Assembly (NCBI GenBank): GCA_003226295.1
Contig: CP029803.1
Coordinates: 1,110,211-1,174,210 of the forward strand
Direction of reading: 5' to 3'
Source of the DNA: Candidatus Moanabacter tarae
GTDB lineage: Bacteria > Verrucomicrobiota > Verrucomicrobiia > Opitutales > UBA2987
Length of the DNA: 64,000 bases
A model generated the notes under the pieces. It had not been told where the DNA came from, did no database searches, and was given only the letters and a program-made list of their open reading frames with translations. The position numbers and the translations under genes are program-made. Numbering within the stretch: position 1 is the stretch's first letter; the number at the start of each line of letters is the position of its first letter. Shown here piece after piece: positions 1 through 64,000 of this stretch.

Positions 1-2151
1 AAAACCAAAAAGAATCCAGCATCTAGTTGCATAAAGCATTGATCGAAGAAAGTTCCATTTTGTCCCAATCTCATCCTTTAAGAGAGACGCCCGAATTCTA
101 AGGTCTTCTATGAAAGAAATATGACGTCTCTTTGGCTGCTCTTTTCTCTCGTAGATCGCACGATTTGCCGCCCGTCGGACCTTACCACTCGATGTTTTGA
201 GAACAGTTCGCGGTGGAACGAGAACCAGATCATCGGGAATCAATCCAACCAGTTCTGAAACTATAAGATTGACCTCGGAACGCAGTATATTGAGCCCCCT
301 CTCCGATTTCTTTCGGGTTTCGGCAATGGCAACTAATCGTTCTAATCCGGAGATTGGATCAGAACTACCAAATACAGCAACATTACCTGTGATGATATCT
401 TGATGTCGTCCTATAGCTGCCTCTAGTTCATACGGATATAGATTACGTCCAGCTTTAATGATGATATCTTTTACTCGGCCCGTAATGTACACTTCTCCCT
501 GGGCGATGTACCCGCGATCGCCAGTGTTTCGCCAATCGCCATCAAACAAACGGCCAGTTTCAGAAAAATTCCTATAATAGCCTAACGTGGCTGATGGACC
601 CCGAAATTGCACTCTTCCTTCCTGTCGTTCGGGCAGTTCTCTTCCACTCGTATCGACAATCCTGATTTCGTGCCCGGGAAGAGGGAGCCCGTTAGAAACA
701 AACACGAGGGGAATTGCGTCTGTCTGATTCTCCTCCATTGCTATTCCGGTCCTCTGGAATGATTGACGATTAATTTGATCTCGCTTAACCCCTCGACCCA
801 ATGGGGGAAAGGCTAGACCTACACAACACTCGGCAAGACCATAAACAGGCGTTAAAGTCTCTGACTTAAATCCATAATTACGGAATTTCCCAATGAATTT
901 CTCTACCGTCACCGCGCTGACTGGCTCGGCACCATTAAATGCTACTCGCCAGGAGCTGAGATCGAGACCAGAAATATGAGCATCGTCGATTCTTCGAAGG
1001 GTCTGGTCATAGGCAAAATTTGGAGCAGCCGAAAGAGTACCTCGATAGCGATGTATAGCCCAGAGCCAACGTTGAGGCTTTGCTAGAAAAGCAGTTGGTG
1101 ACATCAGAACGAGTTTCATCCCGAAGTAAAGGCTACCCATCCAAGCTCCAATTAGGCCCATATCGTGGTAGAGAGGTAACCAACTAATGAAAACATCAGA
1201 TGATCTAGCGTCTACTGCTTCGCCCATCGCCCTAACGTTGTTCAAAAGATTGGAATGAGTGAGCACGACACCCTTTGGATTTCCAGTACTTCCAGATGTA
1301 TACTGCAAGAGCGCCGTATCTTTAGGCGTTATAACTGGGAGTACCTTTGGGGATTTCGATAAGAGAAGATCCGCTACTGTAAAGATATGCTGCAATTTCC
1401 CTGCATGTCCCTTTTTGTTTTCCATAAAACACGAACCCTCCACTGAGGTAATTAGGAATCTTGCTCCACAGCTACGGAGGATCGATTCCTGTCGCTGAAT
1501 ATGATCATCTAACGTTCTCCACCGTGCGGGTGGGTACAATGGAACAGGAACACCTCCCGAATATAGAATTCCCACAAAACTGTAAAAATATTCAGCACCG
1601 GTGGGGAGAATAATTGCGACCGGTTCATTGATTTCCACCCCACGTAGCCGCAAGCTTTCAGCAATAATAAGCGCGGAGTTTTGTAGGCTACCGTAACTGA
1701 TCGTCTCCCCTTCTCCAAGATCAGAGTAAAATTGGATAAGGGTTCGTTCTGGATGCTGGTTTACGTGCCACTTAAGAACTTCAGTTAGTGTCTTAGCACT
1801 GGTAGGATTTCCTTCTATTACCTCTCGGTTCGTCGGTGTAACTGATACCTTGGTAGTTATTCCTTCCTGGAACCCAGCACTTTCAATAACTCGCAACAAA
1901 TCCCGTGGTGTTTCAGCATCAATAAGCGATTGCTCTACGAGGGTGATTTTAAACGTCTCCTCGATTCGAGAGAGGAGCTCCATTTTAGAGAGACTGTCGA
2001 GACCTGTCACGCTATCGAGATTATGGTCAATCTCAGTTGGTAGTCGTCTCGAATCCCCAGGATTAATCTCCGCAACGATCTCGTCAATCAGACCAAGAAG
2101 GGTCTCGACAGAAACATCCGAATCAACCTTACCTGATTCGTCCAGCGGCAT
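1..2151 (-). CDS. ACP-fatty-acyl-AMP ligase (FAAL) fusion, 3' end outside window
   Basis: Reading the minus strand from the ATG at 2151 gives at least 717 open codons reaching the window edge, so the C-terminus is missing. Residues about 10-95 form an acyl carrier protein domain with the phosphopantetheine site GLDSLSKMEL (Ser53). An adenylating domain follows: P-loop YTSGSTGNPKG near residue 283, the FAAL-type LPLYHDMGLIG, YGLAE, then GEVYITGRVKDIIIKAGRN and a C-terminal TSSGKVRR. FAALs activate fatty acids to acyl-AMP and load them on an ACP, for lipid or lipopeptide synthesis; here the ACP is built in at the N-terminus. The chain goes on about 35 residues past the last ligase motif (hydrophobic FLRSMLYATRCWILFGF), so another domain may follow. 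Family assignment is firm; product is unknown. Confidence 0.9.
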   Translation of the reverse strand, partial: MPLDESGKVDSDVSVETLLGLIDEIVAEINPGDSRRLPTEIDHNLDSVTGLDSLSKMELLSRIEETFKITLVEQSLIDAETPRDLLRVIESAGFQEGITTKVSVTPTNREVIEGNPTSAKTLTEVLKWHVNQHPERTLIQFYSDLGEGETISYGSLQNSALIIAESLRLRGVEINEPVAIILPTGAEYFYSFVGILYSGGVPVPLYPPARWRTLDDHIQRQESILRSCGARFLITSVEGSCFMENKKGHAGKLQHIFTVADLLLSKSPKVLPVITPKDTALLQYTSGSTGNPKGVVLTHSNLLNNVRAMGEAVDARSSDVFISWLPLYHDMGLIGAWMGSLYFGMKLVLMSPTAFLAKPQRWLWAIHRYRGTLSAAPNFAYDQTLRRIDDAHISGLDLSSWRVAFNGAEPVSAVTVEKFIGKFRNYGFKSETLTPVYGLAECCVGLAFPPLGRGVKRDQINRQSFQRTGIAMEENQTDAIPLVFVSNGLPLPGHEIRIVDTSGRELPERQEGRVQFRGPSATLGYYRNFSETGRLFDGDWRNTGDRGYIAQGEVYITGRVKDIIIKAGRNLYPYELEAAIGRHQDIITGNVAVFGSSDPISGLERLVAIAETRKKSERGLNILRSEVNLIVSELVGLIPDDLVLVPPRTVLKTSSGKVRRAANRAIYERKEQPKRRHISFIEDLRIRASLLKDEIGTKWNFLRSMLYATRCWILFGF

Positions 2152-2408
2152 GTGTTACTTATTAGTCTACTATTTAAGCATTGCAAGGATTCGAATTGAA
2201 ATCCCCTCTATTGTCCCATCCCTATTGATTCTTGAAAGGGGCATCTCTCCATTCCTAAATCAAGGGATGAGGAAGATTGTGGAACACCAGATTATTGTAA
2301 GTATTTCCAAATTTATCTCATTCAAGGCTAAGCAGGAACTTCAAGTAATGCCCTATCAACATGAGATTAAAGCAGCCATTATTCGGCAGATTTCAACTGC
2401 TTCCTAGA

Positions 2409-4313
2409 CTAACACTGTATTGGAATAATCGGTAATATCACATGCGACGGTTGTTCGGCACAGTGAAATATCGTATTATCGGCTATCACTGTGCGCCGAT
2501 TGCGGCCTAAAGGTTCACCTGAGTTTGGATTGACATCAAACCTCGGGAAATTAGAGCTGGAAATATCGAGGCGAATACGGTGGCCTGCCACAAAAAAATT
2601 ACTTGTTGGGTAAAGAGTTATTCCGACTTTCACAATCTCGCCAGGTGTCAAAAGCTCCTCTTGATCGAATCCATTCCGGTAGCGTATACGGATGATGCTA
2701 TCCGTCAGGTTTAGAGAGTATCCCAAAGGATACCATTCATTCGATGGGTAAACATCGATGAGCTTAGCAGTAAAGTCTGTATCAACAGCTGACGAAGTTA
2801 CCCAAAGCACTACCTCTATCGGGCCTGTGACTTCGATGTCCCTGTCCAATGGCTCAGTTTGGAAGACAAGTACATCTGGACGTGACCCAATCGGGAGAAA
2901 GGGAGGGCTACAGCCATAGAATGTTGCTCCTTCAACCTGATCGTAACCCCCAGGAAGCATAACCTCATGAACCCGAGTCGATATGGGAGCTAAAGCAGGA
3001 TTCGCTAAACCTGATGGGAAATCACCAACTTCCCTAAGGGATGAAACATTCCCCCCCACTGAAGGGACAGGGAAACTGGGGTCAAAGCTATAACTTGTAC
3101 TGGGGATAGTCGCAGAGGGGTGGTCACTGCTAAGAGAACCTCCTTCATGTAAATAGAATTTGGTAAATTTCGTTCGTGAAAGGGGCCACTCATTCTCGTC
3201 TCGCCATGATCCACCATGAAACAGCCTGTCGCTACTAGTACGATACCCACCGCCACCTCCCATCACAAAGATCCTCACCGGAGGCAGTCTAGAAACCTCA
3301 TTATCCATATTTCTCATCCAGTAATCGTACCATTGAAGATGAAGATTCCTGAAGTTTCCGATCGACGCTTCTTCGCCAAATTCAACATTACCCGCATAAG
3401 TCAATTCTTGGGTAGATGATCCATGAGTCCATGGGCCGACAATTACTTTAACTGGCCCCTTCTTAGACTCAGAGAGACCACAATAGTTTTCAAAAGTTGC
3501 CCGAGTATAAGAATCATACCAACCCCCGCAGAGTAGAATCGGAATATCAGGAAAACTATCCCAATGCTCAGAAGGAGCAAGGCTAGGATGCTTCCAATAC
3601 TCTCCGTAGTCCGAATTTGTAAGCAGCTCAAACGCCCATTTCTCGTATTGAGGAACGAGTTTCAGCTGGGTTTGCCCTTTACGAATCGGCATTCGCGTGA
3701 GCCATTCACCGAAGGGAATAGCTCCCAAGTTAAGCGCTGGATCGATACTCAGATCAGATTTTAGTTTACTTTGCGTATTCGACGCTGAATGCCAAAATGC
3801 CCAGGCAAGAAACCGGAGCTCAAGGGCACCACCCTGACGAACAGAACTTGAGTATCCATTTGACCCACTTTGGTTTGGAATCATAGTCGTCAGGTTATCT
3901 GGTCCAAGTCCAGCAAGGGCTGTCTGAGTCCAGCCTGCCCACGAAGTACCCCAAGTCCCCACCTTGCCATTCGACCATTCCTGCTCCTTAATCCACTGCA
4001 TTGTATCAAAACCGTCTTCTGCTTCGGGAACCAAAAAATTTACGTCGCCACCAGACCCGAAACAGCCGCGACAATCTTGAATCACAGCGATGTAACCTCG
4101 GCATGCAAACCATCGGCAAAAGTTGGTCAACTTCTCGACTTCGGTCTTGTTGTATGGAGTTCGATGAAGGAGCGTAGGATACTTAGACGGCAAGGGTGAA
4201 TCCGAACTCTTAGCTTTTGGATAATAAACGTCAGTCGCAAGATCTACGCCATCGCGAGCAGGGACTATAATGTCCTCTTCAAGAATAAAATCGTAATCTG
4301 GTTGAAATTCCAC
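2409..4313 (-). CDS. CocE/NonD-family (S15) alpha/beta hydrolase
   Basis: A 634-residue hydrolase of the X-Pro dipeptidyl-peptidase/cocaine esterase family. The N-terminal part (about 10-330) is the alpha/beta-hydrolase fold with opening IIVPARDGVDLATDVYYP, the nucleophile elbow GTWGTSWAGW (Ser124) and a C-terminal catalytic His in VGPWTHGSS. Residues about 400-625 form the jelly-roll X-Pro C-terminal domain (VVLWVTSSAVDTDFTAKLID, RIRLDISSSNFPRFDVNPN). No signal peptide is visible, so it is probably cytoplasmic. Such enzymes cleave esters, amides or acyl-peptides; the substrate cannot be told from sequence. It lies upstream of the ligase gene on the same strand with a 257-bp gap, so co-transcription is possible but not shown. 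Confidence 0.9.
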   Translation of the reverse strand: MEFQPDYDFILEEDIIVPARDGVDLATDVYYPKAKSSDSPLPSKYPTLLHRTPYNKTEVEKLTNFCRWFACRGYIAVIQDCRGCFGSGGDVNFLVPEAEDGFDTMQWIKEQEWSNGKVGTWGTSWAGWTQTALAGLGPDNLTTMIPNQSGSNGYSSSVRQGGALELRFLAWAFWHSASNTQSKLKSDLSIDPALNLGAIPFGEWLTRMPIRKGQTQLKLVPQYEKWAFELLTNSDYGEYWKHPSLAPSEHWDSFPDIPILLCGGWYDSYTRATFENYCGLSESKKGPVKVIVGPWTHGSSTQELTYAGNVEFGEEASIGNFRNLHLQWYDYWMRNMDNEVSRLPPVRIFVMGGGGGYRTSSDRLFHGGSWRDENEWPLSRTKFTKFYLHEGGSLSSDHPSATIPSTSYSFDPSFPVPSVGGNVSSLREVGDFPSGLANPALAPISTRVHEVMLPGGYDQVEGATFYGCSPPFLPIGSRPDVLVFQTEPLDRDIEVTGPIEVVLWVTSSAVDTDFTAKLIDVYPSNEWYPLGYSLNLTDSIIRIRYRNGFDQEELLTPGEIVKVGITLYPTSNFFVAGHRIRLDISSSNFPRFDVNPNSGEPLGRNRRTVIADNTIFHCAEQPSHVILPIIPIQC

Positions 4314-4658
4314 GGATCTAATACATCTAACTCAAATTATAAACCGGAAAAACCCAAACACGAAGAAGGACGAAATTCAAGGCTTCCCTTTAAATGGGTA
4401 AATGTCTCCTGCTAAAAATGGGCCCACCCAATCTCGGATCTATTCTAAAGTCGTTTTTAGCCAAACGAGGGTATACCATTCCAAAGATAAATTTTAGAAA
4501 TTCTAATCACCAACCACTAGACCTCATCTGACCCTATTCCGTAAAACGGGAAACCCGAGGATTTTGATCACAAAACTTGCCCACTTAATAAGGATAGGGG
4601 TAGAACTTGTCCTAGTCTATATTTCAGATTCGGTATAAAGTTAGAAATCAGGAGAATC
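4314..4658. other. intergenic, no gene seen
   Basis: Between the hydrolase start and the isomerase stop there is AT-rich sequence broken by stops in all frames. No RNA gene or clear hairpin terminator was recognised; it presumably holds the hydrolase promoter. Confidence 0.5.
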
Positions 4659-5429
4659 CTAACCAATCCCCATTTCTTGCATATGCCGATAGCTGATCGC
4701 GAGACAGTCAAAGGGGTCTTTACCGTAGCACTGATCCTGCTCCACAAAAGCCCACTCGACACCAACCTTCCGGCATGCGTCAATAATTTTTGGCCAGTTA
4801 AGATTCCCTTCTCCTACTTCTGAAAAACGCTGAATCCGATCTCGATCAACCTGCATATCCTTAAAATGAATAGCAGGCTGTCTGTCACCTAAATCGAGAA
4901 TCCACTGTATCGGATCGCTACCACCAGCAACCAACCAATAAACATCCAGTTCGGCTTTCAAGATTTCACTCGAAGCCTGTTTATAGAGACGCTCAAGCCA
5001 AGTAAGTCCTTCATAACGAATTAATTCGTGATTGTGATTATGGTAGGAAAAAGAAATTCCAGCTGAATTGAGTTTCTCAGCTATTGGACGCAACTCGGAT
5101 ACAAATCGATCCAGGCCATCAAGGGACGCGTATTCCTTGGGCAACCCACCTATAGCGGCGTGGCAACAGCCCCAAAGCTGATGGGTCTCGATGACACGAT
5201 CAAGATCTCCAAGAAATTCGTTCCACCCAAAATGAGTGCCAGCAATAGTGAGACCGTTGTCCGCTGCAAGGTGGGCCACATCGCCTGGGTTAACATCTCC
5301 GAAACCAGAAATCTGAACTCCCTTATATCCAATTTCCATCGATTTCTTGAATGCATCTGCCACCCCATTTATAGTCTTGGTGAATTCTCTAACCGTGAAC
5401 AATTGAGCACCTGCCTTTAATTCGGTCAT
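4659..5429 (-). CDS. Sugar phosphate isomerase/epimerase (xylose isomerase-like TIM barrel)
   Basis: A 256-residue single-domain protein of the AP-endonuclease-2/xylose-isomerase-like TIM-barrel family, beginning LKAGAQLFTVREFTKT. Typical metal-site segments are visible: GISFSYHNHNHE (about 130), LDVYWLVAGG, PAIHFKDMQ and GVEWAFVEQDQ near the C-terminus. These proteins isomerise or epimerise sugars and keto-sugars using a divalent metal. It lies 137 bp downstream of a Gfo/Idh/MocA oxidoreductase on the same strand, the usual pairing for a pathway in which a sugar is oxidised at one carbon and then isomerised. Substrate unknown. Confidence 0.88.
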   Translation of the reverse strand: MTELKAGAQLFTVREFTKTINGVADAFKKSMEIGYKGVQISGFGDVNPGDVAHLAADNGLTIAGTHFGWNEFLGDLDRVIETHQLWGCCHAAIGGLPKEYASLDGLDRFVSELRPIAEKLNSAGISFSYHNHNHELIRYEGLTWLERLYKQASSEILKAELDVYWLVAGGSDPIQWILDLGDRQPAIHFKDMQVDRDRIQRFSEVGEGNLNWPKIIDACRKVGVEWAFVEQDQCYGKDPFDCLAISYRHMQEMGIG

Positions 5430-5566
5430 GGGATGGTATTTTGAATCTTGGAATGAAACCGGTCAAGAGATCTCTACGACCCAAGATGGCCAAAGGAACC
5501 TCTACCCGAACACCAATCCAGTAAGAATGTCGAAAAGTCTCACAGAATCTAATTCCTCTGAGTTCT

Positions 5567-6694
5567 TCAGCACTTTTCCTCCAGTCCACTTCGACTCGAC
5601 CTATAGGCCGCATCAAGTAACTCGACAGCACGCAATCCACAGTACCCAGGCGAAAGATTCGTATCATCTAGCCCAAGGATCAATTCAACAAAATTGTGCA
5701 AAGGACCATCACAAAGGTAGGCACCCTCATCCTTTCCAACATCCAATAATCTATGCTCACCATCATGGCGATAGAGATCAACCCGTTCCCGATCAATGTC
5801 GAAATTAAGCATCCCCTCGGATCCAAAAATTCTCATGTCCATCTGATAGCGGGCAGCATCAGGAAGCGCGGCAGCCCCGGAAATTGTCGCGATGGCACCA
5901 TTCTTGAAAGTAGCTGTTATGGCATCGTACATATCTACCTGAGACCCCACCTGGCTCATTTTAGCAAACACTGCTTTGGGATCTAATCCAGTCAGCCATA
6001 TTAGAAGCCCCAGAGCATGGCTCAACTGTCCCTGTCCATACCCACCCTCTGATGTTATTGGGTCAGAGTAGGTTTTGACCTCAATAGGCATGTAAGAACC
6101 GGTATATTCAAAACTCTCCCCACTAAAAAGTCCTTTTCCACCAGGGGATGCCATATGACAGACGACGTGCTCTACTTCACCGACTAATCCTTCCTTCATC
6201 AATGCTTTCGCCTTTTTAGTAAGGGGGCGGTAATGCCATCCATGAGATACAACTAATTGCATACCATAATCATTAGCAATACGGACAATCTCCCGAGCAT
6301 CCTCGACCTTGGTTGCAAACGGCTTTTCGACATAGACGTGGCATCCGGCATTAAGGGCCGCAATTGCATGAGGTCCGTGCCAAGGGTGTGGCGAGGCGAT
6401 CACTACACCGTCCAGCTGATGTTCCAAAAGCTCCTCATAGTCTGTAGTTGTCTCGTCGAAACCAAAGTCATTCTGCACCTTTTTATTGACTGTCTCGTCC
6501 AACCCACAGGCGCAAACCAGCTCAATATCGCTCCTCAATTTGAGAACTGGTATATGGTTACTAGTAGCCCACCATCCGATGCCTATGAACCCAATCCGAG
6601 CTTTACGATCATTCGACTGGGGGCGATTGCTCGCCTCTGCAACCATCGCATCTGTTATAACACTAGGAAGAGCCTCAGGAATTTCGCCATTCAT
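5567..6694 (-). CDS. Gfo/Idh/MocA-family NAD(P)-dependent oxidoreductase
   Basis: A 375-residue oxidoreductase. The Rossmann nucleotide-binding turn is IGFIGIGWWATSNHIP (about 34-49), followed by the family signature YVEKPFATK with the catalytic-region Lys (about 136-144), and the C-terminal alpha/beta dimerisation domain with GGYGQGQLSHALGLLIWLTG. The first ~30 residues before the Rossmann fold are extra. Members oxidise or reduce sugars, inositols or their derivatives. It is upstream of the isomerase at 4659-5429 and likely shares its transcript. Substrate unknown. Confidence 0.9.
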   Translation of the reverse strand: MNGEIPEALPSVITDAMVAEASNRPQSNDRKARIGFIGIGWWATSNHIPVLKLRSDIELVCACGLDETVNKKVQNDFGFDETTTDYEELLEHQLDGVVIASPHPWHGPHAIAALNAGCHVYVEKPFATKVEDAREIVRIANDYGMQLVVSHGWHYRPLTKKAKALMKEGLVGEVEHVVCHMASPGGKGLFSGESFEYTGSYMPIEVKTYSDPITSEGGYGQGQLSHALGLLIWLTGLDPKAVFAKMSQVGSQVDMYDAITATFKNGAIATISGAAALPDAARYQMDMRIFGSEGMLNFDIDRERVDLYRHDGEHRLLDVGKDEGAYLCDGPLHNFVELILGLDDTNLSPGYCGLRAVELLDAAYRSSRSGLEEKC

Positions 6695-7091
6695 TGTCTT
6701 AGTTTTTAAAACACCCGGTTTGAGAAAGTAGATTCAGACAGGGAATGAACGTAACTTTAAGTGCCCTAGGTTTCCCCACAGTCATAAAATATAAATTCTG
6801 CTTTCAGTATTTAGCCATCCGAAACTCCAATTCAGACCTTCCAAACATTAAACCATTGGGTGTCATCAAGCAACACCACCAAACAAATATCCAATTCCCT
6901 AAGACATTTGAGTAACCCACCCAAGGTATTTCGATAAGATAGCAAACTTAACAAACAAGAGCACCTCCATAACTGTCCGATAGGAACTATTAGAAACCTT
7001 ATTTCACCTATTTCCCGCCCAAGAATTTCATCCGTATATTCACACCACTCGTGTCTAGACTACCCTATTAAGCTAAGTTTTCGATAGAATC
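6695..7091. other. intergenic, no gene seen
   Basis: About 400 bp upstream of the oxidoreductase. No ORF with family likeness, RNA gene or strong inverted repeat was seen. Confidence 0.5.
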
Positions 7092-7541
7092 CTATAATGA
7101 ACCATCCGCTTTGTTCACATTTTCTGTTGGTTCCAGCTGTACTCCAGGCCATTGATCGTCACTGGCCGTCACGTCTACCGTAATACCATCAGGATCCTCC
7201 ACTTTAAACGACTCTGAAGGAGGAATTGAGGGGTCATATGCCTTACCACCAGAAACCCCATCCCAGTAAATCCTGAATCCCATTCTTTCCAAACGAGAAG
7301 CTGCCTCGGACAAGTCTGGTACCATAACGCCAATATGTAAATAATCCAGCATTCCACTGACATGCTCAGGACGACTGGGTCCTGAATGCTGAAAGACACG
7401 AAAGTTATGGTAACCATCGGTTAAATCGAAACACCGATCATCAATGATCCCATGAACTTTCAGACCCAAACCATCCCTCCAAAACCGTATCGTCTGGTCC
7501 AATTTTGATGCCCGAACCCCAACGTGAACTAATGTGCTCAT
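7092..7541 (-). CDS. VOC-family (glyoxalase/dioxygenase-fold) protein
   Basis: A small vicinal-oxygen-chelate protein. It opens LVHVGVRASKLDQTIRFW with the first metal-type His, has HIGVMVPDLSEAASRLERMG in the second module, and ends with SFKVEDPDGITVDVT, the usual closing EDPDG motif. I chose the ATG at 7541 because the domain begins directly after it; an in-frame ATG at 7553 and a GTG at 7589 would add 4 or 16 residues of unremarkable sequence. The family includes glyoxalases, ring-cleaving dioxygenases and epimerases, so function stays open. It is divergent from the dehydrogenase at 7698. Confidence 0.82.
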   Translation of the reverse strand: MSTLVHVGVRASKLDQTIRFWRDGLGLKVHGIIDDRCFDLTDGYHNFRVFQHSGPSRPEHVSGMLDYLHIGVMVPDLSEAASRLERMGFRIYWDGVSGGKAYDPSIPPSESFKVEDPDGITVDVTASDDQWPGVQLEPTENVNKADGSL

Positions 7542-7697
7542 TGTTTTATTCATGCTGTTCGAGATTCTACCAACGTTTCGCCTCAACACTCAAGCACGGA
7601 GTATCCCAAACCGGAACAAGCATCTAACTATTCAAAATAAAAACATATTGACATGTCACTTTTGATCGAGCCCTGATTAGAATAACCTATTATTTAA

Positions 7698-8669
7698 ATG
7701 AAGTCATCCACAGTAAAAGTTACATTAGCCTTCGATCTTGGTCACAAATTTGTCAGCGACCTGCAGGCGACTTTTCCCAATGTTGAATTCCGCACCGCCT
7801 ATTCACCTGAAGAACGACTCAAGGAAGCACCAGACACTGAAGTTCAATTCGGTCTGATCGACAGGGAGACTTACCTCGCAGCTTCAAACCTTCGATGGTT
7901 TCACTTTATAGGTATCGGCTTTGATGGCACTCTAAAGGAAATTCCAGAGATCATCGATAGCGATACAATAATGACGAATACACGTGAAACCCACGTCATT
8001 CCAATTTCAGAACATGTGTTTGCCATGATGCTGGCTTTCGCCCATCGAGTTCCGGAACTACTAGATGACCAGCATAAGCACCACTGGGAAACAAAGAAGT
8101 ATAAAGGACGTATCATCGAACTAGCCAACACCACCATGGGTGTAGTGGCCATGGGAGATATAGGCACAGCAGTAGCAAAGCGAGCCCAGGCCTTCGATAT
8201 GGATGTTTACGCGGTCGATATAAAGGAAATGAATCCTCCGCCAGGAGTCGCCGAAGTCTGGGATGTTTCGTGCCTAGACGATCTCCTAAAGATCTCTGAT
8301 TGGTTAGTTATCACCGCCCCGCTAACCGACCAAACTCGGGACATGATTGGCCTAAAAGAAATAGAACGCTTAAAATCAGGAGCACACGTTATTGTCGTAT
8401 CACGAGGATCCATTGTTAATGAAGCTGCCCTCATACAAGGGCTTCGTTCTGGTCACATTGCCGGCGCAGCCTTGGATGCTACAGCAACCGAACCACTGCC
8501 GAGCGACAGCCCTCTTTGGGACGAGCCAAATGTTATCATATCTCCACATGCATGTGCTGAATCTACCCAACTCTTAGAACGACGAGGACAAATTTTTAAA
8601 GAAAATTTGCGGCGATACCTCTCCGATGATCCTCTAATTAATTTGTGTGACACGGAGGCTGGATACTAA
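7698..8669 (+). CDS. D-2-hydroxyacid dehydrogenase family protein
   Basis: A 323-residue member of the D-isomer-specific 2-hydroxyacid dehydrogenases, which interconvert 2-keto and D-2-hydroxy acids with NAD(P)H. The nucleotide-binding segment is TTMGVVAMGDIGTAVAKRA, in which the first Gly of GxGxxG is Ala. Catalytic Arg lies in VVSRGSIVNE, Glu in ATATEPLPSDSPLW and His in IISPHACAES. The family type is clear and length is normal. A second member, with a standard GFGRIG motif, lies at 57542-58513. Substrate unknown. Confidence 0.9.
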   Translation: MKSSTVKVTLAFDLGHKFVSDLQATFPNVEFRTAYSPEERLKEAPDTEVQFGLIDRETYLAASNLRWFHFIGIGFDGTLKEIPEIIDSDTIMTNTRETHVIPISEHVFAMMLAFAHRVPELLDDQHKHHWETKKYKGRIIELANTTMGVVAMGDIGTAVAKRAQAFDMDVYAVDIKEMNPPPGVAEVWDVSCLDDLLKISDWLVITAPLTDQTRDMIGLKEIERLKSGAHVIVVSRGSIVNEAALIQGLRSGHIAGAALDATATEPLPSDSPLWDEPNVIISPHACAESTQLLERRGQIFKENLRRYLSDDPLINLCDTEAGY

Positions 8670-8701
8670 TTCTTGTGATCAATGATTCACACCCACCGTT
8701 T

Positions 8702-9847
8702 TTATGTAGCATAACTGTTGCAAAACTGGCCCCACTCCTTGAATTCATCCTTAAACTGTCTCGTCAATTTCGTAATGAGCTCCTCCAATTCACCAATCCT
8801 AATCTGGTCTTCGATTTCCTCCTTCTTAAGTCCCCAGTATTCTTTTAAACAATGATTCAGTTCTTGGATCTGTTGGTAGAGTCCGGAAGACATGGATCGA
8901 GCTTCCTCGACCAATCTTAATCTTTTCTCTAGAGTCAGATTCTTCATTCGTAGTATGCTCTTCAAGAGTAGTTTCTCGTCCTCCCTGATCAGACTCAGAA
9001 GGATTCGATATTTTTTAGCCCGTTTTAGATCCGAAGCCAACCCGAGCTTTTCCAAGCACCATATTATGATTTTTGAGGGATCAAATTGATACCAGCGTAC
9101 ACCGTTGCGATAGTCGTAAGCGAAGGTGTGGTGGAAATTATGATAGCCTTCACCAAACGTAAGGAAGGAAATAAACCAGTTGTTAACAGCAGTATGTTCA
9201 GTAGAATACGGTTTCGAACCTGAAAAGTGGGCCAGCGAGTTTATGAAGAACATACAGTGATGACCAAAGAACATACGAAGGAGGAATGCGAAAACAAAGG
9301 CTCCTGGATAATCCCCGCTCAGCCAACCAACCAACAAAACCACAGCTATATTGGTTCCGAGCATCAATCCGACATAGAACCTCTGTTGAAACATTACCAA
9401 TTTGTTTTTTGCCAGGTCCTTGATGATATTCTGATCCCAATTCGATCTCCGATGAAATAGCCAAATAAAGTGAGCCCACCAAAACCCTTTATTGATGTTG
9501 TAAGGATCCCGATCGGTATCAACGAACTTGTGATGGAGCCTATGGTCGTGGACCCAATCCAATACAGTCCCCGCTGCTGTCAAATTTCCAGCTGAAATCG
9601 CTAAGAATTCAGCTACTGGGTTCAATTTGAAAGTCTTGTGCGAATAAAACCGATGGTAGCCAACGGTAATGGCAAGACCCGATGCCGCGTAGAGTACAAA
9701 ACTAGAAAGAATAAGTGAAAGAGATGGGGCTCCTACTTTTATCAGATAGATAGGCAATAAAGCAAAAAGGAGAATATGGTAGAACCCTATAAAGAGAAGG
9801 ACAGACCAATCGATATCACGGTTAGTCTTCGAGAATTTTAACTTCAT
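8702..9847 (-). CDS. Acyl-CoA Delta9-type fatty acid desaturase with C-terminal coiled-coil tail
   Basis: A 381-residue membrane di-iron desaturase. The three histidine boxes are HRFYSH (65-70), HDHRLHH (100-106) and GEGYHNFHHTF (about 232-242), the pattern of stearoyl-CoA Delta9 desaturases. Hydrophobic segments near 15-60 and 155-205 form the membrane part. After about residue 285 a highly charged, heptad-like helical tail of roughly 95 residues follows (for example RLRLVEEARSMSSGLYQQIQ), which is not part of the usual catalytic core. The enzyme inserts a double bond in saturated acyl chains. It has no co-directional close neighbour. Confidence 0.92.
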   Translation of the reverse strand: MKLKFSKTNRDIDWSVLLFIGFYHILLFALLPIYLIKVGAPSLSLILSSFVLYAASGLAITVGYHRFYSHKTFKLNPVAEFLAISAGNLTAAGTVLDWVHDHRLHHKFVDTDRDPYNINKGFWWAHFIWLFHRRSNWDQNIIKDLAKNKLVMFQQRFYVGLMLGTNIAVVLLVGWLSGDYPGAFVFAFLLRMFFGHHCMFFINSLAHFSGSKPYSTEHTAVNNWFISFLTFGEGYHNFHHTFAYDYRNGVRWYQFDPSKIIIWCLEKLGLASDLKRAKKYRILLSLIREDEKLLLKSILRMKNLTLEKRLRLVEEARSMSSGLYQQIQELNHCLKEYWGLKKEEIEDQIRIGELEELITKLTRQFKDEFKEWGQFCNSYAT

Positions 9848-10363
9848 CGCTGTAAAAAGTTCAATAGTTAGAAAATACAGCTCCGACTAACGGTTATGAG
9901 CAAGGAGGGGTTTATGCAGTTTATAGAAAGCACTATAACTGCAGCCGTATTTGAGATGACATGCACGAGATAAGGAAACTTGTTAACATGGCTTTAATAT
10001 GCATCAACATCACCTAAGAGCATAGAGTCAACGGATTTTTCAAAGTTCCTTTATTAGATTTTACCTATCATGCAAAAGCTGTAGCCTAATCTTCAACCTG
10101 TTATGGCCTTAGGATACATATCCTGGCATCATGCGAACCATAGATAAAACTCATAAACTTTTATTCTAGTTTTTTCACCAGTTTCTATGCCTGGAATTGG
10201 GCTAACATATTTTTACAAAATGTTGTATTCGTGATGCACCTCTAAGAACAAATGATATCCGTTAAGATGTTCCATATCCTAAAACACAGCAAAGTAGGCT
10301 AGTTTTCTTAATTTACAATTACTCTTATCATTGTAGATTTCACGGATAATTTAGCTTCGAAAG
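9848..10363. other. intergenic region between divergent desaturase and thi genes
   Basis: About 515 bp containing two divergent promoters by position. I looked for a TPP riboswitch ahead of thiG and saw no CTGAGA/GAACCTGATC core. A 19-codon ORF at 9914-9973 has a strong AAGGAGGGG ribosome site but no recognisable product. Confidence 0.5.
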
Positions 10364-11158
10364 ATGCTCAGTCCACTTCACGTTGAACCACTGTATATAG
10401 CGGATCGGAAATTTAGATCCCGCCTTATGGTAGGGACAGGAAAGTTTGCTTCTAACGAGCTTATGCGCGATGCGCTTGCTGTTAGTGAAACAGAGTTGGT
10501 TACAGTCGCTCTAAAACGCGTAAATCTCAAATCTGAAAAGGATCCTTTTGCCAATATCCTTGAATACCTAGAAACCGATCGCTACATGGTTTTACCCAAT
10601 ACAGCCGGCGCAATGAATGCTGATGAAGCTGTAAGGATTGCCCGGCTAGCTTTAGCTGCTGGGTTACCTAACTGGGTAAAACTCGAAATCCACCCTGACC
10701 CCAACTATCTTCTTCCAGATCCAATCGAAACTCTTGAAGCAGCAAAGACACTCATCAAGGAAGGATTTGTCGTACTCCCGTACATTAACGCCGATCCTGT
10801 GCTAGCAGCGCGTCTACAAGATCTAGGCTGTGCTACTGTTATGCCTTTGGGTTCCCCCATCGGTAGCAATCTTGGCATCCAAACCAGAGCCCAAATTGAA
10901 ATCATTATAGAACAGGCAAGAGTCCCGGTGGTAGTGGACGCTGGGATCGGCTTACCTTCCCACGCTACCGAGGCGATGGAAATGGGGGCCGATGCCGTTC
11001 TAGTTAATACAGCTATTGCAATCGCAGATGATCCCCTTCAAATTGCACAAGCTTTTGCCGTTGGGGTTCAAGCTGGATGGGTTTCTCGTCACCTCGGAAA
11101 AAGCGACGCTTCTCTAGGAGCGCAGCCGACAAGTCCTTTAACCTCATTTCTTGACTGA
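10364..11158 (+). CDS. thiG: Thiazole synthase ThiG
   Basis: A 264-residue TIM barrel, normal ThiG length. It shows [14 protein letters not shown] at the N-terminus, [37 protein letters not shown] with the probable Schiff-base Lys106, [13 protein letters not shown], and [20 protein letters not shown] near the phosphate site. ThiG joins 1-deoxy-D-xylulose 5-phosphate, dehydroglycine (made by ThiH) and sulfur carried on ThiS thiocarboxylate to form the thiazole of thiamin. thiH starts three bases after the stop, so the genes are in one operon. Confidence 0.97.
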
Positions 11159-11161
11159 TCG

Positions 11162-12313
11162 ATGGGGTTTTCAAAGTTACTACCGTCCCTCCCTATCGAG
11201 GAACTTGTGCAACGTTCGCTGGAGTCAAATCCCCACCATGTTAACAACATCCTTAAAAAGGGAAGAGCTGAATCACTTGAGGAATTTGCGTCCTTGATCT
11301 CACCTGCCGCCCTCACTCACACTGAAGCCCTAGCGCGAGTCTCCCAGAAAATCACTAACCGCCAATTTGGGAAGGTAATTCGACTCTTTGCACCGATCTA
11401 TCTTTCCAACGAATGCATCAATATTTGTCGGTACTGCGGATTTTCCAGAGATGTTGATATTCCGAGAATCACAATATCGGTAGATCAATTCCTTAAAGAA
11501 ACCCGACTACTCTCAAGCCAAGGATTCCGTTCACTTCTCATTGTCGCGGGGGAACATCCAAAGTATGTATCTAATGGATATGTTGAAGAGTGTATTCGAA
11601 AGTGTCTCCCGTTTATGCCCAGCATTCTTCTCGAGCTAGGACCTCTTGAGACCGAAGACTACCGGCCCATTGTAAAGGCAGGGGCCGAAGGCTTGGTTGT
11701 CTACCAGGAAACATACCACAAACCCACCTACTCTCAGATGCATCCGGCTGGCCCAAAGAAAAAATACGGTTGGAGAGTAGATACAGCAGAGCGGGCTTAC
11801 GATGCTGGGTTTCGTCGAATAGGGATCGGTCCACTACTCGGCCTTTACGATTGGAGATACGAGGCAATAGCACTAGCCGCTCACGCCCGATACCTGTACC
11901 AACATTGTTGGAAAGTACACCTCACAATCAGCCTACCGCGGCTAAGGCCTGCGTCTGGGAATTTCCAAACCAAGAACCAATATCAGTTACAGAATCAAGA
12001 ACTCGTCCAGTTAATCTGTTCCCTCAGAATGCTTCTACCTCACGTAGGGATTGTGCTTTCAACTCGGGAATTACCAAATCTAAGAGACGGTCTTGTGCGG
12101 ATAGGAATCACCAACATGAGTGCTGGTTCCAGTACCGAGCCGGGAGGCTACAGTCATTTCGATACCAATTCCTGGAAGCGAGTCGATGAACAACCAGGGG
12201 AACAATTTCATATTGCCGACGAACGTTCCCCCGGAGAAATCGCCGACATGATTCGAAGTCAGGGCTACGAACCGGTCTGGAAGGATTTCGATCAGGCCTT
12301 GGTTTCCAGTTAA
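11162..12313 (+). CDS. thiH: 2-iminoacetate synthase ThiH (radical SAM)
   Basis: A 383-residue radical S-adenosylmethionine tyrosine lyase. The cluster-binding motif is CINICRYC (Cys85, Cys89, Cys92), and the family features LELGPLETEDY, GLVVYQETYH, GPKKKYGWRVDTAERAYDAG and RIGIGPLLGLYDWRYE follow. ThiH cleaves tyrosine to p-cresol and dehydroglycine, the amine source for the thiazole ring. Presence of ThiH, not the oxygen-dependent glycine oxidase ThiO, indicates the oxygen-sensitive route. It sits between thiG and thiS. Confidence 0.97.
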   Translation: MGFSKLLPSLPIEELVQRSLESNPHHVNNILKKGRAESLEEFASLISPAALTHTEALARVSQKITNRQFGKVIRLFAPIYLSNECINICRYCGFSRDVDIPRITISVDQFLKETRLLSSQGFRSLLIVAGEHPKYVSNGYVEECIRKCLPFMPSILLELGPLETEDYRPIVKAGAEGLVVYQETYHKPTYSQMHPAGPKKKYGWRVDTAERAYDAGFRRIGIGPLLGLYDWRYEAIALAAHARYLYQHCWKVHLTISLPRLRPASGNFQTKNQYQLQNQELVQLICSLRMLLPHVGIVLSTRELPNLRDGLVRIGITNMSAGSSTEPGGYSHFDTNSWKRVDEQPGEQFHIADERSPGEIADMIRSQGYEPVWKDFDQALVSS

Positions 12314-12337
12314 TGCAAGCAAAACCATCGGTATTAT

Positions 12338-12622
12338 ATGGGAAAACGGGAACAGATAGAGGGAAGCGACCATATCGAGATTTTTGCAAACGGAGAGTCG
12401 TTCAACTTGGAAAAGGGAACTTTGTTGCCTGATTTTATTGAATCTCTGAATCTTGACCTAGACAGGGTAATAGTCGAACTCAACAAAGGAGCTCTCTCCC
12501 CAACAGAGGCTACCAATATTGAGCTCAAAAGAGGTGATATCCTAGAGATCGTTAGGATTGTGGCTGGGGGCATGACATCTAGGTCCTTAGTTACTAAGGG
12601 TTCAAATCCTAATGAAATCTGA
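12338..12622 (+). CDS. thiS: Sulfur carrier protein ThiS with residues after the Gly-Gly
   Basis: A beta-grasp sulfur carrier: IEIFANGESFNLEKGT, LNLDLDRVIVELNKGALS and RGDILEIVRIVAGG match ThiS. The family normally ends exactly at this Gly-Gly because the terminal Gly is adenylated by ThiF and turned into a thiocarboxylate. Here the frame runs 17 codons past it, beginning MTSRSLVTKG, giving 94 residues against the usual ~66 (with a slightly long N-terminus as well). A TGA directly after GGC exists one base out of frame at 12573-12575, so a one-base insertion or base-call error could explain the tail; the alternative is proteolytic removal of the tail. Position after thiG-thiH supports the identification. 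Confidence 0.9.
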   Translation: MGKREQIEGSDHIEIFANGESFNLEKGTLLPDFIESLNLDLDRVIVELNKGALSPTEATNIELKRGDILEIVRIVAGGMTSRSLVTKGSNPNEI

Positions 12623-12692
12623 CCTTGATCTCCCAATCTTCTAGATCCCTTAATTCTACATAGCCTCCTTTTATTGTGAAAATTCCAGCCCA

Positions 12693-14051
12693 ATGAGGCT
12701 CGTTGACCTCAACACCGTAGGAGGTATTGGAGCTAATTCTATTTTTGTTGAACTAGGGCCTTTCCGGTTTGTGATCGACGCGGGAATGCACCCTAAGTTA
12801 TCAGGAAATCGCGCTCTTCCTGATTTTCGTCAGCTGAAAGATCTAACGCTTGATTTTGTTCTTCTTACACACTGCCACCTTGACCACCTAGGAGGACTAC
12901 CAGTTCTAATGCGCTACCAGCCTGATACCTGCGTGTTTTCTAGTACTGCCTCAAAAGAAATTGCTCCCAGAATGCTGCTCAACTCATGCGCAGTCATGAA
13001 ACGTCAGAAATTTGAATCTGGAATGTCCGAACTCCCGCTCTACTCCCGTAAGGAAGTACGGAACCTGAACAATCGCATCATGCCCGTACCCTATAACCGT
13101 CCCTATGTGTTTTATGCACATGGGGATAAGATTGTATTCAATTTCCAACCGGCCGGCCACGTTGTAGGTGCATCCGGTGTGATCATCAGTTATAAAAATC
13201 GTAAGATTTTAATTACAGGGGACGTTCTTTTTGCACCGCTAAGAACTCTTTCGGGAGCTCAATTTCCAAGAGGGAATATCGACACCCTCATTATGGAAAC
13301 AACTCGTGGCATGACTGAGCGGACATCAAGTTTCGATCGTGAGAGCCAAATTGACGCACTAATCTCCACCCTCGATAAAGGCCTCGGGAAAGGAGGATCG
13401 GTCCTAATTCCGGTTTTCGCTTTTGGCAGGATGCAAGAAATCCTCTCCCTGATCTCAGAAGCCCGTTCCAAGGGAAAGCTTCGCCATAGCCCTATCTACG
13501 CTAGTGGTCTTGGTATAGACCTAGCCAAAATGTTTGACTCTATTTCGAGAAAGACAGGATTAGTGAATTTCCGAAAACGCTTGTTTAAAGAGCTTCAAGT
13601 CCAACCCCTGCCGCGCAATCTTGAAACAGGCAAGTTGCCGACCCCAAATAGCCTCTATGTCCTGAGCAGCGGAATGCTGGTAGAGAATACTCCTTCCTAT
13701 AAAATAGCTGCCTCCCTTCTCGATAATGGAAAAAATACGATTTGTTGGGTAGGCTACTGCGATCCTGATACCCCTGGTGGGCGTCTCCTCGCCGCTAAAC
13801 AAGGCGATCTTTTTCCCTTTGATTCACTTAACTTCGAGTGTCGTATTAAGGCGCAAATCGAAAAATTTGATCTGAGCGGGCATGCAGATAGGGAGGAGCT
13901 TGTACAGTTCGCATTGGATATCAACCCTCGGGTAATCGTATTGACCCATGGCGAAGAGACAGCTCGGAATTGGTTTAGAAATTCCTTTAAAGAGTTAATT
14001 CCACGGACAAGAATTGTGGATCCAGAACCTCTTGAATCATACGTGGTTTGA
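12693..14051 (+). CDS. Beta-CASP metallo-beta-lactamase-fold hydrolase (likely RNA processing)
   Basis: A 452-residue protein with the metallo-beta-lactamase motif LLTHCHLDHLGGLP (His60, His62, Asp64, His65), a further His in FNFQPAGHVVGASG, and Asp in ITGDVLF. The inserted beta-CASP domain follows (VLIPVFAFGRMQEIL, PIYASGLGIDLAKM) and the C-terminal LSGHADREELVQFA and VIVLTHGEE carry the late His ligands. This is the CPSF73/KseA-like RNA nuclease group, predicted to cleave RNA with two zinc ions. It follows thiS by 70 bp on the same strand; no functional link to thiamin synthesis is known, so shared transcription may be incidental. Confidence 0.9.
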   Translation: MRLVDLNTVGGIGANSIFVELGPFRFVIDAGMHPKLSGNRALPDFRQLKDLTLDFVLLTHCHLDHLGGLPVLMRYQPDTCVFSSTASKEIAPRMLLNSCAVMKRQKFESGMSELPLYSRKEVRNLNNRIMPVPYNRPYVFYAHGDKIVFNFQPAGHVVGASGVIISYKNRKILITGDVLFAPLRTLSGAQFPRGNIDTLIMETTRGMTERTSSFDRESQIDALISTLDKGLGKGGSVLIPVFAFGRMQEILSLISEARSKGKLRHSPIYASGLGIDLAKMFDSISRKTGLVNFRKRLFKELQVQPLPRNLETGKLPTPNSLYVLSSGMLVENTPSYKIAASLLDNGKNTICWVGYCDPDTPGGRLLAAKQGDLFPFDSLNFECRIKAQIEKFDLSGHADREELVQFALDINPRVIVLTHGEETARNWFRNSFKELIPRTRIVDPEPLESYVV

Positions 14052-14142
14052 GTAACACCTACTTTCATTTTAGAACCTAATCAGATCTACTAATCATAAT
14101 CTTAATTTTTCTTCATCAGCCTAACTTTTAATCTCCAATCGA

Positions 14143-15150
14143 ATGGATGATAAATCTAAGATGACCCCTCCCTCCGGTTCAGTAACCCGTCGTCAATTCC
14201 TTCAATGCGGAACCGTTACCCTGTTTGGAGTGGGGCTAACAAGAACTTCAGTTGCTCAAGAAGTCCCAATCCCAGAACCTCAAAAAGTCCTATTCGATAC
14301 TGACATCGGTAGCGATATCGATGATGCCGTCTGTCTAGCTTACCTACTGGCTCAGCCACGATGCGAACTCCTGGGTATTACAACCGGCACCGGCGAAAGC
14401 GCAAAAAGGGCACAGCTGGCCAGTGTCTTATGTAAGGTTGCAGATCAAAACATCCCCATCTATCCAGGGACCGAGAATCCATTGATTGTCAAACAACGGC
14501 AAAACTTCGCGGAGCAAGCATCGAAACTGCATAACTGGGAACATCAGGCAGCGTTTCCGATGAGCAAGGCCATCTCCTTCCTTAGAGATACGATCCGGTC
14601 TCATCCTGGTGAAATAATCCTTCTTGCGGTTGGACCGCTTACCAACATTGCTCTGCTATTCGCAATAGATCCGGAAGTCCCTTCTCTCCTAAAAGGCCTC
14701 GTTACAATGTGTGGGAAATTTACTAATTCTCCTTCCCCATGGGGTGATACGGAATGGAATGCAATCGTCGATCCACACGCAACCGCAATTGTCTTCCAGA
14801 GCCGTCCGCCCATCCACCGCAGCATTGGACTCGACGTTACCCTTCAAGTCAAAATGACGCCCACTGAAGTTATGGAACGATTTGAAGGAATCCCCCTCCT
14901 TCGACCCGTCTACGATTTCTCCAAAATATGGTTCGAAAAAAGAAGTATCCTTCACTTCCACGACCCGTTGGCAGCTGCCACTCTTTTTAATGACCAAATT
15001 TGTAACTTCGAAAAAGGATCCATCACGGTTGATCTAACAACTCACGGACACATAGGTGTAACTCATTGGGATCAGGGAAGCGGTCCCCACCAAATCGCAT
15101 CAACCGTCCAACCCGATCATTTCTTTGAGGAATACTTTTCGGTTTTCTAG
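14143..15150 (+). CDS. Exported nucleoside hydrolase (Tat signal)
   Basis: A 335-residue inosine/uridine-preferring nucleoside hydrolase family protein. The N-terminus has a twin-arginine signal (VTRRQFLQ) followed by a hydrophobic stretch ending TRTSVAQE, so it is probably exported folded to the periplasm. The calcium-binding signature is VLFDTDIGSDIDDAVC (Asp52, Asp54, Asp58, Asp60, Asp61), with VGPLTNIAL and FHDPLAAATLF (late Asp ligand). The family splits the N-glycosidic bond of ribonucleosides to base and ribose. With the ribokinase at 18399 it could feed scavenged ribose into metabolism. Its 3' end overlaps the convergent phosphatase gene by four bases. Confidence 0.9.
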   Translation: MDDKSKMTPPSGSVTRRQFLQCGTVTLFGVGLTRTSVAQEVPIPEPQKVLFDTDIGSDIDDAVCLAYLLAQPRCELLGITTGTGESAKRAQLASVLCKVADQNIPIYPGTENPLIVKQRQNFAEQASKLHNWEHQAAFPMSKAISFLRDTIRSHPGEIILLAVGPLTNIALLFAIDPEVPSLLKGLVTMCGKFTNSPSPWGDTEWNAIVDPHATAIVFQSRPPIHRSIGLDVTLQVKMTPTEVMERFEGIPLLRPVYDFSKIWFEKRSILHFHDPLAAATLFNDQICNFEKGSITVDLTTHGHIGVTHWDQGSGPHQIASTVQPDHFFEEYFSVF

Positions 15151-16016
15151 CCCTCACTAGAATCGAATTTCAATGAATTCTGCATGTAGGAACAAAACTC
15201 CTTAGATCCGGCGTAGAACGGGACAGAGGTTGTGCTTACACGGAAAGACTCTAACGGAAAAGGAGAATTGTTCAGAAAATGAACTTCCCCTCCAGCCGAT
15301 CGCAATAGCGTATAAGCAGCAGCTATATCCCAGATTCTAACCCTGAAGTCAACACAGCCGTCCAGCAAACCGACCGCGCAATACGCCAGATTCAACGAAC
15401 AACAACCTAAACTCCTGACTTTCGCCTGTTCCATCAGTGGCTGTAACCTATTCACATCATTCTTGGACAAAGGAAAATGGAGCCCGATCATACTCTGATT
15501 ATCGAACGGACCACGCCTTACCGAAGCAGAACGTTTACCATCGTAGACTCCGTTCTTAACTCCTCCCTGAATAAGAACATCTCGACCAAAGTCGTATATG
15601 AACCCGTAAACCGGCGATCCATTGTAAAGAAGAGCCAGTGATATTCCGCATAACGGTATTCCGAGTGCATAATTATTGGTTCCGTCTATCGGATCTAAAA
15701 TCCAACTATATCGGTTTCTTAGTTCTAATTCTTCATCCAGAGCAATGGACTCTTCAGAGCAAAAAGCGTCCTTCGGGAACATCCGCTGAAGATCGGATAT
15801 GATATTTTCAGAGATCGCGAAATCAGAAAATGTCACCCGAGTCTCGTCTTCTTTCCATTCACTTTTAACCTGCCCAAAAAATTTCCGAAAAAACCCTACT
15901 TGCCCACTCAATGCAACTCGACCTGCATTGATCCTATGCTTCAATCCATAATTGGTGATTCCCTTCAAGTCTGGCAGTGCCTCGTTCATCCCAGAAACAT
16001 CCAAATAGTATCTCAA
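15147..16016 (-). CDS. Inositol monophosphatase-family phosphatase
   Basis: A 289-residue Mg-dependent phosphatase. Metal ligands are visible in FCSEES (Glu88/Glu89), WILDPIDGTNNY (Asp108, Asp111) and VRIWDIAAAYTLLRSAGGEV. The family dephosphorylates inositol phosphate, 3'-phosphoadenosine phosphate, histidinol phosphate or related small phosphates, and the sequence does not settle which. A downstream in-frame ATG at codon 10 could also be the start. It lies just downstream of glgA on the same strand, 95 bp away. Confidence 0.88.
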   Translation of the reverse strand: MRYYLDVSGMNEALPDLKGITNYGLKHRINAGRVALSGQVGFFRKFFGQVKSEWKEDETRVTFSDFAISENIISDLQRMFPKDAFCSEESIALDEELELRNRYSWILDPIDGTNNYALGIPLCGISLALLYNGSPVYGFIYDFGRDVLIQGGVKNGVYDGKRSASVRRGPFDNQSMIGLHFPLSKNDVNRLQPLMEQAKVRSLGCCSLNLAYCAVGLLDGCVDFRVRIWDIAAAYTLLRSAGGEVHFLNNSPFPLESFRVSTTSVPFYAGSKEFCSYMQNSLKFDSSEG

Positions 16017-16111
16017 CTCTTTTGCAATTCCCTTTGTTTAAAGTCAGCTCACTATTCCGCCTTATTAATTCAAATTTTTGTATTCCAATTTATTGGAATA
16101 CTCTACGATAT

Positions 16112-17569
16112 TCAGGATTTAGAATCCAAAGCCGATTTGAAAACCTGACTGTAACGAGAGGCAGAAATCTTCCATGAAAAATCCCGTTCCATGCTGTTCC
16201 TTTGTATTCGGGAGAATTCGGCAGATCGATGACGGAAAATATTAAAGACAGAATGTAAAACTTCGAACAAGTCATTGGGATCGGGTTTTTCGAAAAGAAA
16301 GCCCTGAGCAGATTTAGCAGACCGGGAATACGGTTCAATCGTATCTACTAACCCACCAACCGCTCTGGCTACGGGTATCGTTCCGTAACGCATGGCATAC
16401 ATTTGTCCGAGACCACAAGGTTCGTAGCGACTAGGCATAGCGAAAATATCGGATCCTGCATAAACAAGGTGGGCAAGCTGGTTCGAGAACTCAGATTTAA
16501 AACCCATCCTGCCAGGGTACTGAGCAGTTAAGCCCGAAAACTGTTCCTCAAGACCCTGGTCCCCTTGCCCTAGGATGACGAATTGGACGTCGATTGACTG
16601 GAAAAGACGTGGGATAACCGTGAGCAAAAGATCGAGACCCTTCTGCCAATATAGCCGCGAGACAATCCCCACTACCATAACCTCAGAATCTGAAATTAAT
16701 CCAAAGGATTCCTGGAGATATTGCTTACAGACACGTTTACCCTTCAAATTGCTAATGTCATATATGGCCGGAAGCAAATCATCGCGCGCCGGGTTCCATT
16801 TATCGGTATCGATTCCGTTGGTCACTCCAACCAAATCGTTAGATCGAGACCGAACGATTTCTTCTAATCCAAACCCGAACTCCCGACGCTGAATCTCCAT
16901 CGCATATTTAGGACTAACAGTCGTAATTTTTGTCGCGTTGTATATACCTCCTTTGAGTAGATTGACTTGGCCATGAGCTGCTAGACATTCATGGCGAAAG
17001 GTATTTTCGGGCAATCGAGCACATTCAATAAGATCGCGAGGGAAAATTCCCTGATGCTCAATACTGTGGATGGTAAGGACGGATGCCACCGATCCCATCG
17101 GTTTATTACACTCAGTCGTATTGATTATCACCGGAATCAGAGCAGTGGGCCAATCATGACAGTGAACTACATCCGGCACCCATCCTAGGTAGTAGCAGAG
17201 ATTGATAACTGCACGGCTGAAAAAGATAAAACGACGAGCGTTCTCCATGGGGTCGTTCGAACTAATCTCATAAACTTCTGAGGATCCGAAAAGATGCTTA
17301 TTTTCGATCAATAACACCTCAATCCCATTATCCTCTAGTTGGACCTCCCAGATATATGCTTCGAGGTCTTTCTCTCCCAGAGAAACTCCAAAGGGCCGGT
17401 CAAATCGAATCCATTGGGACGATTTGTTTACACAGCCATAGAAGGGACAAACGACACGGACGGAATGCCCTTGAAGCATCAGTTCCCGAGGTAAGGACCC
17501 CACTACATCCCCGACACCACCCACTTTTACTAAGGGAGTAACCTCTGCCGAAACCATCAGGATTTTCAT
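16112..17569 (-). CDS. glgA: Glycogen synthase GlgA
   Basis: A 485-residue GT5 glycosyltransferase of normal length. The N-terminal ADP-glucose motif is KVGGVGDVVG (Val replaces Leu in the usual KxGGLxDV), followed by VVHCHDWPTALIPV, ITTVSPKYA and GIDTDKWNPA. The C-terminal Rossmann domain has VGIVSRLYWQKGLDLLL and the catalytic loop PSRYEPCGLGQMYAMRYG followed by VARAVGGLVDT. It elongates alpha-1,4-glucan from ADP-glucose for glycogen storage. No branching enzyme or pyrophosphorylase gene is in the window, so the pathway is split over the chromosome. Confidence 0.95.
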   Translation of the reverse strand: MKILMVSAEVTPLVKVGGVGDVVGSLPRELMLQGHSVRVVCPFYGCVNKSSQWIRFDRPFGVSLGEKDLEAYIWEVQLEDNGIEVLLIENKHLFGSSEVYEISSNDPMENARRFIFFSRAVINLCYYLGWVPDVVHCHDWPTALIPVIINTTECNKPMGSVASVLTIHSIEHQGIFPRDLIECARLPENTFRHECLAAHGQVNLLKGGIYNATKITTVSPKYAMEIQRREFGFGLEEIVRSRSNDLVGVTNGIDTDKWNPARDDLLPAIYDISNLKGKRVCKQYLQESFGLISDSEVMVVGIVSRLYWQKGLDLLLTVIPRLFQSIDVQFVILGQGDQGLEEQFSGLTAQYPGRMGFKSEFSNQLAHLVYAGSDIFAMPSRYEPCGLGQMYAMRYGTIPVARAVGGLVDTIEPYSRSAKSAQGFLFEKPDPNDLFEVLHSVFNIFRHRSAEFSRIQRNSMERDFSWKISASRYSQVFKSALDSKS

Positions 17570-17602
17570 TAACTTGTCTGAGATTTTTGATTACCGAAAA
17601 AT

Positions 17603-18221
17603 CTAAGTGCCATAAAGTCGATCGCCGAAATCTCCAAGCACTGGAAGTATATATTTTGGTTGATTGAGCTCTCGATCCATAGCTCCAGTATAAATTTTTA
17701 GATTTGGAAACTCCTTATCAAGCAGTTCCACTCATTCTGGAGCTGCCACAATATTGAGAAAATCAACATCCGTACCTCCACTTTCATACACTCTTAAAAT
17801 TGCATGCCGGGCTGAACTACCAGTTGCCAACATGGGATCAACGACAAGAATTCTATTCCCTTTCAGGGGCGGAAGCTTCCAATAATAACTGCTCGCCTTG
17901 GCTGTAACCTCGTTGCGCTCCATCCCGACGAAACCCACCGAAACATCCGAAATTAGATCTACCACCGGACCTACCATGCTCATCCCGGCTCGCAAAACAA
18001 ACAACCACCACTACTGGAACTGCTATCTGCACACCCCGTGACACCTCCAGGGGAGTCACGATGTCTATTTCTCGAATCGGCAAATCACGCGTTGCCTCCA
18101 AAGCAAGTATCGTAGTCACCTTCCCACTCAAAATACAAAATGCTGCAGAAGACGTCTTCCTGTCCCGAAGAAGACTCAAGACGTGTTTGCAAATGGGATG
18201 ATCAATTACACGAAGAGTCAT
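17603..18221 (-). pseudogene. upp: Uracil phosphoribosyltransferase, broken by a frameshift and an in-frame stop
   Basis: The minus strand encodes all parts of UPRT but in pieces. From the ATG at 18221 the first part matches the family (IDHPICKHVLSLLRDRKTSS, LALEATRDLPI, EIDIVTPLEVSRG). Near 18000-18010 the frame shifts, and the second part continues VLRAGMSMVGPVVDLI, VGFVGMERNE, and the PRPP loop VVDPMLATGSSARHAI. That part then meets a TGA at the Gly/Trp position of AAPE(x)VEL, after which the true C-terminus reads on in the same frame (KIYTGAMDRELNQP, ILPVLGDFGDRLYGT) to a TAG at 17603. UPRT makes UMP from uracil and PRPP. Two separate lesions argue for decay and against a single sequencing error. 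Confidence 0.88.
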
Positions 18222-18398
18222 CGTGATAAAAGTTGTCTGCCGACATTGTTATTATGATTTCTGTTTGTTTACCCTAGCTCGATAGTTAGACTCCACGCAA
18301 AAAAGAACTCAATCTACTCTACCCTTCTCTCGTAAGAATTATTCTAATCCCAACCATTCCCCATCCTGAATCTTATATGGATAACTGAAAATTGATCT

Positions 18399-19352
18399 AT
18401 GAGTACTCCCATTGTAGTTGTTGGAAGTTTTAACAATGATCTCGTTTGGTATTGTGGTAGGTTTCCCAATCAGGGAGAAACTGTCAATGGACGATTTGTA
18501 TCAGGGCCGGGAGGGAAAGGAAGCAACCAAGCAGTGGCGGCCGCAAGGACCGGAGTTACGACAAGTTTTGTTGGTGCGATCGGTAACGATATTTTCGGTG
18601 TTCAGGCCAAAATACTCTATAATTCTGAGGGCATTAATTATAAACTTACTGAATATCAAGATGCTCCAACTGGGAACGCCGGAATATACGTTACAGCGAG
18701 CGGCGAAAATACCATCGTCGTCGATCTCGGCGCCAATCTCAGACTAGAGCCAAAGGATATCCCCGAAACAACCATAAAAGAAGCTGATATTGTCGTTTGC
18801 CAAAATGAGATTAACAGCGAAACGATTTTACATGTACTAAAACTCGCTAAGAGCAACGGTGTTACATCGATCTTGAATCCAGCCCCAATGAACTCTAACT
18901 TTGATCCCAACTGCCTCAGTCAAGTCGATATCCTTGTTCTCAATGTCTTGGAGTTTATCAATATTCTAAAGTTCGGTAGGCCTCTCTCAGCCTCACTTAA
19001 AGACGAAAAAAAGATAACCTTGATGTCTCATTGTAGTCTCCACAAAATCTGCCGTTCAATTGGACCGGACACCGTAATCCTAACAATGGGAGGTCGCGGC
19101 TGCTTTATATCATCGCCTTCGGAATATAAACTAGTTCCGCCTCATGATAAAATCGAAGTTATTGATACAACGGGTGCCGGCGATGCCTTTGTTGGAGGCT
19201 TAGCTTCGGGTTTAGTCCAATTTGAAAGAAATATCAATAAGGCTACCGAGTATGCAAACGCTGTAGCAGCTCTCTCTGTCACAAAACACGGCACAACAGC
19301 GTCAATGCCTTACCAAAAAGAAATCGACAATTTTTTCAGTACTACCAGATGA
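18399..19352 (+). CDS. rbsK: Ribokinase (PfkB family)
   Basis: A 317-residue PfkB sugar kinase. The ribokinase-type N-terminal signature is PGGKGSNQAVAAARTG preceded by VVGSFNNDLVWY, and the C-terminal ATP/catalytic motif is DTTGAGDAFVGGLASGL with the base Asp. GGRGCFISS and AAALSVTKHGTTASMP complete the usual ribokinase pattern. It phosphorylates ribose at the 5-position, though related sugars cannot be excluded. It is divergent from the broken upp gene and near the nucleoside hydrolase, consistent with nucleoside-ribose salvage. Confidence 0.88.
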   Translation: MSTPIVVVGSFNNDLVWYCGRFPNQGETVNGRFVSGPGGKGSNQAVAAARTGVTTSFVGAIGNDIFGVQAKILYNSEGINYKLTEYQDAPTGNAGIYVTASGENTIVVDLGANLRLEPKDIPETTIKEADIVVCQNEINSETILHVLKLAKSNGVTSILNPAPMNSNFDPNCLSQVDILVLNVLEFINILKFGRPLSASLKDEKKITLMSHCSLHKICRSIGPDTVILTMGGRGCFISSPSEYKLVPPHDKIEVIDTTGAGDAFVGGLASGLVQFERNINKATEYANAVAALSVTKHGTTASMPYQKEIDNFFSTTR

Positions 19353-19577
19353 CGTACCAGATCTCCTTCTGGCCTGTATGACGGATAAAATCAACTAACA
19401 AAGGAACCCGTTTCTTACTAGCTTAGTAGTATTAATAAATGGAAGGATCATCCATAAACCTTACTTTTAGACTTAAAATTTCGATTGATTTTAAAAGGGG
19501 CTCGGGTAACTTTCCCCAATCTCTATTTTTTGCACCTTTCTTTCAATCCATCTAACCCCGTCTTACACTGATCAAAA

Positions 19578-21446
19578 ATGGCTACTAGGACACGAAAAAA
19601 ACACAAGTTTAAGGCCGAAGTTCAGGAGATCCTGGATATCGTCATCAACTCACTATATACCGATAAAGAGATCTTTATTCGCGAGCTCGTATCTAACGCA
19701 TCAGATGCTTTAGAAAAGCTAAGGCACACTCAACTTACGGAAAAGAAGATCTTTGACGATAAGCTCGAACTTGAAATCAATATCACAACCGACGATACAG
19801 CAGGTACCATCACGATACAGGATTTCGGAATTGGAATGACCCGCAAAGAGCTGGTCGAGAATCTTGGGACAATCGCCCACTCCGGCTCAAAGGCCTTTTT
19901 AAAGGCTATAAAAGAAGGATCAGATACAAGCAATAATCTGATCGGGCAATTTGGCGTAGGTTTCTATAGCGCATTCATGGTAGCCGAGAAGATCCTAGTT
20001 TATACCCATTCCTGGAATCCTGATGAAGAGCATCTGCTTTGGACAAGCGATGGGACAGGGAACTTTGAGATTGAAGAGAATGAAGGCCAGCGACGCGGTA
20101 CAAAAATTGTAGTAAAACTCAAGGACGAGGAAAAGGACTTCGCCAAAACCGAAACCGTAAAGAGAATTTTAACCCGATATTCAAGCTTCGTTCAGTTCCC
20201 CATCAATCTTAATGGCGAACGAGTTAATACGATTCAGGCACTTTGGTTACGAAGCCAAAAAGAAATCAAACCGGAAGAATACACCGAGTTCTACAAGTTC
20301 CACGCAAACGCCTTCGACGAACCAAGAATGCGGCTTCATTTTTCTGCGGATGCTCCTATTGCGATAAACTCCCTTCTCTTCGTACCGAAGGATAATATGG
20401 AACGTATGGGATTCAACCGCACAGAGATAGGAGTTAGCCTATATTGCCGCAACATTCTAATTGATTCTAAACCGGAAGGGCTCTTGCCTGAATGGTTGCG
20501 CTTCCTTAGAGGTGTTGTTGATAGCGCTGATCTACCACTAAATATCTCGAGGGAGACAATGCAGGATAGCGCTCTTGTGAAGAGGCTGAATACTGTCCTA
20601 ACCAAGCGCTTCCTCAGGCTTCTTCAAGACGAAGCAAAAAAACGACCGGATGATTACGAGGATTTCTACAGAAATTTCAGCGTCTTCCTAAAGGAAGGAA
20701 TCACGGTGGATTTTGCACATCGGGAACAATTGGGAAAATTACTTAGATATGAATCTTCACGCACCGAAAAGGGGAAATTCACTACCCTGGAAGACTATAT
20801 ATCAGGGATGAAAGAAACTCAGAAAGAAATCTATTATCTACACGCACCATCCAGAGAAGCAATCGAAAGCGGCCCTTATCTGGAAGCATTCAAAGCCAGA
20901 AACCTAGAAGTGTTATTTCTTTTTGAAACAATAGATGAGTTTGTTATGAGCCATCTAAATACTTTTGAGGAAAAGAAACTCGTCTCCGCAGATCAGGAAG
21001 ATATCCAACTAGAAGCTACCGAAGAGTCTCAAGACAAAGCCCTATCGAAAGAAGATGAAACCGAACTTTGCGAATGGATAAGCAAATCCCTCGGAGAGAA
21101 AATCGAAAAAGTAAGCCCAAGCAATCGGCTGATTAACAACCCTGCCTTAGTGCTAAACAACGACAATTTCATGTCACACGGTATGCGCCGAATGATGAAA
21201 GCAATGAATCAGGAAGCATCAGAGAGTCCTAAAGTCAGTCTAGAGATCAATCCTCGCCATCCCCTTATCATGAATCTTATCAATCTCTCTAGGAACGACA
21301 CCGATCTCGCTGAGCTCGTCATCAACCTCATCTACGACAATGCGATGGTCGCGGCCGGTTATAGCGAAGATCCTCGATCTATGGTAAACAAGGTATATGA
21401 GGTCCTCGAAAGGGCATCTTCTTCGTCCAAAGAAAGCTTAAACTAA
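19578..21446 (+). CDS. htpG: Chaperone protein HtpG (Hsp90)
   Basis: A 622-residue Hsp90. The GHKL ATPase domain shows IFIRELVSNASDALEKLR, IQDFGIGMTRKELVENLG, GTIAHSGSKAFL and IGQFGVGFYSAFMVAEK. The middle domain has LLFVPKD, GVSLYCRNILID, LPEWLRFLRGVVDSADLP and LNISRETMQ with the catalytic Arg region. The C-terminal dimerisation domain ends ASSSSKESLN, without the eukaryotic MEEVD. ATP-dependent stress chaperone in the cytoplasm. It converges on the Gfo/Idh gene at 21468. Confidence 0.97.
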   Translation: MATRTRKKHKFKAEVQEILDIVINSLYTDKEIFIRELVSNASDALEKLRHTQLTEKKIFDDKLELEINITTDDTAGTITIQDFGIGMTRKELVENLGTIAHSGSKAFLKAIKEGSDTSNNLIGQFGVGFYSAFMVAEKILVYTHSWNPDEEHLLWTSDGTGNFEIEENEGQRRGTKIVVKLKDEEKDFAKTETVKRILTRYSSFVQFPINLNGERVNTIQALWLRSQKEIKPEEYTEFYKFHANAFDEPRMRLHFSADAPIAINSLLFVPKDNMERMGFNRTEIGVSLYCRNILIDSKPEGLLPEWLRFLRGVVDSADLPLNISRETMQDSALVKRLNTVLTKRFLRLLQDEAKKRPDDYEDFYRNFSVFLKEGITVDFAHREQLGKLLRYESSRTEKGKFTTLEDYISGMKETQKEIYYLHAPSREAIESGPYLEAFKARNLEVLFLFETIDEFVMSHLNTFEEKKLVSADQEDIQLEATEESQDKALSKEDETELCEWISKSLGEKIEKVSPSNRLINNPALVLNNDNFMSHGMRRMMKAMNQEASESPKVSLEINPRHPLIMNLINLSRNDTDLAELVINLIYDNAMVAAGYSEDPRSMVNKVYEVLERASSSSKESLN

Positions 21447-21478
21447 AAAATCCAGTTGGATGTAAAGTTATATCCAAC
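21447..21478 (-). terminator. Intrinsic terminator of the Gfo/Idh gene
   Basis: A 7-bp stem (gttggat at 21455-21461 with atccaac at 21472-21478) is followed on the minus strand by a run of six T. It overlaps the last codons of the minus-strand oxidoreductase and fits its 3' end; it could slow htpG transcription as well. Confidence 0.5.
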
Positions 21479-22532
21479 CGTGATCAATAGTTACCGCTGA
21501 ACCCGAATTCTGGTGGGTCCAGTCAGAACCACTCTCCAAAAGGACATCTCCCCCTTTAATCGTGGATCGTTCAGCCGCAAATAGGATCTCCATAATGTGG
21601 CGTCCCCATTCACCGTGAGTCGGCGGCTCAATATCTTTCTGTATCGCTTCCGTGAACGACTTCCATTCGTAATGCATGCCTGTTGGAGGCTCCTCAAATT
21701 CTACATCCTCCCACTTTTCGCCCTTCCCTATTCTGACGTATTTTTCCCCGCTTTCACTGAATCGTAACGAACCATTGGCACAAATCACTTGACACTCGTA
21801 ATTGGGAGCGCCATCGGCGTAGCCGACGGCAACAGCCACACCAGCAAGGCCATTCTTATATCGAATGAGAGCGGTAGCCGAATCGTCGCCACCTTGGTAA
21901 TGAGCACGTGTTCCGATCGAAGCGGAGACAGACACGGCCTGAGAACCCATTACCCATGTCAGCCTGTCCACTGTATGGACTCCATTTGTAAGCCACATTC
22001 CCCCTCCATGATAACGGTTGCGGTATTGCGGCCGACGACTTTGGTATCCCCAATTCTTAGACATGTAGGAAACCGCCGTAATAAGTGGACCAAGTTCTCC
22101 CGAATCAAGAATCTCCTTTGCCTTGAGGCTGGTCCCGTAAAAGTGCTGCGATAGACCTACCATGAGCTTCACATTGTTGGCTGCTGAAGCTTCGATCATG
22201 TCATCACATTGCCGCAAACTCAAAGCCATTGGCTTTTCAACAAGCACATGCTTGCCTGCATTGCAGGCATCAACTGTGAGCCGATGATGCAGCTGGTGGC
22301 CCAATATTACCGCAACTGCGTCTATCTCGTCATCTTCCAAAAGCTCGTTATGGGAAGAATAGCCTTTGGGAATGTCGTATTTTTCCATGTATCGACGACG
22401 GTTTTCCTCATAAAGGTCAGCCACTGCCAACACCTCAACATTCTCAAGGGTAGCAATAGCATCGCAATGAGACTGAGCAATTCCCCCCAATCCAATCAAT
22501 CCAACCTTTAAACGATAATCAGTCACGGTCAC
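21468..22532 (-). CDS. Gfo/Idh/MocA-family NAD(P)-dependent oxidoreductase
   Basis: A 354-residue oxidoreductase. It begins with a Rossmann fold (KVGLIGLGGIAQSHCDAI), carries the family signature HVLVEKPMALSLRQCD around residue 95, and has a C-terminal substrate domain with NGVHTVDRLTWVMG and PTHGEWGRHIMEILFAAERS. The fold is the standard two-domain form. Unlike the other two family members here it has no isomerase beside it. Substrate unknown; sugar or inositol derivatives are typical. Confidence 0.9.
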   Translation of the reverse strand: MTVTDYRLKVGLIGLGGIAQSHCDAIATLENVEVLAVADLYEENRRRYMEKYDIPKGYSSHNELLEDDEIDAVAVILGHQLHHRLTVDACNAGKHVLVEKPMALSLRQCDDMIEASAANNVKLMVGLSQHFYGTSLKAKEILDSGELGPLITAVSYMSKNWGYQSRRPQYRNRYHGGGMWLTNGVHTVDRLTWVMGSQAVSVSASIGTRAHYQGGDDSATALIRYKNGLAGVAVAVGYADGAPNYECQVICANGSLRFSESGEKYVRIGKGEKWEDVEFEEPPTGMHYEWKSFTEAIQKDIEPPTHGEWGRHIMEILFAAERSTIKGGDVLLESGSDWTHQNSGSAVTIDHGWI

Positions 22533-22919
22533 AGATTTAGGTTCTCAATAAGGCACTCTCCGGCTTTCAGGACAAGCTTCTTTTAATTCCCAAGCTAATT
22601 TAAGACTCAGGAAATATTCCAGATTAGGTCCGACGGAAATCCGAATAACGAATGAAGCATAAGTTGAACATAGGTTATAAATAGTTAAAGAATCTGCATA
22701 AGTCAGATATTAAGTACTCCTTTGGACTCACTACAACATCAGGCCAATAGATACTCGATACACATTCTAAGATGCCTTCTGAAAAAAGGATTTCCCACCT
22801 CAACCCAAATTCATTCCTCAATTCGAAAGTAGATTTATCCTAGTCTAAATTCGTTAACAATTTTTCCATTGGAGGTTGATCTCGGAAATAAGCAGTCCTA
22901 GCATGGAAGGAGTTCTATC
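22533..22919. other. intergenic between divergent genes
   Basis: About 390 bp of AT-rich sequence between the oxidoreductase start and the small ORF/nhaC unit. It must hold promoters for both directions. No RNA gene or strong hairpin recognised. Confidence 0.45.
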
Positions 22920-23108
22920 ATGCATCTTTTAAGTACTTTTGCTTTTATCTTCTCTATTCTTCAATCGATTCCTGTTCATTGGGAAACAAGACTAGCTGAG
23001 ATAGAAAACGCTCCGAGAATCATGGATCGGCTGCTCCGAACGGATCCAGGTTTCACCTTTAAAAAGAAACCGGGAAAGGTCGAAAGATGGCCCTTCCCTG
23101 TCGAGTGA
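22920..23108 (+). CDS. Small hydrophobic-N-terminus ORF ahead of nhaC
   Basis: A 62-codon ORF with a near-perfect Shine-Dalgarno (GGAAGGAG, seven bases before the ATG). The product starts with a hydrophobic stretch LLSTFAFIFSILQSIPV that could be a signal or single membrane segment, followed by a charged tail. It overlaps the nhaC start by 22 bases, so translation could be coupled. I recognise no family. It may be a leader/regulatory ORF for the antiporter or simply chance; the ribosome site is the main evidence. Confidence 0.4.
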   Translation: MHLLSTFAFIFSILQSIPVHWETRLAEIENAPRIMDRLLRTDPGFTFKKKPGKVERWPFPVE

Positions 23109-24526
23109 TCTCAGCAACCCACAGTAATGGACGGGGGGCCAAGCCTCAACCAAACTTCTGGCAGGCCCTTTCCCCAGTAATTGTCCTGATAGGCTCTCTT
23201 GCTCTAAATGTGCAACTCTATGGTGGAGAGCCACACATTCCTTTGATCATTGGAACAGCGGCGGCCTCTGTGGTAGGAGTTTTCATAGGCTACCGTTGGA
23301 CAGATCTAGAAGAAGGGATGGTTAGCGGTATAGCAATCGCCCTTAAAGCAATTCTTATCCTCCTTATAGTAGGCCTTTTGATTGCCACCTGGATCGCAGG
23401 AGGGGTGGTTCCTCTCCTCATTTACTACGGGCTTAAGATATTAAGCCCCAGCATATTCCTTGTTGCCACATGTATTATCTGCTCGATTGTATCCCTTGCC
23501 ACAGGCAGCTCGTGGACTACTGCTGGGACTGTTGGAGTTGCTCTCATGGCGGTAGGTCAGGGATTGGGTATTCCACTTCCCATGGTAGCAGGTGCTATTG
23601 TTTCGGGAGCCTATTTCGGCGACAAAATGTCACCACTTTCAGATACTACTAATCTATCTCCCGCTGTATCGGGATCAGAGATTTTTGAGCACATTCGTCA
23701 CATGATGTATACAACTATTCCTGGTTTTTGCATCGCTCTTATTCTCTACGCGGGTCTCGGCCTTTACAATGCTCCAGCAACAAGTTCATCGAGCAATCTC
23801 AGTTCACTTCTCACCACTCTGGAGACTCACTATAATCTCAGCCCAATTCTTCTTACCGCCCCCTTCCTTATCCTGATTCTTGTTATCTACAAAGTCCCGG
23901 CAATTCCAGCCCTTCTGGCCGGTTCTGTTCTCGGAGGGGTTCTCGCCTGTGTTTTTCAGGGTCAGGGTATAGGGGATATTCTAGGTTCTGCCAAAAATGG
24001 ATTCGTTTCACAAACGGGGAACGAACAAGTCGATAATCTTCTTACCAGAGGAGGCATTCAAGGAATGCTGAATACAATTGCACTGGTTCTTTGTGCCATG
24101 TCATTTGGTGGAATCATGGAGAAGACAGGAATGCTAAGGACTTTAGCCTCATCCATTTTAGAAACTGCTAAATCAGCTGGTTCTCTTGTTTTTGCAACAG
24201 TTCTTAGTTGCCTTGGAATGAATGCAATTGCACCAGATCAGTATCTCGCGTTGATTGTTCCTGGGAGAATGTACCGTGGGGCATTCCGGAATGCAAATCT
24301 CCATCCCAAGAATCTGTCGCGTTGCCTTGAAGATGCTGGCACATTAACCTCGCCCCTTATTGCCTACAACACCTGCGGTGCTTATATGTCGAAAGTCCTT
24401 GGAGTATCTGCAGGAGAGTATTTTCTCTTTGCCTTTCTTAATCTTCTTACTCCGTTAATTTCGGTTCTATATGGCTTTACAGGCTGGACAATTAAACCAC
24501 TAGGAAAAAAGGAGATTAAGGATTAG
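23087..24526 (+). CDS. nhaC: Na+/H+ antiporter NhaC family
   Basis: A 479-residue integral membrane protein with about 11-12 hydrophobic segments. Conserved NhaC-type blocks are SSWTTAGTVGVALMAVG, VAGAIVSGAYFGDKMSPLSDTTNLSPAVSG and a C-terminal FATVLSCLGMNAIAPDQYLALIVPG and LEDAGTLTSPLIAYNTCGAYM. The family exports Na+ (or exchanges malate/lactate in some subgroups) using the proton gradient, fitting a marine or saline habitat. Start at 23087 has only a moderate ribosome site (GGAAAGG). Confidence 0.9.
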   Translation: MALPCRVISATHSNGRGAKPQPNFWQALSPVIVLIGSLALNVQLYGGEPHIPLIIGTAAASVVGVFIGYRWTDLEEGMVSGIAIALKAILILLIVGLLIATWIAGGVVPLLIYYGLKILSPSIFLVATCIICSIVSLATGSSWTTAGTVGVALMAVGQGLGIPLPMVAGAIVSGAYFGDKMSPLSDTTNLSPAVSGSEIFEHIRHMMYTTIPGFCIALILYAGLGLYNAPATSSSSNLSSLLTTLETHYNLSPILLTAPFLILILVIYKVPAIPALLAGSVLGGVLACVFQGQGIGDILGSAKNGFVSQTGNEQVDNLLTRGGIQGMLNTIALVLCAMSFGGIMEKTGMLRTLASSILETAKSAGSLVFATVLSCLGMNAIAPDQYLALIVPGRMYRGAFRNANLHPKNLSRCLEDAGTLTSPLIAYNTCGAYMSKVLGVSAGEYFLFAFLNLLTPLISVLYGFTGWTIKPLGKKEIKD

Positions 24527-24558
24527 GAAACTAACTACCCGAGTTAAGATTACTCGAT

Positions 24559-26226
24559 CTATGATCCATCCCCTGCTATCAAGTAGACAAACTTGTAGGG
24601 ATGCTGATCAAGAATATTAGGGTGCCAGTTTTGCACTGATGGCTGCTTCAGGAAAGTTCGGACATAAAAGTAGATAGGGATCACAGGAAGCTCATTAATA
24701 AGAATGGCCTCTGCTTGCTGGAAATACTCATACCGTTCTTCCATATCAAGAGTCTTACCAGCCTTAGCGATCAGGTTATCGTATAAAGGATTACTCCATC
24801 CTGTGTGATTATTGCCAGAGCTACTAGTGAAAAGATCAAGGAAGGTGTTGGGATCGTTATAGTCTCCAATCCAACCAGCTCGAGCTATAGTAAATTCTCC
24901 ATCGCTTCGAGATTGCAGATATACTTTCCATTCCTGATTCTCGAGAGTGACTTCAATATTGAGATGTTTTTTCCACATATCCTGAATCGCTTCGGCAATC
25001 GGGCGATGGGCCTCCGAGGTATTATAGAGAAGACGTAGTAATGGAAATCCTTTGCCCTCAGGGTATCCTGCTTCATCGAGAAACCGGCGCGCCAAATCAA
25101 GATCTTCGGTTAGCCGTATTCTAGAGGTGTATCCAGCAGTATTCGGAGGGGTAAAAAAATAGGCGGGAATCTGCCCACCCCGCGTAATACTCTCAACGAT
25201 GGCCATTCGATCTATTGCCATGTTAAGCGCCCTTCGCACGCGGGGATCATTCAAAGGCGGATTATCAGTGTTCAAAATATAATAGTAAGTCCCAAGCCAA
25301 CCGTGGAGTTCTAAATATTGAGACCGTTCTCTCCGTAACCTCTCGATGCTATTGAGATTTACCGTTCCAGTGAGATGAAGCTGCCCAGCTTGAAAATTAC
25401 GTTCTTCGGTTATTGCATTTTCGATAGCATAAAACCTGATCCCGTTAAGCGCTACTCTTTCTGCATCCCAGTAAAACGGATTTTTTTTCACTACCACAAC
25501 GTCAGAGACATTCCACTCCTTCAGAGAAAATGGGCCATTCCCCACGTGATTCCCTGGCCTTGTCCACCTAGAACCCCTTTGACTCATCTTTCCATACTTC
25601 AAGACAGTCTTCTCATGAACCGGATACCAAGAATTATGATTTATTAGGGAAAGAAAATAAGGAGTCGGCGTCTTTAATCGTACTACCAGACGATGTGGAT
25701 CCAGTGCTTCAAACCCCACTAACGCGAAGTCCTCCAACTCACCGCGATGATATTTCTCAGCATTATCTACCACATAAAACATATACGCGTACTCGGCCCC
25801 AAACTCGGGCGTTAACATGCGGCGGTAAGAAAATATAAAATCATTTGATGTCACTGCGTCACCATTTGACCATTTTGCATCACGTTTAAGATAAAATGTG
25901 TAACATCGGCCGTCTTCAGATACTTCCCATCGTTCCGCAACTCCGGGAATTGGAGAAAGATCCTCTGGGTGTGTGTTCACTAACCCTTCAAATAGGGCCA
26001 TATGTATGTGATGCTCGGGAAGACCTGTCGTTACTTGAGGATCGAGGTCCTCGGGATCGGTGCCATTCCCGATCAGGAGAATCTGCTCTCTATTGGCAAG
26101 TTCAACCGGAGTAAGGCGATCCTTACAGCCGGTGAAAAAAAACAAGGGGACTAGAGCAGGAAAGGACAATAAAACCGTTTTGCACCATTGCGTCTTTCCG
26201 ATCATTTTCGGATTAAAAGTCGACAA
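24559..26226 (-). CDS. oppA: Peptide ABC transporter substrate-binding lipoprotein (OppA-like)
   Basis: A 555-residue SBP_bac_5 family protein. The N-terminus is a lipoprotein signal peptide with lipobox FFTGC, so it is anchored at the outer face of the membrane. Family motifs include GTDPEDLDPQVTTGLPEHHI, GLVNTHPEDLSPIPGVAERW, GRCYTFYLKRDAKWSNGDAV, NGPFSLKEW and DPRVRRALNMAIDR, plus a C-terminal YFQQAEAILINELPVIPIY. It binds oligopeptides for uptake. It is downstream of two matching ATPase genes on the same strand. Confidence 0.93.
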   Translation of the reverse strand: MSTFNPKMIGKTQWCKTVLLSFPALVPLFFFTGCKDRLTPVELANREQILLIGNGTDPEDLDPQVTTGLPEHHIHMALFEGLVNTHPEDLSPIPGVAERWEVSEDGRCYTFYLKRDAKWSNGDAVTSNDFIFSYRRMLTPEFGAEYAYMFYVVDNAEKYHRGELEDFALVGFEALDPHRLVVRLKTPTPYFLSLINHNSWYPVHEKTVLKYGKMSQRGSRWTRPGNHVGNGPFSLKEWNVSDVVVVKKNPFYWDAERVALNGIRFYAIENAITEERNFQAGQLHLTGTVNLNSIERLRRERSQYLELHGWLGTYYYILNTDNPPLNDPRVRRALNMAIDRMAIVESITRGGQIPAYFFTPPNTAGYTSRIRLTEDLDLARRFLDEAGYPEGKGFPLLRLLYNTSEAHRPIAEAIQDMWKKHLNIEVTLENQEWKVYLQSRSDGEFTIARAGWIGDYNDPNTFLDLFTSSSGNNHTGWSNPLYDNLIAKAGKTLDMEERYEYFQQAEAILINELPVIPIYFYVRTFLKQPSVQNWHPNILDQHPYKFVYLIAGDGS

Positions 26227-26260
26227 GAAATCTACTCCTAATTTTCAATGTTCAAGATTT

Positions 26261-27058
26261 TTAGCCAATCTTCGGTACCGCAGAGATTAATTTCCTAGTA
26301 TATTCGTTCTGGGCATCTCTAAAGATCTTTTTTGCTGTCACCTGTTCGACTATCTTCCCATGATTCATGACAAGGATAAAATCACTTATGTGTTGAATCA
26401 CAGCCAAATCGTGGGCAATGAAAAGAAGGGTCAGATTAAATTCCTCTTGGAGATCCTGCAAGAGGTTAATGATTTGCGCCTGAACTGAAACATCAAGAGC
26501 GCTGACTGGTTCGTCGCAAATTATAAATTCAGGCTCGACTGCCAAAGCCCGGGCGATCCCAATTCGCTGCCGCTGACCACCACTAAACTCGTGGGGATAC
26601 CGGTCGATGTGTTCAGGCCTAAGTCCAACCTTCTCCAATAAGTCAACAACTCTATCCCGTTTTCCTCCTTTGCTCATTTCAGGGAAATGGATATACAGTG
26701 GTTCTGAAATAATACCATGAACCGTCATTCTCGGATTCAACGAATTAAAAGGATCCTGAAAAATCATTTGGATCCGCTTCCTAAAGGGAAGAAAATCGCT
26801 GGGGATTAAATTACTAATCGGCTTTCCCTCATAGGAGATTGTCCCAGAAGTAATAGCCTGTAACCCAATTATGGCCCGACCGACTGTAGTTTTACCACTT
26901 CCACTTTCTCCCACAAGCCCTACCGTTGATCCATGTCGAATTATGAAGGAAACACCATTCACTGCCCTTATATATGCCTTCACTCCCTGGAAGATACTCC
27001 CGCCTACCGGGAAATGCACCATCAAGTCCTTGACTTCGATAAGAGTCTGATACCTCAT
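26261..27058 (-). CDS. oppF: Oligopeptide ABC transporter ATP-binding protein (OppF-like)
   Basis: A 265-residue ABC ATPase: Walker A GLVGESGSGKTTVG, Q-loop IFQDPFNSLNPRM, signature EFSGGQRQRIGIARAL, Walker B FIICDEPVSALD, and H-loop FIAHDLAVI. The N-terminal MVHFPVGGSIFQGVKAYIRA is the OppF type. At 265 residues it lacks most of the C-terminal oligopeptide_HPY tail found in ~320-residue OppF. Its start overlaps the oppD stop by four bases, so it is translationally coupled. Confidence 0.92.
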   Translation of the reverse strand: MRYQTLIEVKDLMVHFPVGGSIFQGVKAYIRAVNGVSFIIRHGSTVGLVGESGSGKTTVGRAIIGLQAITSGTISYEGKPISNLIPSDFLPFRKRIQMIFQDPFNSLNPRMTVHGIISEPLYIHFPEMSKGGKRDRVVDLLEKVGLRPEHIDRYPHEFSGGQRQRIGIARALAVEPEFIICDEPVSALDVSVQAQIINLLQDLQEEFNLTLLFIAHDLAVIQHISDFILVMNHGKIVEQVTAKKIFRDAQNEYTRKLISAVPKIG

Positions 27059-27912
27059 TTATCCAGAATTTTGTAATCGATCGTATTCAAACGCCTCTGC
27101 TTTTTGCCCATCTGGGGGATACAAGAAATAAGTGCCTTGGTATAGGCATGTTCCGGTTCTTTTAGTACTCGATCCGTCGGCCCCGATTCAACTATTTCGC
27201 CACGAAACATGACGATAACATCGTCTGCGAAATCAGAAACTATTCCAAAATTATGAGTAATTAGGATCACTGCCATATCCGTATCTCTACGAATCTGACG
27301 AAGCAGATCTATAATTTGGGCCTGAATCGTAACATCGAGAGCCGTGGTTGGCTCATCTGCTATCAGAATGCGGGGTTCGCTAGCTAATGCCATTGCAATC
27401 ATCACTCGTTGCTGCATTCCTCCGCTCAACTGATGGGGATAATCATTAATTCGTATCTCAGGATTACGTATACCTACTTGGTGAAGCGCGTTTATTACCC
27501 GTCCTTTCTTATCTTCCACTTTAGGAAGATGTAATTTTATCGCTTCCTCAATTTGGTAACCAATGGTCAGCACCGGATTCAGTGATGTAGAGGGATCTTG
27601 GAAAATATAGGCTATTTCTTTGCCTCGATATTTTCGGATCTCTCTTCTGCTTAGTCGAAGTAAATCGGTTCCCTGATAGAGTACCTGTCCGGCGATTTTA
27701 CAGACCGAAGCACCCGGGAGCAAACGAGTCAAAGCAAGAGCAGAAACAGTCTTCCCACTTCCACTTTCTCCTACAATAGCAAGGGTTTTTCCTGTCTCGA
27801 GGGTAAATGATACATTTTTAACCACACGCAAAATTCCCTCACGAGAATTAAAGCTTATATTGAGATTCTTAACTTCAAGGTAACCTTTCTGGTTAGCGTT
27901 GCTCACTTTCAA
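27055..27912 (-). CDS. oppD: Oligopeptide ABC transporter ATP-binding protein (OppD-like)
   Basis: A 285-residue ABC ATPase: LAIVGESGSGKTVSALALTRL (Walker A), IAYIFQDPSTSLNPVLT (Q-loop), HQLSGGMQQRVMIAMALA (signature), ILIADEPTTALDVTIQAQI (Walker B), ILITHNFGI (H-loop), with C-terminal EPEHAYTKALISCIPQMG. OppD pairs with OppF to power peptide uptake. The order is oppD-oppF-oppA with no oppB/oppC permease genes before or after; the upstream 390 bp is non-coding. Confidence 0.92.
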   Translation of the reverse strand: MKVSNANQKGYLEVKNLNISFNSREGILRVVKNVSFTLETGKTLAIVGESGSGKTVSALALTRLLPGASVCKIAGQVLYQGTDLLRLSRREIRKYRGKEIAYIFQDPSTSLNPVLTIGYQIEEAIKLHLPKVEDKKGRVINALHQVGIRNPEIRINDYPHQLSGGMQQRVMIAMALASEPRILIADEPTTALDVTIQAQIIDLLRQIRRDTDMAVILITHNFGIVSDFADDVIVMFRGEIVESGPTDRVLKEPEHAYTKALISCIPQMGKKQRRLNTIDYKILDK

Positions 27913-28301
27913 ATGCTATTACTCTTTCTGGACTAATCAGGCACTCTGAAAGTAGCTAAGCAGATAAACTGAAAAAATGTAGTTTCCAGTTCCTTATAAA
28001 ATCCAAGGAATAAACTACTTCCAATTCACTGGATCCTATCCCCAGATCTACTAATCGCAACTACGATTATCTAGATCATAGTTTTAAATGTAAGGAATCT
28101 ATCAGAAAAGTTAGAATTTAGGCATATGAGGCCTACTGTGCAGTGGTTCAGGCAAGCGAAAGTAAATTCAGAAAATTCTCATCACCTGATAAAGGATTAT
28201 TAGGGTAAAACCCCACCTGTGCGGATTCAAGAAAGCACTCAGGTAGAGATTATTGATTCACTAACTTTTAGGACTAATAAGGAGAGGGAAATAGCACAGC
28301 C
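27913..28301. other. intergenic upstream of oppD
   Basis: About 390 bp with no recognisable permease remnant or RNA gene; it lies between the oppD start and the 3' end of the desaturase gene. Presumably contains the opp promoter. Confidence 0.45.
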
Positions 28302-29450
28302 TCAACCTGCTGCATTCCCCTCTTCCTCTGCCAACACTTCGGGTGCAAGGTCTCCGATCGACGCGCTTAATGAATCCTGTTGCTCTGTTGCTAGTCGACC
28401 AGCTGATTCCGGGAGGGGGGTATCAAACTGATAGCTAGGATCGACCTGTTGGCGTCGCCATATTTCACGCATTTCCCGCCAGGCTCCTACCAAAGTACGT
28501 GGCTTCGGCATATCGTCCGCGATCTCGTGATATAATTCAGCCAGTCTATAACATGGCACACTGGCATACATATGGTGCTCCGTATGCCAGTTCATTCGCC
28601 AATAAAGAAACGAAGACAACGGATCTAGGGTAATAGAACGGACACATAGTCTAAAATCAGGAACATTATCCCGCAAACCGCAGTGCATAGGGACACCTAC
28701 AAGATATCTCCATATATTTCCAATAAATGGGGCGAGCGTAATAATTAAGGGGAGGAGCCAAACCTTAAAACTAATTGCAAACAACAAAACAACAACATGG
28801 AAAAGGATGGTGATTCTTGCACAATTTACAGCTTTCATCCGTTCTTCAGGGCAGTCCTCCCACAGTGCTTCAATCCACTCCCTTTCACCTGGAAAGCGAG
28901 CCAGTGCTGTGGAGCAAAGAGTTTTCATCTGGTTTATGAAACCACCGGCCTCAAACCCCCCCACAACATTAAAAGTTAGCATCTGCAGTACAAACAGGAC
29001 TTTCAGGCTCGGATTCTTAGGCAATTCAACCTCCCGATCACCCTCCGGGTGGAGTGTGTAACGATGGTGATAGGTGTGGCTCATCGCATAGTTACGATTA
29101 TTGTGGTAGGAAAGTACGCTGTAGATCCAAAGAAACGCTCGATTGAGCCACTTAGTTTGGAAAACTGTCCCATGTCCTAACTCATGACAGGCTGACCCCA
29201 TAAAGCTCCAAAATGCACCATGAATAATGAGTGCTACCACAAACCCAATCCAATTTTGTTGTAGAAAAAAAGAATAAGTAATCACGCCAGTGCAACCAAC
29301 CAACGCTAGGTGCCCCAAAGACTGAAACCAGCCTTGAATATCACTCGGCCTACTCAATTCTCGCAGTTTATTAACGGGTACTGGACATCTATACCAAAAT
29401 ACCCGTAGTTTTTTTCGTACTTCATCGAGAGGTGTATGTTTAGTTTTCAT
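28302..29450 (-). CDS. Fatty acid desaturase (membrane di-iron)
   Basis: A desaturase of about 382 residues from the ATG at 29450; an in-frame ATG at 29480 adds ten basic residues. Histidine boxes are HELGHGT, HTYHHRYT and HTEHHMY, the pattern of acyl-lipid/front-end desaturases and related hydroxylases, and distinct from the Delta9 acyl-CoA type at 8702. Hydrophobic spans around ALVGCTGVITYSFFLQQ, GFVVALIIHGAFW and FHVVVLLFAISFKVW fit four membrane passages. It probably introduces a second double bond or acts on lipid-bound acyl chains. It faces away from the Gfo/Idh gene. Confidence 0.9.
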   Translation of the reverse strand: MKTKHTPLDEVRKKLRVFWYRCPVPVNKLRELSRPSDIQGWFQSLGHLALVGCTGVITYSFFLQQNWIGFVVALIIHGAFWSFMGSACHELGHGTVFQTKWLNRAFLWIYSVLSYHNNRNYAMSHTYHHRYTLHPEGDREVELPKNPSLKVLFVLQMLTFNVVGGFEAGGFINQMKTLCSTALARFPGEREWIEALWEDCPEERMKAVNCARITILFHVVVLLFAISFKVWLLPLIITLAPFIGNIWRYLVGVPMHCGLRDNVPDFRLCVRSITLDPLSSFLYWRMNWHTEHHMYASVPCYRLAELYHEIADDMPKPRTLVGAWREMREIWRRQQVDPSYQFDTPLPESAGRLATEQQDSLSASIGDLAPEVLAEEEGNAAG

Positions 29451-29525
29451 TTTCCTTTCCTTTCTGCGCAAACGATTCATTTTTAGGTAAACAAAGACTG
29501 AGAAATTATCAATCTATAATAACCT

Positions 29526-30515
29526 ATGAAACCTCTTCGAATGGGCATTATTGGAGCCGGCGGTATGGGAAATAAGCATGCTCGTGATATACGACAACGC
29601 ACCGACGCTGAAGTTATCGCAGTCTGTGATCCGGACCAGGCATCGATCGAACGCATCACGAAAACTCTAGGAATTACAACTTCAAATATTCGCCAATACT
29701 CCGAACTGAGCGAAATGCTGGGTAAAGATGGTTTGGAAGCTGTCGTTATTGCTACTCCTCATACACAACACAATGACCATGTAAAAGTATGTCTTGATGC
29801 TGGTCTTCACGTCCTAGTGGAGAAACCAATGGCCACAACCGTAAAAGCAGCACGAGAATTCATCTCTGCATCAGAGAGGAACGATAGGATACTCGCAATA
29901 GCCTATCAGCGACATGGATTAGGAAAGTTTATACGGGCTCGTCAGCTGTTACAAGAGGGTGCCATAGGTGAGATCCGTTTCCTAAATGTACTGATTGCCC
30001 AAAATTGTATCCATGCTTTTCAGCCAGGCGAAAAATGGCGAGGGGATCCGGTTCTTTCAGGAGGAGGGCATTTTATAGACACTGGAAGCCACATCAACGA
30101 TATTATGCTCTGGACAACTGGCTTGGAGCCTAAACAGGTTCAAGCATCTCTCAGCAGGGAGGGGATTCTGGTCGATGTGCTAACCGGAGTTGTAGTCAAG
30201 TTTACCAGTGGTGCTCTTGGTACACTCGCTTTCACTTCTTTGTCGCCGGCATGGAGAGAGGAGTTTACATTCTACGGAACTGAAGGAGAACTCCGATTCG
30301 GAGACTCGGAGCCATTGAGACTACACCGAACCGGCGAGGATATCATCCTTCCGGATGATTCCAAACAAGGCGATACACCACTTCACAATTTTGTAGACTC
30401 AATTAGAGGGAAGGCGCAAGTTCAGGCACCCCCTATCTGTGGTCTGCGTGTAGTGCAGCTAACCGAAGCAGTCTATAAAGCAGCCGAGTCTGGAAGAGCC
30501 GAAGAGGTGGAATAG
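29526..30515 (+). CDS. Gfo/Idh/MocA-family NAD(P)-dependent oxidoreductase
   Basis: A 329-residue oxidoreductase: RMGIIGAGGMGNKHARDI (Rossmann loop), HVLVEKPMATTVKAARE (family signature), and a C-terminal domain with GGGHFIDTGSHINDIMLWTTG. It ends GLRVVQLTEAVYKAAESGR, the common C-terminal helix. It begins a co-directional run with the isomerase at 30648 (133-bp gap), the same family pairing seen at 4659-6694. Substrate unknown. Confidence 0.9.
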   Translation: MKPLRMGIIGAGGMGNKHARDIRQRTDAEVIAVCDPDQASIERITKTLGITTSNIRQYSELSEMLGKDGLEAVVIATPHTQHNDHVKVCLDAGLHVLVEKPMATTVKAAREFISASERNDRILAIAYQRHGLGKFIRARQLLQEGAIGEIRFLNVLIAQNCIHAFQPGEKWRGDPVLSGGGHFIDTGSHINDIMLWTTGLEPKQVQASLSREGILVDVLTGVVVKFTSGALGTLAFTSLSPAWREEFTFYGTEGELRFGDSEPLRLHRTGEDIILPDDSKQGDTPLHNFVDSIRGKAQVQAPPICGLRVVQLTEAVYKAAESGRAEEVE

Positions 30516-30647
30516 TGTCGTTACAGATTAGAGGCATTACAACACAAAATGGTAGGGTAAATCCATTTCCTGAATTGCTGACCTGAATCTTAACTCAACT
30601 GCAATAACTTTTAAACTATCCTATTAAACCCGTAAGAGTATTCTAAT

Positions 30648-31442
30648 ATGATAAAAATTGGATGTAACTACCTCAGCCTAAAAAACACCTCTATTGAAGA
30701 ATTCATCAGAATAGTCTACGAACTTAGACTTGACGTTGTGGACTTCCACCAAGACGCCTTTGAATCGAGTGACCCTGTTTATTTAAGCACAATTAAGTCT
30801 CTTTGCCTAAAGTACGGCCTGCCCATAGGGTACATTGGGGTTAGCGGCCTATTTCATGGCACCGCCGAGGAGAGGAACGAACAAGCCTCAAGGGCCAAGG
30901 ACGCAGTTGATTTGGCTGCATTTCTTGGATCTCCTATAATCAGGCTTTTCTGCGCAACAGTACCGGAGAAAAACGCAGATGGAGAAGAAGTATGGCCCGG
31001 AATGATTGCGGGGTATCGAGAAGTAGCCGATTACGCTGCTGCCAAAGGGATCTCAATCGGCTTACAGAACCATCCCATAACAGGGAAAACCATGCTGCGA
31101 ATCCGGGAAGACACCAATCGTAATAATTTCAACTTCATCGTCGATACCGGACAATGGACAGGCTCTCCTGGGGCAGCCCCTAGAGGTGAAACTGATCCCA
31201 AACACGACTTCTACGGATACATGGAGGAAACCCTTCCTCACGCAATGTATATCAGAACAAAGTTTTACAGGATCGAAACCGGTAGAGAAGAATGGCTCGA
31301 CTACGACCGAATCGCCTGTCTCATCAAAAACATCAACTACAACGGTTGCATCTCGATTGTCTATGAAGGAGAAAACGAAGATCGCATTGAACAAGTGCGC
31401 CTCGCAGCCTCCTATTTGCGTCAATTACTAAATGGGCATTAA
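30648..31442 (+). CDS. Sugar phosphate isomerase/epimerase (TIM barrel)
   Basis: A 264-residue xylose-isomerase-like TIM barrel starting IKIGCNYLSLKNTSIEEFIR. Metal-site segments are GISIGLQNHPITG, NFIVDTGQWTG (Asp), MYIRTKFY and YNGCISIVYEGENEDRIEQV (Glu). It is the second gene of a probable operon with the upstream oxidoreductase, suggesting consecutive steps on one sugar or polyol. Substrate not predictable. Confidence 0.86.
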   Translation: MIKIGCNYLSLKNTSIEEFIRIVYELRLDVVDFHQDAFESSDPVYLSTIKSLCLKYGLPIGYIGVSGLFHGTAEERNEQASRAKDAVDLAAFLGSPIIRLFCATVPEKNADGEEVWPGMIAGYREVADYAAAKGISIGLQNHPITGKTMLRIREDTNRNNFNFIVDTGQWTGSPGAAPRGETDPKHDFYGYMEETLPHAMYIRTKFYRIETGREEWLDYDRIACLIKNINYNGCISIVYEGENEDRIEQVRLAASYLRQLLNGH

Positions 31443-31560
31443 GCAGATATTATTAAATAAGATTTGAGAACTTTTATGTGAAGGGATTTGAAAGGGTAAA
31501 CCTCTTTACTAGTTGCCCTGATTTTCGAGAAAGAGAATTTGCCCTTTCCGAGAGGTCTAC

Positions 31561-32703
31561 ATGAAGTCTTCCGTTAATCTAGATGGACCCCGATGTGCTA
31601 ATGTCACCGACCTAGCAAGAATACTAGACCTGGCCAACGAGGTTATGCGACTAGGAAAAGGAATGAATCCTACCATTGCGAATGATTATTCTTTCATCTA
31701 CAATAGAGAAAACGTTGAGAACATCGTGATTGTGAAAGACGGCGACCGAGTTGTTAGCTCAGCAGCCATCTGGACTAATTCAGTTGAAGCAGCGGGAATT
31801 AGAAACATCCGAACTGGAGGCATTAACTGCGTAGCAACACTTCCAGGTTATCGAGGATATGGACTCGCTACAAAGGTGCTACAAGCAGCCGTCAAACATA
31901 TGGAACAGATTGGGTGTCATATTGGACGCCTACGAACCGGCATCAGCAACTGGTATCACCGTCTAGGTTGGGAAAACGCCGGCTTTAGCTGCACATATCG
32001 TTTAGTTCATTCGAACATTGTTCTATTTCCCGAGCTACCAGGCGATTTAAAGCTCACATTCGGATCGGAGTTTGATGACAAGACCATCGCCTCCATCGTC
32101 CGCCTACGTCAATCTGACCAATTGGGTGGTGTACGCACTCTGGAAATCATGCGCGATCTATTGGCGTCAAACAACGATTCATCCCTAAAGGGTGGAAGCC
32201 AGTATTGCTTAGCATTACGGAAGGGGTCACCAGTTGCCTACTGCATTACTAAAGAAGATAAAATCACTGAATGGGGAGGCTCAGTAGAGTTGGTTTCCGG
32301 TCTCGTCCGGGCTTGTTTCTACCACAAATTCGGAGCAAGAGAGGGACAGCTCACTCCAGGACATCAGGAAAAAGTTTCTTCTAGTCCTGAGCTAATGTTG
32401 GTAGCACCGAAGAATGGACATCCGTTCGCTGATTTCCTGGATTCTGCATTGCTTCCAGTCTCCAGAGATTACTGGGGAATGCTGTATATTATTAATCCCC
32501 AAAGCATCCTAGATTCATGCGGACTCTATGACATCTCAGTAACAGAGAGTAACGGCATTTTCACACTCACTCGCAGCAATGAATCGGTAACTGTCAATCG
32601 CCAGGAAATTGCTAAATTATTTTTTGGACCCGAACGGATCAGTGATTTTGCTAGTGAAGTTTTGCCATTAACCTTTTGGGAATGGCCCTTGGAAGACGTG
32701 TAG
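31561..32703 (+). CDS. GNAT-family N-acetyltransferase with SCP2-like C-terminus (Eis-like)
   Basis: A 380-residue protein. The N-terminal GNAT domain has INCVATLPGYRGYGLATKVL (acetyl-CoA motif A) and the following NWYHRLGWENAGF. The middle region is a second degenerate GNAT-like fold, and the C-terminal ~100 residues (ESNGIFTLTRSNESVTVN through LPLTFWEWPLEDV) resemble the sterol-carrier-like tail of Eis-type acetyltransferases. The substrate may be an aminoglycoside, polyamine or protein amine; the sequence does not say. It sits 118 bp after the isomerase gene. A shorter GNAT with two GNAT-like halves is at 38699. Confidence 0.78.
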   Translation: MKSSVNLDGPRCANVTDLARILDLANEVMRLGKGMNPTIANDYSFIYNRENVENIVIVKDGDRVVSSAAIWTNSVEAAGIRNIRTGGINCVATLPGYRGYGLATKVLQAAVKHMEQIGCHIGRLRTGISNWYHRLGWENAGFSCTYRLVHSNIVLFPELPGDLKLTFGSEFDDKTIASIVRLRQSDQLGGVRTLEIMRDLLASNNDSSLKGGSQYCLALRKGSPVAYCITKEDKITEWGGSVELVSGLVRACFYHKFGAREGQLTPGHQEKVSSSPELMLVAPKNGHPFADFLDSALLPVSRDYWGMLYIINPQSILDSCGLYDISVTESNGIFTLTRSNESVTVNRQEIAKLFFGPERISDFASEVLPLTFWEWPLEDV

Positions 32704-32894
32704 AATAGGGACACTGAACAGGTTTTCAGGAATATCTGCTATCCCTAACAGAACAAAAGGGACTCCTAATACGCAGTCGGGCGCTACACCCACAGCCTTC
32801 CTGAATTAAAAAATTGGAATTGGTCTCGACTAGGCACAATAACCAAGTTCACCAGAATAGTTTTGCCATAGGCAAGCAGTACTCTCCCTATAGT

Positions 32895-34037
32895 ATGATG
32901 GAAAGGGTATCGGTAGCAACTTTCGAGGGGCCCGGAAGGAATCCTGAGATCAGATCCGTTCCTAGGCCGGAAGTTCCTGACAAGGCTGCCCTGATTCAAA
33001 TAGAAGCCTGTGGAGTTTGCGGCACTGATTTGCACATACTTGCCGGACACTGGCCCGAACCGTTACCATGGCCTTTCACCCTTGGGCATGAACTAGCTGG
33101 AATAATTATTGAGATTGGATCAAAACTAAAAACGGATTTTATGGGCTACCCGCTTGACGTTGGCAGCAAAGTTATGCTGCCGCCATTGATGTCCTGCGGT
33201 TTGTGCCACTACTGTGTACACTATCCAGAGAATTCCAACCGCTGCCTAAATCCGACCTATTACGGTCGCTACTTACCCTATAAAAAGCCTCCTCACCTTT
33301 GGGGAGGCTGGGCAGAAATGGTCTATATCGATTTCAATATGCTTCCGGCCACTAAAATATACTCTCTTCCCGCTGATATGCCGCTAATGCTCGGATCACT
33401 CTCTGAACCCCTGACATCCTGCATTCGTGCCCTCAACCGGGCAATCTCGGTTGGTGGATTTAGAGCTGGTGATACCGTAGTAATTCAGGGATCAGGCCCC
33501 ATAGGCTTACTGAGTCTGGTTGCCGCACAAGAGATGGGAGCAGGCAGTGTGGTGGTAGTGGGCGCCCCAGAGAAACCGCGACTTGAATTGTGCAGAGCCT
33601 TTGGCGCTAACGCTACAATTTCGATAGAAGATCATAAGATTCCCGGGGATCGTATCAGTACAATTCGCAACATTATCGGAGGTTACGGAGCAGATTTAGT
33701 CCTAGACTGTTCTGGCCATCCTTCTGCGGGCCCTGAAGGCATAGAAATGCTGCGGGACGGAGGCACATACGTTGAAATGGGCCAATTTACTGATGCAGGT
33801 TCAATAGAAACCAACTGGCACCGAATTTGTAGTAAAGATATCAACCTTTTAGGCAGTTGGGCATTTACCGCAAACGACATTCCACTGGCCATCAATATGC
33901 TTAATCGCGCTCGAGATCGCTACCCTTGGCATCGAATACAAACAAAGTTTCCATTCAACGAAGTTGGCCTTACAAACGCAATAGAATGTGCCAAGTCAAT
34001 GAAATGTGTTAAAGCGACTATAGTCCCAAACCAGTGA
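32895..34037 (+). CDS. Zinc-dependent alcohol/polyol dehydrogenase (MDR family)
   Basis: A medium-chain dehydrogenase. I take the ATG at 32895 (product MMERVSVATFEGPGRNPEIR) since the fold starts here; an upstream ATG at 32814 would add 27 low-complexity residues. The catalytic zinc motif is EACGVCGTDLHILAG with GHELAG, and the structural zinc cysteines are in CGLCHYCVHYPENSNRC. The Rossmann site reads VVIQGSGPIGLLSLVAAQEMG. It ends SMKCVKATIVPN. It oxidises an alcohol or polyol with NAD(P); substrate unknown. It converges on the enolase-superfamily gene. Confidence 0.9.
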   Translation: MMERVSVATFEGPGRNPEIRSVPRPEVPDKAALIQIEACGVCGTDLHILAGHWPEPLPWPFTLGHELAGIIIEIGSKLKTDFMGYPLDVGSKVMLPPLMSCGLCHYCVHYPENSNRCLNPTYYGRYLPYKKPPHLWGGWAEMVYIDFNMLPATKIYSLPADMPLMLGSLSEPLTSCIRALNRAISVGGFRAGDTVVIQGSGPIGLLSLVAAQEMGAGSVVVVGAPEKPRLELCRAFGANATISIEDHKIPGDRISTIRNIIGGYGADLVLDCSGHPSAGPEGIEMLRDGGTYVEMGQFTDAGSIETNWHRICSKDINLLGSWAFTANDIPLAINMLNRARDRYPWHRIQTKFPFNEVGLTNAIECAKSMKCVKATIVPNQ

Positions 34038-34137
34038 AACGGGAAATGAAGCGGCTGGGACAAGATCGCCTTTTACCATCATATAAATCTAAACCCTGGC
34101 GCACACAAAATAAAGTCTAGAGCCAGGTGTTTTCAGA

Positions 34138-35376
34138 TCACGAGAAAAAATCCCTGTACCTTTGGTCGAACTCTTTAGATCCATCATCCACCTCCAGATC
34201 TAAGGATATGCCAGGAAGGAAACCAAGAATCTTCCCGTCTAAGAAATCCTGCCGGTAACTGCCATTGGAATAATAAGCCTTCTTCCCATCGGGCCAATTA
34301 ATAGTATGTATCTGGCGTTTTATTTCCAACTTGAAATCAGACTCAACCCGGAAGTTCTCAATAGCATCTCTATCCACTTCAATCCCAAGACCCGGATCCT
34401 CCGGCACTCTTAAGCATCCTCCTTCGACCCTAAATCCCTTAATAAGCGGATTCGAGAAAATATTGATACACGGAATAGCCGGCCAACGGGCGTGGGAGAG
34501 AACAGCACCAAGATGTACCGAGAACATAGTAGTCAGTCCGGTTCCAACCATCTGCAACCAGAAAGGCATTTTCACATGTTCCGCTAATGTTCCTTGGCTA
34601 ATAACGCAGCTAGCCCCTCCACCAATGACAAATCCGTCGCATACTCCTTCCCTGATAGCCGTCATCACCGGTGGATTACCGAAATGCATTGCGATCGGAC
34701 TTTGAATCTTTCTTCGCAAAAGCGAATTACCATTAACGTCGCTTTGAGGAATTGGTGTTTCAACAATTGCAAGGTTGCTATACTTTTCCTCCAAATTCCG
34801 AATCAACGGTGCTGCTTGGTCAACCCCCAAGAGCAACCCATTGAAATCCATATCCAGTTTGAAGTGAGGAGAGACGACTTCACACACCGCTGCCAACTGT
34901 TTCTCTGGATCAAACCATGGACGAGCTTTTACCTTCATGCTCGTAAAGCCGTGTTCTTCAGCGGCCTTGGCCTCTTCCGCCCACTCTACTGGAATTCGAT
35001 CTTGGGTCCACCACGATACCGGACAGGCATCTCGATACTGCACTCCCAATAGTCTATGGCATGGGACACCCATCGCTTTCCCAGCCGCATCAAACAGGGC
35101 CATCTGAAGTCCAGCCCCAAGATCATCATCCCACAAAAAGTCAAAAAGATTTTTTCCTTTAATCCGTTTAAACTGATACTCGTCAGACTGCGCCCAGGTA
35201 TACCGAGTCAGAGTTTCCCCGATTCCTTTCACCCCACAGGATAACGTCACCTCGATGACATCCACCAATGACCAAAAAGGCACACGAACCTCTTTGACTT
35301 TTGCACAACGCGGATGAAAGGGAACGTTCAAGACAGTCGATTCGATACTCTTAATTTCGAAATCCTTTGAAGTCAT
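34138..35376 (-). CDS. Enolase-superfamily (mandelate racemase/muconate lactonizing-like) protein
   Basis: A 412-residue two-domain enolase-superfamily protein. The N-terminal capping domain (1-~120) is followed by a barrel with the KxK motif FTSMKVKARPWFD (Lys general base), first metal ligand in FKLDMDFNG and second in AIVETPIPQ. At the third ligand position, where most members have an acidic residue, the sequence reads SPIAMHFGNPPV, so the third ligand is absent or shifted. Late barrel strands GFVIGGGASCVISQGTLAE and FWLQMVGTGLTT support the fold. Dehydratases, racemases and cycloisomerases all belong here; function is open. Confidence 0.82.
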   Translation of the reverse strand: MTSKDFEIKSIESTVLNVPFHPRCAKVKEVRVPFWSLVDVIEVTLSCGVKGIGETLTRYTWAQSDEYQFKRIKGKNLFDFLWDDDLGAGLQMALFDAAGKAMGVPCHRLLGVQYRDACPVSWWTQDRIPVEWAEEAKAAEEHGFTSMKVKARPWFDPEKQLAAVCEVVSPHFKLDMDFNGLLLGVDQAAPLIRNLEEKYSNLAIVETPIPQSDVNGNSLLRRKIQSPIAMHFGNPPVMTAIREGVCDGFVIGGGASCVISQGTLAEHVKMPFWLQMVGTGLTTMFSVHLGAVLSHARWPAIPCINIFSNPLIKGFRVEGGCLRVPEDPGLGIEVDRDAIENFRVESDFKLEIKRQIHTINWPDGKKAYYSNGSYRQDFLDGKILGFLPGISLDLEVDDGSKEFDQRYRDFFS

Positions 35377-35533
35377 AACGCACCTAAGTATTGGAATTAA
35401 TAGAAGAGATTCACGATTACTAACTCTAGTTTCTGTTTTTGGAAATCATAAAACAAATGAGGGTAATTTCAATTTAACTACTTAGAATCGGAATTGCAGA
35501 TCGAATGACGATAGATTAAAATCAGCCAGACCA

Positions 35534-36670
35534 CTAGAACCTATCAATTTTTAAGAATTCAATGGGATGCTTCGTCTCTCCATTCACGGCAAGATCAACC
35601 AGAACCTCTCCAATAACTGAAGCAAATTTAAATCCGTGGCCTGAAAAGCCGGCTGCTATTACAACATTTTCGTGCTCCGGATGGAAATCAATGATAAAAT
35701 TCTCATCAGGAGACATAGTGTATAAACAAGTAGTAAACTTACTTCTCTTTGGGCTTAATTGAGGGAAAAAGTGACCTAAAAACTCAAGCACCGGCTTTTC
35801 GTCCTCTTCCCCCAAACACCGGTTTACTTTCAAAGGGTTATCTATCTCGTTACGGGTTAGATTATGCTCCGCTACCTTTAGTCCCCAGTTGTCAGTTACC
35901 GGAAATCCGTAGATAAACTTGGACCCGCTTCCGATACCAATGCAGAAACAGGGAAAGACTTCTCGCCTGTAATTCTCAACCCCGGACCCAAGATACCAGA
36001 GTGAAACTTTGCGTAAGATCTTAATCTCAATCCCGATATCTAGTAGAGTCCGTACTGACCAAGAACCTGCTGTTAAAATCAATCGGTCCGCTGTCAAATT
36101 TCTTCTTTCCGTTTCCACCAATACTTTATTGCCTTCTGATTTCCAAGAAAGTACGGCTTCGCCAGTATAAAGATTTGCGCCATATCTTCGAGCCATCGAA
36201 GCATATTGCCTAACACACTCTTCAACCCTAAGTATGCCCCCAAAGGGATCGAAAGTTGCAACCCAATCCTCCGGTAGATGCAACTGAGGATAGAGTTGAT
36301 CAACCTCCGATGCCTTCATTGCCGTATGGGGTAACTCATGTTTTTGATAGCAGTCTTCAAGTCCCTGGGTTATCTCTGATTCAGGGGAACCAGCCAACAA
36401 CAAGCCAGTCTGTAAAAGGAGCTTAGATCCTGTCTCTTTTTCAAGTTGCTCCCATAACTCATAAGCCCGATTGAGCAAAGGAATATAACTAGGAAGCTCC
36501 ATATAAGCTTTCCGAATAATCCGGGTGTCCCCGTGCGATGAGCCACGATCATGGGCAATTTCAAAACGATCAATCCCACAGGCCCGAATTCCGCGTTTAG
36601 CCAAATGATAAAGTGTCGAACTCCCCATCCCTCCAACACCAAGGACAATCACGTCATAATGGTTAGCCAT
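35534..36670 (-). CDS. FAD-dependent N-methyl amino acid oxidase (MSOX/MTOX-like)
   Basis: A 378-residue flavoprotein of the DAO family. The FAD-binding N-terminus is VIVLGVGGMGSSTLYHLAKRG, then IDRFEIAHDRGSSHGDTRII. The covalent-flavin region CLYTMSPDENFIID carries Cys315, at the same residue number as in monomeric sarcosine oxidase, followed by VIAAGFSGHGFKFA. This family demethylates sarcosine or N-methyl-tryptophan, giving formaldehyde and hydrogen peroxide. Length and motifs match the single-subunit form. It is in an amine/amino-acid oxidising neighbourhood. Confidence 0.9.
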   Translation of the reverse strand: MANHYDVIVLGVGGMGSSTLYHLAKRGIRACGIDRFEIAHDRGSSHGDTRIIRKAYMELPSYIPLLNRAYELWEQLEKETGSKLLLQTGLLLAGSPESEITQGLEDCYQKHELPHTAMKASEVDQLYPQLHLPEDWVATFDPFGGILRVEECVRQYASMARRYGANLYTGEAVLSWKSEGNKVLVETERRNLTADRLILTAGSWSVRTLLDIGIEIKILRKVSLWYLGSGVENYRREVFPCFCIGIGSGSKFIYGFPVTDNWGLKVAEHNLTRNEIDNPLKVNRCLGEEDEKPVLEFLGHFFPQLSPKRSKFTTCLYTMSPDENFIIDFHPEHENVVIAAGFSGHGFKFASVIGEVLVDLAVNGETKHPIEFLKIDRF

Positions 36671-36926
36671 TCTTATTCTTCGAATCCCAAATCCAGTTTG
36701 TTCTAATGAACGCCCCCCAGCTACAATCTCTGTTTAGAAACGGTAATTTCACATAACATGCCGACTTCATCGAAAGAAAAATGAAGAATAACAGAAAGAT
36801 ATAGTTATTAGAATTCGAAGCATTATTAACTGGTACACTGAAAACAGTTGTTTAGCCAAACATGGCAAAGCCGGATTATGGTTTATCAGTGATCCTAGCC
36901 ATATCGAAACTGAGAGATGTTTATTA

Positions 36927-38534
36927 CTACTTGATAGAAGGTGCTGGAACCCCTTCTATGATAACGTTAACACAAGAAGGCAATCCCGATGAAAAGGCTC
37001 GTCGGATCGCAGGTGTAAGTTCGTCATAATTCTGAACAAACTCTCCGTGCCCCCCCATAGCTTCGACGATCTGGTCATAGCGTAAATGTTGGAGGTCGCA
37101 GCCAATTGTTCGGTCTTCTCCATAGTTTTTTATCTGCAATTGGTGTTCGGCATTCCAGCGAGCATCGTTCCCAACCAAAACGATTACAGGAAGATCATAA
37201 CGCAGCGCGGTATCAAAATCCATGGCGTGATATCCGAAAGTACCGTCGCCTTGAAAGACAAAAACCGAACGGTCAGGGTAATGAAGCTTGGCCGATAACC
37301 CTAACCCAATCGAACTGCCGATGGAACCTGAAGGACCATTAATCAGCCGATAATCTGTCTCCAGTCCAGCTTGTACCCACTGCCCAAACTCTCCTCCGTC
37401 ACTCACTAAGATCGCTCCTTCATCCAGATAAGGTTGAACCGCTCGACAGATCGACAGAGGATGAATAGGATGATTCTCTGCTAAATCAAACCATTCTGAA
37501 GGTCTAGATTCGCGCTTTGCAACCACTTCTGCAAACCAGGAATTTCGTGATAATTCAATTTTGCCAGCCACCGCACAGAGTTGTTGTAACGCTGTAAATG
37601 GATCCGCCCTTATCTTCAACACAACCCTATCTCTCTTCCTCAACTCTTCCTCATCCGCATCAATTTGCACAAAATGACATTTATTATTGAAAAAAGGCGA
37701 TTGCCCGAACTTAAGGGTGAAGTCCAATTTTTTGCCAACTAGTAAAACTACATCTGCATGAAAAAGACAGTTCCCCGCACGGCGTAGCCAAGGATCGTCC
37801 ACACCTCGTGGACTCTCCAATGGAAGAGCGGGTATCCCCGTGATCGCCGAAAAAGTTTTAACTGTTTTCCATCGATGAGATCGTCCCATTGCCGGACCAG
37901 CCAAGATAAGGGGATTCTTTGCTGTACTAAGCGTTCTCAGGATTTGTTCAATTTGGTTTTCGGTTAAATCGGGAAGTTCGGTTAAGCCGGGAAGCATTTT
38001 ACCTTCAAACTTGATGTCTGTTTCTCCTGGAAATGTTGCTTCAGTAAGATCTACGGGTAAACTAAGGAACACGGGCCCGGGCCGTCCTCCCGTAGCAATG
38101 TCAAAGGCCCGATCAATTGAGACTCCAATCTGCATCGGATCCTCAACAGACCATGCCGCCTTACAAACCGGCTTAACAATGGCCACCTGATCCATCTCCT
38201 GGAATGCCCCCTTACCTACCTGAGCTCTTGGACTGCTTCCGCTCAACAGCAATAAAGGCGACTCAGCCATCATGGCAACGTAGAGAGCGGAAACCGCATT
38301 ACAATGTCCTGGCCCTGCAGTGAGAAGGGCTACACCGGGTTCCTGAGAGAGACGGCCCCATCCATCGGCCATGTGTACTGCAGTTGCTTCGTGACGTGTG
38401 TGGATGATCTCAATCTCACGTCCAATACAGGCATTATAAAGGGAGAGAATCTGGTTTCCGGAAAGAGAGAAAAGGTGTCTGACACCTTTCGATATGAGGG
38501 ATTCAACTAGGACATTCGCACAGGGCTCGGACAT
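36927..38534 (-). CDS. Thiamin-diphosphate-dependent acetolactate-synthase-like enzyme
   Basis: A 535-residue three-domain ThDP enzyme. The N-terminal pyrimidine domain has the catalytic Glu in TRHEATAVHMADGWGR (Glu49) and LLTAGPGHCNAVSAL. The central domain carries LILAGPAMGRS and VLLVGKKLDFTLKFG. The C-terminal ThDP-binding motif is VFQGDGTFGYHAMDFDTALRY then VLVGNDARWNAE. The ALS/oxalyl-CoA decarboxylase/benzoylformate-decarboxylase-like subgroups look alike at this level, so I name only the family. ilvH-type regulatory subunit is not present nearby, which disfavors canonical acetolactate synthase. Confidence 0.87.
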   Translation of the reverse strand: MSEPCANVLVESLISKGVRHLFSLSGNQILSLYNACIGREIEIIHTRHEATAVHMADGWGRLSQEPGVALLTAGPGHCNAVSALYVAMMAESPLLLLSGSSPRAQVGKGAFQEMDQVAIVKPVCKAAWSVEDPMQIGVSIDRAFDIATGGRPGPVFLSLPVDLTEATFPGETDIKFEGKMLPGLTELPDLTENQIEQILRTLSTAKNPLILAGPAMGRSHRWKTVKTFSAITGIPALPLESPRGVDDPWLRRAGNCLFHADVVLLVGKKLDFTLKFGQSPFFNNKCHFVQIDADEEELRKRDRVVLKIRADPFTALQQLCAVAGKIELSRNSWFAEVVAKRESRPSEWFDLAENHPIHPLSICRAVQPYLDEGAILVSDGGEFGQWVQAGLETDYRLINGPSGSIGSSIGLGLSAKLHYPDRSVFVFQGDGTFGYHAMDFDTALRYDLPVIVLVGNDARWNAEHQLQIKNYGEDRTIGCDLQHLRYDQIVEAMGGHGEFVQNYDELTPAIRRAFSSGLPSCVNVIIEGVPAPSIK

Positions 38535-38698
38535 CGTCCCAAATTAAATTCGACTATCCCGGATCTTCAAGAACTTAGTCACACATAATCAATTGAAAGA
38601 TAACGGTATTCTACCGAACTGGTACTCTTCGTTCGCTTATCTAACGTGTTAGATAAATTATTAAATAACATGCATTCCAATTATCTCATGGCCTAATT

Positions 38699-39682
38699 TT
38701 ATTTCCGGAACACCGAGTACGCTAATTGCATTGATGGGATCTGCCAATTCTGTACAGGCGATTCTGATTCACTCTCAGTGACAAAAAACCCCACCTTTTC
38801 GAAGGCAAAACGTTTCTCCTTATCTTCCATTGCGACAAGAGTCCGAACTCGATCAACACCTTGATCTCTACCCCAAGAGAAGGCCGCTTCAATTAGTTCA
38901 CTCCAAATTGCCTGACTGCGCCGAAAAGTGAAACCATCAACCCAGCAAACGCCATATTTATCGACTTTAGCAGTTGAAAGTCCGACCAGACATCCCTTCA
39001 GCGTACGAGCCTCGAAAAAACAACCTTTTCCTCCCTTAATTAAGGTTTCGTAGCGCGGATAGAGCCCCATACACGATCTCTGAACCTTGTAGCGGGTCGA
39101 AAATAATCCAACATTAAAGTCGAGTACAAGCCAATCGTGCGGTGCCAAGATCAGAGGAATCATTGGTACCCGAGCGGCGCAAGAACCAAGTGTCACATAA
39201 GCCGAACCTCTTTGAGAGGTATAATTCATGAAGAATTCTCCAGGAGAGCATTTTCCCGTTGAAAGCATCATCACATTAGCGCCATCTAATTTGCGCCAAC
39301 CAAGACGATGATAAACACGCGATGCCTCAGGGCTTTCAGTCCCCAAAAAAAGGGCCTCGCCTCCAAGGTTAACAAAATCATCGCGAGCACGCACACAAAC
39401 GGCAGAAGCAATGCCTTGGCGCCGGAAACGTGGAACGGTAACGACCTCTCCTATCCCACCGAGAGAAAACTGAGAACAAGAAATCGTTAGATGGCAAGTG
39501 CCTAAGATTTCACCCTCTCTCCTTAAAAAATATATTATATCCCGATTCTGACAAATTTCCCCGCCATCCATCATATTTTCGAACCCTTGATAACTCGAAG
39601 CAAAAGTTCTTTCCCAGAGATCAAATAGCTTAGATTTCAGTTCTTCGGAAATGGGGGGGGCAAGTTGCTCGATCTCTATCAT
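38699..39682 (-). CDS. GNAT-family N-acetyltransferase, two-domain
   Basis: A 327-residue protein. The first half is a GNAT domain: GGIGEVVTVPRFRRQGIASAV (acetyl-CoA pyrophosphate loop) and ASRVYHRLGWRKLDG. The second half (about 160-320) resembles a further degenerate GNAT fold (AIWSELIEAAFSWGRDQGVD, KRFAFEKVGFFVTE). The substrate is unknown. Its start abuts the upstream-most ATG of the divergent aminotransferase. It parallels the longer GNAT at 31561-32703, which has a different C-terminal domain. Confidence 0.78.
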   Translation of the reverse strand: MIEIEQLAPPISEELKSKLFDLWERTFASSYQGFENMMDGGEICQNRDIIYFLRREGEILGTCHLTISCSQFSLGGIGEVVTVPRFRRQGIASAVCVRARDDFVNLGGEALFLGTESPEASRVYHRLGWRKLDGANVMMLSTGKCSPGEFFMNYTSQRGSAYVTLGSCAARVPMIPLILAPHDWLVLDFNVGLFSTRYKVQRSCMGLYPRYETLIKGGKGCFFEARTLKGCLVGLSTAKVDKYGVCWVDGFTFRRSQAIWSELIEAAFSWGRDQGVDRVRTLVAMEDKEKRFAFEKVGFFVTESESESPVQNWQIPSMQLAYSVFRK

Positions 39683-39723
39683 TGCAAACTAAGTTACAAC
39701 TCCTAAAAATAAGGGGAGAATTT

Positions 39724-41058
39724 ATGTCAATTCAAACCTCTTTATTAGCTCAGGACAGGAAGCACCTCCTCCATCCCCTTCATCATCCAGAAACCCACAA
39801 GTCTCCTCTAATCATCAGTTCTGGTGATGGCATATTGCTTCGGACCGTTGAAGGACAGGAATATATTGATGGGCTCGCCGGTCTTTGGAATGTACTTATA
39901 GGGCACGGGAATGAGGAGCTTGCACGTGTAGCCCAGATTCAGATGGAAACGATAGCTTACTGTTCCAACTACACGGGCTCGGCCAACATCCCAGCCATTG
40001 AACTTTCTGAGAAATTAGCCGGCTTTGCCTATCCAAATCTCAGCACTACCTACTTTGCATCAGGAGGAGCAGAAGCAAATGAAAGCGCCTTCAAAACTGT
40101 TCGCTATTACTGGAAGCGAAAAGGTAAACCAAAGAAGGTTAAAATCATAGCCAGAATGGATGCCTACCACGGAGTAACATTGGGAGCAATGAGCGCAACC
40201 GGGATACCTGCATATTGGCATATGTTCGAACCTCGTTTGCCTAATTTTCTCCACATCCCGTCGCCTAATCCATTTAGATATCAGGGTGATTTACAAACAA
40301 ACGAGACAGTTGGGATGGCAGCTGCTCGGGCACTAGAAGAAGTCATATTAAGAGAGGAGCCCGATACTGTGGGTGGGCTTATTGCGGAACCAGTTCAAGG
40401 GGCAGGTGGAGTGATAGTACCTCCGGACGATTATTTCCCTCGAGTTCGCGAAGTTTGTGACCGCTATAATATCCTACTAATTGCTGACGAGGTTATCACT
40501 GGATTCGGACGCACGGGAGAATGGTTTGCTCTGAAACATTGGGGAATTCAACCGGATATAATGACTTTCGCAAAAGGTATCACAAGCGGATATCTCCCTC
40601 TTAGTGGAATCCAAATTTCTGACGACATATATGAGGTCATTGTCAAGGCACCGCCAGAACAGACGTGGATGCACGCTAACACTTACTCCGGTCATCCAGC
40701 CTGTTGCGCGGTAGCAATCAAAAATCTGGAAATCCTGGAATGCCAAAAGTTAGTGCAACGTGCGAAAGAAAGAGGCCGACAGATGCTCTCAAGACTAACC
40801 ACACTTAAAGAGTTCACCTGCGTCGGTGATGTCCGTGGCCTCGGGCTCATGTGCGCAGTAGAATTCGTGTCTGATCGTGACACAAAAGAACCAGCTGGCA
40901 TAGGTGAGAAAGTAAGAAATGCCTGTATTGATCGCGGACTCTTTACTCGGATAAAAGGTGATATTCTAATGCTGGCTCCTCCTCTAATTATAACAGAAGA
41001 AGACGTTGACAAAATAGTTCAAATATTGCGCGAGTCGATTGACTCAGTAGCATTATAA
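39724..41058 (+). CDS. Class III aminotransferase (omega-amino acid:pyruvate-like)
   Basis: A PLP enzyme of about 444 residues from the ATG at 39724, preceded by AGGGGAG six bases upstream; the earlier ATG at 39682 lacks a site. Family motifs: TYFASGGAEANESAFKT, MDAYHGVTLGAMSATG, LIADEVITGFGRTGEWF and the PLP-lysine segment IMTFAKGITSGYLPLSG. The best-known relatives transfer amino groups from beta-alanine, taurine or omega-amino acids to pyruvate. It is followed by a second, divergent class III aminotransferase on the other strand. Confidence 0.92.
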   Translation: MSIQTSLLAQDRKHLLHPLHHPETHKSPLIISSGDGILLRTVEGQEYIDGLAGLWNVLIGHGNEELARVAQIQMETIAYCSNYTGSANIPAIELSEKLAGFAYPNLSTTYFASGGAEANESAFKTVRYYWKRKGKPKKVKIIARMDAYHGVTLGAMSATGIPAYWHMFEPRLPNFLHIPSPNPFRYQGDLQTNETVGMAAARALEEVILREEPDTVGGLIAEPVQGAGGVIVPPDDYFPRVREVCDRYNILLIADEVITGFGRTGEWFALKHWGIQPDIMTFAKGITSGYLPLSGIQISDDIYEVIVKAPPEQTWMHANTYSGHPACCAVAIKNLEILECQKLVQRAKERGRQMLSRLTTLKEFTCVGDVRGLGLMCAVEFVSDRDTKEPAGIGEKVRNACIDRGLFTRIKGDILMLAPPLIITEEDVDKIVQILRESIDSVAL

Positions 41059-41279
41059 CCGAGAAGCGAAAATGTTTTCATGGCCATTACAAAACGTGTG
41101 AGTACTGATCTTCAGGAAACAGGACCCGTCCAGCATTCTTACCAGAAAGCAAATCGTAAAATTCCCTCTTTGACTCAATAGAAACTCGAATTGAACCGCC
41201 CGTAAAATCTCACAGATTTAGTAGATTATCAGTAATATCCACCAATCTTTTTCTATTCGAAACGGCTATCAAGCTCAAC
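41059..41279. other. intergenic between convergent aminotransferases
   Basis: About 220 bp between two convergent genes; no strong hairpin with a T-run was seen. Confidence 0.4.
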
Positions 41280-42713
41280 CTAAAGGACACTCAACTCTTG
41301 CTGCAGTTCCAATAGTCCTTCATCCAGGATGCCAACGATTTCTTCCACCTGATCACGAGTAATACTAAAAGGAGGCGCAAGACGAATGTCATCGCCACTC
41401 TTCCATTCCGGGGCCGAACCTACTACTATACAGGAAAGCCCTTTATGCATCAGGGATTTATGCAAGCGTCTTGATACTTCAAAAGCTGCAGGAAACGGCT
41501 CCTTCGTAGTCCGGTCTTTGACTAACTCAAGACAGAAAAGCAATCCCTTGCCTCGAATTTCTCCGACAATCGGATGGCTTTTTAGTAATTCTGCTCGCTC
41601 AAATAAATAACCACTGATCTTAGAGACGTGTTCGACCAAATGCTCTTCCTCAATGATATCTAACACTTCAAGCCCGGCCCGAGCGGAAACAGGATTGTTA
41701 ACGTACGTAAAAATGTGTGGGAAAGAACTACAAGTTTCTTTCAAAGCTTCGTTTATCTTTGATCGGAAAAGCACACCTCCAAGAGGAGAGTATCCACCAC
41801 TCGCCCCTTTTCCAAAGACAATTAAATCCGGAATTACATCCCAGTGTTCTATGGCAAAAAACTTGCCTGTTCTTCCAAATCCGCTGATGACTTCATCCAT
41901 GATTAAGAGAACATCGTATTTGTCACAAATCTCTCTAATTCGCGGGAAATAATCGGGAGGCGGAGCCAAAGCACCAACTCCAGCCATACCTACGGGTTCG
42001 CTGATAAAAGCAGCAACATTCTCCGGCCCAGTCTCTAAAATAGTCCTCTCTAGTTCGTCAGCACAAGATAGATTACATTCTCCTAGGCAACCTTGATATT
42101 TGCATCGATACGGGTAGCAGGTCTCTATATGGGGGAAAGGCAACAACCACGAATCAAAATTCCGCCGCAACCAAGGCATACCGGTAAGAGATAATGCACC
42201 AATAGTACCGCCGTGATAGCTCCTCCAGCGAGCGATGACTTTCTGTTTGTTTGGATTTCCACGCTGCTGATGATACACCCGGACCATTTTAAGAGAGCTC
42301 TCAATTCCTTCGGAACCACCTGAGACAAAATAAACATGGTTCAGGTCCCCCGGGGCGATAGAGGCGATACGCTCCGCCAGCTCGATTGCAGGCTGATTAG
42401 CGAAATTGGTAGAGAAAACATAAGCGAGGGTATCCGCTTGTTCAGCCATCGCTTCGACAATACGACGCCGGCTGTGGCCAAGAGTAACATTAGTCGCTCC
42501 CGCACCACCGTCAATATAGCGCTTGCCTGAGTCATCAAACAGATAAATTCCTTCACCTCGGACAATGACGGGATACTCGTATGCTGGATCGCGATGAAAG
42601 AGGGCGGATTTGGCTTCACTCATTCTTACATTACCTAGCTTCTCTTTTTGTTTATCAGACCCATGTCTTATTCGGCAGTATTTCAGGTCCTTGTTTGATG
42701 CCATGCTCAACAC
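41280..42713 (-). CDS. Class III aminotransferase
   Basis: A 477-residue PLP aminotransferase: HVYFVSGGSEGIESSLKMV, RWRSYHGGTIGALSLTG, VLLIMDEVISGFGRTGKFF and VFGKGASGGYSPLGGVLF with the Schiff-base Lys. The first ~30 residues are basic and non-conserved; an in-frame ATG at 42623 (MSEAKSALFHRDPAYEYP) is a plausible alternative start. Sequence order differs from the 39724 gene, with a cysteine-rich insertion (CYPYRCKYQGCLGEC) in the middle. Substrate unknown. Confidence 0.9.
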   Translation of the reverse strand: MLSMASNKDLKYCRIRHGSDKQKEKLGNVRMSEAKSALFHRDPAYEYPVIVRGEGIYLFDDSGKRYIDGGAGATNVTLGHSRRRIVEAMAEQADTLAYVFSTNFANQPAIELAERIASIAPGDLNHVYFVSGGSEGIESSLKMVRVYHQQRGNPNKQKVIARWRSYHGGTIGALSLTGMPWLRRNFDSWLLPFPHIETCYPYRCKYQGCLGECNLSCADELERTILETGPENVAAFISEPVGMAGVGALAPPPDYFPRIREICDKYDVLLIMDEVISGFGRTGKFFAIEHWDVIPDLIVFGKGASGGYSPLGGVLFRSKINEALKETCSSFPHIFTYVNNPVSARAGLEVLDIIEEEHLVEHVSKISGYLFERAELLKSHPIVGEIRGKGLLFCLELVKDRTTKEPFPAAFEVSRRLHKSLMHKGLSCIVVGSAPEWKSGDDIRLAPPFSITRDQVEEIVGILDEGLLELQQELSVL

Positions 42714-43057
42714 CTCTAGTCAAGACAGCTGAATATTACATGAAATCGCTGATAAGCATCCAATGTACACTCATCAAATTTCTGACCCGCACACAGCGTA
42801 TTCAATCTAAAATGTCATATGGTCCGACCTTTCTCCCAATCCTAGTCCCAAAACACAGCAATATCCGTCCATGGTAACCGTTGGCTAGAGCTTGACAAGA
42901 GGATGCCTCGTAGAAGGATCTGGGATGGAACACCACAACCTGATATCTTCATTCTATCAGTAAGGCGGGATGGGTAATCGGCAACTCAAAAGGGAACAAT
43001 CCCATTCGTGATCTTGCCTCTTAATTGCGCTCCGGAATCTTGGACTTAAAATGAATC
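42714..43057. other. intergenic between divergent genes
   Basis: About 340 bp holding the divergent promoters of the aminotransferase and the transporter. No ORF with family likeness and no RNA gene recognised. Confidence 0.45.
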
Positions 43058-44401
43058 GTGAAGTCGATCTGGTCACCAGATTTTCCCTTTAACCCTAGTA
43101 AGTTTCCATTCTTCTACGGATGGTGGATCGCTTTGGTAGGGACAATAGGTGCCGTAGCAACCATGCCCGGACAGACAGGAGGAGTCAGCGTATTTACTGA
43201 TATAATTATTAAGGAACTAGAACTAACACGCCTTCAAGTCAGTTCTGCTTACTTGGTTGGAACCGCGGCAAGCGGCTTTCTTCTTCCCTGGGGTGGAATT
43301 TTATTCGACCAATTCGGTGCTCGCCGGTCAGCAGCATTTTCCACATTAGGACTTGGGATTGCAGCTATCTTTTTCAGCCAGATTGACCGTGTAGCCTATG
43401 GAATCAGGCATCTGGCTAAATCTGAAGAAGGATGGTTAATAGAATTTTCAGTAATATGCTGCTGTTTCTTCCTTCTTCGGTATTTTGGCCAAGGAATGCT
43501 ATCTCTCTCTAGTCGGAATATGATAGCACTCTGGTTTGATAGATTTCGAGGTATGATTCTTTCAATATCGGGAGTTATTGGGGTTATCGCATTCGCACTA
43601 GGTCCAAAGATTCTTAATTACGGCATTCAAAATATTGGTTGGCGGGGGACGTGGATTACTGTCGGAATCATTCTTTTTCTATTCTCCGTTTTTATCGTTT
43701 GGATCTTCTATCGAAACAGTCCAGAGGAATGTGGATTGGTTATGGATGGTTCATTGAACGCGCATATAAAAGATAGACCGACAAATCCAGATAGGATTTT
43801 TGTGAAAGAGTTTAACAAACATGAGGCTCTTTCTACTTATTCATTTTGGATTTTCACACTTTCCCTCTCATGGGGTAGCCTCTATGGTACGGGCTATATA
43901 TTTCACATCGTTTCAATAGGAGACGAACTTGGATTGCCCCGAGGAGAGATCCTTGATTTTCTCATTCAGTCTTCTCTTATAGCGGTAATAACGATGCTCA
44001 TAACAGGTTGGATAAGTAATTACATCCGTCTGAAATACATCCTACTATTCGTCAGCATAGCCTCGGTCTTTTGGCCATTAGGAGTTTTACTGATGCCTAC
44101 AATTCTTGGTCGTGTCCTCATCGTCAGTGGATTAGGCATGCTCTTTGGCGGATCTGCAATACTCAGCACTCTAGTTTGGCCCCGATTCTTTGGGCGTCTT
44201 CATCTCGGTGCAATCAGTGGGGTTGCTATAAAATGGAGTGTCCTTGGGAGCGCACTTGGCCCACTCTGTTTTGCAATTTCGCGTTCGGTTGGAGGCAACT
44301 ATCGATTAATAAGCGCAGTTTCTATCGGCGTGGGGCTAATACTAGTGGTAGGAACATTGTTCGCCGACAATCCGCAAAGGAAATTATCCATCTCCAGATA
44401 G
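43058..44401 (+). CDS. Major facilitator superfamily transporter
   Basis: A 447-residue MFS carrier with about 12 hydrophobic segments. The opening FPFFYGWWIALVGTIGAVATMPGQTGGVSVFTD and the loop GGILFDQFGARRSAAFS (MFS motif A region) resemble the oxalate/formate-antiporter-like and monocarboxylate groups. A central hydrophilic loop (~210-240) separates the two six-helix halves. It probably imports or exports an organic acid linked to the neighbouring catabolic genes; substrate not readable. The stop is two bases from the convergent amidase stop. Confidence 0.86.
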   Translation: MKSIWSPDFPFNPSKFPFFYGWWIALVGTIGAVATMPGQTGGVSVFTDIIIKELELTRLQVSSAYLVGTAASGFLLPWGGILFDQFGARRSAAFSTLGLGIAAIFFSQIDRVAYGIRHLAKSEEGWLIEFSVICCCFFLLRYFGQGMLSLSSRNMIALWFDRFRGMILSISGVIGVIAFALGPKILNYGIQNIGWRGTWITVGIILFLFSVFIVWIFYRNSPEECGLVMDGSLNAHIKDRPTNPDRIFVKEFNKHEALSTYSFWIFTLSLSWGSLYGTGYIFHIVSIGDELGLPRGEILDFLIQSSLIAVITMLITGWISNYIRLKYILLFVSIASVFWPLGVLLMPTILGRVLIVSGLGMLFGGSAILSTLVWPRFFGRLHLGAISGVAIKWSVLGSALGPLCFAISRSVGGNYRLISAVSIGVGLILVVGTLFADNPQRKLSISR

Positions 44402-45850
44402 TTATATAACCGAGAGGTTTGGCCTGTGTTCCGTCCAAGGTCGAGCTTTCTCGAAAGCCGCAGAGACGGCAATCACAGTTTTCTCGTCACACATTGGACC
44501 GATAATGTGAAGACCGATAGGCAAACCACCGGCAGAGAATCCACAAGGGATACTTGCGGCAGGGTTCCCGGTCAGGTTAAATAGGGGTGTGAAAGGAATA
44601 AAACCCCACCGTCGATTCGTAACCACACAACCTCCAATCTTAGAAGGTGGTTCGTTAATAGGAAATGCGGGCACCGCTGTAACTGGAGTAAGAAGCACAT
44701 TGTAACGGTCGAAGAAATTCTGAGTGTAATTCCGACACCTACCGATTAAATTAAGGGCGCTGATATATCGAGTGGTGGAGCATGCACGTCCATTCTCCAA
44801 GTTCTCCCGGAAGTAATCTGTCAACTGTGCTGCTTTATCTGGGTTCTTAAGAAGGTTTCCGTATGCGGCATACCCCCGAACACAAAAATAATCGAGAAAT
44901 CCAGACATGACATCCTCGTTATCTTTGGGTCGAAAATCCACCTCTTCGACTTCTGCTCCGAGCTCAGAGAAAACTTCTGCCGCTTTAAGAACCGAATTCG
45001 CAACTTCGGAATCAACCACAGCGCCGCCTAAAGTCAGGCTAAGACCCATCTTTATATTACGAACCCCACTCCCCAGTGCCGTCGTAAAATCAGGCGGTTC
45101 CTCATTTATCGTTGTATATTCTGCATCCGGGGAAGGACCGGACAATACATTAAGTAAAACGGCCGAATCGAGAACTGTCCCTGTCATCGGGCCAACCGAA
45201 GAATTATTAACCGGATGCCAAGAATGCTCGCTCGTTATGCGACGTGGCACCCTCCCCTGGGTAGCCTTTATACCGTAAATACCACTGAATGCACACGGAA
45301 TACGAATCGAACCCCCACCATCGCTTCCTTGGGCTATCGATGTCATCCCGGCCGCCACAGAAACTGCCGCACCGCCACTAGAACCTCCAGGTGTATGTTT
45401 TAAATTCCATGGATTCCGTGAAGGACCAAATACGGTATTCTCAGTTGTACCAGCATGGCCAAACTCTGGTGTGTTCGTCTTGCCGATAATAATGCCACCA
45501 GCACTACGAATTCTTTCCACACAAAGAGCGTCGGTATCGGATATCTCATCAGCAGGAACCGATCCGTGTGTTAAGCGTACCCCCGCTACTCCTTCTAAAT
45601 CCTTGATCGGAACGGGAATCCCATGAAGGGGGCCTAGCTTATCACCCCGCATTACCGCTGTTTCCGCCACTCGAGCTGCCTCAATTGCCTCATCCCCAAT
45701 AACCGTAATATAACTGCCCAGTTTACTGTTATCTGCATCAATTCTACGCAACGTCGCCTCTACTAATTCTACCGGTGAGAGTTCTTTATCACCGATCATT
45801 CGTCGGAGTTCGTAAGCGGGTGTATAACCAGGGAAAGTTGCATCAAACAT
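44402..45850 (-). CDS. Amidase (amidase signature family)
   Basis: A 482-residue amidase-signature hydrolase. The catalytic triad is complete: Lys83 in PVPIKDLEGVAG, cis-Ser158 in TPGGSSGGAAVSVAAG and nucleophile Ser181 in GSDGGGSIRIPC. The C-terminus PFTPLFNLTGNPAASIPCG and GLPIGLHIIGP is typical. Family members hydrolyse amides, from small fatty amides and aryl amides to Glu-tRNA(Gln) amidotransferase GatA. No gatB/gatC genes are near and the sequence fits a free-standing amidase. Substrate unknown. Confidence 0.9.
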   Translation of the reverse strand: MFDATFPGYTPAYELRRMIGDKELSPVELVEATLRRIDADNSKLGSYITVIGDEAIEAARVAETAVMRGDKLGPLHGIPVPIKDLEGVAGVRLTHGSVPADEISDTDALCVERIRSAGGIIIGKTNTPEFGHAGTTENTVFGPSRNPWNLKHTPGGSSGGAAVSVAAGMTSIAQGSDGGGSIRIPCAFSGIYGIKATQGRVPRRITSEHSWHPVNNSSVGPMTGTVLDSAVLLNVLSGPSPDAEYTTINEEPPDFTTALGSGVRNIKMGLSLTLGGAVVDSEVANSVLKAAEVFSELGAEVEEVDFRPKDNEDVMSGFLDYFCVRGYAAYGNLLKNPDKAAQLTDYFRENLENGRACSTTRYISALNLIGRCRNYTQNFFDRYNVLLTPVTAVPAFPINEPPSKIGGCVVTNRRWGFIPFTPLFNLTGNPAASIPCGFSAGGLPIGLHIIGPMCDEKTVIAVSAAFEKARPWTEHRPNLSVI

Positions 45851-46038
45851 ACTTTCAATTCATGGCAGAAAAATCGAAGTCCGTCGATTTTTTTGTCACA
45901 GCATTAACCAGTTAAAACCGGTGATAGCCTTGATCAAGGATAGGTCCTAATCTCAATAGGACCCTCAGACCCGAAACCACAGATAATGTGGTCTACACCC
46001 TCACGGGACCCGATGTTAAACCGACCCTCCGCAAGAAT
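45851..46038. other. intergenic, no gene seen
   Basis: About 190 bp between the amidase start and the cysH-like stop; no feature recognised beyond possible amidase promoter. Confidence 0.4.
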
Positions 46039-46782
46039 CTAAACCTTCGTTGTAGGATTGTGGTCCAAAAAATTCAAGCCACAGTAATTGGGCTTTTCTC
46101 CATTCTCTGAACGCAAGTGGCGCCAACGACCAGCACGAACATCCTCACCATCAAATACTGCTGTTGTGCAAGAAGAACAGCCTATGCTCTCATACCCCTT
46201 AGCATAAAGTTTGTTGATCGGAACTTTATGCTCACTAATGTAGGCATCAACCTCATTGAAACTCCAGTCGAAGAGCGGATGAAACACTTTGCAATCGAGC
46301 CTTGGATCTAAGCTAACAAAATTAATTTTCCCGCGACTTCTGCCTTCCTCCCGCATTACTCCATTTATCATTGCCTGAAACTTGAATGTCTCCTTGGCCT
46401 TCATGAGAGGCTGTTCTTTGCGCAGAGAACAGCAAAGCGGCTGCCCATCGATATATTGGCTTAGTTCAATACCATATTTTTCCAATTGCTCTTCTGGACT
46501 TAATTCTGGTTTTACTGAATCGATATTCAGACCAAACCGCTCGATGAATAAATCTCTTATTTCCAACGTTTCTGGGAAGTGAAATTGTGTGTCGATAAAA
46601 ACAATTCGTATTGAAGCCTTAAGTCGGGAAATCATATGCATGATTACACCGGATGTTTTCTGCATGCTGGAAAGATGAATAGCCTCCGAACCATAGGTTT
46701 CATGAATTAGCTTCACCCTATCTAATGTTTCAATCGACTTAACACAGTCTAATTTACTACTTTTGGTTTTAAAACTTTTCAT
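46039..46782 (-). CDS. cysH: APS/PAPS reductase-family assimilatory sulfate reduction enzyme
   Basis: A 247-residue CysH-family reductase. It has the paired iron-sulfur cysteines CCSLRKEQPL (Cys117, Cys118) and IGCSSC (Cys202, Cys205), which mark the [4Fe-4S] adenylyl-sulfate-type, and the catalytic-Cys tail KPNYCGLNF (Cys234, usual form ECGLH). It reduces activated sulfate to sulfite for cysteine synthesis. Its ATG overlaps the stop of a 66-codon ORF (TAATG), so translation is coupled. A cysteine-rich leader ORF and terminator hairpin lie upstream, see those entries. Confidence 0.92.
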   Translation of the reverse strand: MKSFKTKSSKLDCVKSIETLDRVKLIHETYGSEAIHLSSMQKTSGVIMHMISRLKASIRIVFIDTQFHFPETLEIRDLFIERFGLNIDSVKPELSPEEQLEKYGIELSQYIDGQPLCCSLRKEQPLMKAKETFKFQAMINGVMREEGRSRGKINFVSLDPRLDCKVFHPLFDWSFNEVDAYISEHKVPINKLYAKGYESIGCSSCTTAVFDGEDVRAGRWRHLRSENGEKPNYCGLNFLDHNPTTKV

Positions 46783-46982
46783 TACTTGAAACTTTGAAGT
46801 ATTCTATTTCTTCTTTTTTGCGCCTCTTTCAGAGACTTTGTTTTCAAAGTTCGTCGAATCCTTTCCTTCGTATGAGGAGTCGGATGAATGGTGTAGTGAA
46901 TAAACCAGGTCCCATTGTTGTTCCAAAGATGATGAGTCGGATTGCCTGCGTTAATTCGCAATGATGAACATTTATCGTTCAT
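46782..46982 (-). CDS. Small basic protein coupled to cysH, integrase arm-domain-like
   Basis: A 66-residue ORF whose TAA overlaps the cysH ATG, which argues that it is translated. The segment GTWFIHYTIHPTPHTKERIR followed by RTLKTKSLKEAQKRRNRILQ looks like the arm-type DNA-binding domain at the N-terminus of tyrosine recombinases, but no catalytic recombinase domain follows. It could be a small DNA- or RNA-binding regulator of the cysH operon, or an integrase remnant. It starts seven bases after the U-run of the terminator hairpin. Confidence 0.6.
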   Translation of the reverse strand: MNDKCSSLRINAGNPTHHLWNNNGTWFIHYTIHPTPHTKERIRRTLKTKSLKEAQKRRNRILQSFK

Positions 46983-46988
46983 ATTTTT

Positions 46989-47028
46989 ATAAAAAAAAGC
47001 CCCGGAAGTCCTGCTGGACTTCCGGGGC
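46989..47028 (-). terminator. Strong intrinsic terminator/attenuator in the cysH leader
   Basis: Arms gccccggaagtcc (46999-47011) and ggacttccggggc (47016-47028) form a perfect 13-bp GC-rich stem with a 4-base loop. On the minus strand it is followed by eight T (46998-46991), the textbook intrinsic terminator. It lies between a candidate leader ORF and the first gene of the cysH operon, so it acts as an attenuator if transcription starts upstream. No gene on the minus strand ends just before it. Confidence 0.85.
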
Positions 47029-47073
47029 CTAAATTATTGATAATTAATTGCTTAAATCTTAGTGCCTAATCCA

Positions 47074-47163
47074 TTATCCAGCAGTGCTTTTAAAAGGACA
47101 ACACATACAGACGCATACCAACCTTATCCCCACAAGAGCGCATCTGACTGAAAGAATCCTCAT
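47074..47163 (-). CDS. Candidate cysteine-rich leader peptide of the cysH operon
   Basis: A 29-codon minus-strand ORF whose middle reads CVCMCC with Cys codons TGC, TGT, TGT and TGT (a fifth Cys lies at residue 8). A three-codon upstream ORF (ATG TTG ATA TGA at 47171-47160) overlaps its start as ATGA and has GGAAGGAG nine bases ahead. The ORF stops 46 bases before the terminator hairpin. Cysteine-dense leader ORFs upstream of sulfur genes are known attenuators in mycobacteria. The leader function here is inference; chance cannot be ruled out. Confidence 0.5.
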   Translation of the reverse strand: MRILSVRCALVGIRLVCVCMCCPFKSTAG

Positions 47164-47270
47164 ATCAACATGGATTCACTCTCCTTCCCCCGATAGAAGT
47201 CAACTGCTATTCGAATAGAATCGTGTCATAAATAAATCCAATCAATCCCGGATAGCGATTTTGAAAACCG

Positions 47271-47564
47271 ATGAAACCGGAAAAATCCGATAAAGAAAAA
47301 GCCGAGGTAAAAAAGGCTCTTTCCTGCTCGCTAATGAGAATCCCTCGCATGGATATCCACACGGTGCGCGAATTGATGCGAGTAGGATTCACAGAGATCC
47401 ATCAACTTTCTGGACGCTCTCCCGAAGTTATCTTTGAGGAGATTCAGAAATTGGCACCCCGAACTCCCCGAGATCACCTCTTTCACGTCCGAATGGCCGT
47501 ATACTACTCTGAGACTGAGAATCCTAATCCTGAACTTCTCCACCCATGGGCCTGGAAGGATTGA
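47271..47564 (+). CDS. Helix-hairpin-helix protein, Cdd1/pathogenicity-locus-like
   Basis: A 97-residue protein. IPRMDIHTVRELMRVGFTEIH followed by QLSGRSPEVIFEEIQKLAPRTPRDHLFHVRMAVYYSE matches the Cdd1 (PF11731-type) helix-hairpin-helix pattern. Such proteins probably bind DNA or RNA, with no established reaction. It precedes the LON-domain gene by 42 bp on the same strand. Confidence in family is moderate to good. Confidence 0.78.
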   Translation: MKPEKSDKEKAEVKKALSCSLMRIPRMDIHTVRELMRVGFTEIHQLSGRSPEVIFEEIQKLAPRTPRDHLFHVRMAVYYSETENPNPELLHPWAWKD

Positions 47565-47606
47565 CAATTCCCAGTTCTAATTTTCCCAATTCATCCCATA
47601 TCCTCT

Positions 47607-48263
47607 ATGTTCAAAGACTTCGATATTCCCCGAGAAGTTCCAGTAATGACACTGCCTGATACGGTCTTCTTCCCGCATGTAATCATGCCACTCCTAATCT
47701 TTGAACCCCGGTATCGGAAAATGATTTTTGATGTTCTGGGCAGTAACTGCCTCTTTGCTGTAGCTGGATTGGATAAAAAGGCGGCCGCATCTGAACCCAC
47801 ATCGGAACCACTCTATCAGACCGCGTCACTCGGACTTGTACGTGCGTGCTATAGCAATAAAGACGGGACCTCGAAGCTCTTTCTTCAAGGACTGTGTCGT
47901 ATTAAGATTGACCGAATAGTTCAGGAAAATCCATACCGACTTATCGCCATCACTCCGGTACAAAATCACTATCAGAAAAACGATAACCATCTCGATCCAT
48001 ACCGGCAAAAACTGTTGGAATTACTGGAGGAACTAGGGAGGCTGGGTAACGAATTTTCATTGCAGCTATTGAAATCACTCGAAGTGGTAAAAAACCCTGA
48101 AGTTTTCATCGATCTTGCAGCCGATTCCTTCCAAATTGACCCTATTGATAAACAGAGGATTCTTGAGACCTTCGATACCAAAGCGAGGTATCAATTTTTG
48201 ATTTCCAAAATAGAGTGTATCCGGACGAAGAAAAAAAATGAGGATTTCCTCGGGGAAATCTAG
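47607..48263 (+). CDS. LON substrate-binding-domain protein
   Basis: A 218-residue protein with the N-terminal LON domain (PUA-like): REVPVMTLPDTVFFPHVIMPLLIFEPRYRKMI, LFAVAGLD, GTSKLFLQGLCRIKI. It lacks the ATPase and protease domains of Lon, so is the stand-alone type common in bacteria. These bind unfolded or misfolded proteins or act as regulators; function is not established. It is likely co-transcribed with the Cdd1-like gene. Confidence 0.88.
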   Translation: MFKDFDIPREVPVMTLPDTVFFPHVIMPLLIFEPRYRKMIFDVLGSNCLFAVAGLDKKAAASEPTSEPLYQTASLGLVRACYSNKDGTSKLFLQGLCRIKIDRIVQENPYRLIAITPVQNHYQKNDNHLDPYRQKLLELLEELGRLGNEFSLQLLKSLEVVKNPEVFIDLAADSFQIDPIDKQRILETFDTKARYQFLISKIECIRTKKKNEDFLGEI

Positions 48264-48478
48264 TCTCTTCTCAACTAGGATTCTCTCCGCATCGACTTAA
48301 AATATTTTAAGTCTGTAACTCTTCCCGCACATAATTAAAGTTCACGGAAACAACTCCGCAGAGTTTTCCTAAACTGGAAAGCTGCAACCAAAGCCACCCC
48401 CTCCAAGAATATCCGAAATTACCTCTACTCACGAAATTCTTGAGCTTGTAGATAGGGATTAGAGGAGATCCTATCATA
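48264..48478. other. intergenic between convergent genes
   Basis: About 215 bp with no recognisable gene or terminator. Confidence 0.4.
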
Positions 48479-48913
48479 TCACCCCGTCTCATGAGAACTA
48501 TCAAGGTGAGCAAGAAGTTGATTCTGGTTAATTTTGCGATAGAAGCATCCAAATCGATATCTACCATCTGCATCCTGCGTATGACAGGCACCTTCGCCAA
48601 CCATACGAACTCTGTAGAGCAGTGAATTCTGTTCACAATTTATCCTGATTTCATCAACAATAAGAAAGTTCCCACTGCTTTTCCCTTTAACCCAGAGTTC
48701 GTTCCTAGAACTGCTCCAGAAAGTCGCCTTTTTTGTTTTAAAAGTTGCCTCCAAAGCAACTTTATTGACGTATCCAACAAGCAGTACCGCACCACTTTCT
48801 ACTTCTTGGACAACCGTCGGCAAAAGCGCTTGTCCATTCGCCACAACGCTCTCCAGCTTTCCGAAATCGATTGCCAAACTTTTTCCTTCTTCCAGTTCTC
48901 TAGACATCATCAC
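48479..48913 (-). CDS. hisI: Phosphoribosyl-AMP cyclohydrolase-like protein (HisI)
   Basis: A 144-residue HisI-family protein: AVLLVGYVNKVALEATFKT, WSSSRNELWVKGKSSGN, and the Cys residues of the zinc site (Cys93, Cys110, Cys123) in INCEQNSLL and CHTQDADGRYRFGCFYR. HisI hydrolyses phosphoribosyl-AMP in histidine synthesis. The acidic DxDxD metal motif of typical HisI (around DCDGD) reads NCEQN here, and there are about six extra residues between CHT and CFYR. It may still work or be a relative with another role. No other his gene is nearby. Confidence 0.8.
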   Translation of the reverse strand: MMMSRELEEGKSLAIDFGKLESVVANGQALLPTVVQEVESGAVLLVGYVNKVALEATFKTKKATFWSSSRNELWVKGKSSGNFLIVDEIRINCEQNSLLYRVRMVGEGACHTQDADGRYRFGCFYRKINQNQLLAHLDSSHETG

Positions 48914-49009
48914 CTAATACTCCTTTCTTTTTCATTCTCTAATAACTTTAACAACTGGACAATTAACCCGTCTGGTATTTCGTTTTCTAGTACCCACCGT
49001 GAATAGTCC

Positions 49010-49267
49010 TCAGAAATAGAAAAGAATAGGATGCATGATATCGAGGAAAACTTTGGCCACTTTAGAGAATATGGTGTTTAAACCAATGTCATCCAAAGCT
49101 GCTGACTGAGTAATCCTGCCTCTAGATACAATCTCGTAGAACCAAAAGTTGGCGTAATTAACAAACAGCATGCTAACTAGAAAGATCCAAGACCACTTAC
49201 TTTTAATACCTATACCGCATTTTTTAAAATGTCCGATCCCCTGATACCCTCTGAACCAGGCTGACAC
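49010..49267 (-). CDS. Possible small membrane protein
   Basis: An 85-codon ORF with a hydrophobic segment WSWIFLVSMLFVNYANFWF and a hydrophobic end FLDIMHPILFYF. I recognise no family; there is a remote resemblance to YggT-like small membrane proteins. It could be a chance ORF in the 450-bp gap between hisI and gmd. Confidence 0.25.
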   Translation of the reverse strand: MSAWFRGYQGIGHFKKCGIGIKSKWSWIFLVSMLFVNYANFWFYEIVSRGRITQSAALDDIGLNTIFSKVAKVFLDIMHPILFYF

Positions 49268-49360
49268 ACTGATCTGCTAAGCCATGGTCCAGACCAACCG
49301 ATCCATAAAATCAGCATTCTACGTCACTATCAGCAAGAAACAGGCTTAAATCCTCAAACT

Positions 49361-50365
49361 CTAAGTGGCCGATTTCCCAGGCGAACCTCTCATAACCTTT
49401 AGCTCAGCCTCCACTAACCTTTCAGCCATCTCCACAAATCCCACCTTCTGTTCCCACCCAAGCCTATCGCGAGCCTTACTAGGATTTCCCTTCTGAGGAT
49501 GAAGTTCAACCCGACGAGCCAGACTTGCATCGAAATCAACGTGTGCTTCCCAGTTGAGATCAACTACTCTAAAGCAAGCATCGACAAGTTCCTGAACAGA
49601 ATGTGATTCACCAGTTGCAAACACGTAATCTTCGATTTCATCCTCTTGCAACATCTGCCAAATTCCATAAACAAAATCTGGAGCCCAGCCCCAGTCTCTT
49701 TTTGCATCGAGATTTCCCAGCTGCAATCGATCCAGGATTCCCGTCTTTATCGCAGCAACTCCACGTGCAATTTTCTTGGAAACAAACTCAGGACTCCTTC
49801 TCGGGGACTCGTGATTAAAAAGGATACCTGATCCACAGGAAATGCCGTAGTTCTCCCGATAGATAGAAACCAATTGCTGGGAATAGGCTTTAGCCGCTCC
49901 ATAGGGAGTTGCCATCCGAACGGGAGTAGTTTCATCCTGAACTGCTTCGTCCGTCTTCCCGAAAACCTCACAACTAGAAGCAAAAAATAGCCGCGCAGGT
50001 TGATCCAGGAAGCGATTTATCTCAAGCAACTGCAAGGTATAGGTAGCGTTGCTATGTAAGGTCTCTTCCGGAAGATCAAAACTCAGTCTTGGGCTGCTTT
50101 GGCCAGCCAGATGATAGATTTCATCTGGCTTAACTTTGTTGATAATTGAGCCCATCTGAACACCGTCGAAGCCCTCCATTGTGTGAATGAAGAGACGGTG
50201 CCCCACAATTCCATCAATTCCCATCAAGTGAGCCAGATTCCCGGAAGACAATTTCGAAGGATCACGAGTGACCCCATGAACCTCATATTCTTTTCCCAAG
50301 AGGAGGTCACAAAGATATGAACCATCTTGTCCCGATATACCTGTTATGAGCGCTTTTTTGGCCAT
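49361..50365 (-). CDS. gmd: GDP-mannose 4,6-dehydratase
   Basis: A 334-residue short-chain dehydrogenase/reductase. It has the Rossmann start KKALITGISGQDGSYLCDLLL, the Gmd-type IYHLAGQSSPRLSFD, the YGAAKAYS catalytic Tyr-Lys pair, and FNHESPRRSPEFVSKKIARG (normally a G where S is in SPRRG). The C-terminus is LELHPQKGNPSKARDRLGWEQKVG-like. It converts GDP-mannose to GDP-4-keto-6-deoxymannose, feeding fucose, rhamnose or perosamine sugars for surface polysaccharide. GDP-fucose synthase is not in the window. Confidence 0.93.
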   Translation of the reverse strand: MAKKALITGISGQDGSYLCDLLLGKEYEVHGVTRDPSKLSSGNLAHLMGIDGIVGHRLFIHTMEGFDGVQMGSIINKVKPDEIYHLAGQSSPRLSFDLPEETLHSNATYTLQLLEINRFLDQPARLFFASSCEVFGKTDEAVQDETTPVRMATPYGAAKAYSQQLVSIYRENYGISCGSGILFNHESPRRSPEFVSKKIARGVAAIKTGILDRLQLGNLDAKRDWGWAPDFVYGIWQMLQEDEIEDYVFATGESHSVQELVDACFRVVDLNWEAHVDFDASLARRVELHPQKGNPSKARDRLGWEQKVGFVEMAERLVEAELKVMRGSPGKSAT

Positions 50366-50440
50366 CTAATCAGTCCGTTGTTTTCCCTATTTTGGACTTA
50401 ATCGGTCCGTGTCCTTTCTTTAATAAACAACACAAAATCA

Positions 50441-50470
50441 AGGGGCCGCAGTTTTTCAACCGCGGCCCCT
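50441..50470 (-). terminator. Strong hairpin in the gmd upstream region
   Basis: On the minus strand a 13-bp stem (one G-U pair) closes a GAAA tetraloop: arms aggggccgcggtt and aactgcggcccct. It is followed by TGATTTTG, a weak U-rich tract. It is 75 bases upstream of the gmd ATG on the same strand, so it resembles a leader terminator or stable 5'-UTR hairpin, though it could terminate unseen upstream transcription. Confidence 0.6.
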
Positions 50471-50771
50471 CCTCCCAATATGCAAAACACCGACAGCGCA
50501 ATTATTGGTTAATGAGTAAAAGGAGGTCAAGCAGCAATAGGATAGAGATAACTAAACTACGGATAGACTCTAAGTATTAGGTAACCATTAAGGCAGTCAC
50601 AGTTTCTCAAATTCCATAGACCCATATTGAAGCAGACTTAAACTAGATAGAATCCTCCCGTGAAACCATAGTCTCTGACCATTATCATTTTAAGAATTGG
50701 ATACAGGATCCATGGTAATAACAATTGATTTTATACATTGGTGTTGCCTCTTTTAGAAAATAATCATAGAT
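50471..50771. other. intergenic, no gene seen
   Basis: About 300 bp between the hairpin and the GH127-like gene. I see no gene; it must hold the promoters of gmd (leftward) and of the rightward gene. Confidence 0.4.
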
Positions 50772-52322
50772 TTGTTATCAGTGACATTAAAGGAATCGAT
50801 GAAGCTTGGAGGTGAAGGCCTACTCTCCTGGCTCGACCCAAAGAGGGATTATTTTCCCTACGGAAGATGGATCACTCATGATGTCGGGCGCTGGTGGGAT
50901 GCCATGCTTCGACTCGAGAGTGCAATAGGGTTTTCCATTCCCGCACACATAGAGGGTGCAAGTCTGCGTAATCTACATTGGCTCACCGATAATCCCGACA
51001 GCATACTTTTCGTTCCTCCTGGCCTGGACTGGCATCTGATGAGGTTCGAACTTCACAGCCTACGTGAAGGCATTCTAGCATTTAATGCTCTGGTTGAATT
51101 CCGTAACAGTCAGTGGGCTCGAGAGAAAGGTCACCAATACCTTATGACGATTGACCGGTGCCTTAAAGAGGATTTCACGTGGGACGTGGATAAGTTTGAA
51201 TACACGCGACATTTTACCGGTTCCGAATACGAACACCCTATACATGTTCCAGCCAACGCTAATATGGGCCAAAAATTACCGACTCACGGCCGCTGCATAG
51301 AAGCTTTGGTTTGGTTTTACAAAGCTACCGGTGACGATCTGGCAATAGAATTAGCCGAACGACTGGCCCGGTTTCATCTCCAATATGCAATTAATCCAGA
51401 CGGCACTATCCCAGATGAACTTACCGCCGAAGACTCACCTCAGGGGGACCGGCAATCCTATCTATATACTCTATGTGGTCTTCTCCTTTTCGGAACGATG
51501 ACAGGCCAATCAGAGTACGTAGAGGCAGTGGTGAACGCCTATAAAATAGGCGTTCCCAGCATTGTTAATCAGTCGGGATGGGTAGCCCACGATTTGGGCC
51601 GGCTGAATTTTCCGGATAAGATCGGCAATCCCATGGCTAACACCGAATCGACCGGAGCGGCTGCTCGTTTAGCATTATGGATTGCCGAATATACCGGGAA
51701 ACCGGACTGCTATGATGACGTCGAACGCCTTGTTAGGGCACGGCTTTTCCCAGGGCAGACGACCGAAGTAGACCTCCTATTCGAAAAACCTTCGAATTAC
51801 CCAAGAAAGAAGGGAGGATGGGGTGAAAATGACTTTCCCCACGCCGGGAAGGGCTGTAATCCCAGCGGAACCGCAGAGATCATCCACACCTTTTGCGCAC
51901 TCTACCAGCGGATCTACCGACACGACAAAACGGGCCTCGTCATCAATCTCCATTTCGATTACGATGACGAAAACATCCATATCAACTCAGTCCGCAATGA
52001 ACGCGCGACCCTCACCATCAAACCTCGCATCCATGACAACATCCTGATCCGGATTCCCGGATGGGTCCCTCAGGAAACGATTAAATTTGAAGTTCAGGGC
52101 AAGCCCGTAACCCCCACCTTCGTAGGACCCTATGCTTTCCTGGCCAAAACACATATCAGCATTGGGGCTGATATTTCGCTAAATTACGCCCTGCCGTCTA
52201 AGCGAACCACTGAAGCCATGCCTGCGGGTGACACATATGAGTTCTCATGGCGCGGAGATGAAATCACTGGGGTAATGCCGAATGATAAACCACTTCCATT
52301 CTATCCATCGATGACCAGCTGA
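50772..52322 (+). CDS. GH127-like (alpha/alpha)6-barrel glycan-active protein
   Basis: A 516-residue protein without a visible signal peptide. The first ~400 residues look like an alpha-toroid glycoside hydrolase (HGRCIEALVWFYKATGDDLA, LIYTL-like repeats, NTESTGAAARLALWIAEYTG, CNPSGTAEIIHTFCALYQRI) and the last ~100 a beta-sandwich (NERATLTIKPRIHDNILIRIPGW, YEFSWRGDEITGVMP). This architecture recalls GH127/DUF1680 beta-L-arabinofuranosidases, but the CXXCGxxCC-type Cys cluster is not obvious, so assignment to the exact family is tentative. It precedes a dioxygenase gene by 56 bp. Confidence 0.6.
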   Translation: MLSVTLKESMKLGGEGLLSWLDPKRDYFPYGRWITHDVGRWWDAMLRLESAIGFSIPAHIEGASLRNLHWLTDNPDSILFVPPGLDWHLMRFELHSLREGILAFNALVEFRNSQWAREKGHQYLMTIDRCLKEDFTWDVDKFEYTRHFTGSEYEHPIHVPANANMGQKLPTHGRCIEALVWFYKATGDDLAIELAERLARFHLQYAINPDGTIPDELTAEDSPQGDRQSYLYTLCGLLLFGTMTGQSEYVEAVVNAYKIGVPSIVNQSGWVAHDLGRLNFPDKIGNPMANTESTGAAARLALWIAEYTGKPDCYDDVERLVRARLFPGQTTEVDLLFEKPSNYPRKKGGWGENDFPHAGKGCNPSGTAEIIHTFCALYQRIYRHDKTGLVINLHFDYDDENIHINSVRNERATLTIKPRIHDNILIRIPGWVPQETIKFEVQGKPVTPTFVGPYAFLAKTHISIGADISLNYALPSKRTTEAMPAGDTYEFSWRGDEITGVMPNDKPLPFYPSMTS

Positions 52323-52378
52323 CTTTCGGTGCTACTACAGCATTGAGCATTCAATGCTAAAATCACGAGGATTCAAAA

Positions 52379-53623
52379 TTGAATATCAATCAATTGCAGT
52401 CAAAAGTCATGCGTCTTGAACGGGAACTATCTGACGCGCAACAACGGTTAGCTCAAGCAACTTACAATCCTGAAGACTTCACTGCGAACTTGGTGCAAAG
52501 TCGGTCTTATGCTGTTAACCCGAGCTCTGGGACACCGGCCAAAGTGGTAGATCAGTGCGTTGATTCTCTACAACGATACGGGTTTTGTGTTGTCGATAAC
52601 GCGATTCCTTCCAACCAAGTATCAGTTATTCGCCAGGAAGTTATCCAAGCCCAAACTACGATTAGCCAGAACCTGAAAAAGATAAGGGAACGAGTTGATA
52701 ATATTGGACTAAATCCATCCAAATTACTAACTGGCACAGATGCGGAACTAAGACCGGTACGTCGAGTTGGGCATCTTCCTAAACCACCGAACGACATTGT
52801 GTGGATGCCTCAATATGCTCAGTATCTGGCTCACCCGGTGATTACAGCACTGGCCCGCCAAGTACTGGATGACCATCTGCGAATTGCCCAGTTACACCTA
52901 CGCATTATCGAGTCCAAACAACCTGATGGAACTCCCGGTGGTTTTGGCAAAGTCCAGTATCGGAGTCGAGACAACCGAGGATGGCATACTGACTGGCCTC
53001 ACGACCTGTCAGCTTATGGCGGTGACAAACCAGAGCACAACGCTGGCTGTATCCGTCAACCCTTCCCCGACGTCACCATGTGTCTGGTAATGATTTGGTA
53101 CCTGACTGACGTGGATGAAAACTCAGGAGGAACTTGGGTTGTTCCAGGATCACATCGAGACAAACGTAATCCCAGGGGACCATCTGACAACATCAATGTG
53201 GTAGCTCCTATTCCTGGTGAGATGCAAGTCACCGCAACTGCCGGCTCAGTCTACATCCAAGATTCGCGTAGTTGGCACGCCTCGCCCATGCATAACCCTG
53301 GTGGACAAGACAGGGTGGCAGTGATTAACCGCTGGTGTCCCTGGTGGTTGTCAGTCGATGACTATGCTCCAGAAAATATCTTCAACACAATTTGCCAACC
53401 ATTATCCCGAGCTGAGTATGAGTCCTTACCGACTGAGTTACAGCCCTTCATGAAACATCTATGCCCCGAAGTATGGGATACAATTCAGCAACCAGTGCTT
53501 GATCGCGCAAAAGCCGCGGCTTTGCGAACCAAATGGGGATTCGACCAGTTGGAAAACCTCTCAGGAAATCTATCTCAGGCTAACGCTCATATTAGGGTGC
53601 CGTCACTACCTGATTCACATTAA
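52379..53623 (+). CDS. Phytanoyl-CoA dioxygenase-family (Fe/2-oxoglutarate) protein
   Basis: A 414-residue Fe(II)/2-oxoglutarate oxygenase. I take the TTG at 52379 (GAGG about eight bases before); an ATG at 52409 would drop a coiled-coil-like N-terminal helix. Metal ligands are the HxD in RGWHTDWPHDL and the distal His in SRSWHASPMHN followed by the 2-oxoglutarate Arg in GGQDRVAVINRW. The family hydroxylates fatty-acyl or other small substrates. It follows the GH127-like gene and precedes tRNA-Thr. Confidence 0.88.
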   Translation: MNINQLQSKVMRLERELSDAQQRLAQATYNPEDFTANLVQSRSYAVNPSSGTPAKVVDQCVDSLQRYGFCVVDNAIPSNQVSVIRQEVIQAQTTISQNLKKIRERVDNIGLNPSKLLTGTDAELRPVRRVGHLPKPPNDIVWMPQYAQYLAHPVITALARQVLDDHLRIAQLHLRIIESKQPDGTPGGFGKVQYRSRDNRGWHTDWPHDLSAYGGDKPEHNAGCIRQPFPDVTMCLVMIWYLTDVDENSGGTWVVPGSHRDKRNPRGPSDNINVVAPIPGEMQVTATAGSVYIQDSRSWHASPMHNPGGQDRVAVINRWCPWWLSVDDYAPENIFNTICQPLSRAEYESLPTELQPFMKHLCPEVWDTIQQPVLDRAKAAALRTKWGFDQLENLSGNLSQANAHIRVPSLPDSH

Positions 53624-53723
53624 GATTTAATTTCTGTTTTACGGTCCAAATAACCGCAATATCGTCAGCTTGGCCTAGTAGACAATCTAACGTCAGAAGA
53701 AAGGATTTAATATACAAGTATTT

Positions 53724-53799
<76 letters not shown>

Positions 53800-54009
53800 C
53801 TTTGTCCTTTTAGGTTCTAAAAATTGTTTGAGATTGAATATTTAAATATATATTTCCACCTATTTAGGGCAATAAAACATGAGTTCTTACAGCAGGTTTT
53901 AAAGAACGCCCATCCAAATTTTATTCGTCTATTTCTTCTTGCCCCCAAAAGTTACGAGACAGGATGAAATCCAGACAAGATCGGATCAGATGACATTGAT
54001 CTGGCACGA

Positions 54010-54243
54010 TTGTACTCTTACGCCTTTCGTCGGCATGTAATTGGGGTCTTTAGCGCCACGCGGGTCCTATTGGAAGCCCGTCCAAGATCTATAGACCAAA
54101 GTGCGTTGCTTCGAATGCGGGAATGTAAACTGCTCGAGGACCTCGCCAATATGACAATTGAACCCATTCCAGTAGATTTCACCGCCTTGTTGGCAACGTT
54201 TCCCACTATGCAAACAATATCAAGAGAGCTGAGGCAGCAATGA
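54010..54243 (+). CDS. Unrecognised 77-codon ORF, possible gene fragment
   Basis: An ORF with leucine-rich helices (SALLRMRECKLLEDLANMTI) and no family I recognise. Its TGA overlaps the ATG of the next reading frame (ATGA at 54240), consistent with coupled translation in a once-intact operon. It starts 210 bases after tRNA-Thr in a stretch with otherwise decayed coding sequence, so it may be real or a remnant. Confidence 0.35.
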   Translation: MYSYAFRRHVIGVFSATRVLLEARPRSIDQSALLRMRECKLLEDLANMTIEPIPVDFTALLATFPTMQTISRELRQQ

Positions 54244-54948
54244 ATGAAGATGGGTCGTGTTCGCAGGATCAAGAAGTCCTACGAATCAGGAAACGATTTA
54301 TTAACGTCGTCAACAAGATTCGCAGCTCCAATGGGATCGAGTTGACCCGCGACACCGAGGCTCCTGAACAAGCACCTTTGTTGTGCCTAACCTTGGGATC
54401 ACTATTGTGCCCTTACCAAAGAGGGCTACGCCTTAGTAATTCCTCCAAACACTCGGCATGGCTATGTTAATGCAAGTGAGAAAACACATCACCTACCTTT
54501 TATTTTCGGTAGTTATAAGAGAGGCGGATGGGGTGTATTTTTCGACGTCGAAGCACAACCGATCCAGCTGAAAGCATTACGGAAAGTACCTTTGGACAGC
54601 AATCGACTCAACACTCCTATCAGACTGGAAAGCATAATCCGTAACTTCGCCTGCCGGTCATTGTGTAAGCGTAAACGTATCCTCCCAGCGTGTCGTACAG
54701 ATCGCAATGGGACTGGCGGTCTCGAATTGCATCTCACCCGTGATCCCATAGGTAAACCATATGTCCTTAGGAGCAACCGGTTTTTAGCTGCATCGGTAGT
54801 CAGTGGATCCGGCCTTCTCCGGATGGCCGGCCAAAAATGCCCAATCGTCCTTCACGATCACTTTGGAATTCCGGGAGGAACTCCCGCCGAAATCGAAGGA
54901 GATGAAAAAGGTCCCTTGGTTTTGATGGACGCAGATCTGGTTCCCTAG
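54240..54948 (+). pseudogene. Decayed gene with apparent frameshifts, cupin-like segment
   Basis: Three frames share one coherent-looking protein: first frame ending RDTEAPEQAPL, a second giving TFVVPNLGITIVPL, and a third giving TKEGYALVIPPNTRHGYVN, then HHLPFIFGSYKRGGWGVFF on to a TAG at 54946. The PPNTRHGY part looks like a cupin metal-site turn. Breaks fall near 54375 and 54415. The remaining C-terminal ~200 codons are open but unrecognised. Original function unknown; I regard it as a broken gene. Confidence 0.5.
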
Positions 54949-55163
54949 ATTATTTAATATCCGAGACCTTGACTCACCGCTAATTCCCATACTAATGCTT
55001 CCTCTAAGTGTGTGGTTTTTATTTTAATCCGTACCGGTTGTGTCCAGAGTTTACACTGTTACTTCACCAAATGGAAGTGGCCGTACTTCATTGCCGATAG
55101 AAATAGCGTCAGACGATTGGCTCATTAAATACGGGCAGGTATTTCTAATCTAAAAGTAGACGC

Positions 55164-55985
55164 ATGGACACCAAAACCTTTCCTTTCCCACTAGGAGTTC
55201 AGTTCACACTCTCTTCGGAATGCGACTACCCAGCCTTTCGAAAACGGCTTCGCACGATTAGAGAACTCGGCTACTCAGTCATTGAGCTAAACATCGAAGA
55301 CCTGGAAACGGCAGACCTTTCTCTTATTAAGGACTGTCTATTGGAAAATGGGCTTCGAATGTCGAATTTCGCAACAGGTGCAACTGCGAAATTGGAAGGA
55401 CTTTCCCTAACTACGACTGATGACATGGTTCGAAAGGATTCAATCACCCGCACCCGAGAACTGATCGAGGTGGCTGCTTATTTCGATGCAGGGATGATTA
55501 TTGGGATGCTCAAAGGTGGGCCTTCCGAAGATCCACGTCTATCCCATAAACTCATAGTTGAAAGCTTAAACCAAATTGTCGACGTTGCGGAAGATCTTGG
55601 AATCCTCATCCTTCTTGAGGCTATTAATCGCCGAGAAACTGCCATCGCAAATACAATATGGGAGACTGAAGAGATCATCAACGAGGTCGGTAGTAAAGCG
55701 GTGACCATACTCCCCGACACCTATCATATTAGTATCGAAGAAAGCTCCATATTCGGTTCTCTTTCCAAATATCTAGATGCCTTTCAGACTATCCATATTT
55801 CGGATAACAACCGGAGATTTCCAGGTTTTGGATGCATCGACTTTCTTAGTCTATTCAAGGCACTAATCGATGCTGGCTATAACGGCTATTTGACGCTTGA
55901 GGGAAATACTGCACAGGCGTTCGAAATTGATCTCACTATAGCTACTCAGTATCTAGCTAAGACCTTTTTAAAGATTTATGAATAA
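55164..55985 (+). CDS. Sugar phosphate isomerase/epimerase (TIM barrel)
   Basis: A 273-residue xylose-isomerase-like TIM barrel: GVQFTLSSECDYPAF at the start, AEDLGILILLEAINRRETA (Glu), AVTILPDTYHISIEES (Asp), TIHISDNNRRFPGFGCID (His) and YNGYLTLEGNTAQAF (Glu) as metal-site segments. Its stop overlaps the sulfatase start by eight bases, so the two are coupled. A pathway that desulfates and then isomerises a sugar is a reasonable inference. Confidence 0.88.
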   Translation: MDTKTFPFPLGVQFTLSSECDYPAFRKRLRTIRELGYSVIELNIEDLETADLSLIKDCLLENGLRMSNFATGATAKLEGLSLTTTDDMVRKDSITRTRELIEVAAYFDAGMIIGMLKGGPSEDPRLSHKLIVESLNQIVDVAEDLGILILLEAINRRETAIANTIWETEEIINEVGSKAVTILPDTYHISIEESSIFGSLSKYLDAFQTIHISDNNRRFPGFGCIDFLSLFKALIDAGYNGYLTLEGNTAQAFEIDLTIATQYLAKTFLKIYE

Positions 55986-57357
55986 AGAACTGTCTTTTCG
56001 ACCTCCACGTAAGCCAAATGTTATATGGGTCTTTGGTGATCAGCATCGAGCCCAAGCACTAAGCCACCGGGGAGATCCCAATGTCTTTACACCCAATATC
56101 GACAATCTTTCCAGGACTGGAATGAATTTTGAATGCGCGGTTTCCGGAGCACCTTGGTGCACACCTTTTCGTGGTGCTCTACTCACGGGCAAGTACCCGC
56201 ACCAAAACGGAGTCATCAGGACACCAAGCCTACTTGACCCAGATATCCCAACAGTCGCCCACTCGTTCAATGACGCTGGATACCACACTGCCTACGTGGG
56301 CAAATGGCATCTAGATGGATCTAACCATAGGGAACACTACGTCCCCCCCCATCACAGGGGGAGCTTTAAGTTCTGGATGGGCTACGAGAACAATAATAAC
56401 CAGCACGAAACCTATGTCTATGGGTCAAAGAACGAGACTCCCCAGCGCTTGCCCAAATATGAAACCGAAGGCCTGACCGACATCCTTTTGGGACATCTAG
56501 AAAAGCATGTTGGACAAAGAGAGGACTACGACCCGTTTTTTGCTGTACTCTCGGTCCAACCTCCACACGGACCCTATGTCACACCGATCAACTCGCAACA
56601 GGGAAAACATCACATACATCCTTCAAAAATCAAGCTCCGTAATAATGTGCCGGAAATCCCCTCAATGCGGTTTAACGCTTCTATCGATCATGCAGGTTAC
56701 TATGCTATGATAGAAGATCTTGATCAGAATATTGGACGCATCTGTGAAACTCTTAAGGATTTCAGTATAGACCGCGAAACCTACATTATTTTCTTTTCTG
56801 ACCACGGGAATTTACTATGGAGCCATGGTCAGACTGGAAAATCATCGCCATGGGAAGAGTCTATTCGCATACCCTTTATCATCAGCAAAGTTGGAGGACC
56901 GGAGAATATGTGCTGTGGCCGAACCGACGCCCTGTTGAACCACGTAGACATAGCGCCAACTACTCTTGGACTCTGTGGGATTCCTGTACCGAATGAAATG
57001 GCTGGCTACGATTATTCAAGACATTGTATCCCTGAATACGCAACCGAATATCGCGAAAACCCCGATCGCACTGACGAACCGGACTCGGCTTACCTCCAAC
57101 AAATCGTACGAAAGATGAACCCAAATACTGTTAACAAGGCCTGGCGCGGTGTTTTAATGCGGGACGGTTGGAAATATGTCTGCATTCCCGGTAGCGATTG
57201 GCTCCTTTTTGACACTAAAAACGATCCTTACGAGCAGGCCAACCATGTACACAGTACAAACTTCCAAATGCAGAAAGTCCACTGCTATAATAGACTTTCA
57301 AGATGGATCAAAGAAACAGGAGACGATTTCGAACTACCGAATATTCGACTTCCTTAG
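55978..57357 (+). CDS. Type I sulfatase (formylglycine-dependent)
   Basis: A 459-residue sulfatase. The formylglycine signature is APWCTPFRGALLTG (CxPxR, Cys61), metal ligands appear in VIWVFGDQHRAQ (Asp21, Gln22), the mid-chain IIFFSDHG carries Asp and His, and GQTGKSSPWEESIRIPFI contains the active-site Lys region. No signal peptide is visible, so it appears cytoplasmic, desulfating an imported saccharide. It needs a maturase (FGE or anSME) encoded elsewhere. Coupled to the upstream isomerase. Confidence 0.93.
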   Translation: MNKELSFRPPRKPNVIWVFGDQHRAQALSHRGDPNVFTPNIDNLSRTGMNFECAVSGAPWCTPFRGALLTGKYPHQNGVIRTPSLLDPDIPTVAHSFNDAGYHTAYVGKWHLDGSNHREHYVPPHHRGSFKFWMGYENNNNQHETYVYGSKNETPQRLPKYETEGLTDILLGHLEKHVGQREDYDPFFAVLSVQPPHGPYVTPINSQQGKHHIHPSKIKLRNNVPEIPSMRFNASIDHAGYYAMIEDLDQNIGRICETLKDFSIDRETYIIFFSDHGNLLWSHGQTGKSSPWEESIRIPFIISKVGGPENMCCGRTDALLNHVDIAPTTLGLCGIPVPNEMAGYDYSRHCIPEYATEYRENPDRTDEPDSAYLQQIVRKMNPNTVNKAWRGVLMRDGWKYVCIPGSDWLLFDTKNDPYEQANHVHSTNFQMQKVHCYNRLSRWIKETGDDFELPNIRLP

Positions 57358-57541
57358 AATAATCAACATGAGATTTATTTGTCGGTGTTTCATTCCGCCC
57401 TCAGATCTTGTCCTATAAGATAATTTTCCATTTTTCTGACGATCAAATATCTACCAGGAATGAAATCTAACTACCCTTTCAAAACAAATAAAACAAAACA
57501 TTAACCAATACGCTCTATCGCGCATAGAAATAACTGCTTAA

Positions 57542-58513
57542 ATGAAAAATAATCAAAAGGTTCATCTCGCTCTTCAGTTGGAGACCGATCTCAAAGAAAA
57601 ATTGAACGCATTGTTCCAAGTAACAGAAGAAAACCCCGATGCTTCCAAGTCAGAAATATTATCGGCAATCGCAGATGTAGAGGGTATTTTGGGATTTCCA
57701 AATCTAAGTATGGACGCGGACTTCTTCGATGCAGCGCCTAATCTTCGTGTCCTCTCCTTAGCCAGTGTTGGCTACGACTTTGTCGATGTGGATGCAGCAA
57801 CCAAGCGAGGAATCGTCATCTGCAACACACCAGGTGTGTTGACCAATGCCGTTGCCAACCTCACAATCTCGATGATCTTTATTATTACTCGAAAACTGAT
57901 TGAAAATGAGACCTTCGTCCGCACTGGTGGTTGGGCCCGCGGGAAACCCGCGCCGGCCCTGGGAACGGATATTGAAGGAAAGGTGCTTGGCCTGATCGGT
58001 TTCGGACGTATAGGTCAAGAGGTTGCGAGAAGAGCCCAAGCATTGGGTATGAAAACCCTTTGGTACGATGTTTTCGACACCCTCCCCGATGGGGCTCCGA
58101 ACAGTGATTATCGGAAATTAGACAACCTCCTAGAAGAATCAGACTTCGTTAGCCTCCACACTAACCTCAGTCCATCTGCTCGCCACTTAATCGGTGAAGT
58201 TCAATTAGATAAAATGAAAGAAACCGCCTACCTCATCAACACTGCCCGTGGCCCCTTAGTCGATCAATCATCTCTTACTAAAGCATTAAAATCGGGTACG
58301 ATTGCTGGGGCAGCTCTAGATGTCTTTGAATCCGAGCCAACAGCGGAAAACGAGCCTATTACCCAATTAACAAACGCTTACTGCTTCGCTCATATTGCAA
58401 GTGGCACAGAAGAGACCCGCCGCGCCATGCGTGAACTAGCCCTCCAAAATCTAATTGCTGTACTCTCGGGAAATCATCCTCCAGCTCCGGTTAATCCAGA
58501 AGTCTTCAAATAA
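57542..58513 (+). CDS. D-2-hydroxyacid dehydrogenase family protein
   Basis: A 323-residue D-2-hydroxyacid dehydrogenase. It has the standard nucleotide motif VLGLIGFGRIGQEVARRAQALG, catalytic Arg in INTARGPLVDQ, Glu in LDVFESEPTAENEP and His in CFAHIASGTEE. It can act on glycerate, glyoxylate, hydroxypyruvate or similar. It follows the sulfatase on the same strand after 184 bp. Normal length; motif complete, unlike the related gene at 7698. Confidence 0.92.
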   Translation: MKNNQKVHLALQLETDLKEKLNALFQVTEENPDASKSEILSAIADVEGILGFPNLSMDADFFDAAPNLRVLSLASVGYDFVDVDAATKRGIVICNTPGVLTNAVANLTISMIFIITRKLIENETFVRTGGWARGKPAPALGTDIEGKVLGLIGFGRIGQEVARRAQALGMKTLWYDVFDTLPDGAPNSDYRKLDNLLEESDFVSLHTNLSPSARHLIGEVQLDKMKETAYLINTARGPLVDQSSLTKALKSGTIAGAALDVFESEPTAENEPITQLTNAYCFAHIASGTEETRRAMRELALQNLIAVLSGNHPPAPVNPEVFK

Positions 58514-58791
58514 TTTGTGACCCCCAGAATACAACCTTCACATCAGAATTGTTGTTAGGATGTTGCTTCCGATCCAGAACCGATCACCTTCAACGATGTA
58601 GACTCGTATCCAGACCACGAGTTTAACCAACAACCTTCCCCAAAGTATAGCGCATCTACCCGAAGTAGAAAGACAAACACCCTTAACAGCAATCGTAAGG
58701 AGTCATCATCAGCATTTCATCGAGGTCAAGGAACATTCTCCCAAGAAGACTGAAAATATCGTAATCAATCGCGAATTTCAGAAGTGAGCTT
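58514..58791. other. intergenic between convergent genes
   Basis: About 280 bp with no gene or clear terminator recognised. Confidence 0.4.
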
Positions 58792-60267
58792 CTAACGATC
58801 CAGCCACCATAACTGAGACCAGTATTCGCCTCCTTCATTCTTTTGGAGTGCGCCTGGTGTACTGCGTCCATTTCTAACGTAGAAGGTCAATAGTTCAGTT
58901 AATTCCCCAACGATTTCAGAATGGTCCGCTGCAATATTATGCTGCTCACCAATATCAGTCTGTAAATCGTAGAGTTGAAGTGGAGAAAGGCCTTCACAAT
59001 CTGAACCAGGTTTCGGATAACTCCAACCACCCGAACCAGGACACATTTCCAGTTTCCAACGACCTTTACGAATGGCCAGAGAACCGTCTAGAGATGAATG
59101 AACAGTTGCTTCCCGCAGCGATCTGTCTAATACCTGGCCGCGCCAGGCGGGTAGATTACTAACACTATCCTCAGCAGCAGTATCTGGTAGGGACTCGCCC
59201 ATAATATCAGCACAGGTAGCCAATAAATCAACCAGACAAACTGTCTCATCCGAGACCGAACCTGCCTGGATGGTCTTCGGCCAACGAATCAGAAAAGGAA
59301 TCCGGTGCCCGCCTTCAAAGATATCAGTCTTATACCCGCGAAAGATGTAGCTCGGTTCGTGACCTAACATTTGGAGCTCATCTAACCCTACCTTAAATGA
59401 GCAACCATTATCGCTGGTAAAAATGAGGATGGTATTATCGACCAAACCGTTGCGGTCAAGCGCAGTCATAATTTGACCCACTACATCATCGACCTGAAGA
59501 CAGAAATCACCGTAGGAATTGGTCCCAGATTTTCCCAGAAATTCGTCGGTTGGTATAATCGGGAGATGCGGCGCGGTTAAGGGGAAGTAGAGGAAGAATG
59601 GCCCGCCGATTTTAGACTGTTCATCGATATAGCTCACAGCTTTTTGGGTCAGGTTGGACAAAACGTCGCGATGGACAAAACCGGGAGCAATAACCCCGGC
59701 CCGGACCTGCTCTTTGCCACTACGTGCGGGTATCTCGCGATTGGGTTGGGCGGAAACCCGGTCATTTTCCACATACACATACGGTTCCACATCCAATGAG
59801 GCACTGAGGCCATAAAAATAATCAAACCCTACACTGATCGGGCCATCCTCAATCGGCTGGGTAAAATCAACGTTCTTCCCAGTAAGGCCTTTTTCATCAG
59901 TGTCATCATTATGTCTGGCCCAAGACCACCCAAGATGCCACTTGCCAACGCATGCGGTATGGTAGTCGTGTTGTTTGAGAAACGAGGCTACAGTCAACCG
60001 TCCCGGTTCTATCAGCGGACCAGAATAGCCCATGGTTACGCCCTGTTTCAAAGCCGATCGCCAGTTGTAGCGTCCGGTCAAAATACTGTACCGTGATGGT
60101 GTACACATCGCGGACGAAGCGTGGGTATCACGGCAAGCCATTCCATCGCTAGCCAGACGGTCCAAATGTTTCGTGCGAATCTTAGAGTCGGGATTTAGAC
60201 AGCTTAAATCACCGTAACCCATATCGTCGGCTAGGATGTAAATGATATTCGGTTTTGAAGTGTTCAT
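58792..60267 (-). CDS. Arylsulfatase-type sulfatase (formylglycine-dependent)
   Basis: A 491-residue sulfatase: IIYILADDMGYGDL with the metal-binding Asp pair (Asp14, Asp15), signature SSAMCTPSRYSILTGRYNWR (CxPxR, Cys55), GKWHLG (His/Lys), ILIFTSDNGCSFK (Asp, Asn). No signal peptide is visible. The family hydrolyses aryl or carbohydrate sulfate esters. It is convergent with the dehydrogenase and lies near the other sulfatase, suggesting a sulfated-glycan locus. Confidence 0.94.
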   Translation of the reverse strand: MNTSKPNIIYILADDMGYGDLSCLNPDSKIRTKHLDRLASDGMACRDTHASSAMCTPSRYSILTGRYNWRSALKQGVTMGYSGPLIEPGRLTVASFLKQHDYHTACVGKWHLGWSWARHNDDTDEKGLTGKNVDFTQPIEDGPISVGFDYFYGLSASLDVEPYVYVENDRVSAQPNREIPARSGKEQVRAGVIAPGFVHRDVLSNLTQKAVSYIDEQSKIGGPFFLYFPLTAPHLPIIPTDEFLGKSGTNSYGDFCLQVDDVVGQIMTALDRNGLVDNTILIFTSDNGCSFKVGLDELQMLGHEPSYIFRGYKTDIFEGGHRIPFLIRWPKTIQAGSVSDETVCLVDLLATCADIMGESLPDTAAEDSVSNLPAWRGQVLDRSLREATVHSSLDGSLAIRKGRWKLEMCPGSGGWSYPKPGSDCEGLSPLQLYDLQTDIGEQHNIAADHSEIVGELTELLTFYVRNGRSTPGALQKNEGGEYWSQLWWLDR

Positions 60268-60573
60268 GCTGAGCCGAATTTTTGGAATATTGGATCCGTG
60301 GCAATGAAATTAAAACTGATGAGAATGGTAGAGCCGATTGGTTCCAGCACCCTCTCTCACGTTGAATGCCCACCTGAAAACTACTTGGTCCCGCAGAAAG
60401 TTCAGGCTAGATCAGTGTCTAGATTAATTATGGTTAAAGATCAGCCTATCTATTGTAGATATTTTACTCTTCTGGTAAGATTCAATGTCTTCAGTTGAAC
60501 CTTATCCCGTTCCTAAAAGAAGTGTTAGCTAAACAGGCCAAATAATATGATACTAAAAATTTTTAGTTAAAAA
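60268..60573. other. intergenic, no gene seen
   Basis: About 300 bp between the sulfatase start and tRNA-Gln. No recognisable gene; it should hold the sulfatase promoter. Confidence 0.4.
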
Positions 60574-60647
60574 TGGCTGCCCGGCCAGGACTCGAACCTG
60601 GACTAACTGGGCCAGAACCAGTCGTGCTACCATTACACCACCAGGCA
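60574..60647 (-). tRNA. tRNA-Gln(CTG)
   Basis: 74-nt minus-strand cloverleaf: acceptor TGCCTGG/CCGGGCA, D-arm, anticodon stem ACTGG/CCAGT around loop TTCTGGC (anticodon CTG), T-arm GGTTCGAGTCC, CCA encoded. It reads CAG. Confidence 0.93.
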
Positions 60648-61031
60648 GTAGAATTCCGGTAAGGAACCTCATCGTCTAAAGAGCCTGTAACGAAATCAAA
60701 GCTTCAGGCTCGCCAATACGATAATTCTCAAGATTTGACGTCAAACAAATGAATAACTTAGAACCGAATGACAATTCTCAATTTCTGTGAAAATCGATTG
60801 GCAGAGTCTCATTTAGTTACAGGAATCAGGAATTGATTTGATCGAAGAAAAAGCTGTATGTGTTTAGTGGATTGATGGATTCTCAAAAAGATTGAATGTA
60901 GTATATCGATGTCGAAAAATACTATCGAATTGCAGACCATTTACCCAAAGGGAACAGCCGGAGCCTATGGTACACCTTCTTTCTACTTGCATCAAATCCA
61001 GTCCGTTGCGTTTTTTTTAATTTGAAGGTTT
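60648..61031. other. intergenic upstream of the Sel1 gene
   Basis: About 380 bp of AT-rich sequence ending in a T-run before the Sel1-protein start. No RNA or gene recognised. Confidence 0.4.
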
Positions 61032-63497
61032 ATGAAATCTTCAAGCGATAACCAGGCAAGAAACATGTCTCAGAGACTGACAGGAATGTCACGTGGAAAG
61101 TTAAGTGATGGGAACCGTCAGCCAGTAATTAGCCGCAGTTTAATGGGGTTTGTTACAGCATTTCTTCTAACACTCGTCGCATGCACAACAACCCCTGAAA
61201 GCGAAGACAAGGGTGTTGAAGGGGTTTCTGAGACGAGCAGTTCACAGACACTATTTAGATTGGGGTTGGCACATGCTAACGGAGATGGAGTTGGTTTGAA
61301 TTACAGTCGCGCAGCTCAATTTTACCAACGTGCTGCCGACGAAGGCCACACTCAGGCACAATATCAGTTAGCTCTACTCTACAGTTCTGGACTAGGGGTT
61401 CGACAGGATGTTGGGGAGTCAGTGAAATGGCTTCGGGCGGCTTCCAACCAGAATCATGTTCTTGCGCAATATACCTTGGGTTCAATCTACCTTAAAGGGG
61501 TCGGCGTGAAGCGTGATCTTGTTGAATCACATCGATGGTATGGTGCGGCAGCTCGTCAAGGGTTCGCTGATGCGCAGTTTGTATTAGGAATTATGGCGGC
61601 TGAAGGGCAAGGAATAGAGGCAAATCCCAAGTTAGCTTTCGAATGGCTGCGCCAAGCTGCAAGACAGGAACATATTCCTGCCCAAAATTACATAGGAGCG
61701 ATCTTTTACAATGGTTACGGGGTAGAACAAGATTTTCAGAAAGCTCGAGAGTGGTATCTCAGGGCAGCAGACCAGGGAGATCTCCGGGCAAATTTTCTAC
61801 TTGGGTTAATGTCCACCTTAGGCCAAGGGGTAAAACAAGATTTCGAAGCAGCCCTAGGCTGGTTCCGCAAAGGAGCAGAACTGGGAGATCCCAATTCACA
61901 ACTCAAGGTAGGAGAGTTCTACGGGGCTGGGACCGGGGTCGCCCAAGATCCAGCGGAAGCGGCTCTTTGGTATGAAAAAGCAGCTGAGAGCGGACATGCC
62001 GATGCGCAATATAAGTTGGGGGTGGCTTACTCTACCGGGCAGGGAGTGACAAAGGTAAAAGAGGAGGCATACAAGTGGTTCCTCTACGCGGGAGAGCAAG
62101 GACATGCGGCTGCCCAAACCAGTGTGGGGCGATGCTTTGAAAGTGGCTTTGGCATAAACTTAGATCTGGGAGAAGCGGCAAAATGGTATCGTCAATCTGC
62201 TGAACAAGGATACGCACCAGCTCAATTCTACCTAGCCAACTTGTATGTTTCCGGGCAAGGCGTACCCAAAGATCATGCTGAAGCAGTTCGTTTATTCACC
62301 CTAGCTGCAGAGCAGAACCACGTCCTGGCTCAATTAAATCTTGCGGCAGCCTACGAGGAGGGAACAGGTGTGGAAAGAGATTACGAAGAAGCCCTTCGTC
62401 TGTACAAATTGGCTGCAGAAAATCCCAGTCCGCTAACAGAGACCGAATTAGGGCGGGCCTTTCTTCGAGGAGCAGATCCAAGGGAATCAGATCCAGAAAA
62501 AGCTCAGCAGCATTTTGATCGGGCACTTTCAATGAATCCTACATATATTCCTGCACTCTTTAGCCGAGGACTCGCAAAACAACAATTAGGAGAGCTAGAA
62601 GCAGCCTTGGCTGACTTCCATAGTATTCTCGCGGTGGATCCTAAATCAATGGTTGGGTTGATGGCTCAAGGAAATCTGAAATTGCGAATGGATGACATAG
62701 AGAATGCGATTGAGGATTTCACTGAAGTGATTCAGCTATATCCCAATCAGGGAGCCGCCTTCCGGCAGCGAGGTTGGGCTTTAGAAAGGCTGGGATACGT
62801 GGAAAGAGCAATATCCGACTTTTCCAAAGTGATCGAAATTGATCCAAACGCCGCTGATGCCTTTGTGACACGAGCAAAACTGAAAGTTAAACAAGGAACC
62901 TTAGAGAGTGCATTGAAAGATCTCGATGAAGCGATATCCCTATCTCCTGATGATTACACAGCCTATCTCGAAAGAGGATTCTATAGTTACGTTTCGGGAA
63001 CTCTAGAAACCGCCTTTAATGATCTCCAAAAAGCTCTGGAACTTGACCTGGAACCGGAGGGGAGGGACTACATCAGCCTTTGGCTGTGGATGACACTAAC
63101 TCAAATGGGCGACTCATCCAAAGCAGATAAAATATTGAGTGAACACGTCAAAGCTAGAAATCCTGAAAATGGTGAAGAGTGGTATCTGCACCTGGCCGCC
63201 TTCCTTCTCGATTCCATTGATGAAACGCGTCTTTTAGATCTAGCTCGCTCCTCACAACCCGAAAAACAAACCGAGTATCTTTGCGAGGCCTATTTCTACA
63301 CTGGGAATAAGCGTCTACTGAATGGCGATATGGGAGGTGCTCTAAAGATGCTAGAACTGTGCTTGGGAACGAGAGTTAATCGATTCTACGAGTATTCTGG
63401 AGCAAAGGTACAGCTCGAACGATTTTCTCCACAATTATCCCCCCACCCCGTCCAAGGTAATTCCAATGACCACGGGGGGACTTCTTTTCCTCCTTAA
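61032..63497 (+). CDS. Sel1-repeat and TPR lipoprotein
   Basis: An 821-residue repeat protein. After a hydrophilic N-terminus comes a hydrophobic span and lipobox TLVAC (about residue 52), so it is probably a lipoprotein anchored in the cell envelope. Residues about 75-480 are about 11 Sel1-like repeats of 36 residues (AQYQLALLYSSGLGVRQD, AKWYRQSAEQGYAPAQFYLA), and residues about 490-690 are TPR repeats (AIEDFTEVIQLYPNQGAA, PNAADAFVTRAKLKVKQG). Such proteins scaffold protein complexes. The N-terminal start could be internal; the ATG at 61032 gives an unusually long region before the lipobox. Confidence 0.88.
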   Translation: MKSSSDNQARNMSQRLTGMSRGKLSDGNRQPVISRSLMGFVTAFLLTLVACTTTPESEDKGVEGVSETSSSQTLFRLGLAHANGDGVGLNYSRAAQFYQRAADEGHTQAQYQLALLYSSGLGVRQDVGESVKWLRAASNQNHVLAQYTLGSIYLKGVGVKRDLVESHRWYGAAARQGFADAQFVLGIMAAEGQGIEANPKLAFEWLRQAARQEHIPAQNYIGAIFYNGYGVEQDFQKAREWYLRAADQGDLRANFLLGLMSTLGQGVKQDFEAALGWFRKGAELGDPNSQLKVGEFYGAGTGVAQDPAEAALWYEKAAESGHADAQYKLGVAYSTGQGVTKVKEEAYKWFLYAGEQGHAAAQTSVGRCFESGFGINLDLGEAAKWYRQSAEQGYAPAQFYLANLYVSGQGVPKDHAEAVRLFTLAAEQNHVLAQLNLAAAYEEGTGVERDYEEALRLYKLAAENPSPLTETELGRAFLRGADPRESDPEKAQQHFDRALSMNPTYIPALFSRGLAKQQLGELEAALADFHSILAVDPKSMVGLMAQGNLKLRMDDIENAIEDFTEVIQLYPNQGAAFRQRGWALERLGYVERAISDFSKVIEIDPNAADAFVTRAKLKVKQGTLESALKDLDEAISLSPDDYTAYLERGFYSYVSGTLETAFNDLQKALELDLEPEGRDYISLWLWMTLTQMGDSSKADKILSEHVKARNPENGEEWYLHLAAFLLDSIDETRLLDLARSSQPEKQTEYLCEAYFYTGNKRLLNGDMGGALKMLELCLGTRVNRFYEYSGAKVQLERFSPQLSPHPVQGNSNDHGGTSFPP

Positions 63498-63909
63498 GAA
63501 AGGCGTTAGTACAAAAGCAAAAAGGCCACTGATTTTTTCCGGAAAGATTAATTCAAATATATTCGATTGAGAGGCACTCATCAATAAGTACGTTCTACCA
63601 TCCATAGGACTTCCAGAAATACAGAATGTTCGGCTCTAGAATCAGACAATATCCCCTAAAATTCAAACAAATCCCTTCCAAGATCAAACGTGAATCTGAT
63701 GAACATAGATTGCACAAAGAGAAACCCTTCTCCCACTCACCTATTAACCTAAATGAAACCTTGCCTATTAGAATTTGTCGGCTTTAAAGGATGCCCTTTG
63801 GTCATTTCCATGCTTATCGGAACTACGTTCTGGGAATCTTGTGAATACGATCAGCCCCGGAAACCTTATTTGATAGCGCTTACATGATCAGGAATAAGTC
63901 TGTAGAGAT
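63498..63909. other. intergenic, no gene seen
   Basis: About 410 bp between the Sel1 gene and the next start. No recognisable gene, RNA or terminator; presumed promoter region. Confidence 0.4.
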
Positions 63910-64000
63910 ATGCAAACTACAATTAGCGAAATAAACGAACGCGTTAAGGAAACCTCGGTTTGGATCAACCTTATAAAAACCGAGATTGGCCGAGTCATCG
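63910..64000 (+). CDS. MoxR-like AAA ATPase, N-terminal fragment at window edge
   Basis: Thirty codons from the ATG at 63910 read ISEINERVKETSVWINLIKT and end EIGRVI, the N-terminal helix of MoxR-type AAA+ ATPases just before the Walker region. The rest lies outside the window. MoxR ATPases act as chaperones with von Willebrand-factor-A partner proteins. Short, so the family call is tentative. Confidence 0.6.
   Translation, partial: MQTTISEINERVKETSVWINLIKTEIGRVI

Follow-up and report, generated by a model that had tools for sequence, protein, structure and literature searches.

A tailed ThiS of Candidatus Moanabacter tarae as a probable substrate of a JAMM protease encoded in a distant cysteine operon

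Sulfur carriers of the ThiS family need a free C-terminal glycine. Processing of bacterial sulfur carriers by JAMM proteases is known for carriers encoded next to their protease and for carriers fused to their partner. In the QbsD/QbsE and HcyD/HcyS pairs, whose carrier and protease genes are adjacent in one operon, the JAMM protein takes off short tails that follow Gly-Gly. The passages of PMC4443979 on HvJAMM1 describe cleavage of SAMP1-MoaE after Gly, which is needed for the function of the fusion in vivo, and those of PMC8832034 on DRJAMM describe a similar cut in MoaD-MoaE. In Streptomyces platensis, the relevant sections of PMC6006322 report one JAMM protein (PtmS1) and four carriers, two capped after Gly-Gly (PtmS2 and PtmS3) and two uncapped; deletion of the JAMM gene abolishes the product, whereas deletion of one capped carrier does not. 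QbsD is named in section 7 of the same paper. Iyer et al. 2006 (PMC1779556), in the parts of that article dealing with these operons, defined an operon type 4c composed of genes for a ThiS/MoaD-like protein, an E1-rhodanese protein, a JAB protein and cysteine synthase, proposed that JAB proteins release fused ThiS or MoaD, and reported no JAB gene within thiamine or molybdenum cofactor (Moco) operons. In the open literature, as distinct from subscription papers and including passages of PMC2948915, we found no case of a ThiS from a thiamine operon being trimmed by a JAMM protein encoded elsewhere.

The locus described here lies in a window of 64,000 nucleotides, the whole stretch of Candidatus Moanabacter tarae DNA that was analysed. 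On its forward strand, thiG (10364..11158; PF05690, E 7.9e-103) is followed by thiH (11162..12313; TIGR02351, 406.8 bits, cut-off 380) and thiS (12338-12622, contig position given as 1122548-1122829), giving the gene order thiG-thiH-thiS. The β-grasp core of ThiS, residues 1-78, is encoded at 12338..12571 (+) and matches PF02597 as well as TIGR01683 (49.8 bits, cut-off 37.45), with the last model position aligned to residue 78; the core is neither truncated nor degraded. Its Gly-Gly is formed by codons 77-78 (GGG GGC, 12566-12571). An initial sequence-only reading had observed that the frame runs 17 codons past this point, and the translation agrees: the tail MTSRSLVTKGSNPNEI (12572..12622, +) comprises 16 sense codons, beginning ATG ACA TCT and ending ATC, and an in-frame TGA at 12620-12622. 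The translated protein of 94 residues therefore has residues after Gly-Gly, as in capped carriers, and a free C-terminal Gly-Gly would exist only after cleavage. A structure predicted from the single sequence was too poor for use (mean pLDDT 43.6). Downstream of thiS, a β-CASP metallo-β-lactamase family gene (12693..14051, +; PF00753, PF10996, PF07521) bounds the tail region and is outside the mechanism proposed below. The same neighbourhood, judged only from the frames right after thiS, occurs in some other members of the order (L007, L014, L025 and L033).

A TGA lies one base out of frame after GGC, as had been pointed out, at 12573..12575 (+), and is a possible former stop codon. The first stop 3' of Gly-Gly is thus 1 nt away in frame +1, and in frame +2 it is 8 nt away. 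With TGA in the +1 frame immediately past GGC, a +1 slip of the ribosome after that codon would bring it into frame and end the protein normally. Against such recoding, slippage at the G5 run fails to produce Gly-Gly followed by a stop, the arrangement is absent from every relative read, and the fold of the tail region is no better than that of shuffled sequences (z 0.40); we give this explanation next to no weight. The tail region contains no tRNA according to ARAGORN, no RNA family in Rfam beyond two chance-level matches at E up to 10, and no repeat, the stretch being single-copy in the genome. With these results and the unremarkable fold, the tRNA-like look of 'GGTTCAAATCC' was dropped as an explanation. 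Relatives were also sought in viral contigs, and none were found there.

A ThiS search of 273 genomes of the order produced 54 rows in 52 genomes, including that of Moanabacter itself. Among the 53 other rows, one is cut by a contig end (L030) and one is a partial match at a contig end (L012); these two stand outside the count, and the 51 that could be read to a stop all end exactly at Gly-Gly, with GGC-TGA as a common gene end. Judged by these sequences, the ThiS tail is therefore an oddity of the Moanabacter genome within its order.

Four PF02597 carriers are encoded in the Moanabacter genome: ThiS, MoaD, a CysO-like domain fused through its Gly-Gly to a MoeZ-type E1 with rhodanese, and a carrier (L051) that ends GGG without a tail and scores as SAMP1/MoaD-like, not ThiS. 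The gene for a second MoeZ-like E1 with rhodanese and no carrier domain lies at L049:5659-6846; it is possibly the E1 for ThiS or MoaD. MoaD, a protein of 112 residues, is encoded in a normal moa cluster (L050:5086-5424, minus strand) and also carries a tail, of 28 residues after VAGG. In the same 273 genomes, the MoaD search gave 85 rows in 83 genomes. Apart from one fragment, which is outside the count, the other rows (83 of 84) were read and end at Gly-Gly, 82 of them intact and one (L059) after an internal stop, and the 28-residue tail is unique among the MoaD sequences read in the order. In the L059 gene (genome G265), an in-frame stop interrupts MoaD ahead of a normal VAGG terminus, a sign of an error or of a pseudogene. 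The off-frame stops nearest to the end of Moanabacter moaD are 29 and 37 nt away, and this tail therefore cannot stem from a one-base change near the gene end.

The sequence-only reading had proposed looking for a JAMM-type protease gene elsewhere in the genome, and one is indeed present. The single Prok-JAB (JAMM/MPN+) protein of Moanabacter (PF14464, 81 bits, 147 amino acids) is encoded at contig position 893590-894030, over 200 kb away from thiS. Its gene is flanked by a cysM-like gene and the CysO::E1-rhodanese gene and, among carrier genes, adjoins CysO::E1 only. The metal-binding motif of the protein is complete, with E24, H85, H87, S95 and D98 invariant in 8/8 aligned sequences, and its profile matches solved JAMM/MPN structures (best 2kcq, 6.2e-42; chain 5lda 'JAMM1', 1.7e-11). 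Named genomes yielded eight relatives, from a Kiritimatiellae bacterium, four Gemmatimonadales, two Thermoplasmata and one 'bacterium', and among the matches listed cysM, JAMM and CysO::E1 are grouped in several of the eight. The Kiritimatiellae CysO::E1 is 70% identical to that of Moanabacter. Base composition gave no convincing sign that the cys operon had been transferred recently (GC 43.3% versus 41.9% in its neighbourhood).

In a single-sequence search of the 273 order genomes, JAMM matches were obtained in three, a strong one in Moanabacter only (E 2.7e-100) and two at about 1e-3. Two independent tails, on ThiS and on MoaD, thus coincide in the one genome of the order with a strong JAMM match. 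The initial reading had held that trimming would be refuted if all related ThiS proteins ended at Gly-Gly. They do so throughout the order, but since these relatives have no strong JAMM match, their exact ends fit the protease reading and do not refute it.

The same data bear on a sequencing or assembly error, which would have placed one extra base after GGC in a thiS that really ends at Gly-Gly. The off-frame TGA exactly one base past GGC is what such an error would leave, GGC-TGA is frequent among the relatives, and by chance alone a stop is expected at that frame position in about 5% of cases (3/64 codons). However, the extra base lies outside a homopolymer, and altering the G5 run would not bring back a stop right behind Gly-Gly. 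Likewise, 20/20 other window proteins scanned with Pfam matches show no sign of a broken frame, and the error would leave the MoaD tail, with its nearest off-frame stop at 29 nt, in need of another cause. Both tails occur in the genome with the JAMM, and neither the MoaD tail nor the JAMM hinges on the base in question. We consider an error unlikely. The ThiS tail probably goes back to a real mutation that added one base at the former stop, and to that extent the suggestion in the sequence-only reading of a one-base error or mutation may well be right, with error the less likely form; its corollary that the gene is spoiled finds no support.

Inactivation of thiS by such a mutation, with thiamine obtained otherwise or with another carrier such as the GGG-ending one serving ThiG, would agree with the need of the ThiS family for a free C-terminal glycine and with the existence of an uncapped carrier. 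It would also agree with three members of the same taxonomic family (G001-G003) that have no ThiH match; no ThiS match was found in them either. On the other hand, thiG and thiH are intact with good family matches, the ThiS core is kept to its last residue, the GGG-ending carrier does not score as ThiS, and the genome has a JAMM. Loss of thiS function is accordingly rated very unlikely. The 16 extra residues, which would be expected to block the carrier, are probably not fatal in a genome that has a second capped carrier and a protease of the type known to remove such caps.

The association of tails with JAMM proteins was examined across the phylum. Of 387 phylum genomes searched with a JAMM profile, 29 gave a match at E up to 1e-6. 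PF02597 carriers were then surveyed in 71 genomes, consisting of 26 of these 29 (Moanabacter included), 7 named JAMM-positive genomes and 38 JAMM-negative genomes, and the C-termini of 119 rows were read. Within 5 kb of a JAMM gene, all carriers of the phylum sample (26/26) have a tail or a fused domain after Gly-Gly, including L183, which was counted as linked because a second JAMM gene lies beside it. Tails were found on 11/51 unlinked free-standing carriers in JAMM-positive genomes (9/49 without Moanabacter) and on 0/163 in JAMM-negative genomes, the latter being 51 ThiS and 82 MoaD of the order, whose genomes were classed by the single-sequence JAMM search, and 30 carriers from the 71-genome survey. 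The unlinked class includes L158, whose JAMM gene is on the same contig but more than 5 kb off, and L193, which lies beside an E1 gene with the JAMM gene on another contig. Three carriers lacking Gly-Gly at the end of their match (L234, L216 and L238), long-fusion rows, and rows without a stop inside the stretch read stand outside the tail counts. With Moanabacter excluded and relatedness ignored, the Fisher p value for 9/49 versus 0/163 is 1e-6, and 4e-6 when one HcyS-like row is also dropped. Restriction to the 71-genome survey weakens the statistics, to p 0.01 for 9/49 versus 0/30 and, per genome, p 0.004 for 8/25 versus 0/21, relatedness again being ignored.

Among the unlinked tailed carriers, ThiS before thiG is found in G371 and G536 (tails RA and GE) and MoaD before moaE in G325, G476 and G563 (tails of 31, 4 and 1 residues). 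Thus, tails in ordinary thi or moa clusters are seen repeatedly in JAMM-positive genomes of the phylum, in five besides that of Moanabacter. The 31-residue MoaD tail (L316; G325, contig C74) is rich in His and Thr. On contig C12 of the same JAMM-positive genome, ThiS and ThiG form an in-frame fusion (L315, a frame of 352 amino acids), which would also need cleavage. Two further carriers are of unusual form: L150 (G378) is HcyS-like (FMGGG), fused to an E1 and encoded beside a JAMM, and L234, from a JAMM-negative genome of 0.9 Mb (G323), ends in TAGR in place of Gly-Gly.

Against a role of the JAMM, 40/49 unlinked free-standing carriers in JAMM-positive genomes other than Moanabacter still end at Gly-Gly, and the fourth carrier of Moanabacter itself, ending GGG, has no tail. 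That most unlinked carriers in JAMM-positive genomes need no trimming would suit removal of the tail by another protease, or by general C-terminal trimming, with the JAMM protein incidental; but no unlinked tail turned up outside JAMM-positive genomes, and we regard such a bystander role as highly improbable. Trimming of the tail by a protease is the better of the two explanations offered initially. It is supported by the JAMM gene of the genome, by the second tailed carrier, MoaD, and by the confinement of unlinked tails to the JAMM-positive genomes sampled. We therefore put the probability that ThiS is a capped precursor trimmed in trans by the JAMM of the cys operon at roughly 0.7.

Compared with QbsD/QbsE and HcyD/HcyS, in which carrier and protease genes are adjacent, thiS and the JAMM gene of Moanabacter are far apart. 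The proposed cleavage would resemble that by DRJAMM and HvJAMM1, as presented in the passages of PMC8832034 and PMC4443979, in that a MoaD-type carrier is cut behind its Gly by a JAMM protein, which is required for a working molybdopterin synthase; in those systems, however, the part removed is a functional partner rather than an unrelated tail, and the substrate is not ThiS. The PtmS1 system, in the relevant sections of PMC6006322, likewise combines one JAMM with four carriers, two capped and two uncapped, but its caps are 1-2 residues long and its carriers serve a natural product, whereas the tails here have 16 and 28 residues and belong to thi and moa carriers. The cysM-JAMM-CysO::E1 operon shares its components with type 4c as outlined in PMC1779556, and differs in the fusion of CysO to E1 and in the proposed targets of its JAMM, which include thiamine and Moco carriers from other loci. 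As in the operons described by Iyer et al., no JAB gene lies within the thiamine and Moco operons of Moanabacter; this weighs against the proposal, and the link exists only in trans.

In the proposed pathway, ThiS would be made as a capped precursor with its tail after Gly-Gly, and the JAMM protein would cut behind Gly-Gly to free the C-terminal glycine. An E1-like enzyme would then adenylate this glycine and turn it into a thiocarboxylate for ThiG. The same JAMM would release CysO from its E1 fusion and take off the 28-residue MoaD tail. Cleavage of both ThiS and MoaD by this protease is inferred from genome content and sequence. As the protease would act in trans, exact stops on thiS and moaD would become dispensable. 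We give an even chance to a wider proposal, in which a single JAMM, gained or kept with the cysteine operon, became a shared maturation step for cysteine, thiamine and molybdenum cofactor. The thiS and moaD stops could then drift, and loss of the protease would be barred. Such a neutral ratchet of dependence would have turned in several lineages of the phylum, leaving the long tails of MoaD, the tails of ThiS and the ThiS::ThiG fusion.

If trimming in trans is correct, thiamine and Moco carriers encoded in their own operons would depend on a protease from a distant cysteine operon. Tails on ThiS or MoaD would then be no annotation errors but predictors of a JAMM in the same genome. A JAMM could also be essential in pathways without any annotated JAMM, and the locus would offer a clear test case for the loosening of a strictly fixed gene end by a trimming enzyme.

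Follow-up and report, generated by a model that had tools for sequence, protein, structure and literature searches.

What decides whether the sulfate-assimilation gene cysH is transcribed in Candidatus Moanabacter tarae? In the 64,000-nucleotide stretch of DNA analysed here (the window, to whose minus strand all coordinates refer unless a locus or the opposite strand is named), cysH lies behind a small ORF, a strong hairpin and a short reading frame with a run of cysteine codons, an arrangement for which an initial annotation had proposed ribosome-mediated cysteine attenuation. Cys/Met codon runs, terminators and re-paired antiterminators in the genomes of the family now support this proposal. 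With a probability of roughly 0.87, we read the leader as a classical ribosome-mediated transcription attenuator that would sense charged tRNA-Cys; the enzyme is probably made only when the supply of cysteine to ribosomes falls short.

A cysteine-codon leader and a terminator precede a small ORF and cysH

All parts named in the annotation—ribosome site, 3-codon ORF, CVCMCC-encoding ORF, hairpin with U8, and TAATG junction—are present in their places. The leader peptide ORF has 29 codons (47163-47074; MRILSVRCALVGIRLVCVCMCCPFKSTAG), and its codons 17-22 encode CVCMCC through the candidate regulatory series TGC GTC TGT ATG TGT TGT (47098-47115). Against a background drawn from the same genome (ORFs of 10-50 codons on both strands of 104 kb of stretches), it was the sole one of 2,513 short ORFs with at least four Cys in six codons, and again stood alone among them with at least five Cys/Met in eight. 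We thus found a translated-looking short leader ORF that is rich in codons of the amino acid its pathway makes. Upstream, a 3-codon ORF (ATG TTG ATA TGA; 47171-47160) overlaps the leader ORF at ATGA and is preceded by AAGGAG (47186-47181), a candidate ribosome site. Since AAGGAG fits the 3-codon ORF and is too distant for the 29-codon ORF, translational coupling at ATGA would be the simplest route by which ribosomes enter the leader of this genome.

Downstream, a gap of 45 nt separates the leader ORF from an intrinsic terminator (46991-47028), whose hairpin, GCCCCGGAAGUCC-AGCA-GGACUUCCGGGGC (47028-46999), is a perfect, GC-rich stem of 13 bp with an AGCA loop and a folding energy of −28.2 kcal/mol, followed directly by the U8 run (46998-46991). 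The terminator therefore sits between leader and structural gene, and the combination of leader and terminator exceeds chance. Only 8 nt lie between the U-run and the ATG of the first gene behind it, which encodes a DUF6538-like small protein of 66 aa (46982-46782); its stop codon overlaps, as TAATG, the start of cysH (46782-46039), a PAPS/APS reductase gene (PF01507, 1.1e-39; PRK02090, 174.9 bits vs a cut-off of 154). The 'cysH-like operon' of the annotation is better described as small-ORF-cysH.

Could this be a free-standing unit, that is, a small RNA or a gene for a Cys-rich small protein with its own terminator, followed by a separate promoter for the small ORF and cysH? It has a start, a stop and a strong terminator, and the stretch between U8 and the small ORF, TATAAAAAT, is AT-rich. 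However, the 8 nt available there contain no promoter-like site that we could find, the elements keep their order in front of a sulfur operon in the relatives, and a matched antiterminator (both described below) would serve nothing in such a unit, which makes this explanation very unlikely. Nor does the hairpin have another obvious transcript to end, because the upstream neighbour, an ORF of 97 aa that weakly matches Cdd1 (47271-47564), is divergent, on the opposite strand. This Cdd1-like ORF adjoins the gene of a LON substrate-binding domain protein (47607-48263). A second Cys leader was not seen ahead of the cysD, sir or MetY-like gene of the same genome; the best MetY-like match, a 396-aa frame at 885 kb, has no Cys/Met leader, and a search run without a positive control did not find MetX.

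The codon run and terminator are conserved ahead of the small ORF

We compared four genomes from two genera, to which a further search for family members added no others; three of them (G001-G003) belong to one sister genus and are therefore not fully independent. All four have a Cys/Met codon run and then a strong terminator before the orthologous small ORF. The runs of the relatives read CMMMIMCCC, CMMMMIMCCC and MCLC, the last—with its few regulatory codons—in G001, and their leaders end in FCMMMIMCCCINANSIRMAAP* (G002), ICMMMMIMCCCINQQQEDGCAIK* (G003) and IDMCLCIIQSHKDGCA* (G001). Among 1,240 short ORFs from the loci of G001-G003, two have at least six Cys/Met in eight, matching the two leaders that score seven. 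GC-rich terminators follow 41-49 nt after these leaders. Aligning the leaders of relatives, as the annotation had suggested, thus recovered the Cys (and Met) runs and the terminator in three of three. The ATGA overlap and the ribosome site were not shared: no Shine-Dalgarno sequence was seen at the leaders of G001-G003, the tiny extra ORF is confined to the M. tarae genome, and the leader start regions differ between it and the relatives.

The genes behind the leader differ as well. CysH orthologues of the three relatives are 54-56% identical to that of M. tarae, and none has a leader directly upstream; cysH there lies within an operon, behind the gene for uroporphyrinogen-III C-methyltransferase (SUMT), and the leader lies ahead of the small ORF, some 3.5 kb before cysH. 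The sister-genus operon comprises the small ORF, sulfite reductase (sir), a CysG N-terminal domain protein, SUMT, CysH, MetY (O-acetylhomoserine sulfhydrylase) and MetX, so the downstream genes make the amino acid that the leader codons call for. A run of Cys plus Met precedes operons whose last genes serve methionine synthesis, and one of mainly Cys precedes cysH alone; the codons therefore match the products. The best reading for the sister genus is that the signal would be Cys+Met and the target the whole sulfate-to-methionine operon. A search of contigs with CysH matched only distant gammaproteobacteria, and viral contigs gave no match.

An alternative is that the peptide itself matters, as a nascent-chain or metal/redox sensor whose CXC/CC motifs bind metal or become oxidised. 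CVCMCC could bind metal, and Met/Cys-rich runs occur in metal-related peptides. Yet what follows the leader is the small ORF with genes of sulfate, Met and Cys synthesis, the peptide beyond the codon run diverges between the genera, and the spacing fits stalling at codons; a sensory peptide is, in our view, extremely improbable. At 65-68% identity in the three relatives, the 66-codon ORF rather than cysH is the conserved downstream neighbour.

In a sample of 286 genomes of the class, 104 carried this ORF. Ten of 13 small-protein members show weak similarity to DUF6538, and the AlphaFold (AF2) model of the protein (mean pLDDT 82) consists of three strands and a helix, in the order strand-strand-strand-helix. 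The weak viral matches of this fold include integrases; sequence and fold searches of the PDB with the small protein returned nothing significant.

An antiterminator in the final leader codons is re-paired between genomes

The annotation had identified no competing antiterminator helix, a gap that closed when we searched each leader, over its whole length, for the ungapped stretch that best complements the 5′ arm and loop of the terminator. In all four genomes, this stretch falls within the final codons of the leader ORF, 14-23 nt past the Cys codon that closes the run. In M. tarae, the ungapped pairing is UGCUGGAU with GUCCAGCA, with an extra pair when the helix is extended by one base into the 3′ arm; the last base of the resulting 5′ strand, CUGCUGGAU (47076-47084), is the first of the leader stop codon, and the 3′ strand, GUCCAGCAG (47011-47019), covers the end of the terminator 5′ arm, the loop and the first 3′-arm base. 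This helix has an energy of −11.7 kcal/mol, with a shuffle p of 0.016 for the part after the Cys run and of 0.007 for the last 30 nt, and its interaction was equalled or bettered in 2 of 500 shuffles. Shuffle p values after the Cys run were about 0.05-0.12 in the other genomes; the antiterminators of G001 and G002, at 0.08-0.12, are modest by themselves.

The two strands differ between genomes and stay matched: CUGCUGGAU/GUCCAGCAG in M. tarae corresponds to GAA-U-GGCUGC/GCAGCC-UUC in G002 and to GAGGA-C-GGCUGUG/CGCAGCC-UCCUC in G003. Matching extends to loop bases that are free of terminator constraint (UUC with GAA in G002, UCCUC with GAGGA in G003), and the M. tarae strands paired with each other reach −15.8 kcal/mol vs −6.2 to −12.9 when strands are swapped between genomes. 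Moreover, G002 retains GGCTGCGCC in another reading frame, which argues for a role at the RNA level and points to conservation of GGCTGCGCC as RNA.

With ribosomes represented as masks on leader bases—an approximation—folding of partial transcripts predicted nearly full occupancy of the antiterminator in all four genomes when the mask stood at the last Cys codon, and no antiterminator, with the terminator nucleating at once, when it stood at the stop codon. The leaders would accordingly carry an antiterminator whose pairing rules out the terminator and which a ribosome at the stop codon covers, less clearly so in G001 and G002. In every case the finished terminator exceeds the antiterminator in stability, so the switch must be kinetic, as is the decision in known attenuators.

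We infer stalling, read-through and the direction of the response from this anatomy. With cysteine plentiful, a ribosome would reach the leader stop codon and cover CUGCUGGAU, whereupon the terminator would form and transcription would end before the small ORF and cysH. With cysteine short, the ribosome would stall at the Cys codons, at least 14 nt upstream of CUGCUGGAU, leaving it free to pair with the emerging top of the terminator 5′ arm and the loop, and the polymerase would read through. In the sister genus, the Cys+Met run would control the operon from sulfite reductase to MetY/MetX.

Relation to known attenuators

Classical amino acid attenuators precede the trp, his, thr and ilv genes. 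The Moanabacter leader resembles them in its leader codons, in a segment masked at the stop codon and in the mutual exclusion of antiterminator and terminator. It differs from them in amino acid and lineage, and in an antiterminator that is short (6-12 bp) and reaches into the terminator loop; a protector hairpin is not established here.

Nearer in amino acid is the uORFC-8-2 motif, a Cys-codon leader ahead of cysS in Rhodobacterales, reported to have tandem Cys codons in a leader ORF followed by an intrinsic terminator and proposed to act by ribosome-mediated attenuation (PMC8632094). That motif controls cysteinyl-tRNA synthetase in Alphaproteobacteria rather than sulfate assimilation, and the passage on it describes no Met codons (PMC8632094). 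As the gene here is the small ORF with cysH and not cysS, we set the leader apart from uORFC-8-2 by gene position, not by its stems.

Mycobacterial cys operons also have runs of Cys codons before cysteine-synthesis genes, in polycysteine leader ORFs without conserved terminator hairpins (PMC1262725); these are described as leaderless ORFs (PMC1262725; Canestrari 2020, as cited). They offer a precedent for Cys-responsive control without an antiterminator, since they may act through Rho or translation coupling (PMC1262725), in which case the hairpin in M. tarae would be a plain terminator. This is highly improbable here: unlike the mycobacterial leaders, that of Moanabacter has an intrinsic terminator and an antiterminator, and a strong terminator with its matched antiterminator recurs in four of four genomes. 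Our preferred reading thus remains attenuation by a ribosome stalled at Cys codons. The literature that we searched, in which subscription journals were thinly covered and whose silence is therefore weak evidence, held no report of such a leader in this lineage, nor of Met-codon leaders.

The leader has probably taken the place of a SAM riboswitch behind a common promoter motif

Outside the family, a SAM-I/IV-like riboswitch precedes the small ORF in 48 of 56 loci (36 of 44, two by eye, plus 12 of 12, two by eye and one of those at a contig end). Its core reads CCAACC/GCAACC..GGTGG/GGTGC..GATG. Rfam assigns SAM-I/IV (RF01725) at the same place in six of these loci, all below the curated score, and RNAalifold recovered solely a conserved P3-type stem from a mixed SAM-like alignment. 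Six loci of family f30 and two others have neither a SAM-like element nor a leader. A filter of four Cys/Met in eight, which the weak G001 leader would fail too, detected no Cys/Met-rich leader in any of the 56.

Conversely, no SAM family appeared among matches up to E=1 at positions 46940-47290 of the window or at 7280-7680 of locus L038, and the leader of Moanabacter's family falls outside RF01725: it occupies the same place before the same small ORF as the riboswitch of related families, which is a ligand-binding aptamer not detected in this leader. Elsewhere, the M. tarae genome does carry a SAM-I/IV riboswitch over the cut-off (44.6 bits; L066 15634-15754, G000:C1:545633-545753), ahead of an ORF that, by the impression its sequence gives, resembles homocysteine S-methyltransferase. 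Two further elements were seen in passing: a TPP riboswitch that narrowly exceeds the curated score on the minus strand of L045 (966-1079), divergent from the small-ORF locus, and two tandem ORFs with identical starts in L036 (17084-18943 and 19108-20000), probably a recent duplication or a mobile element.

Leader and riboswitch loci have their upstream region in common. A promoter-proximal block, TTTATGACACGATTCTATTCGAAT (47209-47232), is conserved before the leader in each of the four genomes; in the form TTTATGACACGRTT..GAAT it has one exact match per genome (G000-G003), exactly upstream of the leader, and a reversed control pattern had no match in these genomes. Its TTATGACA/TATGACA form stands upstream of many SAM-riboswitch copies, so that the TATGACA motif is common to both types of locus. 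TTGACT (47198-47203) is a candidate −35 box; at the matching place, G001-G003 have TTGAC and, 16-17 nt on, GATAAAT/GATAGAA, and a convincing −10 box for the M. tarae leader was not found within the window. The motif TTTATGACA(C), at 47209-47232 and upstream of the small ORF in L053-L063, precedes a −35-like CTTGAC/CTTGC by about 18 nt in both leader-type and riboswitch-type loci; it is possibly the site of a common sulfur-responsive activator.

Judging the direction of exchange from this distribution rather than from a tree, we consider that the Cys/Met-codon attenuator probably took over from a SAM riboswitch before the small ORF in Moanabacter's family; on the simplest reading, sulfur-assimilation genes then came to sit behind it. 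We tentatively suggest, at somewhat less than even odds, that the sensor of a sulfur-responsive small gene was exchanged behind the same promoter motif and that the small protein, whose model resembles an integrase N-terminus, is an unrecognised regulator or effector of sulfur starvation.

Discussion

The mechanism proposed here is already known in kind; the probable sensor exchange is the part that would be new to specialists. To the known attenuators, the locus adds a Cys (and Cys+Met) example, with all its parts, before an operon for sulfate assimilation, in a lineage where our searches turned up no such report. Nature also provides a comparison here, combining one gene and promoter motif with a SAM riboswitch in most families and with a codon-reading leader in one, and this lets one ask what drives the swap of metabolite sensing for tRNA sensing. 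Finally, the locus suggests a part in sulfur control for a widespread but uncharacterised small protein.
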